Shown: positions 1-64,000 of the stretch, one piece after another | Numbering within the stretch: the first letter of the stretch is position 1 | Layout: each line of letters starts with the position of its first letter | The notes under the pieces: model-generated | Told to the model about the DNA's origin: nothing | The model's input: only the letters and a program-made list of their open reading frames with translations | The model's database searches: none | NCBI RefSeq assembly: GCF_026929975.1 | Contig: NZ_JANHOK010000005.1 | Span: forward strand, 62,001 to 126,000 | Direction: 5' to 3' | Length of the DNA: 64,000 nt | Source: Bartonella sp. F02 | GTDB lineage: Bacteria > Pseudomonadota > Alphaproteobacteria > Rhizobiales > Rhizobiaceae | Position numbers and translations under genes: made by a program

Positions 1-66
1 ACTGGAAATATGGGATGTAAAAATTATACTGTTAAAGATCTGTTTGACGTTGAAGAATTATCTTGA
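1..66 (+). CDS. possible 3' end of an unidentified gene (partial)
   Basis: An open frame enters from the left edge and stops with TGA at position 64. Only 21 residues are visible (ending VKDLFDVEELS), too few to identify a family. A second frame is also open here as far as about position 100, so the coding call rests on little. The nearest plus-strand terminator is about 500 bp downstream. Treat as tentative. Confidence 0.2.
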   Translation, partial: TGNMGCKNYTVKDLFDVEELS

Positions 67-790
67 AATGTCTCTATCGGATAATTGGATAGTCATTTGA
101 AAGACAGAAAATAATCTTTTTCAAGCGTGAGAAGACTAATTTTTGCACAGAGAAAATGATTTATGCTTCAAATCATTGTGAACGAGATGATTTTAAAAAT
201 CAAAAAAACGTAAAAAATAAAAATATGAGCAAGAAGTCTCTTGAAAAAAGAGAAGAGGCAATTATCTACCTTTTCGTATATTACCTTTCTTAGAAGCGTT
301 TTTCTTTCGTGAGTAATGTGAAATGAAGAGACAAATCTTTCTATGATCGATGATGATAGAAAGGAATGGGATTTCTTTGAATGTTTATTTTCAGAGAAAA
401 ACCATACGAATAGAAGCTTAAGTGTGGGAGGAAAAGACTGCTGTAGGATAAAATAATTTCTATCATGATGAGTGAATGAGATATTTTGCGGCTTTATAAG
501 GGGGATCTACAATAAATAAAAAAGCCTGGTTTGTTTATAATCAATACAGAATGCTTTAGATACCTTCATTTCGATAACCGAAATGAAGGTATTTTTTGTG
601 TGTACATATGAATTTTAGAAGATAACTTTTTGATTAAGAAAATTGACACAAACATTTTGAGCAGGAAACGTGCTTTTTTCTTTTGTGCAATATTCAACAA
701 GAATGAGCATTAATGTCTTTTATGTTCATTCTTGAAGGTTTCCCAAGGATACAATGTTGTATCCAAAGAGATTGTTATAGTGTCAGCTGT
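67..790. other. A/T-rich spacer with no convincing gene
   Basis: This stretch has many stops in all frames and no start with a ribosome binding site that opens a credible protein. The only clear structure is the terminator hairpin at 561-597. The rest looks like the decayed intergenic DNA seen elsewhere in the window. Confidence 0.5.
561..597 (+). terminator. strong intrinsic terminator
   Basis: A perfect 13-bp stem (561-573 with 579-591) encloses the 5-nt loop ATAAC and is followed directly by six T on the plus strand. No comparable T tract follows on the minus strand, so it ends a plus-strand transcript. No plus-strand gene lies within 490 bp upstream, so it may end either a long 3' UTR or an unannotated small RNA. 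Confidence 0.85.
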
Positions 791-2116
791 TTATTGAGTA
801 CTTAATAAAGGTGACCACGCTGGATCAGAAGCATCATTGGGAGTGGGAAGTTGGCGTTCATTGCGTCCTGTAATATCAATCGTGTAAATTTTTGGACCCA
901 TCCCTGGGTTTTGACGAAAAAACATAAGGACACGGCCATTGGGCGCCCAGGTCGGACCTTCATTATGAAACCCTGTGGTTAAGATGCGTTCTCCCTGTCC
1001 ATCAGGATGCATCACACCAATAGAAAATTGACCTTGAGATTGTCTTGTGAATGCAATGTAATCGCCACGAGGTGACCAAATCGGCGTGGAATAACTGCCA
1101 TCATTAGAAGAAATTCGCTGAAGGTTACTGCCATCTGCATTCATGATATAAATTTGTGGTTTTCCGTTTCTGTCAGAAGAAAAGACGATCTTCTTCCCAT
1201 CGGGTGAGTAGGAAGCTGATGTATCTATGGCTTTGGTTGTGGTTAAGCGTGTCATGGTGCGTGTTCGTAAATCCATGGTGTAGAGATTTGAGCTACCATC
1301 ATGTTGCAATAAACTCATGATGACTTTTTGCCCATCGGGAGAAAAACGTGGGGCAATGGTCATATTGTCAAAAGCACCGATTAATTCTCTTTGTCCCATT
1401 TCAATTTGTTGGAGATAAACATGAGGGATATGATTATGGCCATAAGCCATATATGTAATTTCCTGCCGTTTTGGTGAAAAGCGTGGTGTGAGTAATAATT
1501 CACTGCCATCGGAAAGATAAATTAAATTGGCTCCATCTTGATCCATAATTGCTAAGCGTTTTACACGTGCATTGCGTGGTCCTGTTTCATCGATAAAAAC
1601 AATCCGTGTATCAAAATAACCACTCTCACCGGTCATTTGACTATAAATTTCATCGGCAATCATATGGGCAACACGACGCCAACGTTCTGTTGCGGTATAA
1701 AAGCGCTGACCTTTAAGTTGTTTATGGCCAAAAACATCCCATAAACGAAAATCAACTCTTAAGCGACCATCGGTTTCTCTTACCACTTGACCTGTAACTA
1801 ATCCTTGGGCGTTTATTTGCTGCCAATCGAGAAAACGTGGTTGAATGTTGGAATTAGTAATTTGCTCAAGAAAGAGTGTTTTGTCTAAAGGTAAAAAAAG
1901 TCCAGAACGTTCAAGGTCGGCTGTGACAACAGCAGAAATTTTTTGCCCTATTGAATCGTTAGAAATAAAGTCTGTGATTGCAATGGGAATAGGGTTAAAG
2001 TCCGCACCGGTAATGGTGCCTTTTAATTGTGCGTGAGCCAATGAAAAACCCGAAAGCCACAAACTCACGGTGACAATAAACCAAGAAAAAATTGCAGGTC
2101 TTGTTATAGCCCTCAT
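791..2116 (-). CDS. tolB: Tol-Pal system beta-propeller protein TolB
   Basis: Periplasmic partner of Pal and TolA in the Tol-Pal complex, which keeps the outer membrane attached during constriction. The 441-residue protein has a signal peptide ending AHA (residues 27-29), an N-terminal TolB domain and C-terminal beta-propeller blades with repeated SPDG-type motifs (for example [15 protein letters not shown]). I chose the ATG at 2116 because AAAGGA sits just upstream and the signal peptide starts there; the longer upstream frame has no such support. It is the last gene of the minus-strand tolQRAB run. Unusually, pal does not follow; it lies 16 kb away on the other strand. Confidence 0.96.
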
Positions 2117-2171
2117 GAAGTGTATCCTTTCATTTAAACAAATTATGTCTTTCGTGATCCCATTCTTTATA

Positions 2172-3620
2172 TTATGGAGTGGTTTCTTGAAGAGGATCAA
2201 TATTAAAATCAAAACCTTTTCCCCACAAGTCATATTGGTTCCGTGGAAGGTCTGCGTAAGGTTGGCACGCAAAGACAGCTGCATAGACTTGTCGTTTCAT
2301 GATCGCTTGCAAGCTTTCTTCTCCACTCAAAGGTTCAATAAGAGGTTCGCCTATAATCATTCCTTTGCGGTTTAAGTAAAACTGCAAACGAACAATGGGA
2401 CGGTTATTTAAATTCCCACCGATAGCAACAAGTTTCAGCTTTTTTTGAATACAGGAACCAGCAAGGCTCACTAATGTTTGCGCCATTTTTGTGGTGTCAC
2501 CAATATTTTTGCGTGCGCCGGATGCCTCTGGATTGGTGGAGCGTTTTGCTCCTCCTCCTTGGGTGCGCATCCGATTGAGAAAATTTTTTTCTTCAAGTGC
2601 TAGAATATCGTCAATTGTCTTTTCATTGCGTTTTTGAGGTGAAGGAGAAGAGTGTTTCACAAATTTTTGTTTACTTTGTGGAAGAGGAGGATTTTCTGGA
2701 TGCTCAATTTTTGGAGCTGGTTTATGTGTCGATGGTTTTTTAGAAGGCACTTTTGGCGTGATGGATTCTGCTTTTTGAGGTTGTGGTTTGATAGGATCTG
2801 GTCGCTTTGGAGATGTTTCTAGCGATTTTGGTTGTGTTTGTGAGGGTGTTAATTTCTCTGGTGAGGTTTCGATAGGGGTGAAAGGTTCTTCCTGAGAGGT
2901 GGTTTCATTTTCCTCTGATGGAGCAGGGGGTGTATCAATTTGGTGTGGTTTTTCTTTTGGCGTTTGAGGTTCTTTTGAAGGTTCTGGAGGGGTGATTATA
3001 TCATTGTGAGCAACCTTGGAAGAAACATCTGTTTTCGTTTCTTGTAAGTCTTTTGTAGAGTGAGATGACTCTGATGTTTCAGGTGCAGCCTTTTCCTCTG
3101 ATGGAGCAGGGGGTGTATCAATTTGGTGTGGTTTTTCTTTTGGCGTTTGAGGTTCTTTTGAAGGTTCTGGTGGGGTCATTATGTCATTGTGAGTAACCTT
3201 GGAAGAAACATCTGTTTTCGTTTCTTGTATGTCTTTTGTTGTGTGAGATGACTCTAGTGTTTCAGGTACAACCTTTTCCTGCGATGGAGCCGGTGGTGTA
3301 TCAACCTGACGCGGTTTTTCTTTAGGTTTGAAAGGGGAAAGAGTATCTACTGTTCCATCACCAACATGCTGTGCATTTTCTTTTTCTTGTGGTTTTGTGG
3401 TTGGTTTGGGGGCAGGATGTTCCTTGAAAGGAGCCTGGAGCAAACCTTGTTGTAAGGCAACTTCTTCATTAAGAGGGGCTAAGGTGATGGGAATGGTGTC
3501 GAGTGGTTGTGGTGAAAAGGGAATAGGATTGGTGAGATGCATTCCCATCAAAATGAGAAGAATGAGATGCACTGTCAAAGATAAAACTAAGGCTCGTTTC
3601 ATGCTATGATGAGAATTCAT
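2172..3620 (-). CDS. tolA: TolA, inner-membrane spanning linker protein with internal repeats
   Basis: TolA links the TolQR motor in the inner membrane to TolB/Pal. A membrane segment lies at about residues 9-29, followed by a very long Pro/Lys/Glu-rich periplasmic arm (about 60-340) and a C-terminal TonB/TolA-like domain (about 370-482) with the family's paired cysteines. Two full 61-residue tandem repeats plus a partial third occupy residues 101-238. An alternative start (MKRALVLS) lies six codons inside. The gap to tolB is 55 bp, so the genes are probably cotranscribed. The arm varies in length between species, so the repeat is likely structural. Confidence 0.93.
2907..3320 (-). repeat. 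183-bp tandem repeats in tolA
   Basis: Two complete 183-bp units and a 48-bp partial unit encode near-identical 61-residue blocks starting EKP(R/H)Q(V/I)DTPPAPS and ending [10 protein letters not shown]. The frame is preserved, so copy-number change would lengthen or shorten the periplasmic arm without breaking the gene. Confidence 0.9.
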
Positions 3621-3695
3621 ATCCGTCCATTATATTGTACTTTTGTCATCTTTCATCATTTTTTTTATGCATTGTGCAAGAGCTGATGAGGGTTT

Positions 3696-4145
3696 TTATT
3701 GCGCTAAACTGGCTAAAGCAACATTTGAAAAACCTGCTTTTTGAATATCGGCAAGGAGTTGTAATACTTTTTGGTATTCAACTGTTTTTGCTGCGCGGAC
3801 GAAAATGCGCTGGTTTTTGTGTTCAGGGTGAGCGATCAGCTGTGCTTTGAGTTTTGTAATTAAAGCTTCAGGAGTTTCGTAGTAGTCTTGGTTGATCGCT
3901 AAACGCCCTTGTGCATCAAGTGAAACTGTGAGAGGAGGGCTGTCTGCTCGCACAGGGCCTGCTTTGCTCTGGGGGAGATCAAGAGGAACACCGTTGACCA
4001 AAAGAGGAGCAGAGACCATAAAAATAATAAGCAAAACCAACATGACATCAACAAAGGGTGTTATATTAATTTCGCTCATAAGAGGTGTGTTTGAGCGGCG
4101 GCGGCGTCTTGTGTTTTTGGAAGAAGAAACGACAGAAAATCCCAT
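3696..4145 (-). CDS. tolR: TolR/ExbD-family proton-channel protein
   Basis: TolR forms the ion channel of the Tol motor together with TolQ. The 149-residue protein has a short cytoplasmic N-terminus, one membrane segment (about 25-45) with the family motif TPFVDVMLVLLIIFMV carrying the proton-relay aspartate, and a periplasmic domain. It lies 13 bp after tolQ and 75 bp before tolA on the same strand, the standard order. Confidence 0.95.
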   Translation of the reverse strand: MGFSVVSSSKNTRRRRRSNTPLMSEINITPFVDVMLVLLIIFMVSAPLLVNGVPLDLPQSKAGPVRADSPPLTVSLDAQGRLAINQDYYETPEALITKLKAQLIAHPEHKNQRIFVRAAKTVEYQKVLQLLADIQKAGFSNVALASLAQ

Positions 4146-4158
4146 GACTTAATCTCTT

Positions 4159-4872
4159 TTATTGGGAAGAATTGGATGTTGTTGTTTCATCAATTCTCCG
4201 GGATACAATGGTTGAAAATTCATCAGCAAAATCTTCTATTTGTGCAATGATTTTAGCACTCTCATGTGTCAATTTGTTGTAAGCAATAACCGCTGGGATC
4301 GCGGCTAACAAACCAATCGCTGTGGCTAAAAGTGCTTCTGCAATGCCTGGCGCTACAATCGCTAGTGATGTATTTTGAGAAGCGGAAATCGAAAGAAATG
4401 AATTCATAATGCCAACAACTGTTCCAAATAATCCAATAAAAGGACCAGCCGACCCAAGAGTTGCTAAAAAACCTAATTTCGATTCTATTTTTGCACTTTC
4501 ACGTCCTAAAGCAACATTCATCGCTTTATCAATTCTCATTTGTAAGCTAAGAGAGGTGTGAATGCCCTTTGTAAGAGATTTTTTCCATTCTGTCATTGCC
4601 GCTATAAAAACGACAGACATACTATTGGGATGGTAGTGTTTACAAGAGACATACAGGTCTTCTAAAGGTTGTCCTGACCAAAAAAGACGTTCAAAGCGTT
4701 TGATTTCGCGCCGAATTTTTCGATAAGTGAATATTTTATCGAGAATGATCGCCCAACTCCATATAGAAGCGAGCAATAAGCCAATCATAACAGCTTTAAC
4801 AACCCAATTGGCTTGCATAAATAAACTAAACAGTCCAATCATCTCTGGCTTTGTAAATTCCACATGTGGCAT
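4159..4872 (-). CDS. tolQ: TolQ/ExbB-family motor protein
   Basis: Inner-membrane motor subunit with three membrane segments, one near the N-terminus and two in the conserved GSAGPFIGLFGTVVGIM to AIPAVIAYN region. The frame can be extended upstream to a TTG at 4908 or an ATG at 4902. I prefer the ATG at 4872 (237 residues, MPHVEFTKPEM) because AAAGGG sits 8 nt upstream and the family normally starts shortly before the first membrane segment. tolR follows after 13 bp. Confidence 0.93.
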   Translation of the reverse strand: MPHVEFTKPEMIGLFSLFMQANWVVKAVMIGLLLASIWSWAIILDKIFTYRKIRREIKRFERLFWSGQPLEDLYVSCKHYHPNSMSVVFIAAMTEWKKSLTKGIHTSLSLQMRIDKAMNVALGRESAKIESKLGFLATLGSAGPFIGLFGTVVGIMNSFLSISASQNTSLAIVAPGIAEALLATAIGLLAAIPAVIAYNKLTHESAKIIAQIEDFADEFSTIVSRRIDETTTSNSSQ

Positions 4873-5034
4873 AATTTCTATCCCTTTAAATGAAAGATCC
4901 ATCGACAAAGGCTCTACATAAAACAGAGCGTGCCACAGATTGTTTTATAGTTTCTAAATTTTGATCAACAAAACTAAGTTTACAACAAAAATCGACAAAA
5001 GAAATGCAAAATACGAAACTTCCTGATCGTCATC

Positions 5035-5478
5035 TTATGGATGAAAGGTCGAAAAAATGTCTTTAGGGAGACGTCGTGGTTTGCCTTCTTCGTTGATAAT
5101 GGCAATTTCAACTGTGGCTTCGGCCAATAATGTTTCATCACGCTCAATAGACTGATCCATGAAAAAACGTGCGCCTTGAACACGATTGATCTGTGTTTTG
5201 ATTGTTAACAGATTATCAATTTGTGCGGGCTTGGAAAAATTAATTTCTATGCGACGAACAACAAAAAACAATTTTTCGCCTTGTACGCCTGAGGCTAAGT
5301 CGACATTATTAAATCCCGTATTGCGCAAAAATTCTGATCGGCCGCGTTCAAAAAATTCCAAATAACGCGCATGGTAAACCACACCAGAGAAATCTGTATC
5401 AGCAACATAAACACGTGCTTGAAGAATATGAAAAGGGTTTGTTTTATCATTAGTGACATGGGATATTTCAGTCATCAT
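5035..5478 (-). CDS. ybgC: YbgC acyl-CoA thioesterase, hotdog fold
   Basis: Small 4-hydroxybenzoyl-CoA-type thioesterase found at the head of tol operons. The catalytic motif [20 protein letters not shown], with the active-site Asp, is near residues 24-43. The length of 147 residues is typical. Its start overlaps the end of ruvB by 11 bp, so ruvCAB, ybgC and tolQRAB form one continuous minus-strand block and are probably at least partly cotranscribed. Confidence 0.95.
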
Positions 5479-6580
5479 CTCTTTCCCATAAAGTTTTTTG
5501 GAGGGGTGAAGGGGTTTGTGGGCTGTTTTTTTCGTGTGAAGTTATGAGTTGAGTATGTTTTTGTGTTGAAATCGTGACGTTGGGTGCACAAAGTCCTAAA
5601 TGAGACCAAGCTTTTTCTGCGAGAACCCGTCCTCGGGGGGTACGTTGAATAAAACCAAGTTGGAGAAGATAAGGTTCAATAATATCTTCAATGGCATCAC
5701 GTGGCTCTGAAAGAGCAGCGGCAATTGTTTCGATCCCGACTGGACCGCCTAAAAATTTTTGTGCTATCAAAAGAAGATAACGGCGATCGAGAGGATCAAG
5801 ACCAAGAGAGTCTACTTCAAGACAGGAAAGAGCTTCATCAGCAAGAATACGGTCAATTTTTTCTGCCTGTTTGACCAGTGCAAAATCACAGACGCGCCGT
5901 AAAAGGCGTCCGGCAATTCGAGGGGTTCCACGAGCACGGCAGGCAATCTCATGCGCACCATCATCGCTGATTTGAACCGAAAAAAGACGCGCATTCCGTT
6001 TAACGATCAATTCTAGTTCTTCTACGGTATAAAAATTTAATCGGATGGGAATACCAAAGCGATCTCGTAAAGGGGTTGTCAATAATCCTAAACGCGTTGT
6101 CGCTGCCACTAAAGTGAATTTTGCTAAGTCAATTTTGACCGAACGCGCCGCTGGACCTTCCCCAATAATTAAATCAAGTTGATAATCTTCCATGGCAGGA
6201 TAAAGAATTTCTTCAACCGCAGGGTTTAAACGATGAATTTCATCGATAAAAAGAACATCGCGTTCTTCTAAATTGGTTAAAAGAGCAGCTAAGTCTCCCG
6301 CTTTCGCAATGACCGGTCCTGAAGTAGAACGAAAATTAACGCCTAATTCTTTAGCCATAATTTGAGAAAGTGTTGTTTTCCCCAAACCCGGAGGGCCAAC
6401 AAATAAAACATGGTCAAGGGCTTGTTTACGTGTTTTGGCAGCTTCAATAAATATTTTTAAATTGGCACGCTCTGCTTTTTGACCAATAAAGTCGTCAAGC
6501 GTTTGTGGCCTTAAAGAACGATCAGGATCATTGGGAAGGGGAGTGGCACTAAGAAGCCGTTTGTCTTCATCTTTTTGCAT
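5468..6580 (-). CDS. ruvB: Holliday junction branch-migration ATPase RuvB
   Basis: Hexameric AAA+ motor that drives branch migration with RuvA. Visible motifs are the Walker [10 protein letters not shown], Walker [10 protein letters not shown], sensor AATTRLG and the C-terminal winged helix ([13 protein letters not shown]). The family core is about 340 residues; this 370-residue protein carries an extra polar C-terminal tail. It follows ruvA after 2 bp and overlaps ybgC. Confidence 0.97.
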
Positions 6581-6582
6581 TG

Positions 6583-7209
6583 TTACCTTGTATTCTGTGA
6601 AGAAAGCAATTTAAGACTATGACGAATGAGAAGTGCTGAAGATATGGTTTCTTCTCCAAGTTCATTCTTTGCAACAGCAATCGCATTGGCTGCTTGATCA
6701 CGCTCAAAACCAAGATTCATTAAGGCCAAGAGAGCATCATTGACAAGTTGACTGGTCGCTTCTGAGGTGAAAGCCGAAGAGCGTTGGCTTGTGTTGCTTT
6801 CATTGAAAGGAAGCACTTTACTTTTGAGTTCACTGACAATTCTTTGGCTTACTTTTTTTCCAACACCTGGTGTACGGCTAATCATGGCAATGTCACCCAG
6901 TGTAATGGCTTGTGTGAGCTCATCGATCGATAAAGTTCCTAAAACGGCTAAAGCAACTTTTGCGCCCACACCTGGAACATTTTGTAGAAGACAAAAATAA
7001 TTTTGTTCCGATTGTGTCGAAAAACCAAAAAGACGGATCGCATCTTCACGAACATGCGTTTCAATAAATAAACTTATTTTTTCTCCAATCTCTGGTAAGG
7101 AAAAACGAAGCCGGTTGGGGATAAAAACAACATACCCCACACCATGGATATCAACAATAATGTGATCATCACAAACTTCTTCAAGGATGCCTTTCAACTT
7201 TCCAATCAT
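6583..7209 (-). CDS. ruvA: Holliday junction DNA-binding protein RuvA
   Basis: Tetrameric junction-recognition subunit. The N-terminal OB domain starts MIGKLKG, two helix-hairpin-helix motifs ([14 protein letters not shown] and [14 protein letters not shown]) lie mid-protein, and a C-terminal UBA-like domain of about 50 residues contacts RuvB. The ATG overlaps the ruvC stop (ATGA), which suggests translational coupling. Confidence 0.97.
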
Positions 7210-7715
7210 GCAGGAACCTTTATGCGAGAGGAGAGGCTGGTGCGGTGGGTACTATGACAGAGAGCAAGAGCAAGAGCATCAGCGGCATCATCGCTGTCAA
7301 ATTCTGCACGAGGAAGAAGAACTTTGACCATCATATGAATTTGTTTCTTTTCTCCATGACCAACTCCAATAACTGATTTTTTAACTTTGTTGGGAGCATA
7401 TTCAGAAACAGGAAGACCTGCTTGTGCGGGAACCAGAAGTGCAATAGCACGCGCTTGGCTCAATTTTAAGGTAGCGGCAGCATCTTTGTTGACAAAAACA
7501 TGTTCAATAGCGGCTTCATGAGGTAAAAATTGATGCACAATGTTTGAAAGCCCTTTATGCAATTCGCAAAGTCGCGAAGGAAGGTCATTTTTGGCATTAG
7601 AATGAAGAGTCCCAGCCGCGACAAATTGCAGACGATTGCCGAGTAAATCAATCACTCCCCACCCCGTCCGTCGTAAGCCAGGATCAATGCCTATAATACG
7701 AATCGTTTCTGCCAT
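7206..7715 (-). CDS. ruvC: Holliday junction endonuclease RuvC
   Basis: Resolvase with the RNase H-like fold. The first acidic residue is in [14 protein letters not shown] at the N-terminus, and the remaining catalytic acids are in [13 protein letters not shown] and near [16 protein letters not shown]. The length of 169 residues is normal. It heads the ruvCAB cluster; in related Rhizobiales yebC is the upstream neighbour, but here yebC is 8 kb away. Confidence 0.96.
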
Positions 7716-7918
7716 AAAAGGAGTTTATGTTATTTCTTGATGTTTGAATAGGCACGACAGGAAAATAGAGAAGAAGAGTATGAGACATTGAAAAAGTTTG
7801 AGAGAATGAAAGAAGTTAAATGAATAGAGATTAATTTTTTTCAAAAGAATAAGCAAAGGAAAGCAATAAAATAGAGCAAAAAAAAGTCGGAAGATCAAAA
7901 AAGAAAAAAGAAAAATTT

Positions 7919-8437
7919 TTAAGGACGTTTAAAGGCCGTTTTAAGCAATTGGATTTGCTGGTTGACAGGGTTTTCATCTTCAACAGCGTGGGTAGAAATT
8001 CCTTGTTTATTGTAATTCATATATCGTACGCGCTCTTCTAAACGAAGAGACTGTGTAACAAAATGACGAAAAGCGGATGGCAATTCTTTCCAATGCTCTG
8101 TTTTTTGTTGAAGAGAAGGTGTATGAAGAGAAACTTTCGCCGCTTCGCGTTTTATTTGTTCCGGTGACATTTCTCCTTCGCGTTCTGCACGAAAAAGCAA
8201 AAGACGAGAAGCAATTTGCATAAGTCGGGTGCTTAAATACACAGTTTCTTTCGCAAAAAGTGCAGAAATTTCCACAGGAAGAGAACGAGCCGCTAATTTC
8301 CCTTCTGTGTCAATATAGGTGGCTGTTTCTTCTATAAGAGCCATTGTTTCTTCATAAAGACGATTAAAAACACTTTCAAAAGCATCATGCTCAATCATGA
8401 TAATTGGTTTATCGTATGGATGTTCATGTGCACTCAC
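7919..8437 (-). CDS. DUF1465 family protein
   Basis: Alpha-helical protein of unknown function conserved in Rhizobiales (DUF1465). I chose the GTG at 8437 (172 residues) because CTGGAG lies 9 nt upstream; an ATG at 8398 (MIEHDAFES) is an alternative, and the frame extends further only from a TTG. The visible core is the VNRLYEETMALIEETATY-like helix and the LRLEERVRYMN segment near the C-terminus. No membrane segment or signal peptide is seen. It stands alone between ruvC and the OpgC-like gene. Confidence 0.8.
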   Translation of the reverse strand: MSAHEHPYDKPIIMIEHDAFESVFNRLYEETMALIEETATYIDTEGKLAARSLPVEISALFAKETVYLSTRLMQIASRLLLFRAEREGEMSPEQIKREAAKVSLHTPSLQQKTEHWKELPSAFRHFVTQSLRLEERVRYMNYNKQGISTHAVEDENPVNQQIQLLKTAFKRP

Positions 8438-8637
8438 GCTTTTATACTCCAGTTTTGAAGCAGAAATTATAACTCTCAATAAAGAGCGGGATCAAAAGTC
8501 TTTTCATTGCTGTTCTGTAACTTTATTTGGGAACTCAATATCTTTTTTGAAAGAGCTCTGCAATCTGCTTCTTGTGCTAGGGTTAATGTGTCCATAGTGT
8601 TATGACAATAAGATGACTTGATGCAATATTTTAAAGA

Positions 8638-9753
8638 TTATGAATGATAAGATTTTCGTTTTTCATAAAAATAGGCAATCCAAAACTGAAGAGCAATACC
8701 ACTGACAATCAAAAGGGTATCAGAAAAAAATGTGCTTGTAACTAATGTTTTAAAAACCTGTCCAAACATTGCAAAAATGGTTCCGGTCACAAAAACGGGT
8801 AAACCATGTCTACCCAAAATGGCTAAAGGATGTTTTGTGGAAACTTGAAAGCGTTGATTGAGCCAGGGAAGAGAAAGGATCAAGAAAGATAAAGACATAA
8901 TGTGTAAGAGACGGGGCAGACTTAAAAAAGTTTTGTTAAAATTTAATAAGGGTGAAGTCCAGTGAAACCATCCAATAAGACCCCACCAATTTAAGCGAAC
9001 CCATAACAATGCAAGCAAAACGTAACTCGCAGATAAAACCAGTAAAAAAGGACGGAAAGGAAGTTGTTTTCCTTGTTTCAGAAATAAAGTGCCTGTGAGT
9101 CCCAAAACAAAAAGAAATTGCCATGATAAAGGATTTAAAAACCATTTTCCGTTTAAAGGATAAGAAGGGGGAGCAATTTTATAAAAACCACAGATAAGAT
9201 AAATCATAAACGATGCTAAAAGAAGAAGTCCCTTATGTTTATGACTCCAATAAAGCGCAAAAGGAGCAAAAATCATCAGAACAATATAAAGAGGCAGAAT
9301 ATTATTATAGCCTAATTGATGTCCAAAACTGAGAGTGCTGAGGAAGGCGATAAAAGGCTGCGTGAGAAAAAGCTCCACATTGTTCATGCTTGATAGTTTT
9401 TCTGAATGCCAGAGGAAAGAAGCCCCTAAAAAAAGAGTTAAAGTCACAAAAGTCGTGAAGAGATACGCTTTATAAAGTTGAAAAGCTCTTCGCCAGAGTT
9501 TTTGGAGAATAAAAGTAAAGCGCTTTTTGGATAGTTGAGCGTTAAAGCTTAATCCAAGAGAAACACCTGAAAGCAAAACAAATATTTCTGCCGAATCTGA
9601 AAAACCAAAGTGCTTATGTGTGAAATGTTCATACACTGTGCCAGGAATATGGTTGATGAAAATTGTCAATAGCGCTAAAGAACGAAAAACATCAATGCGT
9701 GTATCACGGCTTGAAAGATGTTGATTGTAATTGAAATCACCGTAGTATGCCAT
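8638..9753 (-). CDS. OpgC-type membrane acyltransferase
   Basis: Polytopic inner-membrane protein of 371 residues with about ten membrane segments. The N-terminal segment RDTRIDVFRSLALLTIFINH and the following PG and SDSAEIFVLLSG motifs are typical of OpgC and related acyltransferase-3 proteins, which add succinyl or acyl groups to periplasmic glucans. Substrate specificity is not deducible. The ATG at 9753 has AAAGG upstream and is preferred over the upstream extension. It is divergent from the ThiE-like gene at 9845. Confidence 0.83.
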   Translation of the reverse strand: MAYYGDFNYNQHLSSRDTRIDVFRSLALLTIFINHIPGTVYEHFTHKHFGFSDSAEIFVLLSGVSLGLSFNAQLSKKRFTFILQKLWRRAFQLYKAYLFTTFVTLTLFLGASFLWHSEKLSSMNNVELFLTQPFIAFLSTLSFGHQLGYNNILPLYIVLMIFAPFALYWSHKHKGLLLLASFMIYLICGFYKIAPPSYPLNGKWFLNPLSWQFLFVLGLTGTLFLKQGKQLPFRPFLLVLSASYVLLALLWVRLNWWGLIGWFHWTSPLLNFNKTFLSLPRLLHIMSLSFLILSLPWLNQRFQVSTKHPLAILGRHGLPVFVTGTIFAMFGQVFKTLVTSTFFSDTLLIVSGIALQFWIAYFYEKRKSYHS

Positions 9754-9844
9754 AGGTGAACCTTTATTATGATATAAATAAGGTGATTTGCTTATAACCC
9801 CGCGCAATCATAAAACGATCTCTTTTAATATTCAAGGATGCAGG

Positions 9845-10525
9845 ATGACAAAACGAAAGAATAAACCCGTTGAGCCTTGTCTGGTGCCTCAGTTGGTTTT
9901 GACACTGGATGTTCGACGCGATTTAAACCCTCTGCTCTTTCGTCAAATTATACAAACAAAGTCTTTTGCTTGCCTTATTCTCTATGATTCTCAAATTTCT
10001 CAAGGAGATGAATCTTTTTTGCAAAAAGGCGCTCAATTATATATTGATGACGTTCAACAAAGTGGTGCAGCCTTTCTTATCGCTGATGAAAGTCGTGTTG
10101 TTGGTCGTGTCAAAGCCGATGGCTTGCATGTGGAAGAGGATTCTAATCTTCTCAAAAGTCTTCAAAATCATAAAAAAGAGCAGAAAATAATTGGTTGTGG
10201 GAATTTGAAGAGTCGTCATGCTGCAATGAATGTCGCTGAAACAGGAGTCGATTATCTGATGTTTGGAAAATTGGGTGCGGATAAAAAACCGCAGGCGCAT
10301 GGCCGCAATATCCAATTGGCACAATGGTGGACGGAAATGATGGAAATTCCTGCAATTATTCAAGCCGGTGCAGATCCTGAATTTTTTGATGAAACTTTAG
10401 AAACGGCGTGCGAATTTATTGCGATTGAAGAAATGATTTTTTCTCATGATCATCCTTTAAATGTTCTTGATAGAGTGAAAGAAAAATGTAAAAATTTTCC
10501 TGTATCTTCAGAGAAGTCATATTAA
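9845..10525 (+). CDS. thiamine-phosphate synthase-like (ThiE/TenI) protein
   Basis: TIM-barrel protein resembling thiamine-phosphate synthase. The segment GADYLMFGKLG-like (here VDYLMFGKLGADKK) and the terminal (I/A)IQAGADPEFF match the family's phosphate-binding strands. Other thi genes are not adjacent and the conserved N-terminal pyrimidine-binding residues are weak, so catalytic activity is uncertain. The start at 9845 (MTKRKNK) follows AAGGATGCAGG. The stop overlaps the next start by one base (TAATG). Confidence 0.72.
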   Translation: MTKRKNKPVEPCLVPQLVLTLDVRRDLNPLLFRQIIQTKSFACLILYDSQISQGDESFLQKGAQLYIDDVQQSGAAFLIADESRVVGRVKADGLHVEEDSNLLKSLQNHKKEQKIIGCGNLKSRHAAMNVAETGVDYLMFGKLGADKKPQAHGRNIQLAQWWTEMMEIPAIIQAGADPEFFDETLETACEFIAIEEMIFSHDHPLNVLDRVKEKCKNFPVSSEKSY

Positions 10526-11574
10526 TGATAAAAAAAACGGCAAAAATGCTGAGCTTAGGAATAGCATGGCTTGGACTAGCTGGTGCTAGTGCTTTGGGAA
10601 AGGATGATTCATTAGAGTTATTGAGTAGAGATTTCAATACCATTCAAGATTCTAGTGATCTAAAAAAGAAAAAACCAATCAAAATCCTCAAACCAGGACA
10701 ATATGATGAAGCTTATGATTATTATGTCCAAGGATATTATTTAAAAGCTTTTCGTGCAGCACTCAGACGTGCTGAAAACAATGATCCTTTTGCACAGACT
10801 TTGATAGGAAAAATGTATTTGGAAGGATATGCTGTTCCCATCGATGGGGCGAGGGCTGCTTTGTGGTTTGGACGCGCCGCTAAACAAGGAGACCCACAAG
10901 CACAATTGCGCTATGGTTTAATGTTGCTTGAAGGAACTTTTATTAAAAAAAATCAACAGAAAGCCGAGGAATTTATCCAAAAAGCAGTGCAGGCGGGTGT
11001 CAAAGAAGCTTATTTCTATTATGGGCAATTGTTGCTCGAAAAAGCATTGCCTCACGATCAGGTTCTTGCGGGTGTTTCTTCACAAAGTCCTGATAATACA
11101 ATGGTAGAGCAGGCTTTAATGTTATTTTTAAAAGGTGCGGCACTTGGTGAACCTGAGGCTGCTTTTGCAGCAGCACAAATTCTTGCTTCAGGAACATTAA
11201 CAAGACCAAAAGATGATGATAATGCGCGCAAATTGCTTGAAGTCGCTGCGTCTAGTCATCACAGGATGGCTCAAATGATTTTGGCGCAATGGCTTGTTCA
11301 AGGACGTGGAGGAGAAATTGATGTCCAACGAGCTTTTGATTTATTTTTTGATAATGCCTTCAAAATGATCATACCAGCGCAGATTGAATTGGCACGATTT
11401 TATCGTGATGGAATTGGGACAACAAGCAACCCTATCATGGCGGCTGCGTGGTATTTGGTAGCAAAACAGAACAATGAACAAGTGTTGGATCTGGAAAACA
11501 TGTTACACAATATGAGCCATGATCAGTTAAAGGAAGCTCAGCAACAAGCTATGCAACTTTTCTCTTCTTTTTAA
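10525..11574 (+). CDS. secreted Sel1-repeat (TPR-like) protein
   Basis: 349-residue protein with an N-terminal signal peptide (hydrophobic MLSLGIAWLGLAGASALG, likely cleavage near residue 25) and several Sel1-like repeats, recognisable as QTLIGKMYLEGYAVP, QLRYGLMLLEGTF and ARFYRDGIGTTSNP. Sel1 repeats mediate protein contacts; the family includes regulators such as ExoR, but identity is not established. It is coupled to the ThiE-like gene through a TAATG junction, so the two are cotranscribed. Confidence 0.8.
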   Translation: MIKKTAKMLSLGIAWLGLAGASALGKDDSLELLSRDFNTIQDSSDLKKKKPIKILKPGQYDEAYDYYVQGYYLKAFRAALRRAENNDPFAQTLIGKMYLEGYAVPIDGARAALWFGRAAKQGDPQAQLRYGLMLLEGTFIKKNQQKAEEFIQKAVQAGVKEAYFYYGQLLLEKALPHDQVLAGVSSQSPDNTMVEQALMLFLKGAALGEPEAAFAAAQILASGTLTRPKDDDNARKLLEVAASSHHRMAQMILAQWLVQGRGGEIDVQRAFDLFFDNAFKMIIPAQIELARFYRDGIGTTSNPIMAAAWYLVAKQNNEQVLDLENMLHNMSHDQLKEAQQQAMQLFSSF

Positions 11575-11729
11575 AAAATTGATCAATAAAGAAAATGTGT
11601 TTTTTCCTTGGAAGAAAATCTTTTTAGAATACTTTATAAAAGTTTGCGTCTAATGTATTTCTGTGATTCAGCAAAAAATTAAAAAGGGGTGGGACATTTG
11701 CTTGGAGAAAATAACATTGGATGTGAATA

Positions 11730-12293
11730 ATGAAAATTAATGGTAATGAAATTCGACCCGGAAACGTCATCGAGCATCAAGGAAGCCTATGGGTGGCTGT
11801 TAAATGTAACGCTGTAAAGCCAGGAAAAGGCGGTGCATTTAATCAAGTCGAAATGAAAAATGTCCTCGATGGAACAAAGCTTAATGAAAGATTTCGTGCA
11901 GCTGAAACCGTCGAAAGAGTTCGACTCGAACAAAAGGATTTTACATTTCTTTATCAACAGGGTGATGTTCTGGTTTTTATGGATACTCAAACCTATGAGC
12001 AACTCGAATTACAAAAAGATTTTGTTGGAGATCGTGCTGCTTTCTTACAAGATGGAATGACGGTGACAGTTGAGCTTTATCAAGAAAAACCAATTGGTAT
12101 TTCTCTTCCCGATCAAGTAACAGTGACAATCGCTGAAGCGGATCCCGCCATTAAAGGACAGACAGTGACGTCGTCTTATAAGCCAGCTATTCTTGAAAAT
12201 GGGATTCGTATTCTTGTGCCACCATTCATTAATTCTGGGGAACGGATTATTGTCGATACCAATGAATTAATTTATGTGCGTCGCGCAAGTTAA
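11730..12293 (+). CDS. efp: translation elongation factor P
   Basis: EF-P relieves ribosome stalling at polyproline. The three beta-barrel domains are all present in 187 residues, and the modified-lysine loop reads KPGKGGAF near residue 34. The C-terminal family signature [14 protein letters not shown]-like ends the protein. suhB follows after 13 bp with its own AAGGA, indicating an operon. Confidence 0.97.
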
Positions 12294-12306
12294 GAAAGGA
12301 TAAAAG

Positions 12307-13098
12307 ATGGCTCATTCTGCAGTCATGAATATCATGGTGCAAGCCGCAATTAAAGCTGGTCGCGCTTTAGCGCGCGACTATGGCGAAGTTCAAAATTTAC
12401 AAGTCTCTTTGAAAGGACCAGCAGATTATGTCAGTCAAGCGGATCGTAAATCCGAGAAAATTATTCTGACAGAATTGAAAAAAGCACGGCCAAAATATAG
12501 TATTATCACAGAAGAATCTGAGGAAATCATAGGGGAAGATGCGCAGCATCGTTTTATCATTGATCCTTTAGATGGGACGACAAATTTTTTGCATGGAATC
12601 CCTTTTTTTGCTGTTTCTATCGCTTTGGAAAGTCAAGGTCAGGTTGTAGCAGGTGTGATTTATAATCCTGTGATGGATGAACTCTTTACAGCTGAACGAG
12701 GGCGGGGTGCCTTTTTGAATGATCGGCGTTGTCGGGTTGCGGCACGGCGTAAATTAGAAGACTGCGTGATTGCAACGGGAATCCCTCATTTGGGGCGTTC
12801 TCATCATGGACATTATTTGGTTGAATTGCGCAACGTTATGACTGAAGTTGCTGGTATTCGACGGTTCGGGGCTGCTGCTCTCGATTTAGCTTATGTTGCC
12901 GCTGGAAGAGTGGATGGCTTTTGGGAAGATAATCTTCAGATTTGGGATATGGCCGCTGGTCTTTTAATGATTCGTGAATCTGGTGGTTTTGCGACGGATA
13001 AAGAGGGAGGAAACGATATTTTTCGTAAAAAAAATATCATTGCTGGCAATGAATGGATTCATGTTGAATTAAGAAAAACAATTCAAAAAGGAATTTAA
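12307..13098 (+). CDS. suhB: inositol-1-monophosphatase family protein SuhB
   Basis: Mg-dependent phosphatase of the inositol monophosphatase family, 263 residues. Metal ligands are visible in ITEESEE, DPLDGTTNFLHG and the C-terminal WDMAAG. In bacteria SuhB also acts in ribosomal RNA transcription antitermination, though that role cannot be read from sequence. It is cotranscribed with efp. Confidence 0.93.
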   Translation: MAHSAVMNIMVQAAIKAGRALARDYGEVQNLQVSLKGPADYVSQADRKSEKIILTELKKARPKYSIITEESEEIIGEDAQHRFIIDPLDGTTNFLHGIPFFAVSIALESQGQVVAGVIYNPVMDELFTAERGRGAFLNDRRCRVAARRKLEDCVIATGIPHLGRSHHGHYLVELRNVMTEVAGIRRFGAAALDLAYVAAGRVDGFWEDNLQIWDMAAGLLMIRESGGFATDKEGGNDIFRKKNIIAGNEWIHVELRKTIQKGI

Positions 13099-13584
13099 AA
13101 TCTGTCAATTTCTCTCTTGGAAATCGGCATAAAAATGCAACAGTAGAAAGTTTTATTATCGAAAAAATGAAGACAACAGTGATAGTTGTCTACATCTCTT
13201 CAAAAGAGAAGTAAAAAAAGATGCTTGCTGGAAGCATTTGTTCTATAGACGAGAGAAAAAGTTCTTTTATTGGCACTTGTACAACAAATGTCGTTGTTTT
13301 TGTTATAATGCATACACTATTTTCTGAGAAGCCAACATTGATGTTTTTGAGGTTCTTATAAAGAATGGTGTGAAGAAAATGAACATTTGTTCACAAGGTT
13401 TTCATTTTCTACTTGGTGCATGATTAATGTCTCCTGAGTGCGTGATTGAGTGCGCATCAGTGATTTTTTATTCAGATTGTTTGGAAGGGTTATTTTGTCC
13501 TTATTGAACGCGTGTTATCAAGAGATGGATTCCATGATGACACGCGTTTTAAAAACTATTTTGGTAGCATGACTTTTCGCAAAA
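13099..13584. other. gene-free spacer with promoter-like TATAAT and two hairpins
   Basis: No protein-coding frame of useful length is seen. A perfect TATAAT at 13304-13309 is followed by a 9-bp hairpin (13375-13383 with 13401-13409) and a stronger 14-bp one at 13507-13548. This could be a small RNA locus of about 240 nt; the -35 match is poor, so confidence is low. Confidence 0.35.
13507..13550 (+). terminator. hairpin, possible terminator
   Basis: A 14-bp stem with one G-U pair (13507-13520 with 13535-13548, arms AACGCGTGTTATCA and TGATGACACGCGTT) is followed by a short T stretch on the plus strand. It lies between suhB and the convergent ABC transporter gene. The T tract is weak, so it may be a structural element rather than a terminator. 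Confidence 0.45.
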
Positions 13585-15417
13585 TCACGCTGTTTTATCT
13601 GGTGAAAATTGAAGTTTTGCTAAACGAGCGTATACTCCATTTTGAGCCACTAACTCTGCATGTGTTCCTTCTTCAATGAGTGTGCCTTTATCAATCACAA
13701 GAATACGATCGGCTTTTAAAACCGTTGCTAGACGGTGCGCAATCACCAATGTGGTACGGCTTTCCATTAATTTGTCTAAGGCTTCTTGTACGAGTTTTTC
13801 GCTGCTTGCATCTAAAGCAGATGTTGCTTCATCCAGAAGTAATAAAGGCGCATTTCTTAAAACAGCTCGTGCAATCCCAATGCGTTGTTTTTGCCCACCA
13901 GAGAGCAGTATACCGCGTTCCCCAACACGTGTGTCAAAGCCATCGGGTAAGGTTTGAATAAATTCAAAAGCATTGGCTGTTTTGGCGGCTGCAATGATTT
14001 GGTCTTCATTGATATTTTCAGTACCAAAAGCGATATTTTCACGGAGTGTTCCATCAAAAATATCGACATCTTGCGGAACATAAGCAATGGAAGAACGTAA
14101 ATCATGGAGAGAAAGACAACTCATATCGATGTTATCAAATCGTATATGCCCGCTTGTGGGGTCATAAAAGCGCAAAATAAGAGAAAAAATCGTACTTTTC
14201 CCAGCACCTGAAGCACCAACAAAAGCAACAGTTTCGCCAGCTTTTATCGAAAACGAAAGATGATGTAAAATGTTGTCTTGAGCTCTGGAAGGATAACTGA
14301 AATCAACTTGGTTAAAAACAAGAGCACCTTGAACCGGTTGTGCAAGAGGGACAGGTTTTTTAGGTTCTATCACAGAAGGCTGCTCTTGTAATAATTCTGC
14401 AAGACGTTCAGCCGCACCGGCTGCTTGGACTAATTCTGCTCCCACTTCTGAAAGTTGTGCAAAAGTTCCAGCTCCAAAAACAGCGTAAAGAAAAAATTGG
14501 CCTAATGTTCCACCAGACATAGTACCATTGAGAACGTCATGAGATCCAATCCATAAAACGACAACAACACTGCTAAAAACAAGAGAGATAGCAAAACCGG
14601 TAAACCAAGAACGCAATTTAACAGAAGAGCGTGCTGTTTGAAATGCGCGATTGATTAAGGTAGAAAAACGGTTAGAAATGAGCGTTTCAGCCGTGAAAGC
14701 TTGAACTGTACGAATGGCACTTATTTGTTCTGCAGCTAATGCATTGGCATCGGCAAGACGATCTTGTGCAGTACGGGTGCGGGTGCGCACTTTACGCCCA
14801 AAAATAATGAGAGGAATAGCAACACAAGGGATTGCGCAAAGGACAAGTAAAGATAACTTCGCGTTTGTGATGATCATCATGATAATGGCGCCGATGACGA
14901 CAATCAGATGGCGTAGAGCAACAGAAGTTGTTGAGCCAAGGGCTAATTTGATTTGAGTGGTATCGGTTAAAAGTCGCGAAACAAGTTCACCAGAATGAGA
15001 GCGATCAAAAAAAGCCGGAGAAAGATAGGTGATGTGCTTAAAAACATCGCGGCGTAAATCGGCAACAATATGTTCTCCTAATGTCGTGACGCAATAATAG
15101 CGACAGCTTGAGGCAAGAGCCAGAAGGAAAGCTAATACAAATAAAACACCAAAATAAAAATTGATATGGCCACGATTTGAGGCTGTGAACCCATGATCCA
15201 GCATTTGACGAACGGCAATCGGTAAAGCCAATGTGACTAAGGCTGCAACAAACAAAGAAATTAAGGCAAAAATGATGAGCCAGCGATAACGGATGATGTA
15301 AGGACTAAAACTTTTGAGGAGAAGGAAAGATTTCGTTGTCTTGATTTTTTTTGTAGAATTTATAGAATCGTGTGAAGATTCTGTGTAATCATGTTGTTTA
15401 TTCACGGGGTCGCTCAT
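13585..15417 (-). CDS. ABC exporter, fused membrane and ATPase domains (MsbA-like)
   Basis: 610-residue half-transporter: six membrane segments (about 40-330) fused to an ATPase domain with Walker A GASGAGKST, signature LSGGQKQR, Walker B LLLLDEATSALD and the switch histidine in VIAHRL. The family includes lipid A flippase MsbA and multidrug exporters; the substrate is not evident. It is monocistronic and convergent with suhB. Confidence 0.92.
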   Translation of the reverse strand: MSDPVNKQHDYTESSHDSINSTKKIKTTKSFLLLKSFSPYIIRYRWLIIFALISLFVAALVTLALPIAVRQMLDHGFTASNRGHINFYFGVLFVLAFLLALASSCRYYCVTTLGEHIVADLRRDVFKHITYLSPAFFDRSHSGELVSRLLTDTTQIKLALGSTTSVALRHLIVVIGAIIMMIITNAKLSLLVLCAIPCVAIPLIIFGRKVRTRTRTAQDRLADANALAAEQISAIRTVQAFTAETLISNRFSTLINRAFQTARSSVKLRSWFTGFAISLVFSSVVVVLWIGSHDVLNGTMSGGTLGQFFLYAVFGAGTFAQLSEVGAELVQAAGAAERLAELLQEQPSVIEPKKPVPLAQPVQGALVFNQVDFSYPSRAQDNILHHLSFSIKAGETVAFVGASGAGKSTIFSLILRFYDPTSGHIRFDNIDMSCLSLHDLRSSIAYVPQDVDIFDGTLRENIAFGTENINEDQIIAAAKTANAFEFIQTLPDGFDTRVGERGILLSGGQKQRIGIARAVLRNAPLLLLDEATSALDASSEKLVQEALDKLMESRTTLVIAHRLATVLKADRILVIDKGTLIEEGTHAELVAQNGVYARLAKLQFSPDKTA

Positions 15418-15607
15418 TCAAGTTGATGTATAGTGTGTCCACTTTATTGATTTATTACGATCATTGATAGTGTTTGGACACTTGTTTTTTAATACGTGCT
15501 CGGTTAATATAAATTTAAATTCATACAATGTACCAAAAAGACAAAAAGAGTGCACGAAAAAAGTATATCAAGTGCACTTCGTTGTGTAAAAACAGAGAGT
15601 TTGCCAT

Positions 15608-15829
15608 ATGAAAGCGAATATTCATCCCAATTACCATCCGATCCATGTTGTTATGACTGATGGAACACAATATACAACGCGTTCGACATGGGGGAAAGAA
15701 GGAGATACCTTGAATTTGGACATTGATCCAAAGACCCATCCAGCTTGGACAGGAGGATCTCAAACTTTGGTCGATCGTGGTGGACGTGTTTCTAAGTTCA
15801 AAAATCGCTTTGGTAATCTTGGCGTATAA
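15608..15829 (+). CDS. rpmE: ribosomal protein bL31, zinc-free form
   Basis: 73-residue large-subunit protein beginning [19 protein letters not shown] and ending [16 protein letters not shown]. The cysteines that bind zinc in classical L31 are absent; this is the usual form in Alphaproteobacteria. It is a single-gene unit downstream of the divergent ABC exporter gene. Confidence 0.95.
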
Positions 15830-16016
15830 TTTAAAATCTTTCAGAGTTTGATCGAAAGAAATTCTAGATAAAAGAAAAGGTCTTCGTCAGAGTGTGTGTT
15901 TTTTATTTTAAAAAAATGCACTTTGGGGGGGGTGCTTTTCAGAGTTTTATTTTTAGGCTCTGTTAAAGGGTTTATGAATATTTTTTGAAAAAACGGTTTG
16001 TTTGAAGAAACGGTTT

Positions 16017-16048
16017 GCGGAGCTTGAGCTTTTGCGGAGCTTGAGCTT
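16017..16048. repeat. 15-bp direct repeat, period 17
   Basis: GCGGAGCTTGAGCTT occurs at 16017-16031 and 16034-16048 in the spacer between rpmE and yebC. It is one of many short tandem duplications in the non-coding DNA of this window. Confidence 0.8.
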
Positions 16049-16091
16049 AGGAAAATCAATCAAAGAAATGATTTAAAGCGACGTGAAAATT

Positions 16092-16119
16092 AAAAACTCC
16101 GTGTTAAAACGGAGTTTTT
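16092..16119. terminator. bidirectional intrinsic terminator
   Basis: A perfect 10-bp stem AAAAACTCCG / CGGAGTTTTT (16092-16101 with 16110-16119) carries its own A and T runs, so it can stop transcripts from both sides. It lies between the convergent genes rpmE (ends 15829) and yebC (ends 16153). Confidence 0.85.
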
Positions 16120-16152
16120 CGTCTATGCAAGATAAATAAAAGTCAAAGATAG

Positions 16153-16899
16153 TTACGCAGATAGTTTTGCTAAAATCTCATCGCTTACATCAAAATTTGT
16201 ATAAACATTTTGCACATCATCATCGTCTTCTAATGTTGTAATGAGGCGTAAAACGGAGATTGCTTTTTCTTCATCAACGGGTGTGAGAGTTGTGGCTTTC
16301 CATATGGTTTTAATGGATTCTGCTTCACCAAGTGTTGTTTCAAGCATTTTTGAAACGTCACCGATATCTTCAAAGGCACAGATAATATGATGACTGTCTT
16401 CTTCAAATTGGACATCTTCTGCACCAGCTTCAATGGCCGCATTCATAATATGATCAGCAGTGCCTGCTTCAGCTTTATAAATAATTTCACCAATGCGATT
16501 AAACATAAAGCTAACGGATCCTGTTTCTCCGAGTGCACCGCCTGATTTTGTGAAAGCTGCTCGCACGTTGGACGCTGTTCGATTGCGATTATCCGTTAGA
16601 GCTTCCACAATGACAGCAACGCCCCCAGGACCATATCCCTCATAGCGTACTTCATCGTAGTTTTCCCCATCGTTGCCTGAAGCTTTCTTAATGGCGCGTT
16701 CAATGTTGTCTTTGGGCATTGATTGTGATTTAGCATTCTGGACAGCAAGCCTTAAACGTGGATTCATAGTAGGATCAGGACTGCCGAGTTTTGCTGCAAC
16801 GGTAATTTCGCGCGCAAGTTTGGAAAATATTTTCGAGCGCATTGCATCTTGGCGCCCTTTACGATGCATAATATTTTTAAATTGTGAATGGCCTGCCAT
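16153..16899 (-). CDS. yebC: YebC/PmpR-family regulatory protein
   Basis: 248-residue YebC/TACO1-family protein starting [14 protein letters not shown]. The ATG at 16899 has an AAAGG-type ribosome site and the family's invariant start. The acidic patch ([16 protein letters not shown]) near the C-terminus is characteristic. The family has been described both as DNA-binding regulators and as translation factors. In related genomes it is next to ruvC; here 8 kb separate them. Confidence 0.93.
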
Positions 16900-17288
16900 G
16901 GGCTTACCTTTCGGTTGAAGATGAGAAGACTCACTATCGTAGAACAAATGAACGGACAAATGTGCCACACGTATAGAGTGAAAGCTTGAATAAAGCTTTT
17001 ATAAAAAAAATCACATCAAAGGTAAAGATCTTCTTAAATTAAAGATGACTCTCTGATGACTATCTTGTCGTAGATTAAAAAGCACGCTATAAAAGAAAGT
17101 GATTTCATAGAGCAAGGGGTTTATTGTGTGGTCTGCTTTATTGAAGAAGACCAAAGGGAAGGTCTCATGTCTCTTTATATAGGATGATGAGCATCATACA
17201 AGAGATCAAGAGAAAGTTTATATTGTGTCGCTCCATGGAGAGCAATAACCTGCCTTGAAAAAGAGGCAAATAAAAGGATGTTAGAAAG
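16900..17288. other. divergent promoter region of yebC and trcR
   Basis: This spacer of about 390 bp must hold promoters for yebC (minus) and the TrcR gene (plus). I see no hairpin terminator, RNA gene or additional protein frame with a ribosome site. Confidence 0.4.
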
Positions 17289-17972
17289 ATGGCAACACAA
17301 CTTTTGATGCCTAAAGCTACAGCAGTTTGGCTAGTTGATAATACAGCTCTTTCATTTGAGCAAATTGCAGAATTTTGTAAATTGCATGTGTTAGAAGTTA
17401 AGGCCATTGCGGATGGAGAAGCCGCTCATGGGATTAGAGGGCTTGATCCCATTAGTTCTGGGCAGTTGACACGTAGTGAAATCGCACGGGTGGAAGCCGA
17501 TCAAACAGCACGGTTAAAAATTTCTGAATCGAGAGTGCGTATCACTGAAAAAAAACGCAAAGGTGCACGTTATATTCCTCTTTCTCGACGTCAGGATCGT
17601 CCAAATGGAATTTTATGGCTTGTGCTTAATCATCCTGAATTAAAAGATGCACAAATTGCACGCTTGATTGGAACAACAAAATCAACGATTGAGCAGATTC
17701 GTCACAGAACGCATTGGAATAGTGCTAATCTCACTCCTTTAGACCCTGTTGGGCTTGGCTTGTGTTCACAAATTGATTTGAATATTGAACTTCAGAAAGC
17801 AGAAAAAAATCGTCTTGTTTCTGCAGAAGAAGATAAAACTTTGCTTCCTGCATCGATTACAGAAAATGCTCTGTTCAATGAAGAAGAGCAAAATATGGAC
17901 AAAAATTTGGATGTTGATAAAGTCTTTGCTAAATTGAACGCTCTTCAAAGAAATCAACAAAATGATGGGTAA
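17289..17972 (+). CDS. trcR: cell-cycle transcriptional regulator TrcR (DUF1013)
   Basis: 227-residue protein with the DUF1013 family sequence: a helix-turn-helix-like segment near residues 115-145 (LKDAQIARLIGTTKSTIEQIR) and the conserved ENALFNEEEQNMDKNLDVDK-type tail. TrcR was described in Caulobacter as a cell-cycle transcription factor; the function here is inferred from family membership. It precedes pal on the same strand after about 215 bp. Confidence 0.85.
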   Translation: MATQLLMPKATAVWLVDNTALSFEQIAEFCKLHVLEVKAIADGEAAHGIRGLDPISSGQLTRSEIARVEADQTARLKISESRVRITEKKRKGARYIPLSRRQDRPNGILWLVLNHPELKDAQIARLIGTTKSTIEQIRHRTHWNSANLTPLDPVGLGLCSQIDLNIELQKAEKNRLVSAEEDKTLLPASITENALFNEEEQNMDKNLDVDKVFAKLNALQRNQQNDG

Positions 17973-18186
17973 AATGAACTTAATCATTGAAGAATTGTTA
18001 GCTTGTGTTAAGAAAATAAACCGAAAACAGCATGAAGTCAGAAACTTTACAGAAAGTTCAAAGAAAAAGTGAAAAAGACATAAATCAATTTTATAGAGTT
18101 CTACATAGTCGATATTAATTTTAAAAAATTGTTTAGAATAATCTAGTTCTTTCAATTTTTATTCTTTCTGTAAGGAGAAGTCATTC

Positions 18187-18711
18187 ATGGATTGTGTCAA
18201 CAAGATTATCCGTCAATACCCATTTGCAGGGCTTTTTGTTTTGCTTTTAACGATTGCGGGTTGTGCCACAAAAAATTTCGACACGACCAAAAATATGAGT
18301 CATGGTTATATGAATGGCGCAAAAGGCCACAGTGCGCCTCCGGGGTCTGTTCAAGAGTTTATGGTGAATGTTGGAGATCGCGTTTTCTTTAGTTTGGATT
18401 CTTCAGCGGTTGAATCGGATGCAAAAGAAATTCTTGCACGTCAAGCAGAATGGTTGTTACGCCATCCTCACTATTTTATCCTTATTGAAGGACATGCTGA
18501 TGAACGTGGAACACGGGAATATAATTTGGCGCTTGGGCAACGGCGTGCTGTTGCGGTTCGTGATTATTTAATCTCTTTAGGAGTTTCTTCACAACGGATG
18601 CAAACAATTTCATACGGAAAAGAGAGACCTGTCGCTGTTTGTGATAATATTTCCTGTTGGAATCAAAATCGACGGGCAGTCACAACTGTGAGCTCCATGA
18701 GAAGAAATTAA
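18187..18711 (+). CDS. pal: peptidoglycan-associated lipoprotein Pal
   Basis: Outer-membrane lipoprotein of the Tol-Pal complex. The signal peptide ends in the lipobox TIAGC (Cys near residue 26), and the OmpA-like peptidoglycan-binding domain carries HADERGTREYNLALGQRRA. AAGGAG lies just upstream. The normal partner order tolB-pal is broken: tolB is at 791-2116 on the opposite strand. Downstream comes tilS, not cpoB/ybgF. Confidence 0.96.
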   Translation: MDCVNKIIRQYPFAGLFVLLLTIAGCATKNFDTTKNMSHGYMNGAKGHSAPPGSVQEFMVNVGDRVFFSLDSSAVESDAKEILARQAEWLLRHPHYFILIEGHADERGTREYNLALGQRRAVAVRDYLISLGVSSQRMQTISYGKERPVAVCDNISCWNQNRRAVTTVSSMRRN

Positions 18712-19112
18712 AAAAACTTATTTCAATGGTCTCTTGAAGACTATTGATTGAGGGGGCGGGGGGCAGCGCATGTATGTACTCAAGAAATAGAAGTGGAGCA
18801 TTGTTTCTTGAGTGCTTATCCTTACAGCATGTGTTTGCTTTCCCTACCCGCTTGGGATAGGGAATCGGTTGGAAATTGGCACAGATCACTGAAATGAAAC
18901 AAAAATTTCAGAAAATTAAAATTGCCTTTCTCAAATGAAGAATTTAAATCTGTTCTTATGAATGAGACCTAAGTGATTTAAAAACTATGATTTAAAAATT
19001 ATTTACAGACACAGGTCAGCACGTTACAGAAAAGTGAATATCCCAGTTTTTTCCTTTTTCAAGGGAAGATGTTTTTGATAAACGATTTAAATGAGGAGCA
19101 GAAACTTTCTCA
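18712..19112. other. pal-tilS spacer, where cpoB/ybgF would be expected
   Basis: About 400 bp with no open frame of useful length. A hairpin of TTCCCTACCC with GGGATAGGGAA (about 18839-18862) is the only structure I see. In related Rhizobiales a coiled-coil/TPR gene (cpoB/ybgF) is found between pal and tilS; I find no recognisable remnant. Confidence 0.45.
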
Positions 19113-20522
19113 GTGCCTATTCAATTAGCAGAGAATCTTTTTAAAAAGTCCGATTTTTCTGAATGTCAGAAGCTGCTTCTTGCTGTTTCTGGGGGCGGTG
19201 ATTCGCTTGCTTTATTATTTCTGGTTCGGGATCATTTGAAAACGCTGTCGGCTCCTCCTGAGGTCATTGTGGTGACAGTGGATCATCAATTGCGTCAAGA
19301 ATCAGCGCGTGAAGCAGAATACGTTGCAGAAATCTGCCATGCTTATCAGATGAAACATATTATTGTGCGGTGGGAAGGTGAAAAACCGAAAACAAATATT
19401 TCTGAAAAGGCCCGCATTGCCCGCTATGATCTTTTGTTTAAAGAAGCTCAAAAACAGGGCGCAACGCTGATTATGACAGGCCATACACTGAATGATCAGG
19501 TTGAAACTTATCAAATGCGCAGTCAACGGGTTCAAAAAAAACAAAAAATTAAGCACAAAAAAAGTACAGAAAAAGTAGAAGAAAAATTGACTCTTCAACC
19601 AGATACGGGTGTGGAAAACGATCAATTAGAGTGGAGACGAGGATTGTCTTGTATGCCACGGGAGTCATTACTATGCCAAAAGGTGCGTTTGATCCGTCCA
19701 TTACTTGGTGTCAGACGCGCAACATTGCGTTCTTATTTATCATTAAAAGGAAAAACGTGGATTGAGGATCCAACAAATGAAGATATGAATTTTGAACGGG
19801 TGCGTGTGCGGCATTCTATTCCTTCTGAGCAGTTGATGACCATTGCTGGAAAGATCAATGAAGCGACGCTTAAACGGCGCCAGCAAGCACAAAAGATTGC
19901 GGATTTAATTTTAGCATTAGATATTTCTGTTAAATATGGGCGTTGTTTTATAAAAAATCCTGCTCCCTGCTTATACAAACATCCATATTTCTCCTTTGTT
20001 GTGGGATTATTTGCCGTCTTGATGGGAGGACGCTCTTATTTGCTTTCTTATCAAAAATTAATGAATCTCGGTCAAAAATTATGTTTGCAATATCCAGAAA
20101 AACAACGGTTGACTCTGGGAGGATCTGTCATTGAATATAGTCAAAAGGGCATTTCTTTTTGGCGTGAATTTCGAAATCTGAAAGAAGAGACAATTGCACC
20201 AGGTGAGACACTTGTATGGGATGGGCGCTATCAAGTGACCAATCATGAAAAACAAGCAATCAAGGTCGGGGCAGCAGATCTTGAGCACTTGAAATATTTT
20301 CTTGATAATGGCATAGTGAGTTTAGAGCGTCCTCACTTTCCTTCTTTGCAAACTCTTCTGATGATTTCAAAGGAAACAAAGATCATTATTCCAGAGCTTA
20401 CAGATCTATCCTCTGCGCACCATGAAATCGCTATCACGCGCATCATGGCACCCTTTAATTGGTTATTATCGCAAGAAGATGCTGCAATTGTTCATGTTAT
20501 TTGGCCTTTTTTTAGAATTTAA
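19113..20522 (+). CDS. tilS: tRNA(Ile)-lysidine synthetase
   Basis: Converts the CAU anticodon of tRNA-Ile2 to lysidine-AU, an essential change. The PP-loop SGGGDSLALLFLV lies near residues 26-38, followed by the family region TGHTLNDQVET. A Lys/Gln-rich stretch (about 130-160) replaces the usual glycine-rich linker. The start is a GTG at 19113 preceded by GAGGA at the proper distance. Length is 469 residues. Confidence 0.92.
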   Translation: MPIQLAENLFKKSDFSECQKLLLAVSGGGDSLALLFLVRDHLKTLSAPPEVIVVTVDHQLRQESAREAEYVAEICHAYQMKHIIVRWEGEKPKTNISEKARIARYDLLFKEAQKQGATLIMTGHTLNDQVETYQMRSQRVQKKQKIKHKKSTEKVEEKLTLQPDTGVENDQLEWRRGLSCMPRESLLCQKVRLIRPLLGVRRATLRSYLSLKGKTWIEDPTNEDMNFERVRVRHSIPSEQLMTIAGKINEATLKRRQQAQKIADLILALDISVKYGRCFIKNPAPCLYKHPYFSFVVGLFAVLMGGRSYLLSYQKLMNLGQKLCLQYPEKQRLTLGGSVIEYSQKGISFWREFRNLKEETIAPGETLVWDGRYQVTNHEKQAIKVGAADLEHLKYFLDNGIVSLERPHFPSLQTLLMISKETKIIIPELTDLSSAHHEIAITRIMAPFNWLLSQEDAAIVHVIWPFFRI

Positions 20523-20672
20523 AAGAGAATATTTTAATATCAAGGAGAAAAGATGAAGAAAATCGTTCTAAAAGGTGATAAACATCTTGTCATATCTTGG
20601 CAAGGCGGAGACAAGGTTATATGTTAAAGAATAACTCTTTAAGAAATTATATCTGATTTAAGTGGACCTAAT

Positions 20673-22715
20673 ATGAATTCCAATTATCGCTCCCTTTTTA
20701 TTTGGGGGATTATCGCTTTAATTCTCATTGTTTCATTTTCTCTCTTTAATGGAGGGAACCAGCGTGCGGGAACGGGTGAGCTTTCTTATTCTGAATTTTT
20801 ACAGAAAGTTGAAAATAATGAACTTTATTCTGTCACTATTCAGGGGCAACGGTTAACAGGACAGACCACAGATCGTAAAGTTGTTTCAACTTATGCACCA
20901 AGAGATCCGAGTTTGGTGCAAAAGCTAGAAAATAAAAAGGTTAATGTGAAGGCTGTTCCTGAAAGTTCTGGAAATAACATCTTTCTCAATCTATTGTTTT
21001 CGTTACTTCCTGTGATTATTATTGTGGGTGCCTGGATCTTCTTTATGCGGCAAATGCAAAATGGATCCCGTGGGGCCATGGGGTTTGGTAAATCAAAAGC
21101 AAAATTACTGAATGAAGCGCAGGGGCGTGTCACGTTTCAAGATGTCGCAGGTGTTGAAGAAGCGAAACAAGATCTCCAAGAAATTGTCGAATTTTTACGC
21201 GATCCGCAAAAATTTCAGCGTTTAGGAGGACGTATTCCACGCGGTGTTTTACTCGTTGGTCCTCCTGGAACTGGGAAAACCTTGCTTGCACGCTCTGTAG
21301 CAGGAGAAGCCAATGTCCCATTCTTCACAATTTCAGGATCAGACTTTGTGGAAATGTTTGTGGGTGTAGGGGCAAGCCGTGTTCGGGATATGTTTGATCA
21401 GGCTAAAAAAAATGCACCTTGTATCATCTTTATTGATGAAATTGATGCAGTGGGACGTCATCGTGGAGCCGGTTTGGGCGGTGGAAATGATGAACGAGAA
21501 CAGACATTAAATCAGTTGCTGGTTGAAATGGATGGTTTTGAACCCAATGAAAGCATCATTCTGATTGCTGCAACAAACCGTCCCGATGTGCTTGATCCTG
21601 CTTTATTAAGACCAGGGCGATTTGACCGACAAGTTGTTGTGCCAAATCCTGATGTTTCTGGACGGGAACAAATTTTAAAAGTTCATGTGCGGAATGTGCC
21701 TTTAGCACCAAATGTGGATTTGAAAGTTTTGGCTAGAGGAACTCCAGGATTCTCTGGTGCAGATCTGATGAACCTTGTGAATGAAGCCGCTTTAATGGCT
21801 GCAAGCCGCAATAAAAGAGTGGTGACAATGCAAGAGTTCGAAGATGCAAAAGATAAAGTGATGATGGGAGCTGAACGGCGATCAACGGCTATGACGCAAG
21901 AAGAAAAAGAGCTGACAGCCTATCACGAAGCAGGGCATGCTATTGTTGCTCTCAATGTTCCTGTGGCCGATCCTGTTCATAAGGCAACCATTGTTCCAAG
22001 AGGAAGAGCTTTAGGGATGGTGATGCAATTGCCTGAGGGAGACCGCTATTCCATGAGTTATCGGTGGATGATTTCACGTCTGGCCATTATGATGGGAGGA
22101 AGAGTGGCGGAAGAATTGAAATTTGGAAAGGAAAATATTACGTCGGGTGCGGCGTCCGATATTGAACAAGCAACAAAATTAGCACGGGCTATGATTACAC
22201 GATGGGGGTTTTCTGATCTGCTAGGAAATGTTGCTTATGGAGATAATCAGGATGAAGTTTTTTTAGGACATACCGTTGCCAGAACGCAAAATGTTTCTGA
22301 AGAAACAGCACGGATGATTGATTCTGAAGTACGGAAGCTGATTGATGATGCCTATAAAAGTGCAACAAAAATTTTGAAAACAAAAGAAAAGCAATGGTTC
22401 GCTTTGGCTCAAGGTTTGTTGGAATATGAAACATTAACTGGTGCAGAAATTAACGAGGTGATTGCTGGAAAATCGCCTTCACGAACACAAGGGAATGTTA
22501 ATGAACCTCCACGGACATCTGCTGTCCCTAAAATAACAGCAAAAACGGGGAAAGAGACAGAAAAATCGAGTAAGACAAAGTCTGAAAGTACTGAGCTTGA
22601 GGAAACTCAGCTTAAAGAAGATCCGTCGACGGGGAAAAACTCTGGAGAAGCCAAAAGCGATGCGGTTAAAGCGAAAAAAACCAAATCCAAAGCTGCGAAG
22701 ACTAAGGATACTTAA
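20673..22715 (+). CDS. ftsH: membrane-bound ATP-dependent zinc metalloprotease FtsH
   Basis: Essential quality-control protease. Two N-terminal membrane segments (about 7-25 and 100-122) flank a periplasmic domain; then an AAA domain with [11 protein letters not shown], Walker [12 protein letters not shown] and SRH region, and the zinc motif HEAGH near residue 417. The last 70 residues are a Lys/Glu/Thr-rich tail. The neighbours tilS and glmM are in the standard alphaproteobacterial order. Confidence 0.97.
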
Positions 22716-23255
22716 AAGACATCAAAAATAAAAATGAAGATCAATAAATGGATGTTTTTAAGAGGAAATAAACTCTAGACAAAGTAAAGACGTTGAGACG
22801 CAAAAAGTGCGTCTCAACCAAAAGAAGAAAAAACTCCAAAAGAAGACAAAACTATTGTCTTGTGATGCTGCAAAAGGATCAAACAAGAAGATAAAGTGAG
22901 TGTGTGGCAATTCGTTTAAGTCTCTATAAAATGAAAAAGAAGATCTGAAGAAATCTGTAAAAAAATTGAAAAGAGAAAACTCAAAAATTCTGTTAAGATT
23001 TTTTTTAGAGATATATTTGATGCTATTCGAGTGAATAATGTTCCCCATAGTGATCAAAATAGTGTGTTGTCCTACCAAAAAGAGAGTAAGCAACAGGTTT
23101 TGCATCAATAAAATTGAAAAATTTTCTGAGGTGGAAACGTGGATTTTTAAGTGAGCGTTTTTATTGTTTAATTTGATGATTTCAAAAGAAAAATAGAATC
23201 GAATTCTAGTCTGAAGAGACTGTGAAGAAAAAAGTGCGTGGACAAAGGAAAAAAG
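22716..23255. other. A/T-rich spacer with one hairpin
   Basis: Between ftsH and glmM. Apart from the hairpin at 22792-22818 I see no gene or RNA. The frames in this stretch are low-complexity Phe/Ser-rich shadows on the minus strand. Confidence 0.4.
22792..22818. terminator. hairpin downstream of ftsH, possible terminator
   Basis: A perfect 11-bp stem GTTGAGACGCA / TGCGTCTCAAC (22792-22802 with 22808-22818) with a 5-nt loop lies 76 bp after the ftsH stop. It lacks a strong T tract on either strand, so it may instead protect the 3' end. Confidence 0.5.
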
Positions 23256-24605
23256 ATGGCGCGAAAATATTTCGGGACAGATGGAATTCGAGGGAAAGCT
23301 AATTTTTTTCCCATGACGCCAGATTTTGCCATGAAAGTTGGAATGGCGGTTGGAATTTTATTTCGATCACACCATCAATCGCATCGTGTTGTTATCGGAA
23401 AAGACACACGTTTGTCTGGATATATGTTAGAAAATGCTTTGGTTGCAGGATTTACTGCTGCCGGAATGGATGCTTTTTTATTGGGGCCTGTCCCTACACC
23501 TGCAGTGGCGATGTTATGTCGTTCATTACGTGCGGATATTGGAGTGATGATTTCTGCTTCGCATAATCCTTTTTATGATAATGGGATTAAGCTTTTTGGA
23601 GCCGATGGATTTAAATTATCTGATGAAATAGAACAAAAAATTGAACAGTTAATTGACACGGATTTATCGAAATCTTTAGCGGGTTCTAGAGAAATTGGAT
23701 GTGCAAAACGGGTTGAAGGCGATATCTACCGTTATATTGAATATGCAAAACGAACTTTACCGCGGGATGTAAGGTTGGATGATTTACGGATTGTGGTTGA
23801 TTGTGCCAATGGCGCTGCTTATAAAGCCGCGCCTCGCGCTTTATGGGAACTGGGAGCAGAGGTTTTTGCGATCAATGATGAACCAAATGGTTTTAATATT
23901 AATCAAAAATGTGGGTCAACCGATCTCGATTCTTTAAAAAAGAAAGTGCATGAAGTGCGGGCTGATGTGGGAATTGCTCTTGATGGCGATGGAGACCGCG
24001 TTTTAATGGTGGATGAAAAAGCGCAAACAATTGATGGAGATCAGTTGATTGCAGTTATTGCTGAGCATTGGCACAAAAATGAACGGTTACAACAAAACGG
24101 TGTTGTTGCGACAATCATGTCGAACTTGGGGCTTGAGCGTTTTTTAATGAGTAAAGGCTTGGATCTCATTCGAACCAAGGTTGGAGATCGCTATGTCGTT
24201 GATACAATGCGTAAAAAAGGCTACAATGTTGGCGGGGAAGCTTCGGGACACATTGTTTTGAGTGATTTTTGCACAACAGGGGATGGTCTTGTGGCTGCAT
24301 TACAGATCTTGGCTTGTATGCAGGAAAGTCAACAGTCTATGAGCGAGTTGTGTCAGCGTTTTGAGTTTGTACCGCAGGTTTCAAAAAATATAAAAATTAA
24401 AGATAAAAATGTTTTACAGAAATCTGAAATAAAAACAGCAATCGATAAAGCAACACAACGCTTGGGACAAAATGCTCGATTGGTTATTCGTCCTTCTGGA
24501 ACGGAACCGCTAATCCGTGTTATGGCAGAAGGGGATGATGAAAGAGTAATTGAAGCGATTGTTACCGATATGGTGGATGTTATTGCACGCAATAATAATC
24601 TTTAA
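23256..24605 (+). CDS. glmM: phosphoglucosamine mutase
   Basis: Converts glucosamine-6-phosphate to glucosamine-1-phosphate for UDP-GlcNAc and cell-wall synthesis. Motifs: [13 protein letters not shown] at the start, the active serine loop [17 protein letters not shown] near residue 100, the metal loop DGDGDR and the C-terminal [12 protein letters not shown]. The ATG at 23256 with AAAGGA is preferred over a GTG six codons earlier. Length is 449 residues. Confidence 0.97.
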
Positions 24606-24673
24606 GCAAAATATCGATTAAAAAAAATACAGATTTTCAAGGGATCCTGTCTCTCTCTTTCATGAAGAGAAAA

Positions 24674-24698
24674 GTGCTTCTCTCTCAGAGAGAAGCAC
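24674..24698 (-). terminator. intrinsic terminator of the minus-strand DUF883 operon
   Basis: An 11-bp stem GTGCTTCTCTC / GAGAGAAGCAC (24674-24684 with 24688-24698) is followed on the minus strand by TTTTCTCTT. It lies 40 bp beyond the stop of the membrane protein gene ending at 24738. On the plus strand no T tract follows, so glmM is probably not its main client. Confidence 0.75.
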
Positions 24699-24737
24699 CT
24701 TGGGGGGGAGCTCAAATTTGTGTTTAAAGCATGCCTT

Positions 24738-25175
24738 TTAAGAAGAGCCTTTTTTGTCTTTTTGCCATAAAAGATAAGCCGCAAGCCCAAGGGCTGGTAC
24801 ACCTAGTTTAGCAAGAGGCAGATATTGACTTAAAAGTGCAAGACCGGATACGGTTGATGCGGCTATCAATTCATGATTGCGTTCTTTTAACTGCTTTTTG
24901 TGTTTGTATTGTTGGTAGGTTTTAAAAAGACGTCCCAAAAAAATGCTGAATCCTGCAATAAAAAGCCAAATGACAAAAAGAGTTCCGGCTGCAGCAAGAG
25001 GAGACATCACAAAACAAAGAGCAATAAAACCTATAATGTTTAAAAATATCAGAGCCATAAACAATGAAATCCCAATCATGATGCAAAAAATCATTTGAGT
25101 TTGAATTTTTTTGACGGTGTTTTTGATCCCACCGCCAACAAAATAGCTCATGAGAGGTGCAACGAAGTTATACAT
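24738..25175 (-). CDS. small membrane protein, phage-holin-superfamily-like
   Basis: 145-residue protein with two strong membrane segments (about 30-52 and 58-80) followed by a charged coil and a short hydrophobic C-terminus. This layout fits the DUF1469/holin-III-like family that often accompanies DUF883 proteins, but I do not recognise specific residues. It lies 3 bp after the DUF883 gene, so both are made together. Confidence 0.65.
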   Translation of the reverse strand: MYNFVAPLMSYFVGGGIKNTVKKIQTQMIFCIMIGISLFMALIFLNIIGFIALCFVMSPLAAAGTLFVIWLFIAGFSIFLGRLFKTYQQYKHKKQLKERNHELIAASTVSGLALLSQYLPLAKLGVPALGLAAYLLWQKDKKGSS

Positions 25176-25178
25176 GAA

Positions 25179-25505
25179 TTAACGACGCAACAATTGAGCA
25201 AGAATAAAACCAACACCCGCTGCAAATAGAACGCTTTTCCCTGGATTCTTATGGATGCAGTGGTTCATATAGTGTTCAAAATCATTGATCTTGTCTTTTG
25301 CTTGAGAGATGATTTCTTCACCATTGTCTTTTGCGGAATGATAAAGTTTTTCAGCTTTGTGTTTTGTGTCGTTTAATTTATTTGCACCAAGGTCACTCAA
25401 GCTTGAAGTAATGTCTGCAATTTCACCGCGCAATTGTTTCAATTGTGTTTGGAGCTCTTTTTCTTTTCCCATTTCTTTATTTCCTGCCATTTTATTGTTT
25501 GCCAT
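25179..25505 (-). CDS. DUF883 (ElaB/YqjD-like) membrane-anchored protein
   Basis: 108-residue protein: a long amphipathic coiled helix (about 10-80) and one C-terminal membrane anchor, PGKSVLFAAGVGFILAQLLRR, the hallmark of the DUF883 family. Family members in enterobacteria anchor ribosomes to the membrane in stationary phase; whether this applies here is unknown. It is the first gene of a two-gene operon. Confidence 0.8.
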   Translation of the reverse strand: MANNKMAGNKEMGKEKELQTQLKQLRGEIADITSSLSDLGANKLNDTKHKAEKLYHSAKDNGEEIISQAKDKINDFEHYMNHCIHKNPGKSVLFAAGVGFILAQLLRR

Positions 25506-25978
25506 GATGATTATTCTCTCTTTTTTTGAGTGTTGTATTTTATGGACGCATTTGCTTTAGAGTAAAAATTTTTGAATATTTATAGTGCGGATAACGTTGC
25601 ATAAGCTTCTTGGTTCCATCTTTTTATTTTTTTGCAAAAAAAATCGGTTCGATCCGTTTTCTGCGGATAAAGGGAAAGAAATTTTTATTCCAGAGACAAG
25701 AAAAGATGTTTTATGAAAAAAAGAAAGATGGATAAAATATCTTTGAAAAAGAGAAAGAAAAGAAAACAATAAACGAAAATAAAAACACTGTTTTATGATC
25801 AATTCAGAGAGTGTGTCTGTGAGAAGATTGCTCAAATGTTTTTCTCTTTTTACGTGCCTTTTGTTGCCATAAGGTATTCCTTAAATTTGACACACAATAC
25901 CGTTATGAAACATCACCTTAAGAAAATGATAAAAAATGATCAGCAGAATTGTGTGAAGGAAAGGGGTATAAATATAAG
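25506..25978. other. divergent promoter region, no gene seen
   Basis: About 470 bp between the DUF883 gene (minus) and exbB (plus). TTGACA at 25887-25892 is a possible -35 for exbB but no good -10 sits at the right distance. I find no Irr-type palindrome here, although the downstream pair could be linked to iron or haem uptake. Confidence 0.35.
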
Positions 25979-26824
25979 ATGAATATGGAAACTGAAACAG
26001 CATCTTTAGAAACAAATTCTTCTCCGTTTCTGACCCATAATCTTTCCCCTTTTTCGATGTTTATGGATGCTGATTGGGTTGTTAAATGTGTAATCATTAC
26101 TTTATTGCTCACTTCTATTCTGTCTTGGACAATTTCTTTTGTTAAAATTATTGAAATTGTATTGGCCAAACGAAAAGCACGTTATGAATTGCATGTAGCT
26201 TTGAATGCTCAAACGCTCTCTCGTTTGGCGGCAAGTTTGAAAGATCAAAAAGGGGTAGGCATGCTCTTTTTGAAAGAAACACTGAAAGAAGTTTACTTGT
26301 CGACACAGCGGATGAGTCTCATTGAAACCGAGGAGCCCAGTGACAAGACAAATGAAGAAAAAAGCTCTGATCATAACGTTGCGTACGGTGAGGATTTTAT
26401 TCAACAGGATGATTTTTTACGAACAATCAATGAAGGCGTAAAACAACGGGTGCATTCGATTTTGTCACGCTGTTTGCTGTCTGTGATGCAACGTATCTCG
26501 TGTGGCAGTGCCATTCTTGCGACTGTTGGGTCTATTGCCCCTTTTGTCGGGCTTTTTGCAACAGTGTGGGGAATTATGAATGCTTTTATTGGCATTGCTC
26601 AATCACAAACAACACGGTTGGATGTTGTGGCTCCAGGGATTGCTGAGGCCTTACTGGCTACGGCTGTAGGACTTTTTGTCGCTATTCCCGCTGTGATTAT
26701 GTATAATGGTTTATCTCGCGCCCTCAATAGTTATCGGAAGGATTTGGGAGATATTGCTGCTGCAATTGAAAGACTTTTAAGTCGTGAATTAGATAGGCAA
26801 AGACAGCAAAAAAGCCGAAAATAA
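25979..26824 (+). CDS. exbB: ExbB/TolQ-family motor protein (second copy)
   Basis: 281-residue MotA/TolQ/ExbB protein. One N-terminal membrane segment (about 30-50) and the conserved pair around GSIAPFVGLFATVWGIM and AIPAVIMYN are clear. A polar insertion of about 40 residues (near EPSDKTNEEKSSD) enlarges the cytoplasmic loop relative to TolQ. I use the ATG at 25979, after AAGGAAAGGGG; a TTG 10 codons upstream is less likely. It is coupled to exbD by TAATG. It probably energises TonB-dependent uptake. Confidence 0.87.
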   Translation: MNMETETASLETNSSPFLTHNLSPFSMFMDADWVVKCVIITLLLTSILSWTISFVKIIEIVLAKRKARYELHVALNAQTLSRLAASLKDQKGVGMLFLKETLKEVYLSTQRMSLIETEEPSDKTNEEKSSDHNVAYGEDFIQQDDFLRTINEGVKQRVHSILSRCLLSVMQRISCGSAILATVGSIAPFVGLFATVWGIMNAFIGIAQSQTTRLDVVAPGIAEALLATAVGLFVAIPAVIMYNGLSRALNSYRKDLGDIAAAIERLLSRELDRQRQQKSRK

Positions 26825-27447
26825 TGAAAACAAATTTTAATGATGAGTGGAATACAGAGGATTTTGGGTTACAGCATGATATCAATGTAACCCCTTTTAT
26901 CGATGTTGTTTTGGTTTTATTGATTGTCTTTATGGTTGCTGCGCCTTTAGCGACATCCAGTATTCCTGTACAATTACCGTCAATAACGCAAGCACCAACT
27001 CCTCAAGTGGATCAACCTCTCTTTATTACTGTGCAGAAAGATGACACTCTTTATATTGGAGATCATTTTGTCAATGAAACCAATTTTATTGAGATTTTGG
27101 TACAGGAAACAAAACACAATTTAGAAACAAAAATTTTGATTCAAGCAGATACAGATGTCAATTATGGCTCCATTGTTAATGTGCTCAATAAACTACAAAC
27201 CGCTGGATATACAAAAGTTGGTTTTGTTGGGTTGCAAAAGGCACCTCATAAAACGACAGACAGAAATACACATGATAAAACTGAAAATAGAGGCAATGAC
27301 AATGGAAAGAATGGCTCTGTAGAGAGGGGAGATCATTCTGAAGGAAGTACCTTCCATCGGGGAACTGATGGTGCCACAAACACAACAACGCATCCCCCCA
27401 CACCTGTGGCACCTTTTTCTGTCGATATTCCGTTCTCTTTCCCATAA
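26824..27447 (+). CDS. exbD: ExbD/TolR-family protein with long C-terminal tail
   Basis: 207-residue partner of ExbB. The membrane segment with TPFIDVVLVLLIVFMVAAP (Asp27) and the periplasmic domain to about residue 140 are normal. Residues 141-207 form an extra Thr/Gly/Asn/Pro-rich tail (HDKTENRGNDNGKNG...PTPVAPFSVDIPFSFP) that ordinary ExbD lacks. No tonB gene follows; dut is convergent. The tail's low complexity makes its function unclear. Confidence 0.86.
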   Translation: MKTNFNDEWNTEDFGLQHDINVTPFIDVVLVLLIVFMVAAPLATSSIPVQLPSITQAPTPQVDQPLFITVQKDDTLYIGDHFVNETNFIEILVQETKHNLETKILIQADTDVNYGSIVNVLNKLQTAGYTKVGFVGLQKAPHKTTDRNTHDKTENRGNDNGKNGSVERGDHSEGSTFHRGTDGATNTTTHPPTPVAPFSVDIPFSFP

Positions 27448-27488
27448 TTTTTAAAAATATTATGGAAAAGCGCTAATTCTATCGGACG

Positions 27489-28040
27489 TTAATAGTTTCC
27501 TGTTGAACCAAAACCCCCATCACCGCGATCCTTGGTATTATGCGGCATGGAAGAGGTCTCTGGGGAGGAGGTCTTTTCTTGGTCTGATCCCTTTTCGCAA
27601 AGAGCAACGCGAACAACAGGTGCAATAACAACTTGGGCAATGCGCATGCCACGCTCAATCGTGAAATCTTCTTGTCCTAAATTGATGAGAAGAACTTTCA
27701 CTTCACCACGGTAGTCACTGTCAATGGTTCCTGGTGTGTTGAGGCAGGTAATGCCATGTTTAAGAGCTAAGCCAGAACGGGGGCGTATTTGTGCTTCGTA
27801 GCCGCGTGAAAGGTGAAAAATTAAACCTGTGGGAATAAGCGCGCGTTGCCCAGGTGCAAGAACAAGCGATTCCCCTTCATTGAGCGCTGCGCGTATATCA
27901 AGACCAGAAGATCCTTCTGTGGCATAGTGGGGAAGGTCTAAACCTTGTCCATGTTCAAGACGTTCTATGGGTAAAGTGACGCTCTTTGAGAGCGTGCTCT
28001 GCGGGTGATCCAGAGGAGAATTCTGTTGAGTATAGGACAT
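27489..28040 (-). CDS. dut: deoxyuridine 5'-triphosphate nucleotidohydrolase
   Basis: Hydrolyses dUTP to dUMP, keeping uracil out of DNA. The five trimeric dUTPase motifs are in order: [45 protein letters not shown] and the C-terminal [10 protein letters not shown]. At 183 residues it is longer than the usual 150 because of an N-terminal extension and a polar insertion ([14 protein letters not shown]) before motif 5. Confidence 0.95.
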
Positions 28041-28097
28041 AATACGGCGCTTTCAGAAATAAAATTGATAGATGCTTTTAACAAAGGCTTTGGGGCA

Positions 28098-28146
28098 AGA
28101 CAAGACTCATTCAAATAAGGTTCTTTGTTCAGACAAGACTCATTCA
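28098..28146. repeat. 16-bp direct repeat upstream of dut
   Basis: AGACAAGACTCATTCA occurs at 28098-28113 and again at 28131-28146, in the non-coding DNA between dut and the decayed mbfA copy. Confidence 0.85.
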
Positions 28147-28207
28147 TGTCTTATGTTTACACAACACAATGATTAAGGTGTATTGATGGAAGAATTTTTT
28201 TTATTAT

Positions 28208-28560
28208 TTTGAAACGCAAATGCTTGCGGCACAATTAAATTGTCACCCATAAACCCTTGAAGAAAAGCACGCCAAAAAGGTGTGGATATGAATTTATTCT
28301 GAATCCACACACGGTTTTATGTTTAAAAAACACCATAAAAAATGCAATAAAAAGTTCTTTGTCTTAAAGAAAATTGATGAAAAAGAGAGGAATGTCTCCT
28401 TTATTTCCCTCAGTTTTGTTCTTGTCTCTCTTTGGTTGTTGTACCACTGGCTATCCTTCTTTATTGGAGAGCGGTGTTTCTGATAAGCTTTTATCATCCT
28501 GTTTGATCTCTCTGAACCTTCAAAAGGCTGGTGCACAAAACAAAGGAATGAGCCTTATTT
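28208..28560 (-). pseudogene. decayed partial copy of the adjacent mbfA/VIT1 gene
   Basis: This stretch aligns by eye with the 3' half of the intact gene at 28652-29458. Shared runs include AGCACGCCAAAAAGG, ATGAATTTATTCTGAATCC and GATAA/CATC/CTGTGAACC-type blocks in the same order and orientation (for example 28264 against 28714). Frameshifts and stops destroy the frame. A plus-strand frame of 82 codons (28374-28622) with a lipobox-like segment crosses it, but it is antisense to this relic and I do not accept it as a gene. Confidence 0.75.
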
Positions 28561-28573
28561 CTACAGAATACAA

Positions 28574-28609
28574 GGATGACAGCTTGGATGACAGCTTGGA
28601 TGACAGCTT
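28574..28609. repeat. 12-bp tandem repeat, three copies
   Basis: GGATGACAGCTT is repeated exactly three times in a row, just beyond the decayed mbfA copy. It lies between the relic and the intact gene. Confidence 0.9.
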
Positions 28610-28651
28610 GTTGGGATTATAGCTTCTTGATGTAAAAACTCTCTTGTTGCT

Positions 28652-29458
28652 TTATATGTTGCCTATCAAAACACCCGTAGCAAAAACCAAAGCTCCGCCA
28701 ATAAGGACCTGGAGAGAAGCACGCCAAAAAGGGGTAGACATGAATTTATTCTGAATCCAAACAATGGCGCCAAGCTCAAAAAATACAATAAGAAATGCAA
28801 TGAGTGTGGCCAAGGAAAAAGAATTGATTAAATAAGGGAGTGTATGCCCCATCCCCCCCAGCGTTGTCATGATACCGCTGGCAATGCCTCTTTTAATGGG
28901 AGAGCCACGCCCTGATAAAACGCCATCGTCATGGGCGGCTTCTGTGAACCCCATTGAAAGACCCGCTCCAATTGAAGCAGACAAACCAATCATAAAGGTT
29001 TGATGTGTGTCTCCCGTTGCAAAAGCTGCCGCAAAAATGGGAGCAAGAGTAGAGACAGAGCCATCCATTAACCCCGCAAGACCCGGTTGAATCCATGTTA
29101 AAAGTGTTTGCTTTTGTTTTTGCTCTTGTGTGGTTTCATTCACATTCTCTGTATGATGAGTATTTTGAATGGCGGATGTGTCATCTAAAAAAGGAAATGG
29201 ATCTTCAAGTGAAGGCCCATGCTTTACACATCCTTCGCAAGAGAAATTAAGAAGTTGTTGATAATTCTCAAGCTCTTGGCTGCTCATGGCTGTAAAAACT
29301 GCGGCTTGATTAGGACAATGAGGCTGTAAAGCCTTAGCTGTTTTTAAATAAAATGCTGCACGCGCTTCTTTCGATTTAAGAGCGCGAGTGATGATTTCTT
29401 GCGCTGAGCAAGAAGAAAAATTTTTGCGCTGTATGAATGAAAAGAAGGAGGTTAACAT
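28652..29458 (-). CDS. mbfA: MbfA-like iron exporter: half ferritin domain plus VIT1 domain
   Basis: 268-residue protein. The C-terminal part (about 123-268) matches the VIT1/CCC1 membrane domain of MbfA, with QPGLAGLMDGSVSTLAP and the SMGFTEA and GGMGHTLPYL segments; it should export or sequester iron or manganese. The N-terminal ferritin-like part is short: the first helix pair is present (residues 18-70), but the second half is replaced by a polar linker (about 85-122), and the expected ExxH ligand motif reads ELEN (62-65). Ferroxidase function is therefore doubtful. Two Irr boxes lie upstream. Confidence 0.85.
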   Translation of the reverse strand: MLTSFFSFIQRKNFSSCSAQEIITRALKSKEARAAFYLKTAKALQPHCPNQAAVFTAMSSQELENYQQLLNFSCEGCVKHGPSLEDPFPFLDDTSAIQNTHHTENVNETTQEQKQKQTLLTWIQPGLAGLMDGSVSTLAPIFAAAFATGDTHQTFMIGLSASIGAGLSMGFTEAAHDDGVLSGRGSPIKRGIASGIMTTLGGMGHTLPYLINSFSLATLIAFLIVFFELGAIVWIQNKFMSTPFWRASLQVLIGGALVFATGVLIGNI

Positions 29459-29476
29459 GAGTCGGTTCCTTATAAC

Positions 29477-29491
29477 TTAGAATAATTCTAA
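29477..29491 (-). promoter_or_regulatory. Irr box (iron control element), proximal
   Basis: TTAGAATAATTCTAA is a perfect palindrome (odd centre) 19 bp upstream of the mbfA start. It matches the iron control element recognised by the haem-responsive regulator Irr in Rhizobiales. A box this close to the start would overlap the promoter or transcription start, which fits repression under iron limitation. Confidence 0.85.
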
Positions 29492-29498
29492 GGAATAA

Positions 29499-29515
29499 TT
29501 TAGAATAATTCTAAA
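29499..29515 (-). promoter_or_regulatory. Irr box (iron control element), distal
   Basis: TTTAGAATAATTCTAAA, a 17-bp perfect palindrome, lies 8 bp beyond the proximal box. The centres are 23 bp apart, about two helical turns, so two Irr dimers could bind one face of the DNA. Confidence 0.88.
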
Positions 29516-29852
29516 ATATAAAATGAAAAACATGAAAGTCAATTCACAATTTATTAAAAGTTTGATACACAAAAAAAGAACAGTCTCAAAATACATGTTC
29601 TGAGCAAGAAACAGTGTTCTCTCAGAAAGGTTCCTCATCAAGCGTGAAAATGGATCGAAAAAGGGGAAAGATCATTGATCTGAAAAGAGAGAAAAAAATT
29701 CTGAAAAAGGAAAAATAATCCTTTGATTGTGCTTTCCTAAAAGTGGGAGGTTATTTATCTTTGATTAAAAAGAAAAAAGAAGCATCGAGAGAAACTTCAT
29801 TCTGAGAAAATAAAAACACTGTGGGAAAATAAAAGGAAGAGTTTCTTTACAC
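29516..29852. other. A/T-rich spacer upstream of the mbfA regulatory region
   Basis: No gene or clear hairpin seen between the Irr boxes and the structured RNA candidate that ends at 29853. Confidence 0.4.
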
Positions 29853-29937
29853 AAAAACGACGAAAGGAGTAGTTACCTACTCCTCCGTTCCTATCTCCCC
29901 TTTCGGGGAAGCGGCCATTATTTCTAATGCCGTAGAT
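29853..29937 (-). ncRNA. candidate small structured RNA with three tetraloop hairpins
   Basis: On the minus strand a good promoter is followed by three successive hairpins. These are an AT/GC stem closed by GAAA (29912-29932), TCCCC-GAAA-GGGGA (29896-29909) and GGAGTAG-GTAA-CTACTCC (29866-29883). The last, extended by outer pairs and followed by a T run at 29853-29857, would serve as terminator. GNRA loops on all three argue for a real RNA. Short frames cross it on the minus strand but have no ribosome site. I do not recognise the family. Confidence 0.6.
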
Positions 29938-29943
29938 ACCTTC

Positions 29944-29972
29944 TATATAGTCTCATTTTTTTTAAAAGTCAA
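29944..29972 (-). promoter_or_regulatory. sigma-70 promoter of the structured RNA candidate
   Basis: Minus-strand TTGACT (29967-29972), 17-bp spacer, TATATA (29944-29949). Transcription would start near 29937, directly at the first hairpin of the RNA candidate. Confidence 0.65.
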
Positions 29973-29998
29973 TGGGTTTTTTAGTCAGGTTTTTTTAG

Positions 29999-30568
29999 TC
30001 AGTGATGCAAACGGGGTAAATATTTATGCATAATCGCCACGACTTTATCAAAATCTTCTTTGGGCAATCGTGGAACATAATGCGAGGCACTTAAACGGCT
30101 CACTGAAACTGTTGTGACATAATTGCAGATAATCCACGATTTTTTATTTTCAATAGGAGATTGCAGTGGGTAAGCCGCTGGATTACTGGGTTGTGACTTT
30201 GTTGTAAAGGGTAAAACAGTCACATTGCCATGCAACCTTGCACATTTAGAAAGAATTAAAACAGGACGTTTTTTCCAAAATTCAGGTAATATTGCATCAT
30301 GAGGAAAATCACACCAAAAAACTTGCCTAATACGTGGCGCTGACCGAATGCGTGGCTTTATCCGAGGCGGTTTAACGTAAGGGTCGTTAAGATCTCCCAC
30401 ATATTTATGATGCTCACGCCAAGCTGCATGATCATGTTCCATAGGGTGCTGCGGTTCTTCGAGATGTGTTATATCGAAAGAAGTTGGCGTTGAAAGTGGA
30501 GGTACTTTATTTTTATCATCGGGCATAGCAGATCTCTCATCTATATCAAGCCCCTCATTGATTTCCAT
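29999..30568 (-). CDS. PemK/MazF-like protein with N-terminal extension
   Basis: 189-residue protein whose C-terminal 110 residues look like the PemK/MazF toxin core: RQVFWCDFPHD at about 81, then KRPVLILSK and VTVLPFTTK. These toxins are sequence-specific endoribonucleases. About 78 residues precede the core (rich in Asp, Pro and His), which ordinary MazF lacks. No antitoxin-like frame is found beside it. The ATG at 30568 is used; a TTG nine codons upstream also keeps the frame. Its toxin activity is unproven. Confidence 0.7.
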   Translation of the reverse strand: MEINEGLDIDERSAMPDDKNKVPPLSTPTSFDITHLEEPQHPMEHDHAAWREHHKYVGDLNDPYVKPPRIKPRIRSAPRIRQVFWCDFPHDAILPEFWKKRPVLILSKCARLHGNVTVLPFTTKSQPSNPAAYPLQSPIENKKSWIICNYVTTVSVSRLSASHYVPRLPKEDFDKVVAIMHKYLPRLHH

Positions 30569-30797
30569 GGTTACTTCGAAAAAAAGTTTTATCAAAATAT
30601 TTTCAATAAGTACAGAGGGTTAAAGCAATAAAGGAGTTATTTTTTTAGCAAAAACTTTGCTGAAAAGAAACAATAAGCCCGTTCATTTTAGATTGAAGGG
30701 GCAAAGGGATCATCATGGAGAGACGATGATGGGGTGAAGGAGGAGTGTTAATAAAAAAATTTAAAGAAAATGAAAAAAAGTAAACGGAAGAGTTTTT

Positions 30798-31382
30798 TCA
30801 TTGTCCTGTTTGTGTTGTGTTCCGATGTGCAAAAAATCCTTTTGAAACCATATACAGACTGATCAGTGTGAAAAAAAAGCTCGCAATCATATTCCAGTTT
30901 GCTAATGAAAGGAAAAGAAAGCGGGTTGGGGCTTCAGAACACGAAGGACGAAAAGTTTGGTTGAGCTGATCTAGAAGCTGAGTGCTCTTTGTGATGAGCC
31001 TGCTTGAACTGATTTCACAGCTGGAAGGAGCAGACCAAAGGTGAGATTCAACACCTGTATGATAGATCGCTAAGATAAGACTGCTGATCATGAGGAGAAA
31101 AACACACAAAAATAAAAAGCGTGTCCAAGAAGATACCTTAGAAACCCATGACAAAAAGCCTGCTAAAATTAAGAGAGGGATAGCGCTATAATAAGGAAAA
31201 CGTTCAATTAAACATAAATGACAAGGAAGATAACCACCAATATATTCCAAACCAAGTGCTAAACCTATGGTGATCGAGAGAAAAAAAGCTAAGAAAAAAG
31301 CCCATAGGCTTTGTTCTTTGTTGTTTTGTTCTTCGAATAAGTGTTTACGCAGCCAATGATGAAAAGGTAAAAAGCCAGTCAT
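30798..31382 (-). CDS. dsbB: disulfide bond formation protein DsbB
   Basis: Inner-membrane quinone-linked oxidase that reoxidises DsbA. Four membrane segments; the first periplasmic cysteine pair is in GYLPCHLCLIERFPYY, and the second pair are SAPSSCEIS and the later SCSEAP cysteines. Length of 194 residues includes an extra N-terminal stretch. It lies 15 bp downstream of the YqaA-family gene on the same strand. Confidence 0.9.
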   Translation of the reverse strand: MTGFLPFHHWLRKHLFEEQNNKEQSLWAFFLAFFLSITIGLALGLEYIGGYLPCHLCLIERFPYYSAIPLLILAGFLSWVSKVSSWTRFLFLCVFLLMISSLILAIYHTGVESHLWSAPSSCEISSSRLITKSTQLLDQLNQTFRPSCSEAPTRFLFLSLANWNMIASFFFTLISLYMVSKGFFAHRNTTQTGQ

Positions 31383-31397
31383 GATATGTCGTATTCC

Positions 31398-32006
31398 TTA
31401 AAGAAAAAAACTTCTTTGCAAAAGAATAATGTATAGTCCATAAATCAATAACAAAACAACACATCCAATGAGAATTACCCATTTGAGATGACGAGAAAGA
31501 AAATCTATCGTTTGATGACCAAAGCGTCGAATAAGCCAAGCAAGAAGATAAAAACGTGCTCCTCTTGAAACAGCGCACAGTATTACAAAAATGCCAAGAT
31601 TAACACCCATAACGCCTGATAGAATTGTCACAATTTTAATGGGCGGAATGTGTGAGAAACCTGAAATCAGCAATAAAATGATGAGAAGTTCCAATGTGGA
31701 GTTGTTTTTAAGCGCTTGAAAACTCTCATATTTATCATAAAACTCTAAAATTGGTTTGGCAAGAGCATCATAAGCAAAGTGACCAATAAACCACCCAAAA
31801 ATTCCTCCTAGAACCGAGAATAGGGTCGCAATAAAAGCATAATGATACGCTTTCTGAGGTCGAAGGAGAGTCATTGGAATATATATAAGATCAACGGGAA
31901 TTGGAAAAAAAGAGCTTTCAATAAAAGCAATAAATCCAAGCCAGCGAGGCGCATTTTGCCGGTGTGCTACAGAAGCAACCCAAAGCTTTAATGTATTCCA
32001 TGTCAT
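31398..32006 (-). CDS. YqaA-family (DedA/SNARE-associated) membrane protein
   Basis: 202-residue protein with about five membrane segments and the family motifs FIESSFFPIPVD and GGIFGWFIGHF. Related DedA-type proteins affect membrane lipid transport and proton balance; the specific role is unknown. I use the ATG at 32006, since the upstream extension begins with TTG. It and dsbB probably form an operon. Confidence 0.82.
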   Translation of the reverse strand: MTWNTLKLWVASVAHRQNAPRWLGFIAFIESSFFPIPVDLIYIPMTLLRPQKAYHYAFIATLFSVLGGIFGWFIGHFAYDALAKPILEFYDKYESFQALKNNSTLELLIILLLISGFSHIPPIKIVTILSGVMGVNLGIFVILCAVSRGARFYLLAWLIRRFGHQTIDFLSRHLKWVILIGCVVLLLIYGLYIILLQRSFFL

Positions 32007-32189
32007 GACTATGATTCCATAGAGTAGAGAGAGCAAGAGTGTAAAGATTTACTAGCTAAATGGAAAAGAGTAAAAATAATGCGAATTTTTTAAAAAACAA
32101 AAGTACACGGTTGACGATTTATTCTTCTTCATATACTGCAGAGAAAAATAAAAATTCAAAAAGGCTCCATCTGTGTTTTAGAGAGTATG

Positions 32190-32275
32190 TGCGGGTGTGG
32201 TGGAACTGGTAGACGCGCCAGACTCAAAATCTGGTTCCGAGAGGAGTGTCGGTTCGAGTCCGACCACCCGCACCA
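32190..32275 (+). tRNA. tRNA-Leu (anticodon CAA)
   Basis: 86-nt gene with encoded CCA end. The acceptor stem pairs GCGGGTG with CACCCGC, the anticodon stem is CCAGA/TCTGG with loop CTCAAAA giving CAA, and the long variable arm typical of class II tRNA is present. The T loop reads GGTTCGAGTCC. It precedes a decayed region, a location often used by integrating elements. Confidence 0.97.
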
Positions 32276-32489
32276 CTTTATTTTCCATCGTGAATATTAT
32301 CGCCCATTGTGAATATCATCAATGAAGTGACTCAGAGAGACTCAATAAGTTTGCTCTAGATAGATTGAATGAGTGCACTCTTGTGATTCTTGTCATCATA
32401 AAAAAGTTCTAGACAGAGGGAGAGCCATGTCTTTATTGGTTTTGTAGGCTCTGGTTTTGTTAAAGTTAACAATGCGCAAATGGTCTTAT

Positions 32490-32532
32490 TAATGATCGGG
32501 GTAAGAACCGTTTAATGATCGGGGTAAGAACC
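32490..32532. repeat. 20-bp direct repeat, period 23
   Basis: TAATGATCGGGGTAAGAACC is found at 32490-32509 and 32513-32532. Confidence 0.9.
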
Positions 32533-32956
32533 ATGCTGGTCGGCCTTATCGGATTTTGGAGTCATTGACAGAATAAACTTTGAGTCATGGACAAAATAAA
32601 CAAAGCAATGAATTGAAAAACTCTGAATAAGCATCACTCAAAGTGAGATAAACCCCGTTGATCGTTTGCTATGCAAGCCCATTTTCTTCAAAAGAAGGAA
32701 GAGAAAATAATAATCCTTTTTATATAAAATTATTCTTATTGTTGTGGGCACGCTATCAAAAAATGCAATTTCATCGAGAGTCAGAAAAGATGCCTTGCAG
32801 AATGTTGCGGGAGAGAGCTGAGTGTGTTGTGTTTTTCTTGATGTGTGAAATGGCTGAAATGTTGAAAGTGACATGTAAAAAGATGAAGAAGAAAAACAGT
32901 GGACAAAGATGAAATGAAGAAAAACTCTCATAAAAAATCATTGAGCTGTTTAAAGA

Positions 32957-32998
32957 TAAGTATAAAAATAGAATAAATAAGTATAAAGATAGAATAAA
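32957..32998. repeat. 21-bp tandem duplication
   Basis: Two adjacent units starting TAAGTATAAA and ending ATAGAATAAA differ at a single base (A or G). Confidence 0.85.
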
Positions 32999-33080
32999 TA
33001 AGATTATTAAAAATAAGACGAGTCTCATTGCTTATAAAACAAATATAAATCTTTTAAATCAGCAGTAAATTTGTTTCATC

Positions 33081-34286
33081 ATGTCTTATAAACCAACATT
33101 ATTCTTTATCGTCTCCATGATATGTTTATCGATAGGGGGATTGATTTCTACCGATATTTTTTTGCCAGCGCTGGATCCTATGCGTCAGCATTATCATGTC
33201 ACAGAATCGCAAATTCAAAATGCTATCGCAATTTTTTTATTCGCTATGGCTTTGGGACAGCTGATTTACGGACCCTTGAGCGATAATTTTGGGCGAAAAA
33301 AAACGCTGCTCTTGGGTTTATTTATATGGCTCTTTGCGACTTGCAGTATCCTCTATACAGTCGATAGTCACTCTTTCCTTCTTTTACGCTTTTTGCAAGG
33401 TCTTGGAGCGTGTGCTGGGATCGTGATAAGTCGCGCTATGATTAATGATTCTCTTGATAAAAAAGCAGCCGCAAGGCTTTATTTAGTGATTTTTCCCTTT
33501 GTTGGGACATCGCCAGCGCTTGCTCCCTTTATTGGAGGGCTTTTATTAAACGCTTTTCCTTGGCAAGCGACTTTTATCTTTTTAAGTTTCTTTATCCTGT
33601 GGACCATTGTGTTGAGTTCTTTTGTTTTGACTGAAACTCTACCTGGGCACAAACGACACCCTTTTTCTTTGATGGGGATTGTGAAAAACAGCCTAGAGGT
33701 GCTGAATAATAAACAGTTTGTCTTTTATGCACTTATTCCCTGTTTTGCTTATGCAACTTATTTTGCTTACATTGTGGAATCTCCTTTTTTATTAAAAATT
33801 CTGGGGTGGCCAGTTCACTTTATTGGATATAGTTATATTGGAGTTTCTTTAACTTATGTCTTGGGAAATTTAACAGCGCGGTGGTTTCTCAAACAAAAGT
33901 CTATGGAAAAGACCATACAATATGGATATGTGATTTTCATGCTGGGAGGCGTCTTGTTTGCTTTGCAAATGTATGTCAGCCCGTGGCCGGCTGTGACAAC
34001 TGTTATCGCGATTTCTGTGCTCACCTTTGGAAATGGGTTTTTATTACCGCTGGGAACAGCGTTGGCCATTGCATCCCATTCCCATGCAGCGGGTGCAGCA
34101 TCTGGTGTTATGGGCGCTTTACAATTAGGAAGTGCAGCCTTGAGTGCAGCGGTGATCGGAAAACTCTCTGGACATGATCCATGGACTGTTGGTCTTTTAT
34201 TGGCGGTGTGCTGTCTTGTGGGGTTTATCTTCTACAAGTGGAAAGCACATTCTTTTATACTGACAGAAAATGAGCCAATCAAATAA
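33081..34286 (+). CDS. Bcr/CflA-family multidrug efflux MFS transporter
   Basis: 401-residue 12-segment transporter. The major facilitator motif A is GPLSDNFGRKKTLLLG after segment 2, and the N-terminus STDIFLPALDPM is typical of the Bcr/CflA (DHA1) drug-proton antiporters. The substrate cannot be deduced. It starts at ATG 33081 after an A/T-rich leader and has no partner gene; the next gene is convergent. Confidence 0.9.
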   Translation: MSYKPTLFFIVSMICLSIGGLISTDIFLPALDPMRQHYHVTESQIQNAIAIFLFAMALGQLIYGPLSDNFGRKKTLLLGLFIWLFATCSILYTVDSHSFLLLRFLQGLGACAGIVISRAMINDSLDKKAAARLYLVIFPFVGTSPALAPFIGGLLLNAFPWQATFIFLSFFILWTIVLSSFVLTETLPGHKRHPFSLMGIVKNSLEVLNNKQFVFYALIPCFAYATYFAYIVESPFLLKILGWPVHFIGYSYIGVSLTYVLGNLTARWFLKQKSMEKTIQYGYVIFMLGGVLFALQMYVSPWPAVTTVIAISVLTFGNGFLLPLGTALAIASHSHAAGAASGVMGALQLGSAALSAAVIGKLSGHDPWTVGLLLAVCCLVGFIFYKWKAHSFILTENEPIK

Positions 34287-34502
34287 TGCCAACTAAATAA
34301 CGAAAGACATCATTTCTAATCAAAAGTTAGAAAGAAAACGATTGGACTTTAAAAAAGAGAGATGTCTCAACAGAATAATATTTCTTTTAAAGAAATGGAG
34401 ATTATAAAAACTATGGCCGGAAAAAACCTCCAATAGTTTTAAAACTGTCTTCAAGTATAACGCGATAAAGGTGAAAATAACCCAATGCAGGCGTCTAAAA
34501 AA

Positions 34503-34530
34503 TGAAGGCTCTATTGATATAGAGCCTTCA
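34503..34530 (-). terminator. intrinsic terminator of the small secreted-protein gene
   Basis: A 12-bp stem TGAAGGCTCTAT / ATAGAGCCTTCA (34503-34514 with 34519-34530) with a 4-nt loop is followed on the minus strand by a TTTTTT run. It lies 29 bp beyond the stop at 34559, which supports that frame being transcribed. Confidence 0.85.
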
Positions 34531-34558
34531 CGCAATCGATCTGTGAATTTAAAAGATC

Positions 34559-34906
34559 TTATGTTTCATTTGTATCATTTGTTTTATTTGTTTTATTTGT
34601 TTGTAATCTAGCGTCGATATAATCAATGACAGTATGCGCCATTTTAGAGAACCCAGAGAGTATAATTTCCCCTTGGAGATAAACATTTTTCACTTTTTCC
34701 CATATATTTCCAACTTTTTGTGGAGAGATAAACAAACTTATTGGCTGTAAAAGACCATGAAATTTTTCATTACAGTACGGACCGACTCCGTGAACAGTCG
34801 CAACAATAGGTCTTTCATTTATCTCTGTCGTTTGGCTATAAGCATGCCCTATCGTAGGTAAATTATAAGTTATCGCAAGTAAAAATACAAAATGTTTGAT
34901 ATTCAT
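34559..34906 (-). CDS. small secreted protein, unknown
   Basis: 115-residue protein with a signal peptide (MNIKHFVFLLAITYNLPTIGHA, cleavage probably after residue 22) and a low-complexity end made of TNKTNKTNDTNET from short DNA repeats. I do not recognise a family. A good terminator directly downstream suggests it is, or recently was, a real transcript; the isolated position in decayed DNA means it may be a degenerating gene. Confidence 0.5.
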   Translation of the reverse strand: MNIKHFVFLLAITYNLPTIGHAYSQTTEINERPIVATVHGVGPYCNEKFHGLLQPISLFISPQKVGNIWEKVKNVYLQGEIILSGFSKMAHTVIDYIDARLQTNKTNKTNDTNET

Positions 34907-36137
34907 AGCGATACTCCCATATTATTATTATTATTTCACAATAAATATCCAAAATGGCTTTTACTATATTTTAATTAAAATGTCTATAAGTAAAAATAAT
35001 AAAAATAATGTATTACTTGCAAATTATTTTCAATAATCACTTATAAGAAAGAAAAACTATTCATAATTTTCAATAGAAAAACTTTGAATCTCAGTATTTA
35101 TAGTATCAATACTATGGAGAAATATTAATTATATTTAATGTAGGATTTGAAATACATATTTTTATTTTAATGAACGTATTTTATAAAATAACTTTGTAAG
35201 AATAAAAATAAAATGAACAAAAATAATCAGTAAAAACTATCATATTATACTGTAATACTATGCTATAGTACTATGGATTGATGGTTTATTGAAAGTCATT
35301 TTTTATTTCATTGTGAATTATAAAATGAATGATATGATTTTTTATCATCCGTCAGTTTGTATTTTAATCAGTTTGTATTTTAATATGAGTGTTTTTATGT
35401 CTCTTTGCTAAAAATTATGTCTCTTTGCTAAAAATAATGACTGTTTAAGATTTCTTGAAACATAATAATATCATTGGTTTCATTCTTGAGAATGAGCGAA
35501 AGAAAGTGTGTAAAGCAAGAGGGCATGTGTGAAATCTTGGAGCCATTCTCAAATCTTTTGAAAAGTTCTTCGCAAAAGAAGAAAAGGATTTTTGAACAGA
35601 GGTCATCAATAAGCAGAGATGATCTTGGCGCTGGTGAGGTCAGAGAGACGAATTATCGTTTATGATTCGATTCTTTGATAACACGATATTGAAAGAGGCC
35701 TTCTTGAGATTGCAGAGTGTCTGATTCTTGACACGAAAAATGTACACGAAAAATTTGAGTGAAAACCACTTGTTTATGCCTGCATTTGATTATGCCTGCA
35801 CTTGTTTATGCATTTTATGCCTGCGATTGATTCGTATGTTCTTATGTTGGGAGAAAGTTTTTTATGATTCATAGGATTGTTGAACAGATTTTCATGCGAT
35901 CAATGTTGTGAAAAAAAAGCGATCAAGGACATGAGAATGCTTGAGAGCAGAAAAAACAAGAATATCAGTGACAGCATAGTACGGGGGAATAGGATGCAAA
36001 AAAATGAAAGAGGCGAAAAATAAGTATCGCCTCATGGGAGAGAAGAGTTCGAGTTGAGAAAGAGAAATTGATGCCATAGAAAAAATAACAATGGCAAAAA
36101 AGACGAAAGAGGAGAGGGAAAGTCTCACAGAAGGAGA
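34907..36137. other. 1.2-kb decayed, very A/T-rich region
   Basis: No gene is supported. The stretch is exceptionally A/T-rich between 34910 and 35470 and contains tandem duplications at 35353-35384 and 35396-35435. A 63-codon plus frame at 35474 lacks a ribosome site and is not accepted. Confidence 0.55.
35353..35435. repeat. two adjacent tandem duplications (16 bp and 20 bp)
   Basis: CAGTTTGTATTTTAAT is repeated head to tail at 35353-35384. Eleven bases later TATGTCTCTTTGCTAAAAAT is repeated head to tail at 35396-35435. Confidence 0.9.
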
Positions 36138-36746
36138 TTAATGATTGGAATATCCCCAATGGGTGGCCATGAGATCAAGACAATCTCGTAAATGATCAGC
36201 AAGAGAATTCTGTTTGCGTTTGGAGGCGCTTAAATTTTTAACCGCTTGACCATATCCTATAACGCGCTCAACAAGGGAATAACCTAAAACCCCAAGCTGC
36301 GTTTTTATTTCTTTTAAGTGATTGGAAGCGTCTATTTGGCGTTCAATATTATTCGTATAACAATGACCACCGTCGACTTTTTGTCGGCTGTAGTCAAGGC
36401 TCATGGATGTTTCCCCACGACTTTGAGACCAGTAAAAATAAAAACGTTCTGAGGCTTTGTATTGGGCTTTGCTGATATGGCCTTTCGCATATAAAAGAGC
36501 AATAGGATGGTTGCGTGCATTGATTGTGGCAAAGATCGTGCGTGGATTACTGGAACTTTCTTGTGCGGTTGCTTGGAAATAGGGATTGCTGGTCTCAATG
36601 CAGATCTCTTGCTTTTTTGAGTTAGTTGAAAAATGATTTTTTTCAGAATTGATACAATTCTTCTTTTGAATCAAAGAGCAAGAACACAGAGAGTGTGTCG
36701 GGGTTTTGGTGTGATGAGAAGTCAGTATTTTCTCGTGGTGTGACAT
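36138..36746 (-). CDS. DUF6456-type phage-related protein
   Basis: 202-residue protein. The first 60 residues are Ser/His/Lys-rich and poorly ordered. The remainder shows the DUF6456 pattern: NHPIALLYAKGHISKAQYKA, an arginine/serine loop, then GYSLVERVIGYGQAVK and the terminal DHLRDCLDLMATHWG. The family is common in alphaproteobacterial phages and chromosomes; its function is unknown. A good GGAGGGT site precedes the ATG. It lies downstream of the primase-helicase on the same strand. Confidence 0.72.
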   Translation of the reverse strand: MSHHEKILTSHHTKTPTHSLCSCSLIQKKNCINSEKNHFSTNSKKQEICIETSNPYFQATAQESSSNPRTIFATINARNHPIALLYAKGHISKAQYKASERFYFYWSQSRGETSMSLDYSRQKVDGGHCYTNNIERQIDASNHLKEIKTQLGVLGYSLVERVIGYGQAVKNLSASKRKQNSLADHLRDCLDLMATHWGYSNH

Positions 36747-37016
36747 GATGTATACCCTCCAATGGATTGCTTGTGTTGTTATTTTTCAAAAAATGAACAT
36801 TGTTTGAATTGTAAAAATGCGCTGTTGAGAGCAAAAAGCATGCATTTTTAATAAGAATTGAATGTGTAAAAGGTTTTTAAGATCTGAAACTTTCTGTGAG
36901 AAGAACTGGTCTCCTAAGGGAGATTTTGTTTTTGAATTAAAAAAGATACGTTTATGGGCTTCACCAGAAGGTCTCTTTGGAATCAAAAAGCATTTTGAAG
37001 AATCAAAAAAAAGCTT

Positions 37017-38939
37017 TTATGGAACGGCTTGTGAAGGAAGTGAAGATTCTTGACAGAGAGCCGAGGTAGGGGGTGTTGAGGTTGGCATGGTGTTGGTTGC
37101 CAAGGGGTGAGGTTGAATGGGCTTGGGAGAGGTGGCATATTTTTGTTCTCGCTCAATATAGCGGCGTGGCCATGGCGTATTGTCAGAAGAACAACGATAG
37201 CGATAAGTCTTGGAGTCAAACCAAAGACCAACTTTCCCTTCAAAATCGCCAGAACGCTGTTTGGCGATATTGATAATAACACCAGGGCGTGTTGATAATT
37301 GTGCTTTTTCTTCTGGGTGATGGGCGGCAAAAATCTTGTCCTCTAAAGAACGATTGCGCCAAATTGTAATAATGTTAAAGGCATTGGCGCCAATTTCTGA
37401 GGCTCCTTTAATGTCTTCTGTGCCAGGAATATCTTTCTCTAAACCGCCTTTGCGGGCATGCGCGACAAGGTGAATATGAACAGCATTTAAAATGGCCCAA
37501 TCAACTAATTTATAAACCGCTTGTTCTTGCCCTGTATAATCGTCTGAGGCGATCCCTAAACGCATTAAACTGTCAATGATAAATTGATCGCAGCCATATT
37601 TTGCACGGCAATAATCAAAAACATCAAGTAAGGCATCAACATTTGATTTCCCGACATGTTCATAAAGAATAAGACCCTTGTCCAAAAAATGTAAAATACG
37701 CTCAATCATCTCGGGAGTTGGCTGTTCTAAGCCTCCCGTTTGTTTCGTTAAACGGCGCAAAGATTGTTCTCCCTTCATTTCTAAGGAGGCTAAACAAAGA
37801 CGGCTCTTTTGCGCAATCCAATGCGGAATACAGTCGGATAAAAGCTGGCTTTTGCCCGCTCCACTGGCGCCACTCCACAGGGTTAATTCCGATGGACGAA
37901 AATAAAGTTTGCCATTCAATTTCGGGTAAGGAACCGTATATCCTTGATGCTCTTCAGCTGTAGGCCAGAAGAGATGGATGATTTTGTCTTTATAATCTGA
38001 GGCACGGTGTAACCCTTCTGGCGTAAAATTTTGCGCTTGGGAAAAGGCTGTTGCGAGTGTTTTTGCATCAAGACCAGCACGCAGACAATCATTGGCATCT
38101 TTATGAGGAAGGTGGACACGATAACAACGGTGGCGCCCAAGACGATGAGCAATCTCAAGAGCCGCTTCTTCTCCTGGTTTGTCCATATCTGTGGCTAAAA
38201 AAATTTTCTCAAAAGACTCTAAATGGTCAAATTCATTTTCAATCCAATTGTGTTTGCCTCCTTTTCCCCCGCCAAACGGTAATGAAACAGCTGGGTAGCC
38301 ATAGGCCGCTAACGAAAGAGCATCAATTTCGCCCTCTGTAATCACAATTTCACGACTCTTGGCACATAAAGCCTGCCAGCCAAATAAAATGGGTTCACAC
38401 TGAGAAGCTGTGGGTTTTGCTTTCGCACCAGATTCCGCTAAGCGCTCTTTGACCAGAGCAAGTGTGCCATCCGGTTTATAAAACGGAAAAACAATCTTCT
38501 TGCCATTTTCTTGAATTCGGTAACGCTTGATAATGTCTAAGGGAATCTGACGCTCTTTCTCTAAATAGGTTTTAACCCAATGTTTCGGTTCTCCCCCCGT
38601 GGGAAGAGGAGCAGGGCGATAAAGATGACGTGGCGCCATAAAGGGCTTAGGGCGAGAAAGATTAAGGTATGCACGTGCTTCTTCTAAAGCTTGAGGAAGA
38701 CTAATCCCTTTCACCGCACACCAAAGATCTAAAAGATCCCCACCGCTCCCTTCTGCAAAATCATACCAAAAACCGGATTTCTGCCCACTTAAGCAGACCG
38801 ATAAACTTTGACCAGCCTCACCGCGTGTGCTGCCGACAATCCAATCATTGCCGCGTTTGCGTCCTTGAGGAAGAAGCATGGCTGCAATCGAGCCCGCTTG
38901 GGATGAAAGCTTTTCTTTGATCTCAAAAATTGTACTCAT
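37017..38939 (-). CDS. phage-type primase-helicase (TOPRIM plus RecA-like ATPase)
   Basis: 640-residue replication protein in the style of T7 gp4/Twinkle. The N-terminus holds a degenerate zinc-binding primase region without the cysteines. A TOPRIM domain follows (ITEGEIDALS near 198, ATDMDKPGEE near 245). The C-terminal DnaB-like helicase has Walker A SGASGAGKSQ near 355, Walker B QFIIDSLM and ITIWRNRS. It starts 10 bp after the DUF1376 gene, so the initiator-like and helicase functions are cotranscribed. It likely unwinds and primes at the module's own origin. Confidence 0.88.
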   Translation of the reverse strand: MSTIFEIKEKLSSQAGSIAAMLLPQGRKRGNDWIVGSTRGEAGQSLSVCLSGQKSGFWYDFAEGSGGDLLDLWCAVKGISLPQALEEARAYLNLSRPKPFMAPRHLYRPAPLPTGGEPKHWVKTYLEKERQIPLDIIKRYRIQENGKKIVFPFYKPDGTLALVKERLAESGAKAKPTASQCEPILFGWQALCAKSREIVITEGEIDALSLAAYGYPAVSLPFGGGKGGKHNWIENEFDHLESFEKIFLATDMDKPGEEAALEIAHRLGRHRCYRVHLPHKDANDCLRAGLDAKTLATAFSQAQNFTPEGLHRASDYKDKIIHLFWPTAEEHQGYTVPYPKLNGKLYFRPSELTLWSGASGAGKSQLLSDCIPHWIAQKSRLCLASLEMKGEQSLRRLTKQTGGLEQPTPEMIERILHFLDKGLILYEHVGKSNVDALLDVFDYCRAKYGCDQFIIDSLMRLGIASDDYTGQEQAVYKLVDWAILNAVHIHLVAHARKGGLEKDIPGTEDIKGASEIGANAFNIITIWRNRSLEDKIFAAHHPEEKAQLSTRPGVIINIAKQRSGDFEGKVGLWFDSKTYRYRCSSDNTPWPRRYIEREQKYATSPKPIQPHPLATNTMPTSTPPTSALCQESSLPSQAVP

Positions 38940-38949
38940 CTTGATGCAC

Positions 38950-40338
38950 TCAATAATTGATCAGACTTTGGTAAAGCATGTCTTCATTTGTGTTGCGGGA
39001 CCGGTTTTGGGCAGAAGAAGAAAGAACAGACAATTTTTCACGATTGTCTTGTAAACGCTCAATTTCACGCCGGAACCAGTTGCGCCATGTGGCTTGCCAG
39101 TCAACTTTCAAAGCATCTTTGCCACTTTTCGCATGCCAATAGTCACGAAATTTCTTTTCTTGCCAACGCGCTTGCTCTTCACTCAAACCTTCTGAAATTG
39201 CTGCACCAATATCCGCACGCCAATCAAGAGGCAGTCTTTGCCCTTTCGGCGATTTTTCTGAGCGTGGGCGTTTTGGTGAACCCATCGCTGTTGGAGAAGA
39301 AAGATCCACTGTTGAGGAGGAAGATATGGAAGAAAATTCCGCAGAAACGCCCGTGTGATCTTGAACAACAAGAGCTTGAGGCGTTGCTTGCGCTGAAGAG
39401 GAAAGAGTGGCGCAAGAGGAAATTGGCTCGGAGTTGCAATCTCTCGATGGTGCCAAAAGAGACGCAGAGCAGAGATCAGGGCCTTGGGAGATACCTTGAG
39501 ACAATCCTTGAGAGGGGTTTTGAGAAGAGCCTTGGGAGAGACCTTGAGACGAGCCCAGAGACGAGCCTTGGGAGAGACCTTGAGAGAGGGCTTGAGAGGG
39601 GGCTTGAGACGAGTTTTGAGACGAATCTTGAGGCGAGCCTTGAGAGAGGGCTTGAGAAGAGCCCAGAGACGAGCCCAGAGACGAGCCTTGAGAGAGGGCT
39701 TGAGAGGAGTTTTGAGACGAATCTTGAGACAAGCCTTGAGAAGGGTCTTGAGACGAGCCCAGAGACGAGCCTTGGGAGGTGTCGTTTGTGGGCGTCAAGG
39801 GAGAAGAAAGCAGTTCAGATCTCTCTTGAGACAACGAAAAAAAAGATCGTTTTTTGGAAACACCGTAAGGTGTTTCTTTTTCTCCTCCCTTTTGAGCTTC
39901 TGAGTTATGTGTCTCATCTCTTGGGTAATTGTTAGAGAGCTGTTCAAAAGTCGTATTGATTTTCTTACGTTTTTTGGCAGAGGCGTGCCCCGCATAGGAT
40001 TTTTTCTTAAGCAATTGTGCACGCTCTTCAAACACATGGCCACAGCGTTCATTCCAAAGTCCATTCGCTAAATTCAAAATCTTTCCTTCTGAAATGAGCA
40101 TTTCTAAAACGGTCACAAAAGTCCGCTTGTCACAACCGCAAAGACGCGCTAAACGCTCTTCTGATAAGTCAAGAGGACGGCCACGGGCATAAATTTCATT
40201 GAGTAAAATCGTGTAAATACCAATTTCATGTGCACGCATGCCGCGGACACCCCCAAGAAAATCATTTTGGTACCAACAAACATAAGGAAGTGTTGATGCT
40301 TCATAAGAAGGAGTTTCTGATGTATGATCGTGTTTCAT
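38950..40338 (-). CDS. DUF1376 replication-initiator-like protein with repeat array
   Basis: 462-residue protein. Residues about 17-115 form the DUF1376 domain (LPYVCWYQNDFLGGVRGM, then a winged-helix-like region), typical of phage replication proteins akin to lambda O. Residues 187-286 are 25 tandem tetrapeptides of the SQGS/SLGS/SQAL type, encoded by 12-bp repeats. The C-terminus (about 370-440) is a charged helical domain with LDWRADIGAAISEGLSEEQA and KVDWQATWRNWFRREIER. First gene of the minus-strand replication operon. Confidence 0.82.
   Translation of the reverse strand: MKHDHTSETPSYEASTLPYVCWYQNDFLGGVRGMRAHEIGIYTILLNEIYARGRPLDLSEERLARLCGCDKRTFVTVLEMLISEGKILNLANGLWNERCGHVFEERAQLLKKKSYAGHASAKKRKKINTTFEQLSNNYPRDETHNSEAQKGGEKETPYGVSKKRSFFSLSQERSELLSSPLTPTNDTSQGSSLGSSQDPSQGLSQDSSQNSSQALSQGSSLGSSLGSSQALSQGSPQDSSQNSSQAPSQALSQGLSQGSSLGSSQGLSQGSSQNPSQGLSQGISQGPDLCSASLLAPSRDCNSEPISSCATLSSSAQATPQALVVQDHTGVSAEFSSISSSSTVDLSSPTAMGSPKRPRSEKSPKGQRLPLDWRADIGAAISEGLSEEQARWQEKKFRDYWHAKSGKDALKVDWQATWRNWFRREIERLQDNREKLSVLSSSAQNRSRNTNEDMLYQSLINY
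39481..39780. repeat. 25 x 12-bp tandem repeat (iteron-like array)
   Basis: Exactly 25 consecutive 12-bp units fill 300 bp. The plus-strand consensus is close to GCCTTGAGACGA, with variants such as GCCCAGAGACGA and GTTTTGAGACGA. Some larger groups are repeated, for example the unit pair GCCTTGAGAGAG-GGCTTGAGA. The frame of the surrounding gene is preserved. Confidence 0.95.
39857..39881. other. 8-bp hairpin next to the repeat array
   Basis: GAAACACC (39857-39864) pairs with GGTGTTTC (39869-39876) around the loop GTAA and is followed by a T run. It lies inside the DUF1376 gene, 77 bp from the repeat array, within a local A/T-rich stretch. Such a structure could belong to a replication origin. 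Confidence 0.6.
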
Positions 40339-40809
40339 GAGACAATCAGCTTTCTTGTGTTTTGATCGATTTTTGTTTAAAAAAGAATCTGAAACACTAG
40401 CGTCGTGCGTTTTGAAGCATGAGACCGCAATTGATCGTTGGATAAAGTGTAAAGTATTTCAGATTTGTTTCGTTTTTTTCTTTGTTATTGTGTTCGATAC
40501 GTTTTCTGTTTGCGCGTTTTTATCAAATTTGCTCGTTCTTTATAAATACTCTAATATCTGTCGATTGCAATTTTAGGTTGCATCTATAAAAAAGAGTAAA
40601 TAATACAATGTGGGAGATGCGTAAGATTATGAGCACCTTTCTGCATCTTTGGAATTGGTGAAGTGTTTTGTAACCTAAAAATGAGGCTGTATCTCCCCTT
40701 AAAAATTAAGTTTTATTGTATTGAGTGTATATCCTCTTTAAAGGATATTTTCAAGTCAATTTTATAAAAGAAGATGTATTTTTAAAAAGACAAGTTATAT
40801 GGTGAGACT
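40339..40809. other. divergent regulatory region of the replication module
   Basis: About 470 bp between the DUF1376 gene (minus) and the Xre repressor gene (plus). It contains an operator-bearing promoter at 40721-40749 and a 9-bp inverted repeat, TTTTAGGTT at 40571-40579 and AACCTAAAA at 40672-40680, which could bind a dimer at a distance or fold. Confidence 0.6.
40721..40749 (+). promoter_or_regulatory. promoter with built-in operator, in front of the Xre gene
   Basis: TTGAGT (40721-40726), 17-bp spacer and GATATT (40744-40749). The near-palindrome TCCTCTTTAAAGGA (40732-40745) fills the spacer and touches the -10. The same design appears at 41349-41376, so a shared repressor, probably the Xre protein, is inferred. 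Confidence 0.6.
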
Positions 40810-41127
40810 ATGAAGATTGATGGTTGGCGTCAAAGATTAAACAAAGCAGTCGAAAAAAGTGGACGGTCAAAACGATCCATTTCTCTTGCTGCTGGTAAAG
40901 GAGCGGGATATCTTCATTCCATTCTCAGTGAAGGAAAAGATCCAACAATTGAGTCGCTTTCGGATGTCTGTCATGTCATTGATATTAATATGAGTTATAT
41001 TCTTTATGGATATGATGCAAGTTCTGAAGATAAAGAGTTTATTGCTCTAATTTCAAATCTTTCTCCTGAGGAACGGCAGGCAATTTTGACTCTTTTGCGT
41101 CGATCACATGCCGAAGGAAAAGAATAA
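40810..41127 (+). CDS. Xre-family helix-turn-helix repressor
   Basis: 105-residue CI-like regulator. The helix-turn-helix covers about residues 15-50 (SKRSISLAAGKGAGYLHSILSEGKDPTIESL), and the rest is a short dimerisation tail without a LexA-type peptidase domain. It stands alone and divergent from the replication operon. Operator-like sequences lie both upstream and in the next promoter, so it probably controls itself and the module. Confidence 0.82.
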   Translation: MKIDGWRQRLNKAVEKSGRSKRSISLAAGKGAGYLHSILSEGKDPTIESLSDVCHVIDINMSYILYGYDASSEDKEFIALISNLSPEERQAILTLLRRSHAEGKE

Positions 41128-41188
41128 TTTCTTTTTGTGTTTGCACATCAAGATTGCTCCAATAGTGTATTAATTTAAAATCATTCAT
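41039..41188 (-). CDS. possible small antisense gene overlapping the repressor 3' end
   Basis: A 49-codon minus-strand frame (starting MNDFKLIHYWSNLD, polar and helical) has an unusually strong ribosome site, GGGAGGA, 6 nt before its ATG, and TATACT about 30 bp further upstream. It overlaps the last 89 bp of the Xre gene in antisense. The site argues for translation; the overlap and lack of a recognised family argue for caution. Confidence 0.35.
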   Translation of the reverse strand: MNDFKLIHYWSNLDVQTQKEIILFLRHVIDAKESKLPAVPQEKDLKLEQ

Positions 41189-41348
41189 TTTAGTCCTCCC
41201 GTCTACTTGCGGTTGCTTGGAGTATAAGAACATATAGAGAGCAATACGAAACAATAAGCGAATAAAATACCCAAGACTCTTTTGCTCATTGCTGCTGTTT
41301 GAATGTCATAAAAAGTAAAAATTTATCTTTTATTAAAGATAAAAATAA

Positions 41349-41376
41349 TTGACATCTCCTCAATAGAGGATATAAG
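41349..41376 (+). promoter_or_regulatory. promoter with operator in spacer, before the 41445 gene
   Basis: TTGACA (41349-41354), 16-bp spacer and TATAAG (41371-41376). The palindrome TCCTCAATAGAGGA (41357-41370) occupies the spacer. It shares the pattern TCCTCnnTAnAGGATAT with the promoter at 40721-40749. Confidence 0.7.
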
Positions 41377-41444
41377 ACTAATCTTATATTTGATCCTGTC
41401 AAGATCAAGATCTGTGTTATCAACGATTCAAAGGGAAAAAAATC

Positions 41445-41834
41445 ATGAACAAGATTGCATTCGTTAAAGAGGATGAAGTGTTGGTCATCATTTGTGAACA
41501 AGAGGAAAGTGGGGCTTATAATGGCCCAATCGAACAAGCAGAAGAGGTGCTGGAAATTGTGGAAGAGCATGACACTGTGCAAAGACTTTTAAGACTCGAT
41601 TTGAAAACACTTCACGCCGATGATGTGAGTGAACAGTTGGCCGATGTGTATATGCAAAATCATGAAATTCACGCATATAATAATGAATTTCAACCGTTCA
41701 TTCTCGAGAGTGATGCGTATCATATTTATCTCGATAAAAAAAATGCACGGGACTATGAAGATAGGCGATACGGTTCTTATGAACAGCAACATCGTTTGCG
41801 CTCATGGGATGTTTTGGCAGATTATTGGGGGTGA
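41445..41834 (+). CDS. hypothetical phage-module protein
   Basis: 129-residue acidic protein beginning MNKIAFVKEDEVLVIICEQE, with no signal peptide or membrane segment. AAAGGGA lies 8-14 bp upstream and a strong operator-controlled promoter 70 bp upstream. I do not recognise a family. Its place between repressor and exonuclease suggests an early function of the replication module. Confidence 0.65.
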   Translation: MNKIAFVKEDEVLVIICEQEESGAYNGPIEQAEEVLEIVEEHDTVQRLLRLDLKTLHADDVSEQLADVYMQNHEIHAYNNEFQPFILESDAYHIYLDKKNARDYEDRRYGSYEQQHRLRSWDVLADYWG

Positions 41835-42187
41835 AATCAAAGGCTAACGTATCTCAAATGGTGTCTTATAAAATCTCATTATAGTATGACAAAATAAGCA
41901 TAACACAATTAAACTTGAATCGCAAAATCGAATGCATACCTCCCCCTTTTAAAGGGAAAAAGAAAAATGATTCGTGAAAAATTTGGTTCATTTTTATCAA
42001 AAAGATGCGTTTTTTCTCGTTGAAGAAAAAATGATTCAGGATGAGTTTTATCCTCAAAAATAAAAAATATCTCTTCTTCAATCAAGAGAGCAGGTTTTGT
42101 GTGTAAAAAACATGAATCGCAAGACTTGTAGAAAAAAATGCTTTTCCAAAAGAAAAACTGGTCAAAAAAAGGGGGAAATAACAGACC
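41835..42187. other. spacer without recognised gene
   Basis: About 350 bp. The minus-strand frames here are Phe-rich shadows without ribosome sites. GGGGGAAA just before 42188 serves the exonuclease gene. Confidence 0.4.
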
Positions 42188-43009
42188 ATGCCTGTGATTA
42201 TGGATTGTATTCAAGGAACACATGAATGGCGACAAGCGCGCAATGGTTTAATAACAGCATCTTTGTTTGAAATGATCATGGCTCAAAAGAAAAATGGTCA
42301 GAAAACACAAAAATATCATGCCGTCATGATGAAACTGGCTGGAGAAAAAATCACTGGGACGTATGTGGATGAAGGAACAACCATTCCCATGCGACGGGGA
42401 ACAGAATTAGAACCAAAAGCACGCCAACTTTATGGATCACTTACCCAGACAGAGCCCCAAACAATTGGATTTGTTTTATCCGATGATCGAAAAAAAGGTT
42501 TTTCTCCAGATGCTTTTATTGGAACAGACGGGATCTTGGAAATTAAAACAAAAAAACCTGAACTGTTAATCCCTTATTTTGATCAAAATACTTTTCCGGC
42601 GGAACATAAAGCACAGTGTCAGGGAGGATTATGGATTGCACAACGCGAATGGATCGATTTGATGATCTATTGGCCAGATATGCCGCTTTTGATTAAGCGA
42701 GCTTATCGCGATGAAGCTTATATTCGTAAACTTGAAAATGAAATAAGCCGGTTTAATGAGGCTTTGGACAGGATGGTGCATAAAATTAAAAATGCCGATA
42801 CAAAAATCATCAAACAGGAGAGCAGAAAAAGGCAAGGCGAAAGAGACGTTTGTACAGAAGAGAAAAGCTTGGAAGAGAGGCAGAGGAGTCCAAAACGGCA
42901 AACCTATAGAAAAGGTCGCGCAGGAGTACAAAGATTAACGGTAAGCCCGAAGAGGAGAAAAATAAAAAATTATGGAATGTGGATGAAAAATCTTAGAGAG
43001 TGGTCGTGA
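42188..43009 (+). CDS. YqaJ-type (lambda-exonuclease family) recombinase nuclease
   Basis: 273-residue protein. The first 200 residues carry the YqaJ/PD-(D/E)xK pattern: GTHEWRQARNGLITAS, RRGTELEPKARQLY, the catalytic FSPDAFIGTDGILEIKTKK and HKAQCQGGLWI. Such enzymes resect DNA ends for phage recombination or replication. The last 70 residues are Lys/Arg-rich and unlike the family; an alternative frame is open there, so a late frameshift is possible. It ends 50 bp before tRNA-Thr. Confidence 0.85.
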   Translation: MPVIMDCIQGTHEWRQARNGLITASLFEMIMAQKKNGQKTQKYHAVMMKLAGEKITGTYVDEGTTIPMRRGTELEPKARQLYGSLTQTEPQTIGFVLSDDRKKGFSPDAFIGTDGILEIKTKKPELLIPYFDQNTFPAEHKAQCQGGLWIAQREWIDLMIYWPDMPLLIKRAYRDEAYIRKLENEISRFNEALDRMVHKIKNADTKIIKQESRKRQGERDVCTEEKSLEERQRSPKRQTYRKGRAGVQRLTVSPKRRKIKNYGMWMKNLREWS

Positions 43010-43059
43010 AAAGATTTTTAAGAGAAAAAAGAAAAATGGCCAAAAAAATGATTCTTTAA

Positions 43060-43134
<75 letters not shown>

Positions 43135-43307
43135 ACTGTCCTTCTGGGCGCCTTGTGCCATATTGTGCTAAAATAGGCAAGAGAGCATTTGTTTCTCTGT
43201 GTGAGAAAATGCTATTTGATTAAAGAAAAAGTGCTTTTTGTGGAATTCCTCTTGAAAAATATTATGCGTTTGTTTAAAGAGCACAAAAATGCTCAAAAGG
43301 TTGTGCC

Positions 43308-43454
43308 ATGACACAAATGGATGAACAAAAAGAAATCATTAATCATAAAGATGAAAAAATGAGACAGCGCCAAGACAGATTGGCCAAGCAATTGCGCGAA
43401 AATCTTAAACGGCGCAAAGAACAAAGTCGTCAAAGAGCACAACACGAAATATAA
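43308..43454 (+). CDS. small conserved basic protein upstream of murA
   Basis: 48 codons from ATG at 43308 to TAA at 43452. The product (MTQMDEQKE...RDRLAKQLRENLKRRK-type, ending RQRAQHEI) is a charged single helix with an ANLKRRK-like core. Small genes of this kind precede murA in many Rhizobiales. The function is unknown. It is too short for most automatic calls. Confidence 0.65.
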   Translation: MTQMDEQKEIINHKDEKMRQRQDRLAKQLRENLKRRKEQSRQRAQHEI

Positions 43455-43619
43455 GAGACCTTGTGAGCATCAATCTTTTCGCAATATTTTTGCAACTAAA
43501 CTTCTCGATGATTCGTTTCAAAAAAATGGTTTAAAAATAAATTTCCCACGGGACTAGAGCCTTTTTTATCTTGAACAAAAAATTCAAGGGGTGGGGAAAG
43601 AGAGATAAGTGAAAATATT

Positions 43620-44915
43620 ATGGATTCTATTCAAATTATCGGCGGACAATCTTTGCATGGCGTTATTCCAATTTCAGGAGCAAAAAATGCCGCATTGCCT
43701 CTTATGATTGCTGCTTTGTTGACTGAAGAAACGCTGACTTTAGAAAATGTACCCCATCTTGCCGATGTTGAGCTCCTTATTCGAATTCTCAATAATCATG
43801 GGGTCGATTATGCTGTCGAGGGGCGAAGGGAAAATAAACAATTCGCGGATGCAAGAACAATTCATTTTACAGCACAAAAAATCGCAACAGTCTTTGCTCC
43901 TTATGAACTCGTTTCAAAAATGCGCGCAAGTTTTTGGGTGCTTGGACCCCTGTTGGCGCGCTGTGGTGAAGCTTATGTGTCTCTCCCCGGAGGCTGTGCT
44001 ATTGGAACACGACCCGTGAATTTCATCCTAGAAGGATTAAAAAGTCTAGGAGCGCATGTCGAAATCGAAAAAGGATATGTGCATGCAAAAGCACCAAAAG
44101 GACTCAAAGGGGGAACCTATCGTTTCCCTAAAGTAACTGTCGGGGGGACGCATGTCATGCTGATGGCAGCGGTTTTGGCAGACGGAAAAACAATTCTTGA
44201 AAATGCAGCCTGTGAACCAGAAGTTACAAACCTGATCCAAGCTCTCAAAGCAATGGGAGCAAAAATCACCGGAGAAGAAACATCAACGCTGATTATTGAA
44301 GGGGTCGAAAAACTTAACGGAGCAAGAGTACGCGTTATTGCTGATCGTATCGAAGCGGGAACATATGCAATGGCGGTGGCAATGACAGGGGGAGATGTGT
44401 TGCTCAAAAATGCAAACCCTCATCATCTCAAAAAAGTTCTACAGGTGCTGGAAAATACAGGACTCACAATTCAAGAAAAAAATGACGGCATTCAAGTGCA
44501 ACGAGACAAAACGCAAACAAAAATAAGCCCTGTGAATATCAGAACAGGACCTTATCCTGAATTCCCAACCGATCTCCAAGCGCAATTTATGGCATTGATG
44601 ATATGTGCTCAAGGAGAGGCTTATATTACAGAAACAATTTTTGAAAATCGATTCATGCATGTCCAAGAATTAGTACGATTGGGCGCATCCATTACCCTGA
44701 ATGGACAAACGGCAACCGTTCATGGAACCGATCAATTACAGGGTGCAGAAGTGATGGCAACAGATCTGAGAGCTTCGGTGTCTCTTGTCATTGCAGCTCT
44801 CGCAGCGCAAGGAAAAACAATGGTCAATCGTGTTTATCATCTCGATCGTGGTTTCGAACGATTGGAAGAAAAATTGGCACAGTGTGGCGCAAAAATTCAA
44901 CGCATCTCTGTTTAA
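43620..44915 (+). CDS. murA: UDP-N-acetylglucosamine 1-carboxyvinyltransferase
   Basis: First committed enzyme of peptidoglycan synthesis. 431 residues start MDSIQIIGGQSLHGVIPISGAKN-like (family SGAKNAALP), and the fosfomycin-target cysteine lies in LPGGCAIGTRP. The C-terminal signature DLRASVSLVIAALAA and HLDRGFERLEEKL is complete. It follows the small basic gene after 165 bp. Confidence 0.97.
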   Translation: MDSIQIIGGQSLHGVIPISGAKNAALPLMIAALLTEETLTLENVPHLADVELLIRILNNHGVDYAVEGRRENKQFADARTIHFTAQKIATVFAPYELVSKMRASFWVLGPLLARCGEAYVSLPGGCAIGTRPVNFILEGLKSLGAHVEIEKGYVHAKAPKGLKGGTYRFPKVTVGGTHVMLMAAVLADGKTILENAACEPEVTNLIQALKAMGAKITGEETSTLIIEGVEKLNGARVRVIADRIEAGTYAMAVAMTGGDVLLKNANPHHLKKVLQVLENTGLTIQEKNDGIQVQRDKTQTKISPVNIRTGPYPEFPTDLQAQFMALMICAQGEAYITETIFENRFMHVQELVRLGASITLNGQTATVHGTDQLQGAEVMATDLRASVSLVIAALAAQGKTMVNRVYHLDRGFERLEEKLAQCGAKIQRISV

Positions 44916-45011
44916 AAATAAGAATACGAAGAAGATCAAAAAACAAAACTCTTGAAAGAGAATAAGATCATTTGTTTCATGAACAAAAGTGTGAAAAAAA
45001 GCACAAAAAAT

Positions 45012-45833
45012 CTACCAAAAATCTGGGACTTCGGGCTTTAAATGAGGGCCAATACGCACAGCAGATACCTTTTCTGCTAAACCTGTACGATCTGAAAGTT
45101 CTACCGCTAAACCACAAAGAGTGGCTGGACCTCGCGCAGGTTCAAAATGATCCTGCTTTTTTTTATAAAGAAAACGATATAAGGGCTCTTCTTTATCCAT
45201 GCCAAGAGAGGAATTATAATCACCACACATGCCAGCATCTGACATATAGGCACTACCGCCTTCTAATATTTGTGCATCAGCCGTAGGAATATGGGTATGA
45301 GTGCCAACAATAACACTCACACGACCATCAAGAAAATGGCCAAAACATTGCTTCTCGCTGGTGGCTTCTGCATGAAAATCAAAAATAATGGCATCAGCCT
45401 GTTCATTCAAAATACAGGCTGAGACAATTTTTTCTGCAGTTTCAAATGCATCATCAGCATCGCAGGGCATAAAAATATTGCCAAGAACATTGGCAACAAG
45501 AATACGTGCGCCATTTTTTGCCGTAAATAAATCAGAGCCCTTTCCAGGAGTGCCAGGAATAAAATTTGCAGGACGTAAAAAACGATCACTATAGGAAGCG
45601 TATTTCAGTGTCTCTTCACATTGAAAGGCATGATTGCCTGTGGTGACAACATCAACACCAGATGCTAAAAGATCTTGATACGTTTCTTCCTTTATGCCAA
45701 AACCATTCGAGGCATTTTCACCATTAACGACAATAAAATCAAGTCGCCATTTTTCCCTTAAAATCGGAAGATGATCAAAAACTGCTGAACAGCCCGTAGC
45801 ACCAACAATGTCACCTAAAAATAAGAATCGCAT
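45012..45833 (-). CDS. YmdB-type metallophosphoesterase (TIGR00282 family)
   Basis: Binuclear-metal phosphoesterase of the YmdB family, known in Bacillus as a 2',3'-cAMP phosphodiesterase. Motifs: LFLGDIVGATG at the N-terminus, VVNGENASNGFGI, TTGNHAF and VGTHTHIPTADAQIL, with DAGMCGDY near the end. The ATG at 45833 is preferred; a GTG five codons upstream (45848) sits only 3 bp after the preceding stop and could couple translation. Cotranscribed with the cyclo-ligase gene. Confidence 0.92.
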   Translation of the reverse strand: MRFLFLGDIVGATGCSAVFDHLPILREKWRLDFIVVNGENASNGFGIKEETYQDLLASGVDVVTTGNHAFQCEETLKYASYSDRFLRPANFIPGTPGKGSDLFTAKNGARILVANVLGNIFMPCDADDAFETAEKIVSACILNEQADAIIFDFHAEATSEKQCFGHFLDGRVSVIVGTHTHIPTADAQILEGGSAYMSDAGMCGDYNSSLGMDKEEPLYRFLYKKKQDHFEPARGPATLCGLAVELSDRTGLAEKVSAVRIGPHLKPEVPDFW

Positions 45834-45851
45834 AAGCGTTTTAATCACACT

Positions 45852-46460
45852 TTAACATTGGAGAAAACCCTTTTCTGTGAAAATGCCTTGTAAAACAAGA
45901 TCATGCTCGGCTGCAGGAATGGATTCAACTTCCTGACAGGAAAAACCAAGACCAAATAATTGCACAGAATGTCCGTTTTGCTTAAGTTGTGCAATGGCAC
46001 GGTCATAATAGCCACCACCATAGCCAAGGCGATGACATTGGGCGTCAAATGCAGAAAGAGGAACAATAATAATCGTTGGGGCAACAACCGCGTGAGACGC
46101 GTCGGGACCAAATGTGCCAAACTGCATGGATTCTAAAGATGCCTCTTCGGAAAATGTACGAAAAACCATCGTTGTGCGGTCAAGAATAGCCGGTAATGCC
46201 AAAAAACCACCCTGCGATGAGACAAAATGGAAAAGGGGACGCGGGTCAATTTCTGAGCGAATGGGCCAATAAGCCGCAAGAATAATTTGAGAAAAATCTG
46301 CGATCTGTTGTGTGAAATAATCGGTCGCGTGAGTACAGGCGCGCTGTGAAAAAACATGACGCTCAGAAGGCGAGAGGCGATTGCGTTGCGATAAACCAAC
46401 CTGACGCAAATGTGAGCGGATCGATGAAGTGCAGTGTGAATTCTTGGTAGTTTTTGACAT
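45852..46460 (-). CDS. 5-formyltetrahydrofolate cyclo-ligase
   Basis: Recycles 5-formyl-THF to 5,10-methenyl-THF. The ATP-binding motif is the terminal GYGGGYYDRAIAQL region, with PLSAFDAQCHRLGYGGG just before. Of 202 residues from ATG 46460, nine more could be added upstream. As in many proteobacteria the gene lies directly after the 6S RNA gene, and the two are probably one transcript. Confidence 0.93.
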   Translation of the reverse strand: MSKTTKNSHCTSSIRSHLRQVGLSQRNRLSPSERHVFSQRACTHATDYFTQQIADFSQIILAAYWPIRSEIDPRPLFHFVSSQGGFLALPAILDRTTMVFRTFSEEASLESMQFGTFGPDASHAVVAPTIIIVPLSAFDAQCHRLGYGGGYYDRAIAQLKQNGHSVQLFGLGFSCQEVESIPAAEHDLVLQGIFTEKGFLQC

Positions 46461-46569
46461 CGCTGAACCAAATATTTCACAAATCAAACCAAAAAATTCT
46501 TTAATAGTGTTTTGGTTCGATAAAGAAATTCGTTGTATCTATAAATTGTGCTTTATCCATAAAACAAAG

Positions 46570-46730
46570 TGGTGAACCACAACAACCGATGGAAAGATTG
46601 ATTCCGAGAACCTACTCTGTAGGTGGGCGCCATATGAAAAAGCCCACGAGCTTTTTCAGGGACAGCTCCCTTTGAAATCAATAAGGTCTCAGGAATACGT
46701 TATTTCCTGTCGAGAAGCGCAGTACACCTC
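46570..46730 (-). ncRNA. ssrS: 6S RNA
   Basis: The minus-strand sequence has the features of alphaproteobacterial 6S RNA: GGGAGCTGTCCCTG, then ATGGCGCCCACCTAC, a short hairpin with GTAGGTTCTCGG, and CCATCGGTTGTTG. The two halves fold into a long irregular stem with a central bubble that mimics an open promoter. A TATACT -10 box lies at 46735-46740. Its place just upstream of the 5-formyl-THF cyclo-ligase gene is the classical ssrS context. Ends are approximate. Confidence 0.8.
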
Positions 46731-46734
46731 TTTC

Positions 46735-46740
46735 AGTATA
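46735..46740 (-). promoter_or_regulatory. -10 box of the 6S RNA promoter
   Basis: Minus-strand TATACT about 5-8 nt upstream of the inferred 6S 5' end. I find no convincing -35 at the standard spacing. Confidence 0.5.
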
Positions 46741-46813
46741 AAACAGTTTTCTATGTTCGCCTAGACAAAAAATGATGAAAGAAGAGAGACTTTAAACATA
46801 AAGGAAAGAAAAC

Positions 46814-47617
46814 TTAAACTTCTTGATCCAAATATTGATCTAAAAGAAAACCAATCCGTTTTTGAAGAGAGCGCATTTGCGGATAATAATGAAGAGCCGT
46901 TTCATAAGCTTTGATGGCTAAGGAAAAGCGTTGGGTGGATTCCATGATAATGCCAAGCTCAAAATAGGCTATGTAATTTCGAGGTTCAAGTTGAAGAGCT
47001 TGAGATAAATCAAACATTGCAAGTTTGAAATCGCTCAATTGAATATGAACCCAAGCACGCCTCACCCAAGCTTCTGCGTAAGTGGGAGAAAGAGCAATGA
47101 TGGTGTCAAGATAATCAAGAGTAAGACCATAATTCCCAGCATTGATGCTATCACTGACCCATTCCATTAAAAGATCAATCGTTTCACTGCCTGATTGTAA
47201 CCATAAACGCTGAATTTGCTGACTAATCATTTTAGCATGATGTGCGTTAGCACAATGTTTCAAGTCTATGAGTAAACGATTGATTTCTGCTTCTTTACGC
47301 TGTGCAAATGAACGAGGATCAGAAAAAATAGCCGTGTCTGACTCTTCAATTGCAAGTGATGTGGAACCCGTTTCAGGAGAAGAAGACGGTAAGGGGGTGG
47401 GGATAAGGTCATCCGGAGACAAAAGAGATTGAGGAAGAGAATCTTCAAACGGAAGAGAAGGGAAATTATCTTCATAGCTTTCTCCATAACTCGGAGAAAA
47501 AAAACAAAAAAAACTAAGAAAAAAAATAAAAAAATTACGCCCTGATGCTCGTAAAATACAGAAAAAAAACGATAAAAGCAGTAAAAGGCACCATGCCTGT
47601 AAAACAGAAACAGGCAT
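46814..47617 (-). CDS. membrane-anchored TPR protein
   Basis: 267-residue protein with two N-terminal hydrophobic stretches (about 8-25 and 29-44), a Ser/Pro-rich linker (45-100) and TPR repeats in the last 130 residues (YAEAWVRRAWVHIQLSDFKLAMFDL, NYIAYFELGIIMESTQRFSLA). Probably exported, with periplasmic repeats for protein contacts. Related proteins occur next to rpmJ in Rhizobiales. No enzymatic motif is visible. Confidence 0.75.
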   Translation of the reverse strand: MPVSVLQAWCLLLLLSFFFCILRASGRNFFIFFLSFFCFFSPSYGESYEDNFPSLPFEDSLPQSLLSPDDLIPTPLPSSSPETGSTSLAIEESDTAIFSDPRSFAQRKEAEINRLLIDLKHCANAHHAKMISQQIQRLWLQSGSETIDLLMEWVSDSINAGNYGLTLDYLDTIIALSPTYAEAWVRRAWVHIQLSDFKLAMFDLSQALQLEPRNYIAYFELGIIMESTQRFSLAIKAYETALHYYPQMRSLQKRIGFLLDQYLDQEV

Positions 47618-47624
47618 AAAAAGG

Positions 47625-47750
47625 TTAGCCTTGGCGCGCTCTAAAACGCGGATTGGTTTTGTTAAGGATATAAATACGACCTTTGCGACGAACCATACGG
47701 TTATTGCGGTGACGTTCCTTAAGAGCTTTGAGCGAATTTTTAATTTTCAT
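47625..47750 (-). CDS. rpmJ: ribosomal protein bL36, zinc-free form
   Basis: 41 codons from ATG at 47750 give [20 protein letters not shown] through a C-terminal NPRFRARQG, the YkgO-type L36. It lacks the zinc-binding cysteines, like the L31 of this genome. It is followed by the TPR gene after 7 bp. Confidence 0.95.
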
Positions 47751-48210
47751 TCTATTCACCATCTATAAACACAAAAAATTGAGTGTAATCTTACAAAAAT
47801 AAAATACAAAATTACACGCAAATACAATGCAATATCACACACTTTATTATTGTTATTTCTTATTCTGGTTACAAAAAAAGACTTTTCTTTAAAAAAAAGT
47901 ATTCAACAAGCAACAGTACAACAAAAAAATGCAAAGCGCACATCACTGCAAGTTGCACAGAATAAGCAAAAATTACAAAAAAAATGTGAAGCTCTTCTAA
48001 CAGGAAGTCTCATCTCTGTCAAGCGAACTCCTTTGAGTTCAATACTCGATAAATGCAAGGATTAAATCGACAAAAATAAGCTGAAAACAAAGAATCTTAA
48101 AGCCAAAAATAAAGAAGAAAAGAGAAGAATTGATACAATTTGAAAACAAAAAGAAAAGTGGACTCTGTTGGCGCGAAAAAGACAAAAAAATGAACGGTGT
48201 AAGAGGCTTT

Positions 48211-48278
48211 GTTTGAGTGATGTGCGTTGTTTGAGTGATGTGCGTTCCGCTTGTCTATCGATCCACTTGTCTATCGAT
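48211..48278. repeat. two adjacent short duplications (18 bp and 13 bp)
   Basis: GTTTGAGTGATGTGCGTT is repeated head to tail at 48211-48246. CTTGTCTATCGAT follows at 48250-48262 and 48266-48278. Confidence 0.9.
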
Positions 48279-48375
48279 AAAAAAGGATGGTGAAAAAAAT
48301 GTCCGTGCAGGATCGTGAAAGAGAAAAATGGGAAAAGAACAGAATGATGAAAGAGAAAAATGGTGAAAAAAAGCT

Positions 48376-48413
48376 TGAAAAAAACTCAAGAGGAAAGGTT
48401 TCTTTCCTCTGAG
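48376..48413 (-). terminator. intrinsic terminator of purEK
   Basis: Stem AGAGGAAAG / CTTTCCTCT (48389-48397 with 48402-48410) extended by CTC/GAG with one bulge. On the minus strand it is followed by a run of seven T. It lies 55 bp beyond the purK stop. Confidence 0.85.
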
Positions 48414-48467
48414 TAAAAAATCAATAAAGAAGCCTATCTCTCTGAATATCGTACACGTAAAGAAAAG

Positions 48468-49583
48468 CTATTTCGTTCTCTCTTGAATCATTGTGGCAGG
48501 ACCCGTTAATTGGATGACGTGCCCCATTTTTCGCGCAGGGCGGACGGAATTTTTACCGTATAAATGCACCGATGCCGATTCCTTCTTTAAAAAATCCCAG
48601 AAATCATTCAGATTATTGCCAAGAAGATTGGTCATTTCGCAATCGCTATGACGCTGTGTGCTGCCTAAAGGTAACCCACAAATAGCACGGATATGCTGCT
48701 CAAATTGCGAGGTCATACACGCTTTTTGTGTCCAATGACCAGAATTATGCACACGAGGCGCTAATTCATTCACCAAAAGACGCCCATCAGCTAAAACAAA
48801 AAATTCAATACAAAGAACACCAATATAGTGCAAAGCATCCATCACCACAAAACTGATCTCTTGGGCAGCCTTTTGGACAGCATAGGGAGCATGTGATGGC
48901 AGAAATGTTTTGTGAAGAATGCCGTTTTTATGCTTATTCTCACAGCAGTCATAGACGGCTTTCTCTTTTTGGAGATTGGAAGAGGAAATAACAGAAATCT
49001 CTAATGAAAAAGGAACAATCTCTTCCAAAATAGAGGGTTGATGTTGAAGAGCAATTAAAGCTTTGTCAATAATTTCTTCACTCGGATTATGAAGAGCAAT
49101 CTGATTTTTACCATCATAACCAAAACGGCGCGTTTTTAAAAGACCACGGCCGCCTAAGGCTGAAAGCCCAGCAATGAGAGACGAACGATCATTCACAGCA
49201 TGCCATGAGGCTGTCCGGATACCGTGTTCATTGAGAAATTGTTTTTCAAATAACCGATCTTGTGCAATTTCTAAAGCGTGGGATGAAGGAAAGAGAAGAG
49301 CTTCGTTTTCGATATATTGAACCGTTTGGAGAGGAATGTTTTCAAATTCATAGGTGATAACATCGCACATCTCTATCAGGCGATTTAAGGCTGAAAAATT
49401 GTCATAAGAAGCAATAATATGCTTGTTAGCCGTTTGAGCAGCAGGACAATCCGAATCAGGACAAAGAATAACAGTTTTAAAACCAAGTTCGGCAGCTGCA
49501 ATGGAGAGCATTCGAGCTAATTGACCACCACCAATTAAACCAATCGTACTTCCCGGTGATAAACCCTCAGATCGATAGATCAT
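48468..49583 (-). CDS. purK: 5-(carboxyamino)imidazole ribonucleotide synthase
   Basis: ATP-grasp enzyme that carboxylates AIR for purine synthesis. N-terminal TIGLIGGGQLARMLSIAA, the ATP-grasp segments GGRGLLKTRRFGYDGKNQ and ELAPRVHNSGHWT are all clear. The ATG at 49583 lies directly at the purE stop, giving 371 residues; a longer upstream frame would overlap purE and is less likely. Operon with purE. Confidence 0.95.
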   Translation of the reverse strand: MIYRSEGLSPGSTIGLIGGGQLARMLSIAAAELGFKTVILCPDSDCPAAQTANKHIIASYDNFSALNRLIEMCDVITYEFENIPLQTVQYIENEALLFPSSHALEIAQDRLFEKQFLNEHGIRTASWHAVNDRSSLIAGLSALGGRGLLKTRRFGYDGKNQIALHNPSEEIIDKALIALQHQPSILEEIVPFSLEISVISSSNLQKEKAVYDCCENKHKNGILHKTFLPSHAPYAVQKAAQEISFVVMDALHYIGVLCIEFFVLADGRLLVNELAPRVHNSGHWTQKACMTSQFEQHIRAICGLPLGSTQRHSDCEMTNLLGNNLNDFWDFLKKESASVHLYGKNSVRPARKMGHVIQLTGPATMIQERTK

Positions 49584-49584
49584 C

Positions 49585-50082
49585 TCAAACCTCAGTCGTG
49601 GGATAGTCAGCAACATTGGCTGTTTGTTGGTGGCGCCAATCTTCTAAACGCTGAGCAAGATTAGGATCATAAACAGCCATAACCGCCGCTGCTAAAAGCG
49701 CTGCATTAATAGCGCCAGCTTTACCAATGGCTAAAGTGCCAACCGGGACACCAGCAGGCATTTGCACAATCGATAGCAAAGAATCTTGACCCGATAAAGC
49801 CTGAGATTGGACAGGAACGCCAAAAACAGGCAAGGAGGTTATCGCAGCCAACATGCCCGGAAGGTGAGCGGCTCCGCCAGCGCCGGCAATCAAAATTTTA
49901 AAACCTGCATCTTTTGCAGATTTTGCAAAACTATAAAGGCGATCAGGCGTTCGGTGAGCCGAGATAATACGAGAAACATGAGAAATACCAAGGCAGGTTA
50001 AAATATCTGCGCTGTGGCGCATTGTTTGCCAATCCGATTGGCTTCCCATCAAAATCGCCACGTCACATGAGTGTTGAAGCAT
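49585..50082 (-). CDS. purE: 5-(carboxyamino)imidazole ribonucleotide mutase
   Basis: Class I PurE, 165 residues. The motif [14 protein letters not shown] starts the protein, [12 protein letters not shown] and [16 protein letters not shown] follow, and [18 protein letters not shown] closes the active site. It is the first gene of purEK, downstream of a 535-bp spacer. Confidence 0.96.
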
Positions 50083-50617
50083 TATACGTCCTTTTTCTTG
50101 TCAAAATGCGATTCAGTTTTTATTTAAAAGTTTTACACTTTTTTTACAAAGTCAATCGAGAAGAAAAATACTTTTTATTCAATGTCATAAAAAGAAAATT
50201 CCTTCCAAGATGAGAAAAGATATCGATTCTCTTGAATAAGAGAGCACATTTTTAAAAAGGATCGAATGTTTCAAAAGGTGATTTTTAAAAATAAAAATGA
50301 ACAAATAAGGGGTGAAATCGTTTAAAAATGTATGATAAAAAGAAAATATACGTAATGTATGTTGAATTTTTGTTCACAAACTTAAGAAAATAAGATATGA
50401 ACGCTGCACAATAAATTTCATGGTAACGCAAAAAAAATAAAGCGTTAACTCTCTATAAAGTCAATCAATAGACAATAAAATGAATGAATAGATTAAAAAT
50501 GAATGAATAGATTATGAAAATAACTAAACAATGAATGCATAAACTATCATTTAAACTATAATTAATGTATAAACCATAATTTAAAAATGTGTAAACCGTA
50601 AAGGAAATCATTGCTCT
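50083..50617. other. divergent promoter region of purE and infA
   Basis: Very A/T-rich spacer with no coding frame. A 19-bp head-to-tail duplication (50477-50514) lies about 100 bp before infA. I see no purine riboswitch. Confidence 0.45.
50477..50514. repeat. 19-bp tandem duplication
   Basis: AAAATGAATGAATAGATTA occurs twice head to tail upstream of infA. Confidence 0.9.
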
Positions 50618-50836
50618 ATGTCGAAAGAAGAAGTTTTGGAATTTTCCGGTGTTGTTACTGAACTGTTACCAAATGCGATGTTTCGCGTGAAATTGGAAAA
50701 TGATCATGAAATTATTGCTCATACAGCTGGAAGAATGCGCAAAAATCGTATTCGTGTATTGGCTGGTGATAGAATTATGGTCGAAATGACACCTTATGAT
50801 TTGACAAAAGGGCGCATTACCTACCGCTATAAATAA
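50618..50836 (+). CDS. infA: translation initiation factor IF-1
   Basis: 72-residue S1-fold protein, near-universal in sequence: [20 protein letters not shown] at the start and the ending [13 protein letters not shown]. It binds the ribosomal A site during initiation. Monocistronic here; maf follows after 460 bp. Confidence 0.98.
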
Positions 50837-51296
50837 ATCATAACAGCGATAAAGCGAGTGTGTTAAAGGGGCGTTGATCCTGAAAACGCTTCTCTGCTCC
50901 TGAAAAAGTCTCTCTTCCTCTTATGAAAAAAATAAGTGACTCTTATGACTAAGAGGCAATGTTTTTTCTCTTGCTGAGATAAAAAATAAGCTTACATAAA
51001 ACAAAAAAGCTGGCATCAATTGCGTAAAACAAAAGAATTTCAGGATAGTTTTTGAGGAAAAATAAAAGATGTCGGGCGCAATAAGAAGACCTTTAAAAAT
51101 ATTGCTCAAACTATCACGTGATGCAGAAAAATGGAATGTTAAGGAAAAAAGACAGACCATGAGGATCGCAAGATATAGGCCATGAATATCAAGATATAGG
51201 CCATGATATAGGCCATGAGTATCAAGATATTCTGAAAATGTGTTAAGTTTGTTCGGTGTGCAAGAGTCTTGAAGAGATGAACAAAAGGGATGTGTC
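50837..51296. other. spacer with a 2.7-copy repeat, no gene
   Basis: About 460 bp between infA and maf. AAGATATAGGCCATGA repeats lie at 51170-51218. The minus-strand frame across them is a repeat-driven shadow (HGLYLDIHGLYL). Confidence 0.45.
51170..51218. repeat. 16-bp repeat, two full and one partial copy
   Basis: AAGATATAGGCCATGA is at 51170-51185 and 51191-51206, followed by the partial copy TATAGGCCATGA at 51207-51218. Confidence 0.9.
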
Positions 51297-51941
51297 ATGA
51301 AAGTCGATTTGATGCTTGCTTCTGCTTCGCCGCGTCGTCTAGCGCTTTTGGCGCAAATCGGTGTTGATCCAGATCAGGTTTATGCGGCGAATATTGATGA
51401 AACGCCAAAGTTAAAAGAGCATCCCGCAAATTTAGCAAAGCGCTTAGCAAAAGAAAAAGCTCTCAAAGCACAAGAAAGTCTTTTATGGCGTGTGCAGAAT
51501 AATCCCCAAAATGCTGTTGCCGAAAAAAAACTGATTTTAGCAGCCGATACAGTCGTTGCTGTGGGGAAAGTCATCGTGCCAAAACCTGAAGGAGAAGAAG
51601 AGGCGCAAGAATGTTTGCAATTTCTCTCAGGAAGAGAACACAAGGTTTATGGAGCTGTATGTGTACTCAATGAACGAGGAAAAAAAACAGTAAAATTAGT
51701 CGAAAGTCGTATCCGTTTTAAATATTTAACAACCGAAATGATCAAAGCTTATTTGGATTCTGGTGAATGGCAAGGAAAAGCAGGCGGATACGCTATTCAA
51801 GGAAAAGCAGGAGCATTCGTTGTCAACCTTTCCGGTTCCTATTCCAATGTTGTCGGCTTACCCTTGGCTGAAACAATGGATCTTTTGGTCGCTTATGGGT
51901 ATGCCGTGCTCCCCAATTGGACAGAAGAAAGAGATAAATAG
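51297..51941 (+). CDS. maf: Maf-family nucleoside triphosphate pyrophosphatase
   Basis: House-cleaning dNTP/NTP pyrophosphatase, also linked to septum inhibition. N-terminal [16 protein letters not shown], the catalytic [11 protein letters not shown], and [11 protein letters not shown] with [10 protein letters not shown] complete the family pattern in 214 residues. yacG follows after 7 bp. Confidence 0.95.
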
Positions 51942-51948
51942 GCAAAAA

Positions 51949-52197
51949 ATGATGAAACCATTCGAGCCATCAGAAAAAACCAAAAAACAACACGAAAAAA
52001 TAAAAGAATGCAGTCAATCAATGATCCCGCAAAAGAAAAAACGCCTCCCGCGTCCTTGTCCAGAGTGCGGGAAAATGTCACAGGATAAGGCTTATCCCTT
52101 CTGTTCGTCACGATGTCGAGCCGTTGATTTGAACCGTTGGCTTTCAGGGGCTTATATCTTACCGCCGCCGCCACAGACAACGGATGAAGAAGAATAA
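51949..52197 (+). CDS. yacG: DNA gyrase inhibitor YacG
   Basis: 82-residue zinc-ribbon protein. The four zinc cysteines are in [20 protein letters not shown], followed by [13 protein letters not shown]. It is longer than usual through a Lys/Glu-rich N-terminal stretch. Two ATG codons are adjacent (51949, 51952). Operon with maf. Confidence 0.92.
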
Positions 52198-52533
52198 CAA
52201 AGGCCATAAAAAACAAAAGGCCATAGAGAAAATAAGCTTAAAAAGAGTCAAAAAATAAACCTCTCAACAGTCATTTCCTTTGTAGGGGAAAAGTCTGTTG
52301 GGGGGTGAAAAGAAGAAGAATGCTAGGCAGTAGTGTTCTCTTCTAAGAGACAGTTCTTCTTTTTTTAGACCTCTTGCTCTGAGCGCTGAAAAAACCCATA
52401 TTCATACAATAAGGGGGTATTCTTCAAGTCAATATAAACAACAAGCTGTTGAAAGAAACTTTATAAGCGTTGAGGAGTTTTTTTAAAAACTCTGAAAAGA
52501 AAAAATGCGACGGCAGGCAAGGAAAGGGAAAAA
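52198..52533. other. spacer between yacG and clpB
   Basis: About 335 bp. It must carry the clpB promoter, but I see no convincing heat-shock sigma-32 site, tRNA or other gene. AAGGAAAGGG lies just before clpB. Confidence 0.4.
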
Positions 52534-55146
52534 ATGAACTTAGAAAAATATAGCGAGAGAATTCAAGGATTTTTACAAGTCGCTCAAAATTATGCGCTTT
52601 CTTCTGACAATCAGCAATTTATGCCAGAGCATTTCTTAAAGGTTCTTTTAGACGATGATCAAGGACTGGCAGCTTCTTTAATTCAAAGAGCTGGAGGTGA
52701 TTGGGCCGTTATTCAAAAAAAACTGACAGAAGCATTAAATGCTTTGCCTAAAGTGCAAGGAGGGAATGCCCAGCTTTATATGTCGCAGCCGCTCGCAAAA
52801 GTTTTCGCAATGGCAGAAAATATCGCGCAGAAAGCAGGAGATCAGTTTGTCACTGTTGAGCGTGTTTTGCAGGCTCTTCTGATGGAAGAAACCGCAAAAA
52901 CAGCAGAAATTTTAAAAAGTGGAGGCTTAACGCAACAAGCGCTTAATCAAGCAATCGAGGCAATGCGAAAAGGAAAAACGGCAACAAGTCCCCATGCGGA
53001 AAGCCAATATGATGCTTTGGAAAAATATGCACGCAATTTGACAAAAGATGCCCGTGAAGGAAAACTCGACCCTGTGATTGGACGAGAAGAAGAAATTCGC
53101 AGAACCATTCAAGTACTGTCACGCCGCACGAAAAATAATCCCGTGTTGATTGGAGAACCCGGGGTGGGAAAAACCGCAATTGTGGAAGGATTGGTGTTGC
53201 GGATCGTCAATGGAGATGTGCCTGAAACGCTCCGTGATAAGCAACTCTACGCGCTCGATATGGGAGCATTAATCGCCGGAGCAAAATATCGAGGAGAATT
53301 CGAAGAACGTTTAAAAGCCGTGCTAGCAGAGGTGCAGGCCGAAAACGGACAGATTATTTTGTTCATTGATGAGTTGCATAATCTTGTGGGGGCTGGAAAA
53401 TCCGATGGACCAATGGATGCATCCAATTTACTTAAACCCGCTCTTGCACGCGGAGAACTCCATTGTGTGGGGGCAACAACACTCGAAGAATATCGAAAAT
53501 ATGTCGAAAAAGATGCCGCTTTAGCCAGACGCTTCCAACCCGTCTTTGTGTCTGAGCCAACAGTCGATGATACCGTCTCTATTTTGCGAGGAATCAAAGA
53601 AAAATACGAACAACATCACAAAGTGCGCTTGGCAGATAATGCTTTGATTGCAGCAGCACGTTTGTCAAACCGCTATATCACCGATCGCTTCCTCCCCGAT
53701 AAAGCCATCGATCTTATCGATGAAGCCGCAGCGCGATTAAGAATGCAAGTGGATTCTAAACCAGAAGAACTGGATGCAATCGATCGGAGAATCTTGCAAT
53801 TGAAAATTGAACGAGAAGCTTTGAAAGCAGAAGTCGATCCTTCTGAAAAAGAACGCTTGCAAGCCGTGCAAAACGAACTCGATATCTTAGAAAAACAATC
53901 CGTTGAAATGACAAATGCTTGGCAGGCAGAAAAACAAAAATTAGGACATGCCGCTGATTTGAAAAAACAACTCGAAGAAGCACGAAATGCTTTGGCGATT
54001 GCTCAGCGAAGCGGACAATTTCAACGCGCAGGAGAATTAGCCTATAGTGTCATTCCAGAACTCGAAAAACAACTCAGTGCCGCTGAAAGTGATGATTCGA
54101 AAAATAATCTCGTTGAAGAAATCGTAACCGCAGAACATATCGCTCAGATTGTATCAAGGTGGACCGGAATCCCAGTCGATCGTATGTTGGAAGCAGAGCG
54201 TGATAAGCTCTTGCGGATGGAAGATGAAATCGGAAAACGTGTCATTGGACAAGAAGAAGCCGTTCAAGCGGTTGCTCGAGCGGTAAGGCGTGCACGGGCA
54301 GGTCTACAAGATCCCAATCGACCCATTGGATCTTTCATGTTCTTAGGGCCAACAGGGGTTGGAAAAACAGAGCTCACAAAAGCTCTCGCCGCTTTTCTTT
54401 TCCAAGACTCAAATGCAATGCTGCGCATTGATATGTCTGAATATATGGAAAAACATGCCGGTGCTCGATTGATTGGGGCGCCGCCAGGATATGTCGGATA
54501 TGAAGAAGGAGGCGTGCTGACTGAAGCTGTCAGGCGCAGACCTTATCAAGTCATCTTATTCGATGAAATCGAAAAAGCGCATCCTGATATTTTTAATCTC
54601 TTATTGCAAGTGCTCGATGAAGGGAGATTAACCGATGGACAAGGGCGCACCGTCGATTTTCGCAATACTTTACTCATTATGACATCAAATTTGGGCGCTG
54701 AGTTTTTAACAGCTCTTCCAGAAGGGCAAGGAATCGATAAAGTCAGAGACAACGTTATGCAAGCTGTAAAAGCCGCATTCCGGCCCGAATTCCTCAACCG
54801 TATTGATGAAATTATTCTTTTCCAAAGACTGCAACGAAAAGATATGGAAGCAATCGTCGATATCCAGATGCATCATTTGCAAAATTTGCTCAATGAACGA
54901 AAAATAACATTGAAAATCGAACCAAATGCCAGAGAATTCATCGCTCATAAAGGATATGATCCGCTCTATGGAGCAAGACCTTTAAAACGGATTATTCAAA
55001 AAGAAATTCAAGATCCTCTCGCTGAAAGTATTTTGCTTGGAAATATCCAAGAGGAAACAACCGTCAAAATTGTAAAAGAAGGAGATCAATTGGCTTTCTA
55101 TCCGGTAAAACAAAAAAATGAACAAGAAAACCTTAAACAAGAATAA
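52534..55146 (+). CDS. clpB: ATP-dependent disaggregase ClpB
   Basis: Hsp104-type disaggregase, 870 residues. N-domain ([15 protein letters not shown]), first AAA module with [14 protein letters not shown], long coiled-coil middle domain (about 400-530) and second AAA module with [15 protein letters not shown], Walker [12 protein letters not shown] and the C-terminal D2 small domain are all present. It works with DnaK on aggregated proteins. It is the last housekeeping gene before the phage head module. Confidence 0.97.
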
Positions 55147-55197
55147 ACAAGTAAAAGAGAGAAAAGAAATCAATAAGAGAGAAAAAGAAAATAAAAG

Positions 55198-55226
55198 TTG
55201 ACAAGGTAAACCTAAATAGATAGTAT
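55198..55226 (+). promoter_or_regulatory. promoter upstream of candidate RNA
   Basis: TTGACA (55198-55203), 17-bp spacer, TAGTAT (55221-55226). The only strong signal downstream is the terminator at 55504-55531, about 300 nt away. Confidence 0.5.
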
Positions 55227-55232
55227 AAAAGC

Positions 55233-55531
55233 ATAATTAAAGTTCTGTCTTGATAAAGCTTCTTTGAAGTAGAGAGGGAATTCAAGAAAGTAAAAAGAAA
55301 AATAGAAGATGTTCTCAGTTGTATGAGGAAGTTGGTTTTTCTTGAAGAAAGAATTTATAAACAGCGAGTGTTTAAAGTGGAATTTCACGGGGGGATTATT
55401 TCGTGGAGGATGACACTACCGTTGTTGTATCTGTAATGAACTTTCGGTAGGTTTTGCTGTATTATATATTTGCTAGGTTGTATATGTCTTTTGTCATATC
55501 TCGCCCTGATCGTGTATCAGGGTTTTTTTTT
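55233..55531 (+). ncRNA. candidate small RNA downstream of clpB
   Basis: A promoter and a strong terminator bracket about 300 nt lacking a good protein frame (the best is 37 codons). An internal stem CTACCG (55416-55421) with CGGTAG (55445-55450), followed by GTTTTG, may be a second fold. Family unknown; a relation to the Bartonella Brt small RNAs could be tested. Confidence 0.4.
55504..55531 (+). terminator. strong intrinsic terminator
   Basis: Stem CCCTGAT / ATCAGGG (55504-55510 with 55516-55522), loop CGTGT, followed by nine T. It is plus-strand specific. Confidence 0.9.
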
Positions 55532-56312
55532 AAGTGATAGTATTATTGTTCTCGAAAAAAGATCGTATGTGCTGAATAAACCAGCATGAGAGCTGAATGA
55601 AGAGCCTAGTAGCTCAATGAAGAGAGTATGTGCGCGCTTATCCTTTTCATTTCATAATAAAATGGTTATTGGGCGGTTGTATGCAATAAGATCATTGCAT
55701 GGGAAGAAAATCCTCAAATGATTTGAGATTGAAAAAGAATGTAAAAAAATAGGAAAAAAGCTCAAATTCCTTCATTCTTAGAGAAATCAATGAGCAAAGA
55801 TCAATAAAAATAGAAAACTAAAAAAGAGAAAGCTCTCTATAAAAAGCAGATCTCATGATGAAAAGTGCAGTGCATGTGTGAAATGTGGAGGCACTCTCTC
55901 TTAAAGAGTAAAAAAATTGAAAAATGTATCGTCTGTCTTACCATGATGTTCATGGAAGAGGAGGATTTTCTTATGTGTTGAGGATAGAAAATCTTGCATA
56001 GGAAAATGAGGGACAGCACAGCAATCATGCACTCTATGAGGATAAAAATTCTTCAAAAGAAGATGAGCCAACAATAAACACAATAAAAGATTGAAAACAC
56101 AATAAGAAATTAAAAAGTTTCTTGTGGAGACATGATTGTCATTGAGGATGTTTGTGTCGTTGTGAACAGTATGCGCGAGTGGTTTGCTGGGATCGAGACC
56201 TTGGTTCAACGATGTCTACGTATAATTGGGTTTGCGTATCGTTGGTGATGATAGGCATTGCATGGATAATGCTTGTATATAAATAAATGAATTCAATTGA
56301 AAGAAAACGAGG

Positions 56313-56645
56313 ATGACAGATAAAAATACGCTTCCCTCACGAGGAAGAGGACGCCCTAAAGGTGCATTGAATAAAACAACAAAATTGCTCAAAGATGCTA
56401 TTTTAAAAGCTGCTGAAAAAGCAGGATATCATTATGGTGAAGAGGGCTTGGTCTCTTATCTGCAATATCATGCGGTGAATAATCCTGGACCTTTTTTCTC
56501 GCTCTTAGCAAAAGTTTTACCTATGCAGGTAACAGGAGAAGGAGGACACGATGTTAAAACGGTTTCGCGTGTTGAGATTGTGCCTGTCATTCCAAATGAA
56601 ACAATGTCAACTGCTCAGAATGGATCGGACAGTGAGTGTTCATAA
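56313..56645 (+). CDS. putative small terminase/DNA-binding protein
   Basis: 110-residue basic protein beginning with RGRGRPKGALNKTTKLLKDAIL, a DNA-binding-like N-terminus, then GLVSYLQYHAVNNPGPFFSLLAKVLPMQVTG. This pattern is common in proteins encoded just before large terminases, where they act as, or resemble, the small subunit. The large terminase starts 300 bp downstream on the same strand. Assignment rests mainly on context. Confidence 0.65.
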   Translation: MTDKNTLPSRGRGRPKGALNKTTKLLKDAILKAAEKAGYHYGEEGLVSYLQYHAVNNPGPFFSLLAKVLPMQVTGEGGHDVKTVSRVEIVPVIPNETMSTAQNGSDSECS

Positions 56646-56948
56646 ACGCATGTGGGCATTTGTTTAAAAATTCATTGATGCTGTTTGTACAGTCAATGAT
56701 CAAACATTGACCTTGAAGTGAGTAAACAAAATTAAATTGAACAGATAAAATTGGATAAACTGTTGCTTTTTCTATGGGCAGAGTGATGCCAAAAATGTTT
56801 GCAGAAAAGTGACAAGGTCAAAAATCGTATAAGCAAACACCACGTCAGAGGCGTTGATCCAAATGATGTGTCGAGATGATCGACAAAAGTGCTGATGATA
56901 TAGCGTGCGATAAATTTAAAATAATCTGATGAATGATCTTATCTTATT
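56646..56948. other. spacer between small and large terminase genes
   Basis: About 300 bp without a gene. No clear ribosome binding site could be found directly before 56949 and no terminator is visible. Confidence 0.35.
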
Positions 56949-58274
56949 ATGACGATTGCTAAAGTTGCTCTTATTCCAAAACTCATTCCTGTTTTTTCTG
57001 GAAAAGCAGATATTCGTGCTGCTTGGGGAGGACGGGGATCGGGAAAAACAAGATCCTTTGCTTTGATGTCTGCGGTGGTTGGATATCAACATGGAAAAGC
57101 AGGAGAACGAGGGGTTATTTTATGTGCAAGACAATTTCAAAATTCACTCAGTGAAAGCTCATTGGAAGAAATTAAACGCGCCATTGAATCCTATCGTTTT
57201 TTGAGAGACTATTATGAAATCGGGGATAAATATATCAAGTCAAAAGATGGGCGTATTGTTTATGCTTTTGCAGGATTGGATCGCAATATTGCAAGCATTA
57301 AATCAATGGGGCGTATTTTGTTGTGTTGGGTTGATGAAGCTGAACCCGTAACCGAAACGGCTTGGCAAACCCTCATTCCAACGCTGCGAGAAGAAGGAAA
57401 AGATTGGAATTCTGAATTATGGGTGACATGGAATCCTTTACGGGAAAATGCGCCTGTGGAAAAACGTTTTCGAAACGTAAAAGATCCTAATATTAAAGGC
57501 GCTGAGATTAATTGGCGAGATAATCCTCAATTCCCAGATAAACTGAACCGAGATCGTCTAGCAGATTTAGAACACAGATCAGAGCAGTACCAACATATTT
57601 GGGAAGGGGATTATCTCCAAGCTGTGCAAGGAGCTTATTACCAAAAATTACTCCTGCAAGCTGAACAGGAAGGACGCATTACCTACGTGCCAAGGGATCC
57701 TTTGATGCAGATCAAAATTTTTTGGGATATCGGAGGAACCGGCGCAAAAGCCGATGCAACGGCTTTGTGGGTGGCGCAATTTGTGGGTCGTGAAATCCGC
57801 GTGCTCGATTATTATGAAGCGCAAGGACAACCTCTCTCAGAGCATATCGGGTGGGTGGGCCAAAAAGGATATGAAAATGCGCTGATGGTTTTACCCCATG
57901 ACGGTGCGACAAAAGATCGTGTTTATAATGTGAGTTTTGAAAGTGCTCTGCAAGAAGCTGGATTTCGAACCACTGTTGTTCCTAATCAGGGAGCAGGAGC
58001 CGTTAAAATGAGAATTGAAGCGGTGAGGCGTCTCTTCCCAGCGATGTGGTTTAATCGGGAAACGACAAAAGCAGGGCGAAAAGCACTCGCATGGTATCAC
58101 GAAAAACGAGACGAACAGCGCAATATCGGCTTGGGAGCCGAACATGATTGGGCAAGTCATGGGGCCGATAGTTTCGGTCTCTTGTGTATTGCCTATGAAC
58201 AACCAAACATTAAACCACAAAAAAATGCTTATCAATCTTCCCATCATTCTCAAACATCATGGATGGCTTTTTAA
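56949..58274 (+). CDS. phage terminase large subunit
   Basis: 441-residue packaging motor. ATPase: Walker A WGGRGSGKTRS near residues 26-36 and Walker B ILLCWVDEAEPV near 120-131. Nuclease: acidic FWDIGGTGAKADATALWV near 258, and a later HDWASHGADSFGLL. It cuts and translocates DNA into the prohead. It overlaps the portal start by one base (TAATG). In a gene transfer agent this protein would set headful packaging of host DNA. Confidence 0.92.
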   Translation: MTIAKVALIPKLIPVFSGKADIRAAWGGRGSGKTRSFALMSAVVGYQHGKAGERGVILCARQFQNSLSESSLEEIKRAIESYRFLRDYYEIGDKYIKSKDGRIVYAFAGLDRNIASIKSMGRILLCWVDEAEPVTETAWQTLIPTLREEGKDWNSELWVTWNPLRENAPVEKRFRNVKDPNIKGAEINWRDNPQFPDKLNRDRLADLEHRSEQYQHIWEGDYLQAVQGAYYQKLLLQAEQEGRITYVPRDPLMQIKIFWDIGGTGAKADATALWVAQFVGREIRVLDYYEAQGQPLSEHIGWVGQKGYENALMVLPHDGATKDRVYNVSFESALQEAGFRTTVVPNQGAGAVKMRIEAVRRLFPAMWFNRETTKAGRKALAWYHEKRDEQRNIGLGAEHDWASHGADSFGLLCIAYEQPNIKPQKNAYQSSHHSQTSWMAF

Positions 58275-60121
58275 TGAATATCTATACATCTCCTTTGAAT
58301 TCGCCGGAAGCTTCTGCAAATGCAGGGGAAACAATCGAACATCAGGCGCTCTTTAAAAAACTCGTGCAGTGGTATCATGATGATATGGCTCATGTTGAAC
58401 AGTGGCGAAAAAATGCGCAAGAAGACTACAATTTTTACAATGGGCGGCAGTGGAATGAGCAAGATCTCGCTGTCTTACGAGAACAAAATAGACCCGTCAT
58501 GACCTTTAATCGTGTTGCTCCTTTGGTCAATGCTGTCATTGGTGCAGAGCGAAACAATAAACGACAAGTGCAATTCATTCCAAGACAAGAAGGAGCAGCT
58601 CTGGCAAACCAAATCTTAACAGGAGCTGCTGAATGGTTTCGCGATGAAGCAGGAGGGGAATACGAAGATTCCGATGCTTTCCAAGATGCTGTTATTTGTG
58701 GCATGGGATGGACGGATACGCGTCTGGATTATGAAGAAGATCCAAAAGGAAAACCTGTCATTTCGAGGTTAGATCCCATGAAAATGGTGTGGGATGCAAG
58801 CGCTTCAAAACCCAATCTCATCGATGCACAGCATATGTGGTATATTGATGAAAAACCGCTAGAAATGGCTAAGGAAATGTTTCCTCATGTTCATTGGAGT
58901 GATCTTCATGCAGATTGGGCTCAACACTATACACCCTCTTATGCAACGCAAGCAGGAGAAGAGAGCGCGGCATATGATGAGATGAACTTTCAGGAACCGA
59001 AAATGGTGACGTTGGCCGAATGTCGCTGGTTTGAACGCGAAGTGTATTATAAAGTTTTCGAGCCACAGACAGGACAAGTTGTTGATTATTCTGAAAATCA
59101 ATTACAAAATCTCAGAAAACAATATCCAGAAGTTCAAGCCACAAAACTTACCCGAAAAGTCGTTAAACGCGCTTTCTTGGGAAAAAAATTACTCGAAGTT
59201 CCCGATCAACCATTGGTGCCTTCTCATCAATTGGGGTGGGAGTGTATTACTGGCTATTTTGATAAACTCAGTCGGCAATTCTATGGAATTGTGCAAGCAA
59301 CAAAAGATCCGCAACGTTGGGCCAATAAGTATTTTAGCCAAGTCATGTATCTGCTCAATAGTCAATCAAAAGGCGGAATCATGGCCGAACGAGACGCTTT
59401 TGATGATGATCGACAAGCCGTAGAAAGTTGGGCGAGAGCGGATAGTATTACATGGCTTAAAAATGGTGCTGTGGCTTCGGGAAGAATTCAACCAAAACCT
59501 GTGGCACAATTTCCCAATGGCTTTTTTCAGCTCTTTAATGAAGCGAAAGGGGCTATTTTCCAAGTAACAGGATTGTCGCCTGAGTTTGTCGGTATTCGTG
59601 CCATTAATCAACCAGGCGTTTTGGAAGAGCAAAGACGGCAATCCTCTCTCAATATTTTGGCATCATTCTTTGATGGTTTGCGCAGATATCGGCAACGACA
59701 AGGAAAAATTATTCTCTATCTCATTCAAAACTATCTCTCAGATGGACGATTGGTACGTATCGCAGGAGAAGAAAACGCAAAATATGTGCCGCTCACACGC
59801 GAAATGATGACAAGTTTGGAATATGATATCGTTGTTGATGATGCGCCAACAAGTCCAAATGAAAAAGAACGTACATTCTCGATTATTACGCAGTTACTCC
59901 CTTTGATGCAAAATTTCGCAACACCAGAAATCATGCTCGATTTATTGCATTATTCTCCGTTGCCGGCGTCTCTTATTCATAAAATTGAGACAAAAGTGCA
60001 AAAGCATAATCAAGAAAACAATAATCCTCAAACAACGCTTCATCACAGTGGTGAAAATGAAACCGATAAAATAACGCAAGAAATCTTGCAGATGCTTCAA
60101 GCCGCTCAGCAAACTTCTTGA
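58274..60121 (+). CDS. phage portal protein, P22 type
   Basis: 615-residue portal. Family features include RKNAQEDYNFYNGRQWNEQD, NRPVMTFNRVAPLVNAVIGAERNNKRQVQF and QVTGLSPEFVGI. The portal ring forms the DNA entry vertex and docks the terminase. I use the ATG at 58274 in the TAATG junction rather than an ATG 15 bp upstream, because coupling to the terminase stop is the natural arrangement. Confidence 0.9.
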   Translation: MNIYTSPLNSPEASANAGETIEHQALFKKLVQWYHDDMAHVEQWRKNAQEDYNFYNGRQWNEQDLAVLREQNRPVMTFNRVAPLVNAVIGAERNNKRQVQFIPRQEGAALANQILTGAAEWFRDEAGGEYEDSDAFQDAVICGMGWTDTRLDYEEDPKGKPVISRLDPMKMVWDASASKPNLIDAQHMWYIDEKPLEMAKEMFPHVHWSDLHADWAQHYTPSYATQAGEESAAYDEMNFQEPKMVTLAECRWFEREVYYKVFEPQTGQVVDYSENQLQNLRKQYPEVQATKLTRKVVKRAFLGKKLLEVPDQPLVPSHQLGWECITGYFDKLSRQFYGIVQATKDPQRWANKYFSQVMYLLNSQSKGGIMAERDAFDDDRQAVESWARADSITWLKNGAVASGRIQPKPVAQFPNGFFQLFNEAKGAIFQVTGLSPEFVGIRAINQPGVLEEQRRQSSLNILASFFDGLRRYRQRQGKIILYLIQNYLSDGRLVRIAGEENAKYVPLTREMMTSLEYDIVVDDAPTSPNEKERTFSIITQLLPLMQNFATPEIMLDLLHYSPLPASLIHKIETKVQKHNQENNNPQTTLHHSGENETDKITQEILQMLQAAQQTS

Positions 60122-60169
60122 TTGTTCACAATCATATTTTATCAATCAAAAAAGGAGAAGGCCAAGACA

Positions 60170-60913
60170 ATGGATACAGAAAACATAACAGCGGAAGAAC
60201 AAAATCAATTCATGGCAGGAGCTCTGCAAGAAGGTGAAGAGGGTGAAGCAAGAGAAACTGCTACAGAAAATATCAACAATGAACCTGAAAAAAATGTCAC
60301 AGATAATCAGTCTTTGCAAAATGGGGAAACGCCGCCAGATCCACAAAAAGATTTTATGGGCTATATGCAATGGCTAGGAAAAGCCGTGCAACGACAAGAA
60401 GCCGAACAAGAGAAAAAACAACAAATACAAACGCCACCCGAACCAGAACAGTTGCGCTCTTTTTTTCAAAATTCTACAGCTCAGGTGAAACAAAAATATC
60501 ATGATTTTGATCAAGCCGCAAATTTTGTTTATGATATGCGGGCAACGCAATTGTCTGCTTTCTCTTCAATTTATCCCGAGATGGCTGATCCAAAAATCAT
60601 TGATGAAATGATTGGAGAAGAACTCAAGCAAATCGTTCATGATTGTGCACGAAAAAATCAAAACCCTGCTGAAGTCATCTACGCTATGGCGCAAAAAATT
60701 GGCTATAAAAATCAACAAAACAGTCTTGTTGACAATATACAAGAGAGAAAAAATTCTGCACGCACACTTTCCGCCTATAATGGTTTATCAACCAATGGCC
60801 CCATTTCTTTGGCCATGATCGATAAAATGTCCGAAGCAGAATTTAGTCATTGGATCAATGATCCTAAAAATAAAGCGACTTTTAATCGTTTAATGGGGGG
60901 AGAGGATCTATAA
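60170..60913 (+). CDS. putative phage scaffolding protein
   Basis: 247-residue acidic, Gln/Glu-rich protein without membrane segments, placed between portal and capsid as scaffolding proteins are. The first 110 residues look disordered; a helical region (about 110-180) follows and the C-terminus (SEAEFSHWINDPKNKATFNRLM) could contact the capsid. AAAGGAG lies 12 nt before the ATG at 60170. Function is inferred from composition and position. Confidence 0.7.
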   Translation: MDTENITAEEQNQFMAGALQEGEEGEARETATENINNEPEKNVTDNQSLQNGETPPDPQKDFMGYMQWLGKAVQRQEAEQEKKQQIQTPPEPEQLRSFFQNSTAQVKQKYHDFDQAANFVYDMRATQLSAFSSIYPEMADPKIIDEMIGEELKQIVHDCARKNQNPAEVIYAMAQKIGYKNQQNSLVDNIQERKNSARTLSAYNGLSTNGPISLAMIDKMSEAEFSHWINDPKNKATFNRLMGGEDL

Positions 60914-61004
60914 AAAGAAGGGGGAAAAACTGTAAACAAAAACAATCTATACGAAACACTGAAAATATCCACGCTTGTGAAAAGAAAAAAAGTGGCAACT
61001 CAAT

Positions 61005-61028
61005 AACCGGCCTTGTGCCGGTTTTTTT
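61005..61028 (+). terminator. intrinsic terminator between scaffold and capsid genes
   Basis: Stem AACCGGC / GCCGGTT (61005-61011 with 61017-61023), loop CTTGT, with a run of T to 61028. It lies within the head gene run, 29 bp before the capsid start, so the capsid gene may need read-through or its own promoter. Confidence 0.85.
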
Positions 61029-61056
61029 ATATCAATCATTTTGAAAAGAGGAAAGA

Positions 61057-62178
61057 ATGGCTGTAACTCATGTCGATATTAATGATGCATTAGCAGTCCG
61101 TACATGGTCAAAACTGCTCAACCAAGAAGTGTCAAAGGCAATTTCTATTGCTCCCCTGATTGGGAGAGATTCAAATAGTATTATTCAATTGAAAGAGGAA
61201 ACAAATAAAGCCAGTGGTGATGCCATTACCTTTAGTTTGCGTGTGCAATTACGGGGAGATGGTGTGAGCGAAGGAGAAAGGCTTGAAGGAAAGGAAGAAG
61301 AATTACAATTTTCTAATGATCGATTGGTCATTAATGAACTCGCTCACGCGGCTCGTGTTAAAAATGAAGGCACAATTGATCAACAACGGCTTTTATATAA
61401 TTTACGAACAGAAGCTAAAAATGGATTAGTGGATTGGTATGCAGATCGATTGAGTATGATGTTTTTTATTCAAGTGTGCGGATATACTGAAAAAACTATG
61501 AAATTTGAAGGAGAAGTCATCTCTCTTAAACCTGTCCATTATGGTTTTAATGCACCAAAATCACCAAGTGATAAACGCATTATTCGTCCTAAAGGGAAAG
61601 ACAAGGATGAAATCCTGAGATCAGACGATATCTTTACTCTTGAATTGATTGATCAAGCAGTGGAACGCGCTAAGCTAGCAAATCCAAAAATTAGACCCGT
61701 GCGGATTGATGGAGAAAATGTTTATGTTCTCTATCTTCATCCAACACAAGTGCGACAGTTGCGAACCAATACAGCTGAAGGCCAGTGGCTTGATATTACC
61801 AAAGCGATCTACAGTGGAAGCCGTATGAAAAACCCAATCTATAATGGCTCTTTGGGCATGTATAACGGGGTTATTTTACGCGAGTCTGAACATGTGACGG
61901 AAGGTGTAAGCACAACAACAGAAACAGAAGGACGTCTTTCAAATATACGGCGAGCTGTTTTGCTTGGTGCACAAAGTGCTGTGATCGCTTTTGGTAAAGG
62001 TCGTGCAGCAACACGTTATCAATTGGTTGAAGAACTCTTCGATTATGAGCGTGAGTTCGGTGTGGCCGCAAAAACCATTATCGGAATGAAAAAAACACGG
62101 TTCGAAATCCCAAGCTCTTCACAAGGAGCTCAAGATTTTGGCTCAATTGTGATCTCAACTTATGCACGCATGAGTTAA
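61057..62178 (+). CDS. major capsid protein, N4-gp56 family
   Basis: 373-residue protein with the N4-gp56 family pattern: AVRTWSKLLNQEVSKAI near the start, GDAITFSLRVQLRGDGVSEGERLEG, NELAHAARVKNEGTIDQQR and the late FDYEREFGVAAKTIIGMKK. It forms the capsid shell. A strong AGAGGAAAG ribosome site precedes it, matching the need for high output. Confidence 0.9.
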   Translation: MAVTHVDINDALAVRTWSKLLNQEVSKAISIAPLIGRDSNSIIQLKEETNKASGDAITFSLRVQLRGDGVSEGERLEGKEEELQFSNDRLVINELAHAARVKNEGTIDQQRLLYNLRTEAKNGLVDWYADRLSMMFFIQVCGYTEKTMKFEGEVISLKPVHYGFNAPKSPSDKRIIRPKGKDKDEILRSDDIFTLELIDQAVERAKLANPKIRPVRIDGENVYVLYLHPTQVRQLRTNTAEGQWLDITKAIYSGSRMKNPIYNGSLGMYNGVILRESEHVTEGVSTTTETEGRLSNIRRAVLLGAQSAVIAFGKGRAATRYQLVEELFDYEREFGVAAKTIIGMKKTRFEIPSSSQGAQDFGSIVISTYARMS

Positions 62179-62267
62179 AATTTACTGCAAAAAATTTTTG
62201 ATCTCTCACTCTCTCCCAACGCACTGTGATGTTGGGAGAGAAATAGAAAAAAGGATTGTGGATATCG

Positions 62268-62963
62268 ATGACTGTTTTATCTCTCAACGCTCAGGATTTC
62301 GACTTCAAAATGCTAGAGCAGCCGAAAAATTTTGATCATATGCTGACACTGATTCAAGATGAAATTGATGACACAACGAATGAATATTGTATTCAAATTC
62401 AAGATTCAATTTTGGCAGCTATTCGATTGTGTGAGCGGGAACCTTTTTTCTTTAATGAAAAGAAAAAAACAACCTTTAAAACACAAAGAGGACAAACATG
62501 GTATGGAGAAAAAGATAACCCTTTGATTGCAGGAGGTATGGATATTGAGACCATGCTTTTAAAAACAAAGGCGACAACATATACGCATCTTTTTTATAAA
62601 TCCGTTGAAAATGTGCAAAACGAAGAGGGAGATCACCTATCGCAAGGAACTCCCGTTTGCTACACAGTGTTTGAGCAAAAAATAGGGCTCTTTCCAACAC
62701 CTCAAGAAGTGAACACGGTTCAGATCTTTTATAAGACACCTCGCTTTGTTGATGGAAAAAACATGCAGGAAGGTGATTTTTGGTGTGTTCATGCTTTTGA
62801 TTTGATTAAAGCGCGGGCAAAATACGAGCTTTATAAAAATATCCTTAAAGATCCTGAAGCCGCTCTTGTGTCTTACAATGATTTTCAAGAACAGCTCCAA
62901 CTCTTACGTTGTGAAACATCACGCCGAAATGGCCAATCCAACATTCTGGCAACGGGGTTTTAA
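62268..62963 (+). CDS. phage head-tail adaptor-like protein (P22 gp4-like)
   Basis: 231-residue protein after the capsid gene. The tyrosine/aspartate-rich helical pattern with LIQDEIDDTTNEYCIQIQDS and AFDLIKARAKYELYKNILKD fits the gp4-type adaptor family seen after the capsid in P22-like and related podoviruses. I use the ATG at 62268 after AAAGGA; an upstream TTG adds four residues. The assignment is from order and pattern. Confidence 0.65.
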   Translation: MTVLSLNAQDFDFKMLEQPKNFDHMLTLIQDEIDDTTNEYCIQIQDSILAAIRLCEREPFFFNEKKKTTFKTQRGQTWYGEKDNPLIAGGMDIETMLLKTKATTYTHLFYKSVENVQNEEGDHLSQGTPVCYTVFEQKIGLFPTPQEVNTVQIFYKTPRFVDGKNMQEGDFWCVHAFDLIKARAKYELYKNILKDPEAALVSYNDFQEQLQLLRCETSRRNGQSNILATGF

Positions 62964-64000
62964 ATGGCTTTTTTTCCAATCGCTGATTATCGACCCGATG
63001 TGGCAGATATTAATAGCATCTTTACCGATGAGTTAATTAATGTTTTGCCAGCAGATGGATCTTACCTGCCTATGCCCAATTTTATACCAACGTCAGATCC
63101 TTGCCCGGATCCTATTTTAGGCGCAATCGCTGTCAAAACAAAAAATGGAGTGGCCGTTATTGTGGGAACGCCGAAAAAAATATATCTCCTCGATAACACA
63201 ACACAAATATGGAAAGACGTGAGTCGAAAAGAAAACTCCTATCTGGCAAATGTTGATGCTCCGTGGTCCTTTGCTTTGTTTGGCGATTATATTATTGCTG
63301 TCAATGCCAATGATAAGCCACAAGTCATTGATTTAAGTCATGAAGAAACATTTAGAAATTTAGGAGGAAATCCTCCACAAGCGGGGATCGTTCGTGTTTG
63401 GGGAGATTTCGTCTGTTTAATGAAATTAACAGAATATCCAAGGCGTGTGCATTGGTCGGGCTTGAATGATGCAGAATGGTGGACTGTTGGAAAAAAAAGT
63501 TGCGATTATCAAGATTTTCCCGATGGTGGATATGTACAAGGAGCAACAGAAACAACAAACCCTATCATTTTTATGCGTTCTGCAATTTATGCTGGTTCCT
63601 TTATTCCTGGGTCTAAAATTATTTTCAGTTTTCAAAAAATTCACGATAAACGGGGGGCTAAAAATCCAGAATCAATCGTGTGCCGTGGCGATATGGCTTT
63701 TTTTGCTGATGAGGGGGGATTTTATCAAATTACCAGTGATGGACGCATTATACCTATCGGATTTGAGAAAATTGATCGAACAGTCACAGAAAAAATGAGC
63801 CATAATAATGCATCGACTCTGTGGGCGGCTATCGATGGTATTTATAATCGCGTTTATTGGATGTTTGATGCGGATGACACAATCAAAGAACGGACTTTAC
63901 TCATTTATGATTGGGGATTGCAAAAATGGACAAGAGCGACCATCAATGTAAAGATGATCTTGCCAATTTTCCTTGCAGGATACAACTTAGATAGCCTTGA
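62964..64000 (+). CDS. phage tail/DNA-stabilisation protein, partial at window edge
   Basis: An open frame from ATG at 62964, directly after the adaptor stop, runs through the right edge, 345 codons without a stop. The start reads MAFFPIADYRPDVADINSIF, with blade-like segments such as LGAIAVKTKNGVAVIVG and NRVYWMFDADDT. This resembles the gp10-type tail-hub proteins of P22-like phages, though I am not certain. It confirms that the morphogenesis module continues to the right. Confidence 0.7.
   Translation, partial: MAFFPIADYRPDVADINSIFTDELINVLPADGSYLPMPNFIPTSDPCPDPILGAIAVKTKNGVAVIVGTPKKIYLLDNTTQIWKDVSRKENSYLANVDAPWSFALFGDYIIAVNANDKPQVIDLSHEETFRNLGGNPPQAGIVRVWGDFVCLMKLTEYPRRVHWSGLNDAEWWTVGKKSCDYQDFPDGGYVQGATETTNPIIFMRSAIYAGSFIPGSKIIFSFQKIHDKRGAKNPESIVCRGDMAFFADEGGFYQITSDGRIIPIGFEKIDRTVTEKMSHNNASTLWAAIDGIYNRVYWMFDADDTIKERTLLIYDWGLQKWTRATINVKMILPIFLAGYNLDSL

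Follow-up and report, generated by a model that had tools for sequence, protein, structure and literature searches.

The window analyzed here comprises 64,000 nucleotides of the Bartonella sp. F02 genome (contig NZ_JANHOK010000005.1, positions 62,001 to 126,000). At 38950-40338, on the minus strand, it encodes a 462-amino-acid phage replication initiator or primosomal protein (PF07120, 3.2e-13; phrog_3992, 2.3e-37; phrog_1408, 3.8e-9), the product of gene 4 of the Bartonella run-off replication (ROR) module. The protein consists of a DUF1376 domain, detected by a profile match and winged-helix-like in the structure model (residues 18-99; 40042-40287, minus strand), a linker, and a C-terminal domain that, by a phrog match, resembles a phage "replication initiation protein" (residues 336-448; 38995-39333, minus strand); residues 349-427 show 48% identity to Mycobacterium phage proteins. 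Given that the DUF1376 profile score is 50.3 bits, against a cut-off of 30.1, and that a primase-helicase gene adjoins, the gene 4 product belongs to the DUF1376 phage replication initiators. Profile and phrog matches identify the product of the gene after gene 4 (37017-38939, minus strand) as a Toprim primase/DnaB-like helicase, in agreement with the preliminary description of this DNA, which had called it a primase-helicase; the helicase next to gene 4 has been named a Twinkle homologue (PMC2697382). On the other side, divergent from gene 4, there is a helix-turn-helix regulator-like gene (40810-41127, plus strand; weak phrog and NCBIfam matches), which lies upstream of gene 4 in every one of the 57 orthologous loci. 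It is followed by a conserved ROR hypothetical gene (41445-41834, plus strand; phrog_23448), shared by 55 of the remaining 56 loci, and by the YqaJ/lambda-type exonuclease of the module (42188-43009, plus strand; PF09588, 9.9e-17). The ROR gene set, that is, exonuclease, hypothetical, regulator, gene 4 and phage helicase, is complete here.

The gene 4 orthologue of one genome in our set (G006) starts at 1397835 and is 1059 bp long, the values given by Guy et al. 2013 (PMC3610622) for B. australis BAnh111110, and therefore we equate the open reading frame in the window with the "gene 4" of that account. Among 71 genomes of the genus, 59 match the first 130 residues of gene 4, and 57 of these represent the ROR orthologue, with at least 77% identity; merging 97 loci by protein identity yielded the set of 57 distinct orthologous proteins used below. 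The intergenic region between the regulator-like gene and gene 4 is 471 bp long and A/T-rich, and contains 10-mers that, on either strand, are common to up to 43 of the 57 loci. An inverted repeat read from the sequence of this divergent region, TATCCTCTTTAAAGGATA (40730-40747), is possibly an operator of the neighboring regulator-like gene. A related repeat was spotted by eye in the corresponding intergenic region of another locus (L081).

A lambda-O-like origin inside gene 4, with palindromic structures and a dip in G+C content, has been proposed previously, with the lambda ori inside gene O invoked as the model (Guy et al. 2013, PMC3610622); the gene, the module and the proposal of an in-gene origin are the same as those considered here. 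In the B. grahamii strains as4aup and af165up, DNA amplification was found to peak here, close to or within the helicase gene that adjoins gene 4 (PMC2697382), and bidirectional amplification from this site was shown for other Bartonella species (PMC2697382, PMC3483213). In the relevant parts of the published accounts, the run-off origin is placed only at the level of a gene or a region (PMC2697382, PMC3610622), and the section text on the BaROR locus, figure aside, gives no palindrome sequence, conservation count or link to other phages (PMC3610622).

The preliminary description assigned the origin to a tandem array in the linker. Unit reading and Tandem Repeats Finder indeed delineate a degenerate array of 25 contiguous, in-frame 12-bp units that encode S-Q-x-x (39478-39777, minus strand), so that only the originally given boundaries, 39481-39780, are 3 bp off; the array spans residues 188-287 and thus lies, as described, between the DUF1376 and C-terminal domains. 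Overlapping Tandem Repeats Finder rows for the array score from 53 to 207, and because the program reports the array, we rejected chance as its explanation. The 25 units comprise 18 different words, in which columns 2 and 4 are invariant whereas the rest vary at both silent and non-silent positions. An alternative period of 96 bp (2.8 copies, 81% match) is as expected from duplication of blocks of units. Inside the array, we found no inverted repeat with arms of at least 7 bp and a loop of up to 8. In the AlphaFold model, pLDDT is below 50 for most of linker residues 164-338, and about 37-49 over the array segment when taken in ten-residue blocks. A separate 183-bp tandem repeat (2.3 copies, 91%) is located at 2908-3323 of the window, away from the gene 4 locus.

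The comparison of repeat copy number across relatives that the preliminary description suggested leaves the array isolated: its DNA is found in one of the 71 genus genomes and the S-Q-x-x peptide run in one of the 57 orthologues, with the proviso that one orthologue (L054) is not fully judgeable owing to a 1312-base run of N in its linker. Tandem Repeats Finder detects no tandem array in gene 4 of B. grahamii ATCC 700132 (L047, the same protein as L012) and reports no row for gene 4 of L081. Because the B. grahamii gene lacks the array, run-off replication in this species apparently needs none, amplification having been measured in other strains of the species, as4aup and af165up; replication of the module in relatives without the array was the very observation that the preliminary description held to speak against its proposal. 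What endures of that proposal is the locus, namely, a phage-type initiator, gene 4 of the ROR module, for which an in-gene origin has been published, but not the array as the origin.

Repeats as such are common in this part of the gene. Tandem Repeats Finder rows were obtained for 13 of the 57 orthologues, the window's own among them, and include in-frame linker arrays unrelated to the one in the window: 11.5 copies of 27 bp (L090), 2.8 copies of 183 bp together with 7.3 copies of 15 bp (L074), 4.8 copies of 18 bp (L061) and 2.0 copies of 132 bp (L065), with L049 bearing repeats as well. Linker length ranges from 57 to 317 amino acids, as measured in the 53 of 57 orthologues in which both anchors were found. 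The gene 4 linker is thus prone to in-frame expansion across Bartonella species. The array itself appears to be a tandem expansion, in frame and private to the species, of the disordered linker between the DUF1376 and C-terminal domains, rather than a set of iterons; we consider this reading, jointly with that of the hairpin described below as the mark of the run-off origin, slightly better than an even bet. Two other peculiarities of gene 4 sequences were noticed. The frames of L059 and L067/L029 have atypical C-terminal ends without the L-Y-x-x-L-I-N-Y tail and are possibly frameshifted copies. The proteins of two closely related genomes, L096 and L066 (B. bacilliformis Ver097), are ~60 residues apart, a difference that, under the script-chosen start, lies mostly in a stretch rich in S, P and A before the DUF1376 domain.

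The preliminary description also mentioned a GTAA hairpin near the array, and this element is the one that conservation among the orthologues brings out as a candidate origin recognition element. The hairpin, GAAACACC-GTAA-GGTGTTTC (39857-39876), with the loop TTAC on the coding strand, lies where the linker begins, about 460 bp into gene 4 and ~80 bp away from the array. Its coding-strand form is AAACACC-N4-GGTGTTT, contained in codons for K-E-T-P-x-G-V-S. Pairing of the inner 7-bp arms is perfect in all but one of the 57 orthologues, L063 (B. clarridgeiae), which has one T-G pair. The codons ACA, GGT and GTT are each present in 57 of 57 orthologues and CCT in 55 of 57, whereas the loop codon comes in 12 forms; the eighth pair, read on the coding strand, is G-C in 37 orthologues, A-T in 8, G-T in 11 and A-C in one. 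All four fourfold-degenerate codons inside the hairpin reach an identity of at least 0.95, compared to 5 of 219 elsewhere in the five ROR genes (Fisher p = 1.3e-6), in a test that was centered on the palindrome and framed after the palindrome had been seen. A blind sliding-window scan of gene 4 for synonymous conservation did not single out the hairpin, and the top windows, at codons 56-66 and 150-160, failed to reach significance (permutation p of 0.24 and 0.35). The codon alignment left out 4 of the 57 gene 4 orthologues (L054, with its run of N, and L059, L040 and L067, with atypical ends) and, after sequences with non-ACGT characters were dropped, included 34 of 38 helicase, 57 of 57 regulator, 56 of 56 hypothetical and 40 of 41 exonuclease genes.

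The hairpin pattern occurs in 60 of the 71 genus genomes, 56 of them among the 57 gene 4-bearing genomes and 4 among the 14 that lack this gene. In 52 of the 56 genomes it is present in a single copy, and in the other four (G013, G036, G064 and G065) in two copies. Of five stray palindrome sites that we inspected, three (L389-L391) fall within an unrelated coding frame and two (L392 and L393) look, by eye, intergenic and terminator-like. A scan of 36900-41300 against Rfam yielded three matches, at E values of 2.7-3.5, all far below the gathering threshold.

Hairpins in the same place, with other stems, are present in the DUF1376 genes of Sinorhizobium phage phiLM21, Paracoccus phage Pkon1 and Bartonella prophages: GCTACGCT-TAGC-AGCGTAGC, GAAGAACC-TATC-GGTTCTTC and CTAAAAC-TATC-GTTTTAG. 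The phiLM21 protein, annotated as primosomal, and the Pkon1 protein, annotated as hypothetical, share a homologous N-terminal domain with gene 4 and, similarly, have a DnaB-type helicase neighbor and a hairpin with a TNNC loop; they differ from the Bartonella case in the stem sequences and in that the helicase is DnaB-like and encoded upstream. Diverged DUF1376 paralogues are numerous in Bartonella prophages (L104-L117, L262-L310).

Across the family, a perfect stem of at least 7 bp with a TNNC loop follows the DUF1376 domain in 45 of 128 non-identical genes. Of 117 inverted repeats, 60 have a four-base loop, which is TNNC in 45 cases. Grouping of 190 of the 194 family genes at 60% domain identity produced 54 clusters, of which 24 contained a TNNC hairpin with a stem of at least 7 bp; 200 synonymous-codon shuffles gave 0.6 clusters on average and never more than 3. 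When stems of at least 8 bp were required, 17 clusters had the hairpin, compared to 0.31 in the shuffles. In the remaining 30 clusters, which include E. coli K-12 ydaU, a stem of at least 7 bp with a TNNC loop was not seen. The density of these hairpins is 1.05 per kb in DUF1376 genes versus 0.029 per kb in other open reading frames of the same viral contigs, where 7 of 290 control frames contain one; a broader listing of 13 such frames, judged by eye, consisted mostly of DUF1376 genes that had been set aside as duplicates or as too divergent, along with overlapping frames. Among open reading frames with the C-terminal motif only, 0 of 19 carry the hairpin, after 3 of 22 that had it were set aside (by eye, two family copies and a fragment), although this set was made by motif and may include non-initiators. 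The hairpin, therefore, goes with the DUF1376 domain.

At least four A residues are found within the 8 bases before the stem in 36 of 42 distinct hairpins, and also after the stem in 30 of the 42. The mean G+C fraction of the stems is 0.40, and several have one or two G-C pairs out of 7-10. The first position outside the stem that does not pair is, in 40 distinct hairpins of the wider family, A-C in 19 cases, G-T in 3 and another combination in 18, a pattern that we interpret as the stem ending amid A-rich flanks.

Covariation was assessed in the Bartonella prophage paralogues, aligned on the peptide T-I-V-[LVI] and not on pairing. This peptide occurs in 46 of the 194 family genes, in 7 distinct segments, and the six innermost pairs are Watson-Crick in all seven. 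The third pair is T-A in 17, A-T in 22 and C-G in 7 of the 46 genes, counts that represent sequences and not independent events, and the Val codon (GTA, GTT or GTG) shifts synonymously along with the third-pair partner. Pairs four, six and seven vary as well, the first two of them in just a single segment, and pair seven is broken in one segment (3 genes). As judged from these alignments, the covariation shows a paired element but would not indicate on which strand the pairing occurs, given that a duplex palindrome bound by a dimer would covary as well.

Apart from an origin, the explanation that fares best is a role of the hairpin in the sense mRNA transcribed from gene 4, such as translational or decay control, with a UNNC tetraloop, and we regard this as unlikely. 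Such a role would fit the fixed loop and orientation relative to the coding strand: in a set of 30 distinct hairpins on which the TNNC loop was imposed, 28 share one codon frame and 27 have a C-G closing pair. It would also fit the excess of G-T over A-C at the eighth pair (11 versus 1), since this wobble is possible only in coding-strand RNA. The eighth-pair G-T of 11 of the 57 orthologues leans towards a folded sense RNA, or else the outer pair is irrelevant and may fall outside the functional stem. The inner seven pairs, which show one U-G in 57 orthologues, with none at the third pair of the 46 anchored paralogues, speak against an RNA element, and translation would unfold the hairpin. The eighth-pair counts led us to lower the estimates for the origin reading, for the shape-read type of origin considered below and for an antisense terminator, and to raise that for the sense mRNA.

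The antisense terminator, which would end transcripts that enter the gene on the strand opposite gene 4, we consider improbable. On the plus strand, the element reads as a hairpin with a GNNA loop followed by a run of T, and was flagged as terminator-like; an antisense T-tract accompanies 36 of 42 distinct hairpins, and two extra copies of the palindrome elsewhere, L392 and L393, look intergenic and like terminators by eye. The stems, however, are not G+C-rich (mean 0.40), 6 of the 42 hairpins lack the tract, and 30 of the 42 also have at least four A residues after the stem. Furthermore, the eighth-pair G-T of 11 orthologues becomes an A-C mismatch in antisense RNA, and the region contains 2 terminator-like matches, compared to 2.5 expected from shuffles.

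Somewhat less probable still is that the inverted repeat serves, as a duplex, as an operator for the initiator's own gene or for copy number control, with the origin elsewhere in the module, for example, in the 471-bp intergenic region. The winged-helix fold of the DUF1376 domain resembles regulators as well as plasmid initiators. A Foldseek search returned no match below an E value of 0.001, and a sequence search of PDB no relevant match; the structures 4pql, 4pt7 and 5kbj, presumably staphylococcal RepA_N-type plasmid initiators with iterons inside rep, match at the fold level only, with Z tied with CRP-type regulators. The conserved DNA words in the intergenic region would likewise suit an operator with the origin outside gene 4. 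A fixed TNNC spacer with changing half-sites is, however, the reverse of what an operator read by sequence would show, and the inverted repeat is placed some 460 bp into the gene.

A role of the array as a cluster of iterons that forms the run-off origin is very improbable, and we rejected the array as an origin of the lambda ori kind: even if, like the lambda iterons, it sits between two initiator domains, its units are not near-identical (18 variants among 25), it contains no dyads of the tested size (7-bp arms, loop up to 8), and it is not conserved in relatives, its DNA not being found in 70 of 71 genomes and the B. grahamii gene having no array.

We thus lean, at little above even confidence, towards the reading in which the hairpin at 39857-39876 marks the run-off origin of the module and the array is merely a private expansion of the linker. 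Most likely, to judge from its conservation and covariation, the hairpin would be the recognition element of the initiator at the origin. We infer that origin function would involve protein binding and melting, as follows: the DUF1376 domain would recognize, inside its own gene, the inverted repeat or a hairpin extruded from it, at a recognition site that would usually be single in the genome; the strand-biased A-rich tracts next to the hairpin would then melt, and the primase-helicase encoded by the next gene would be loaded at the melted site. In favor of the origin reading, we also counted the published amplification peak, located close to or within the adjoining helicase gene; against it, we counted the missing hairpin in 30 of 54 clusters, the null result of the blind scan, the eighth-pair G-T, and the terminator-like appearance of the A-rich flanks.

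In phage lambda, the origin is embedded in the initiator gene O, between the parts for DNA binding and for helicase contact, and the next gene supplies the helicase link. The arrangement in the window is similar, in that the origin candidate is within the initiator gene and the helicase function is encoded by the next gene. Lambda, however, has several similar iterons, whereas here a single hairpin is present, its loop conserved and its stem differing from clade to clade, and the loader is replaced by a primase-helicase. A broader possibility, which we put forward tentatively and consider rather doubtful, is that DUF1376 initiators use an undescribed kind of phage origin, consisting of a single hairpin within the initiator gene. 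The four bases of its loop would follow a constant pattern (TNNC on the coding strand and GNNA on the opposite one), its stem would covary freely, and recognition would depend on shape and not on sequence; Bartonella would have domesticated such an origin as the sole chromosomal start of run-off replication that feeds the gene transfer agent.

We found no description of a family-wide TNNC hairpin in DUF1376 genes in the literature searched, a limited collection covered at the level of titles and abstract openings. This hairpin is what the present analysis adds, given that an origin within gene 4 has already been published and that origins inside initiator genes are a known kind. Setting aside the 12-bp array disposes of a tempting but probably wrong origin candidate, and the hairpin, 20 bp long, usually single-copy and conserved in the genus, offers a well-defined site at which to aim mapping and binding experiments. 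Any phage that encodes a DUF1376 initiator can be screened for the same element. For Bartonella, the position of the origin matters because run-off replication biases the cargo of the gene transfer particles.
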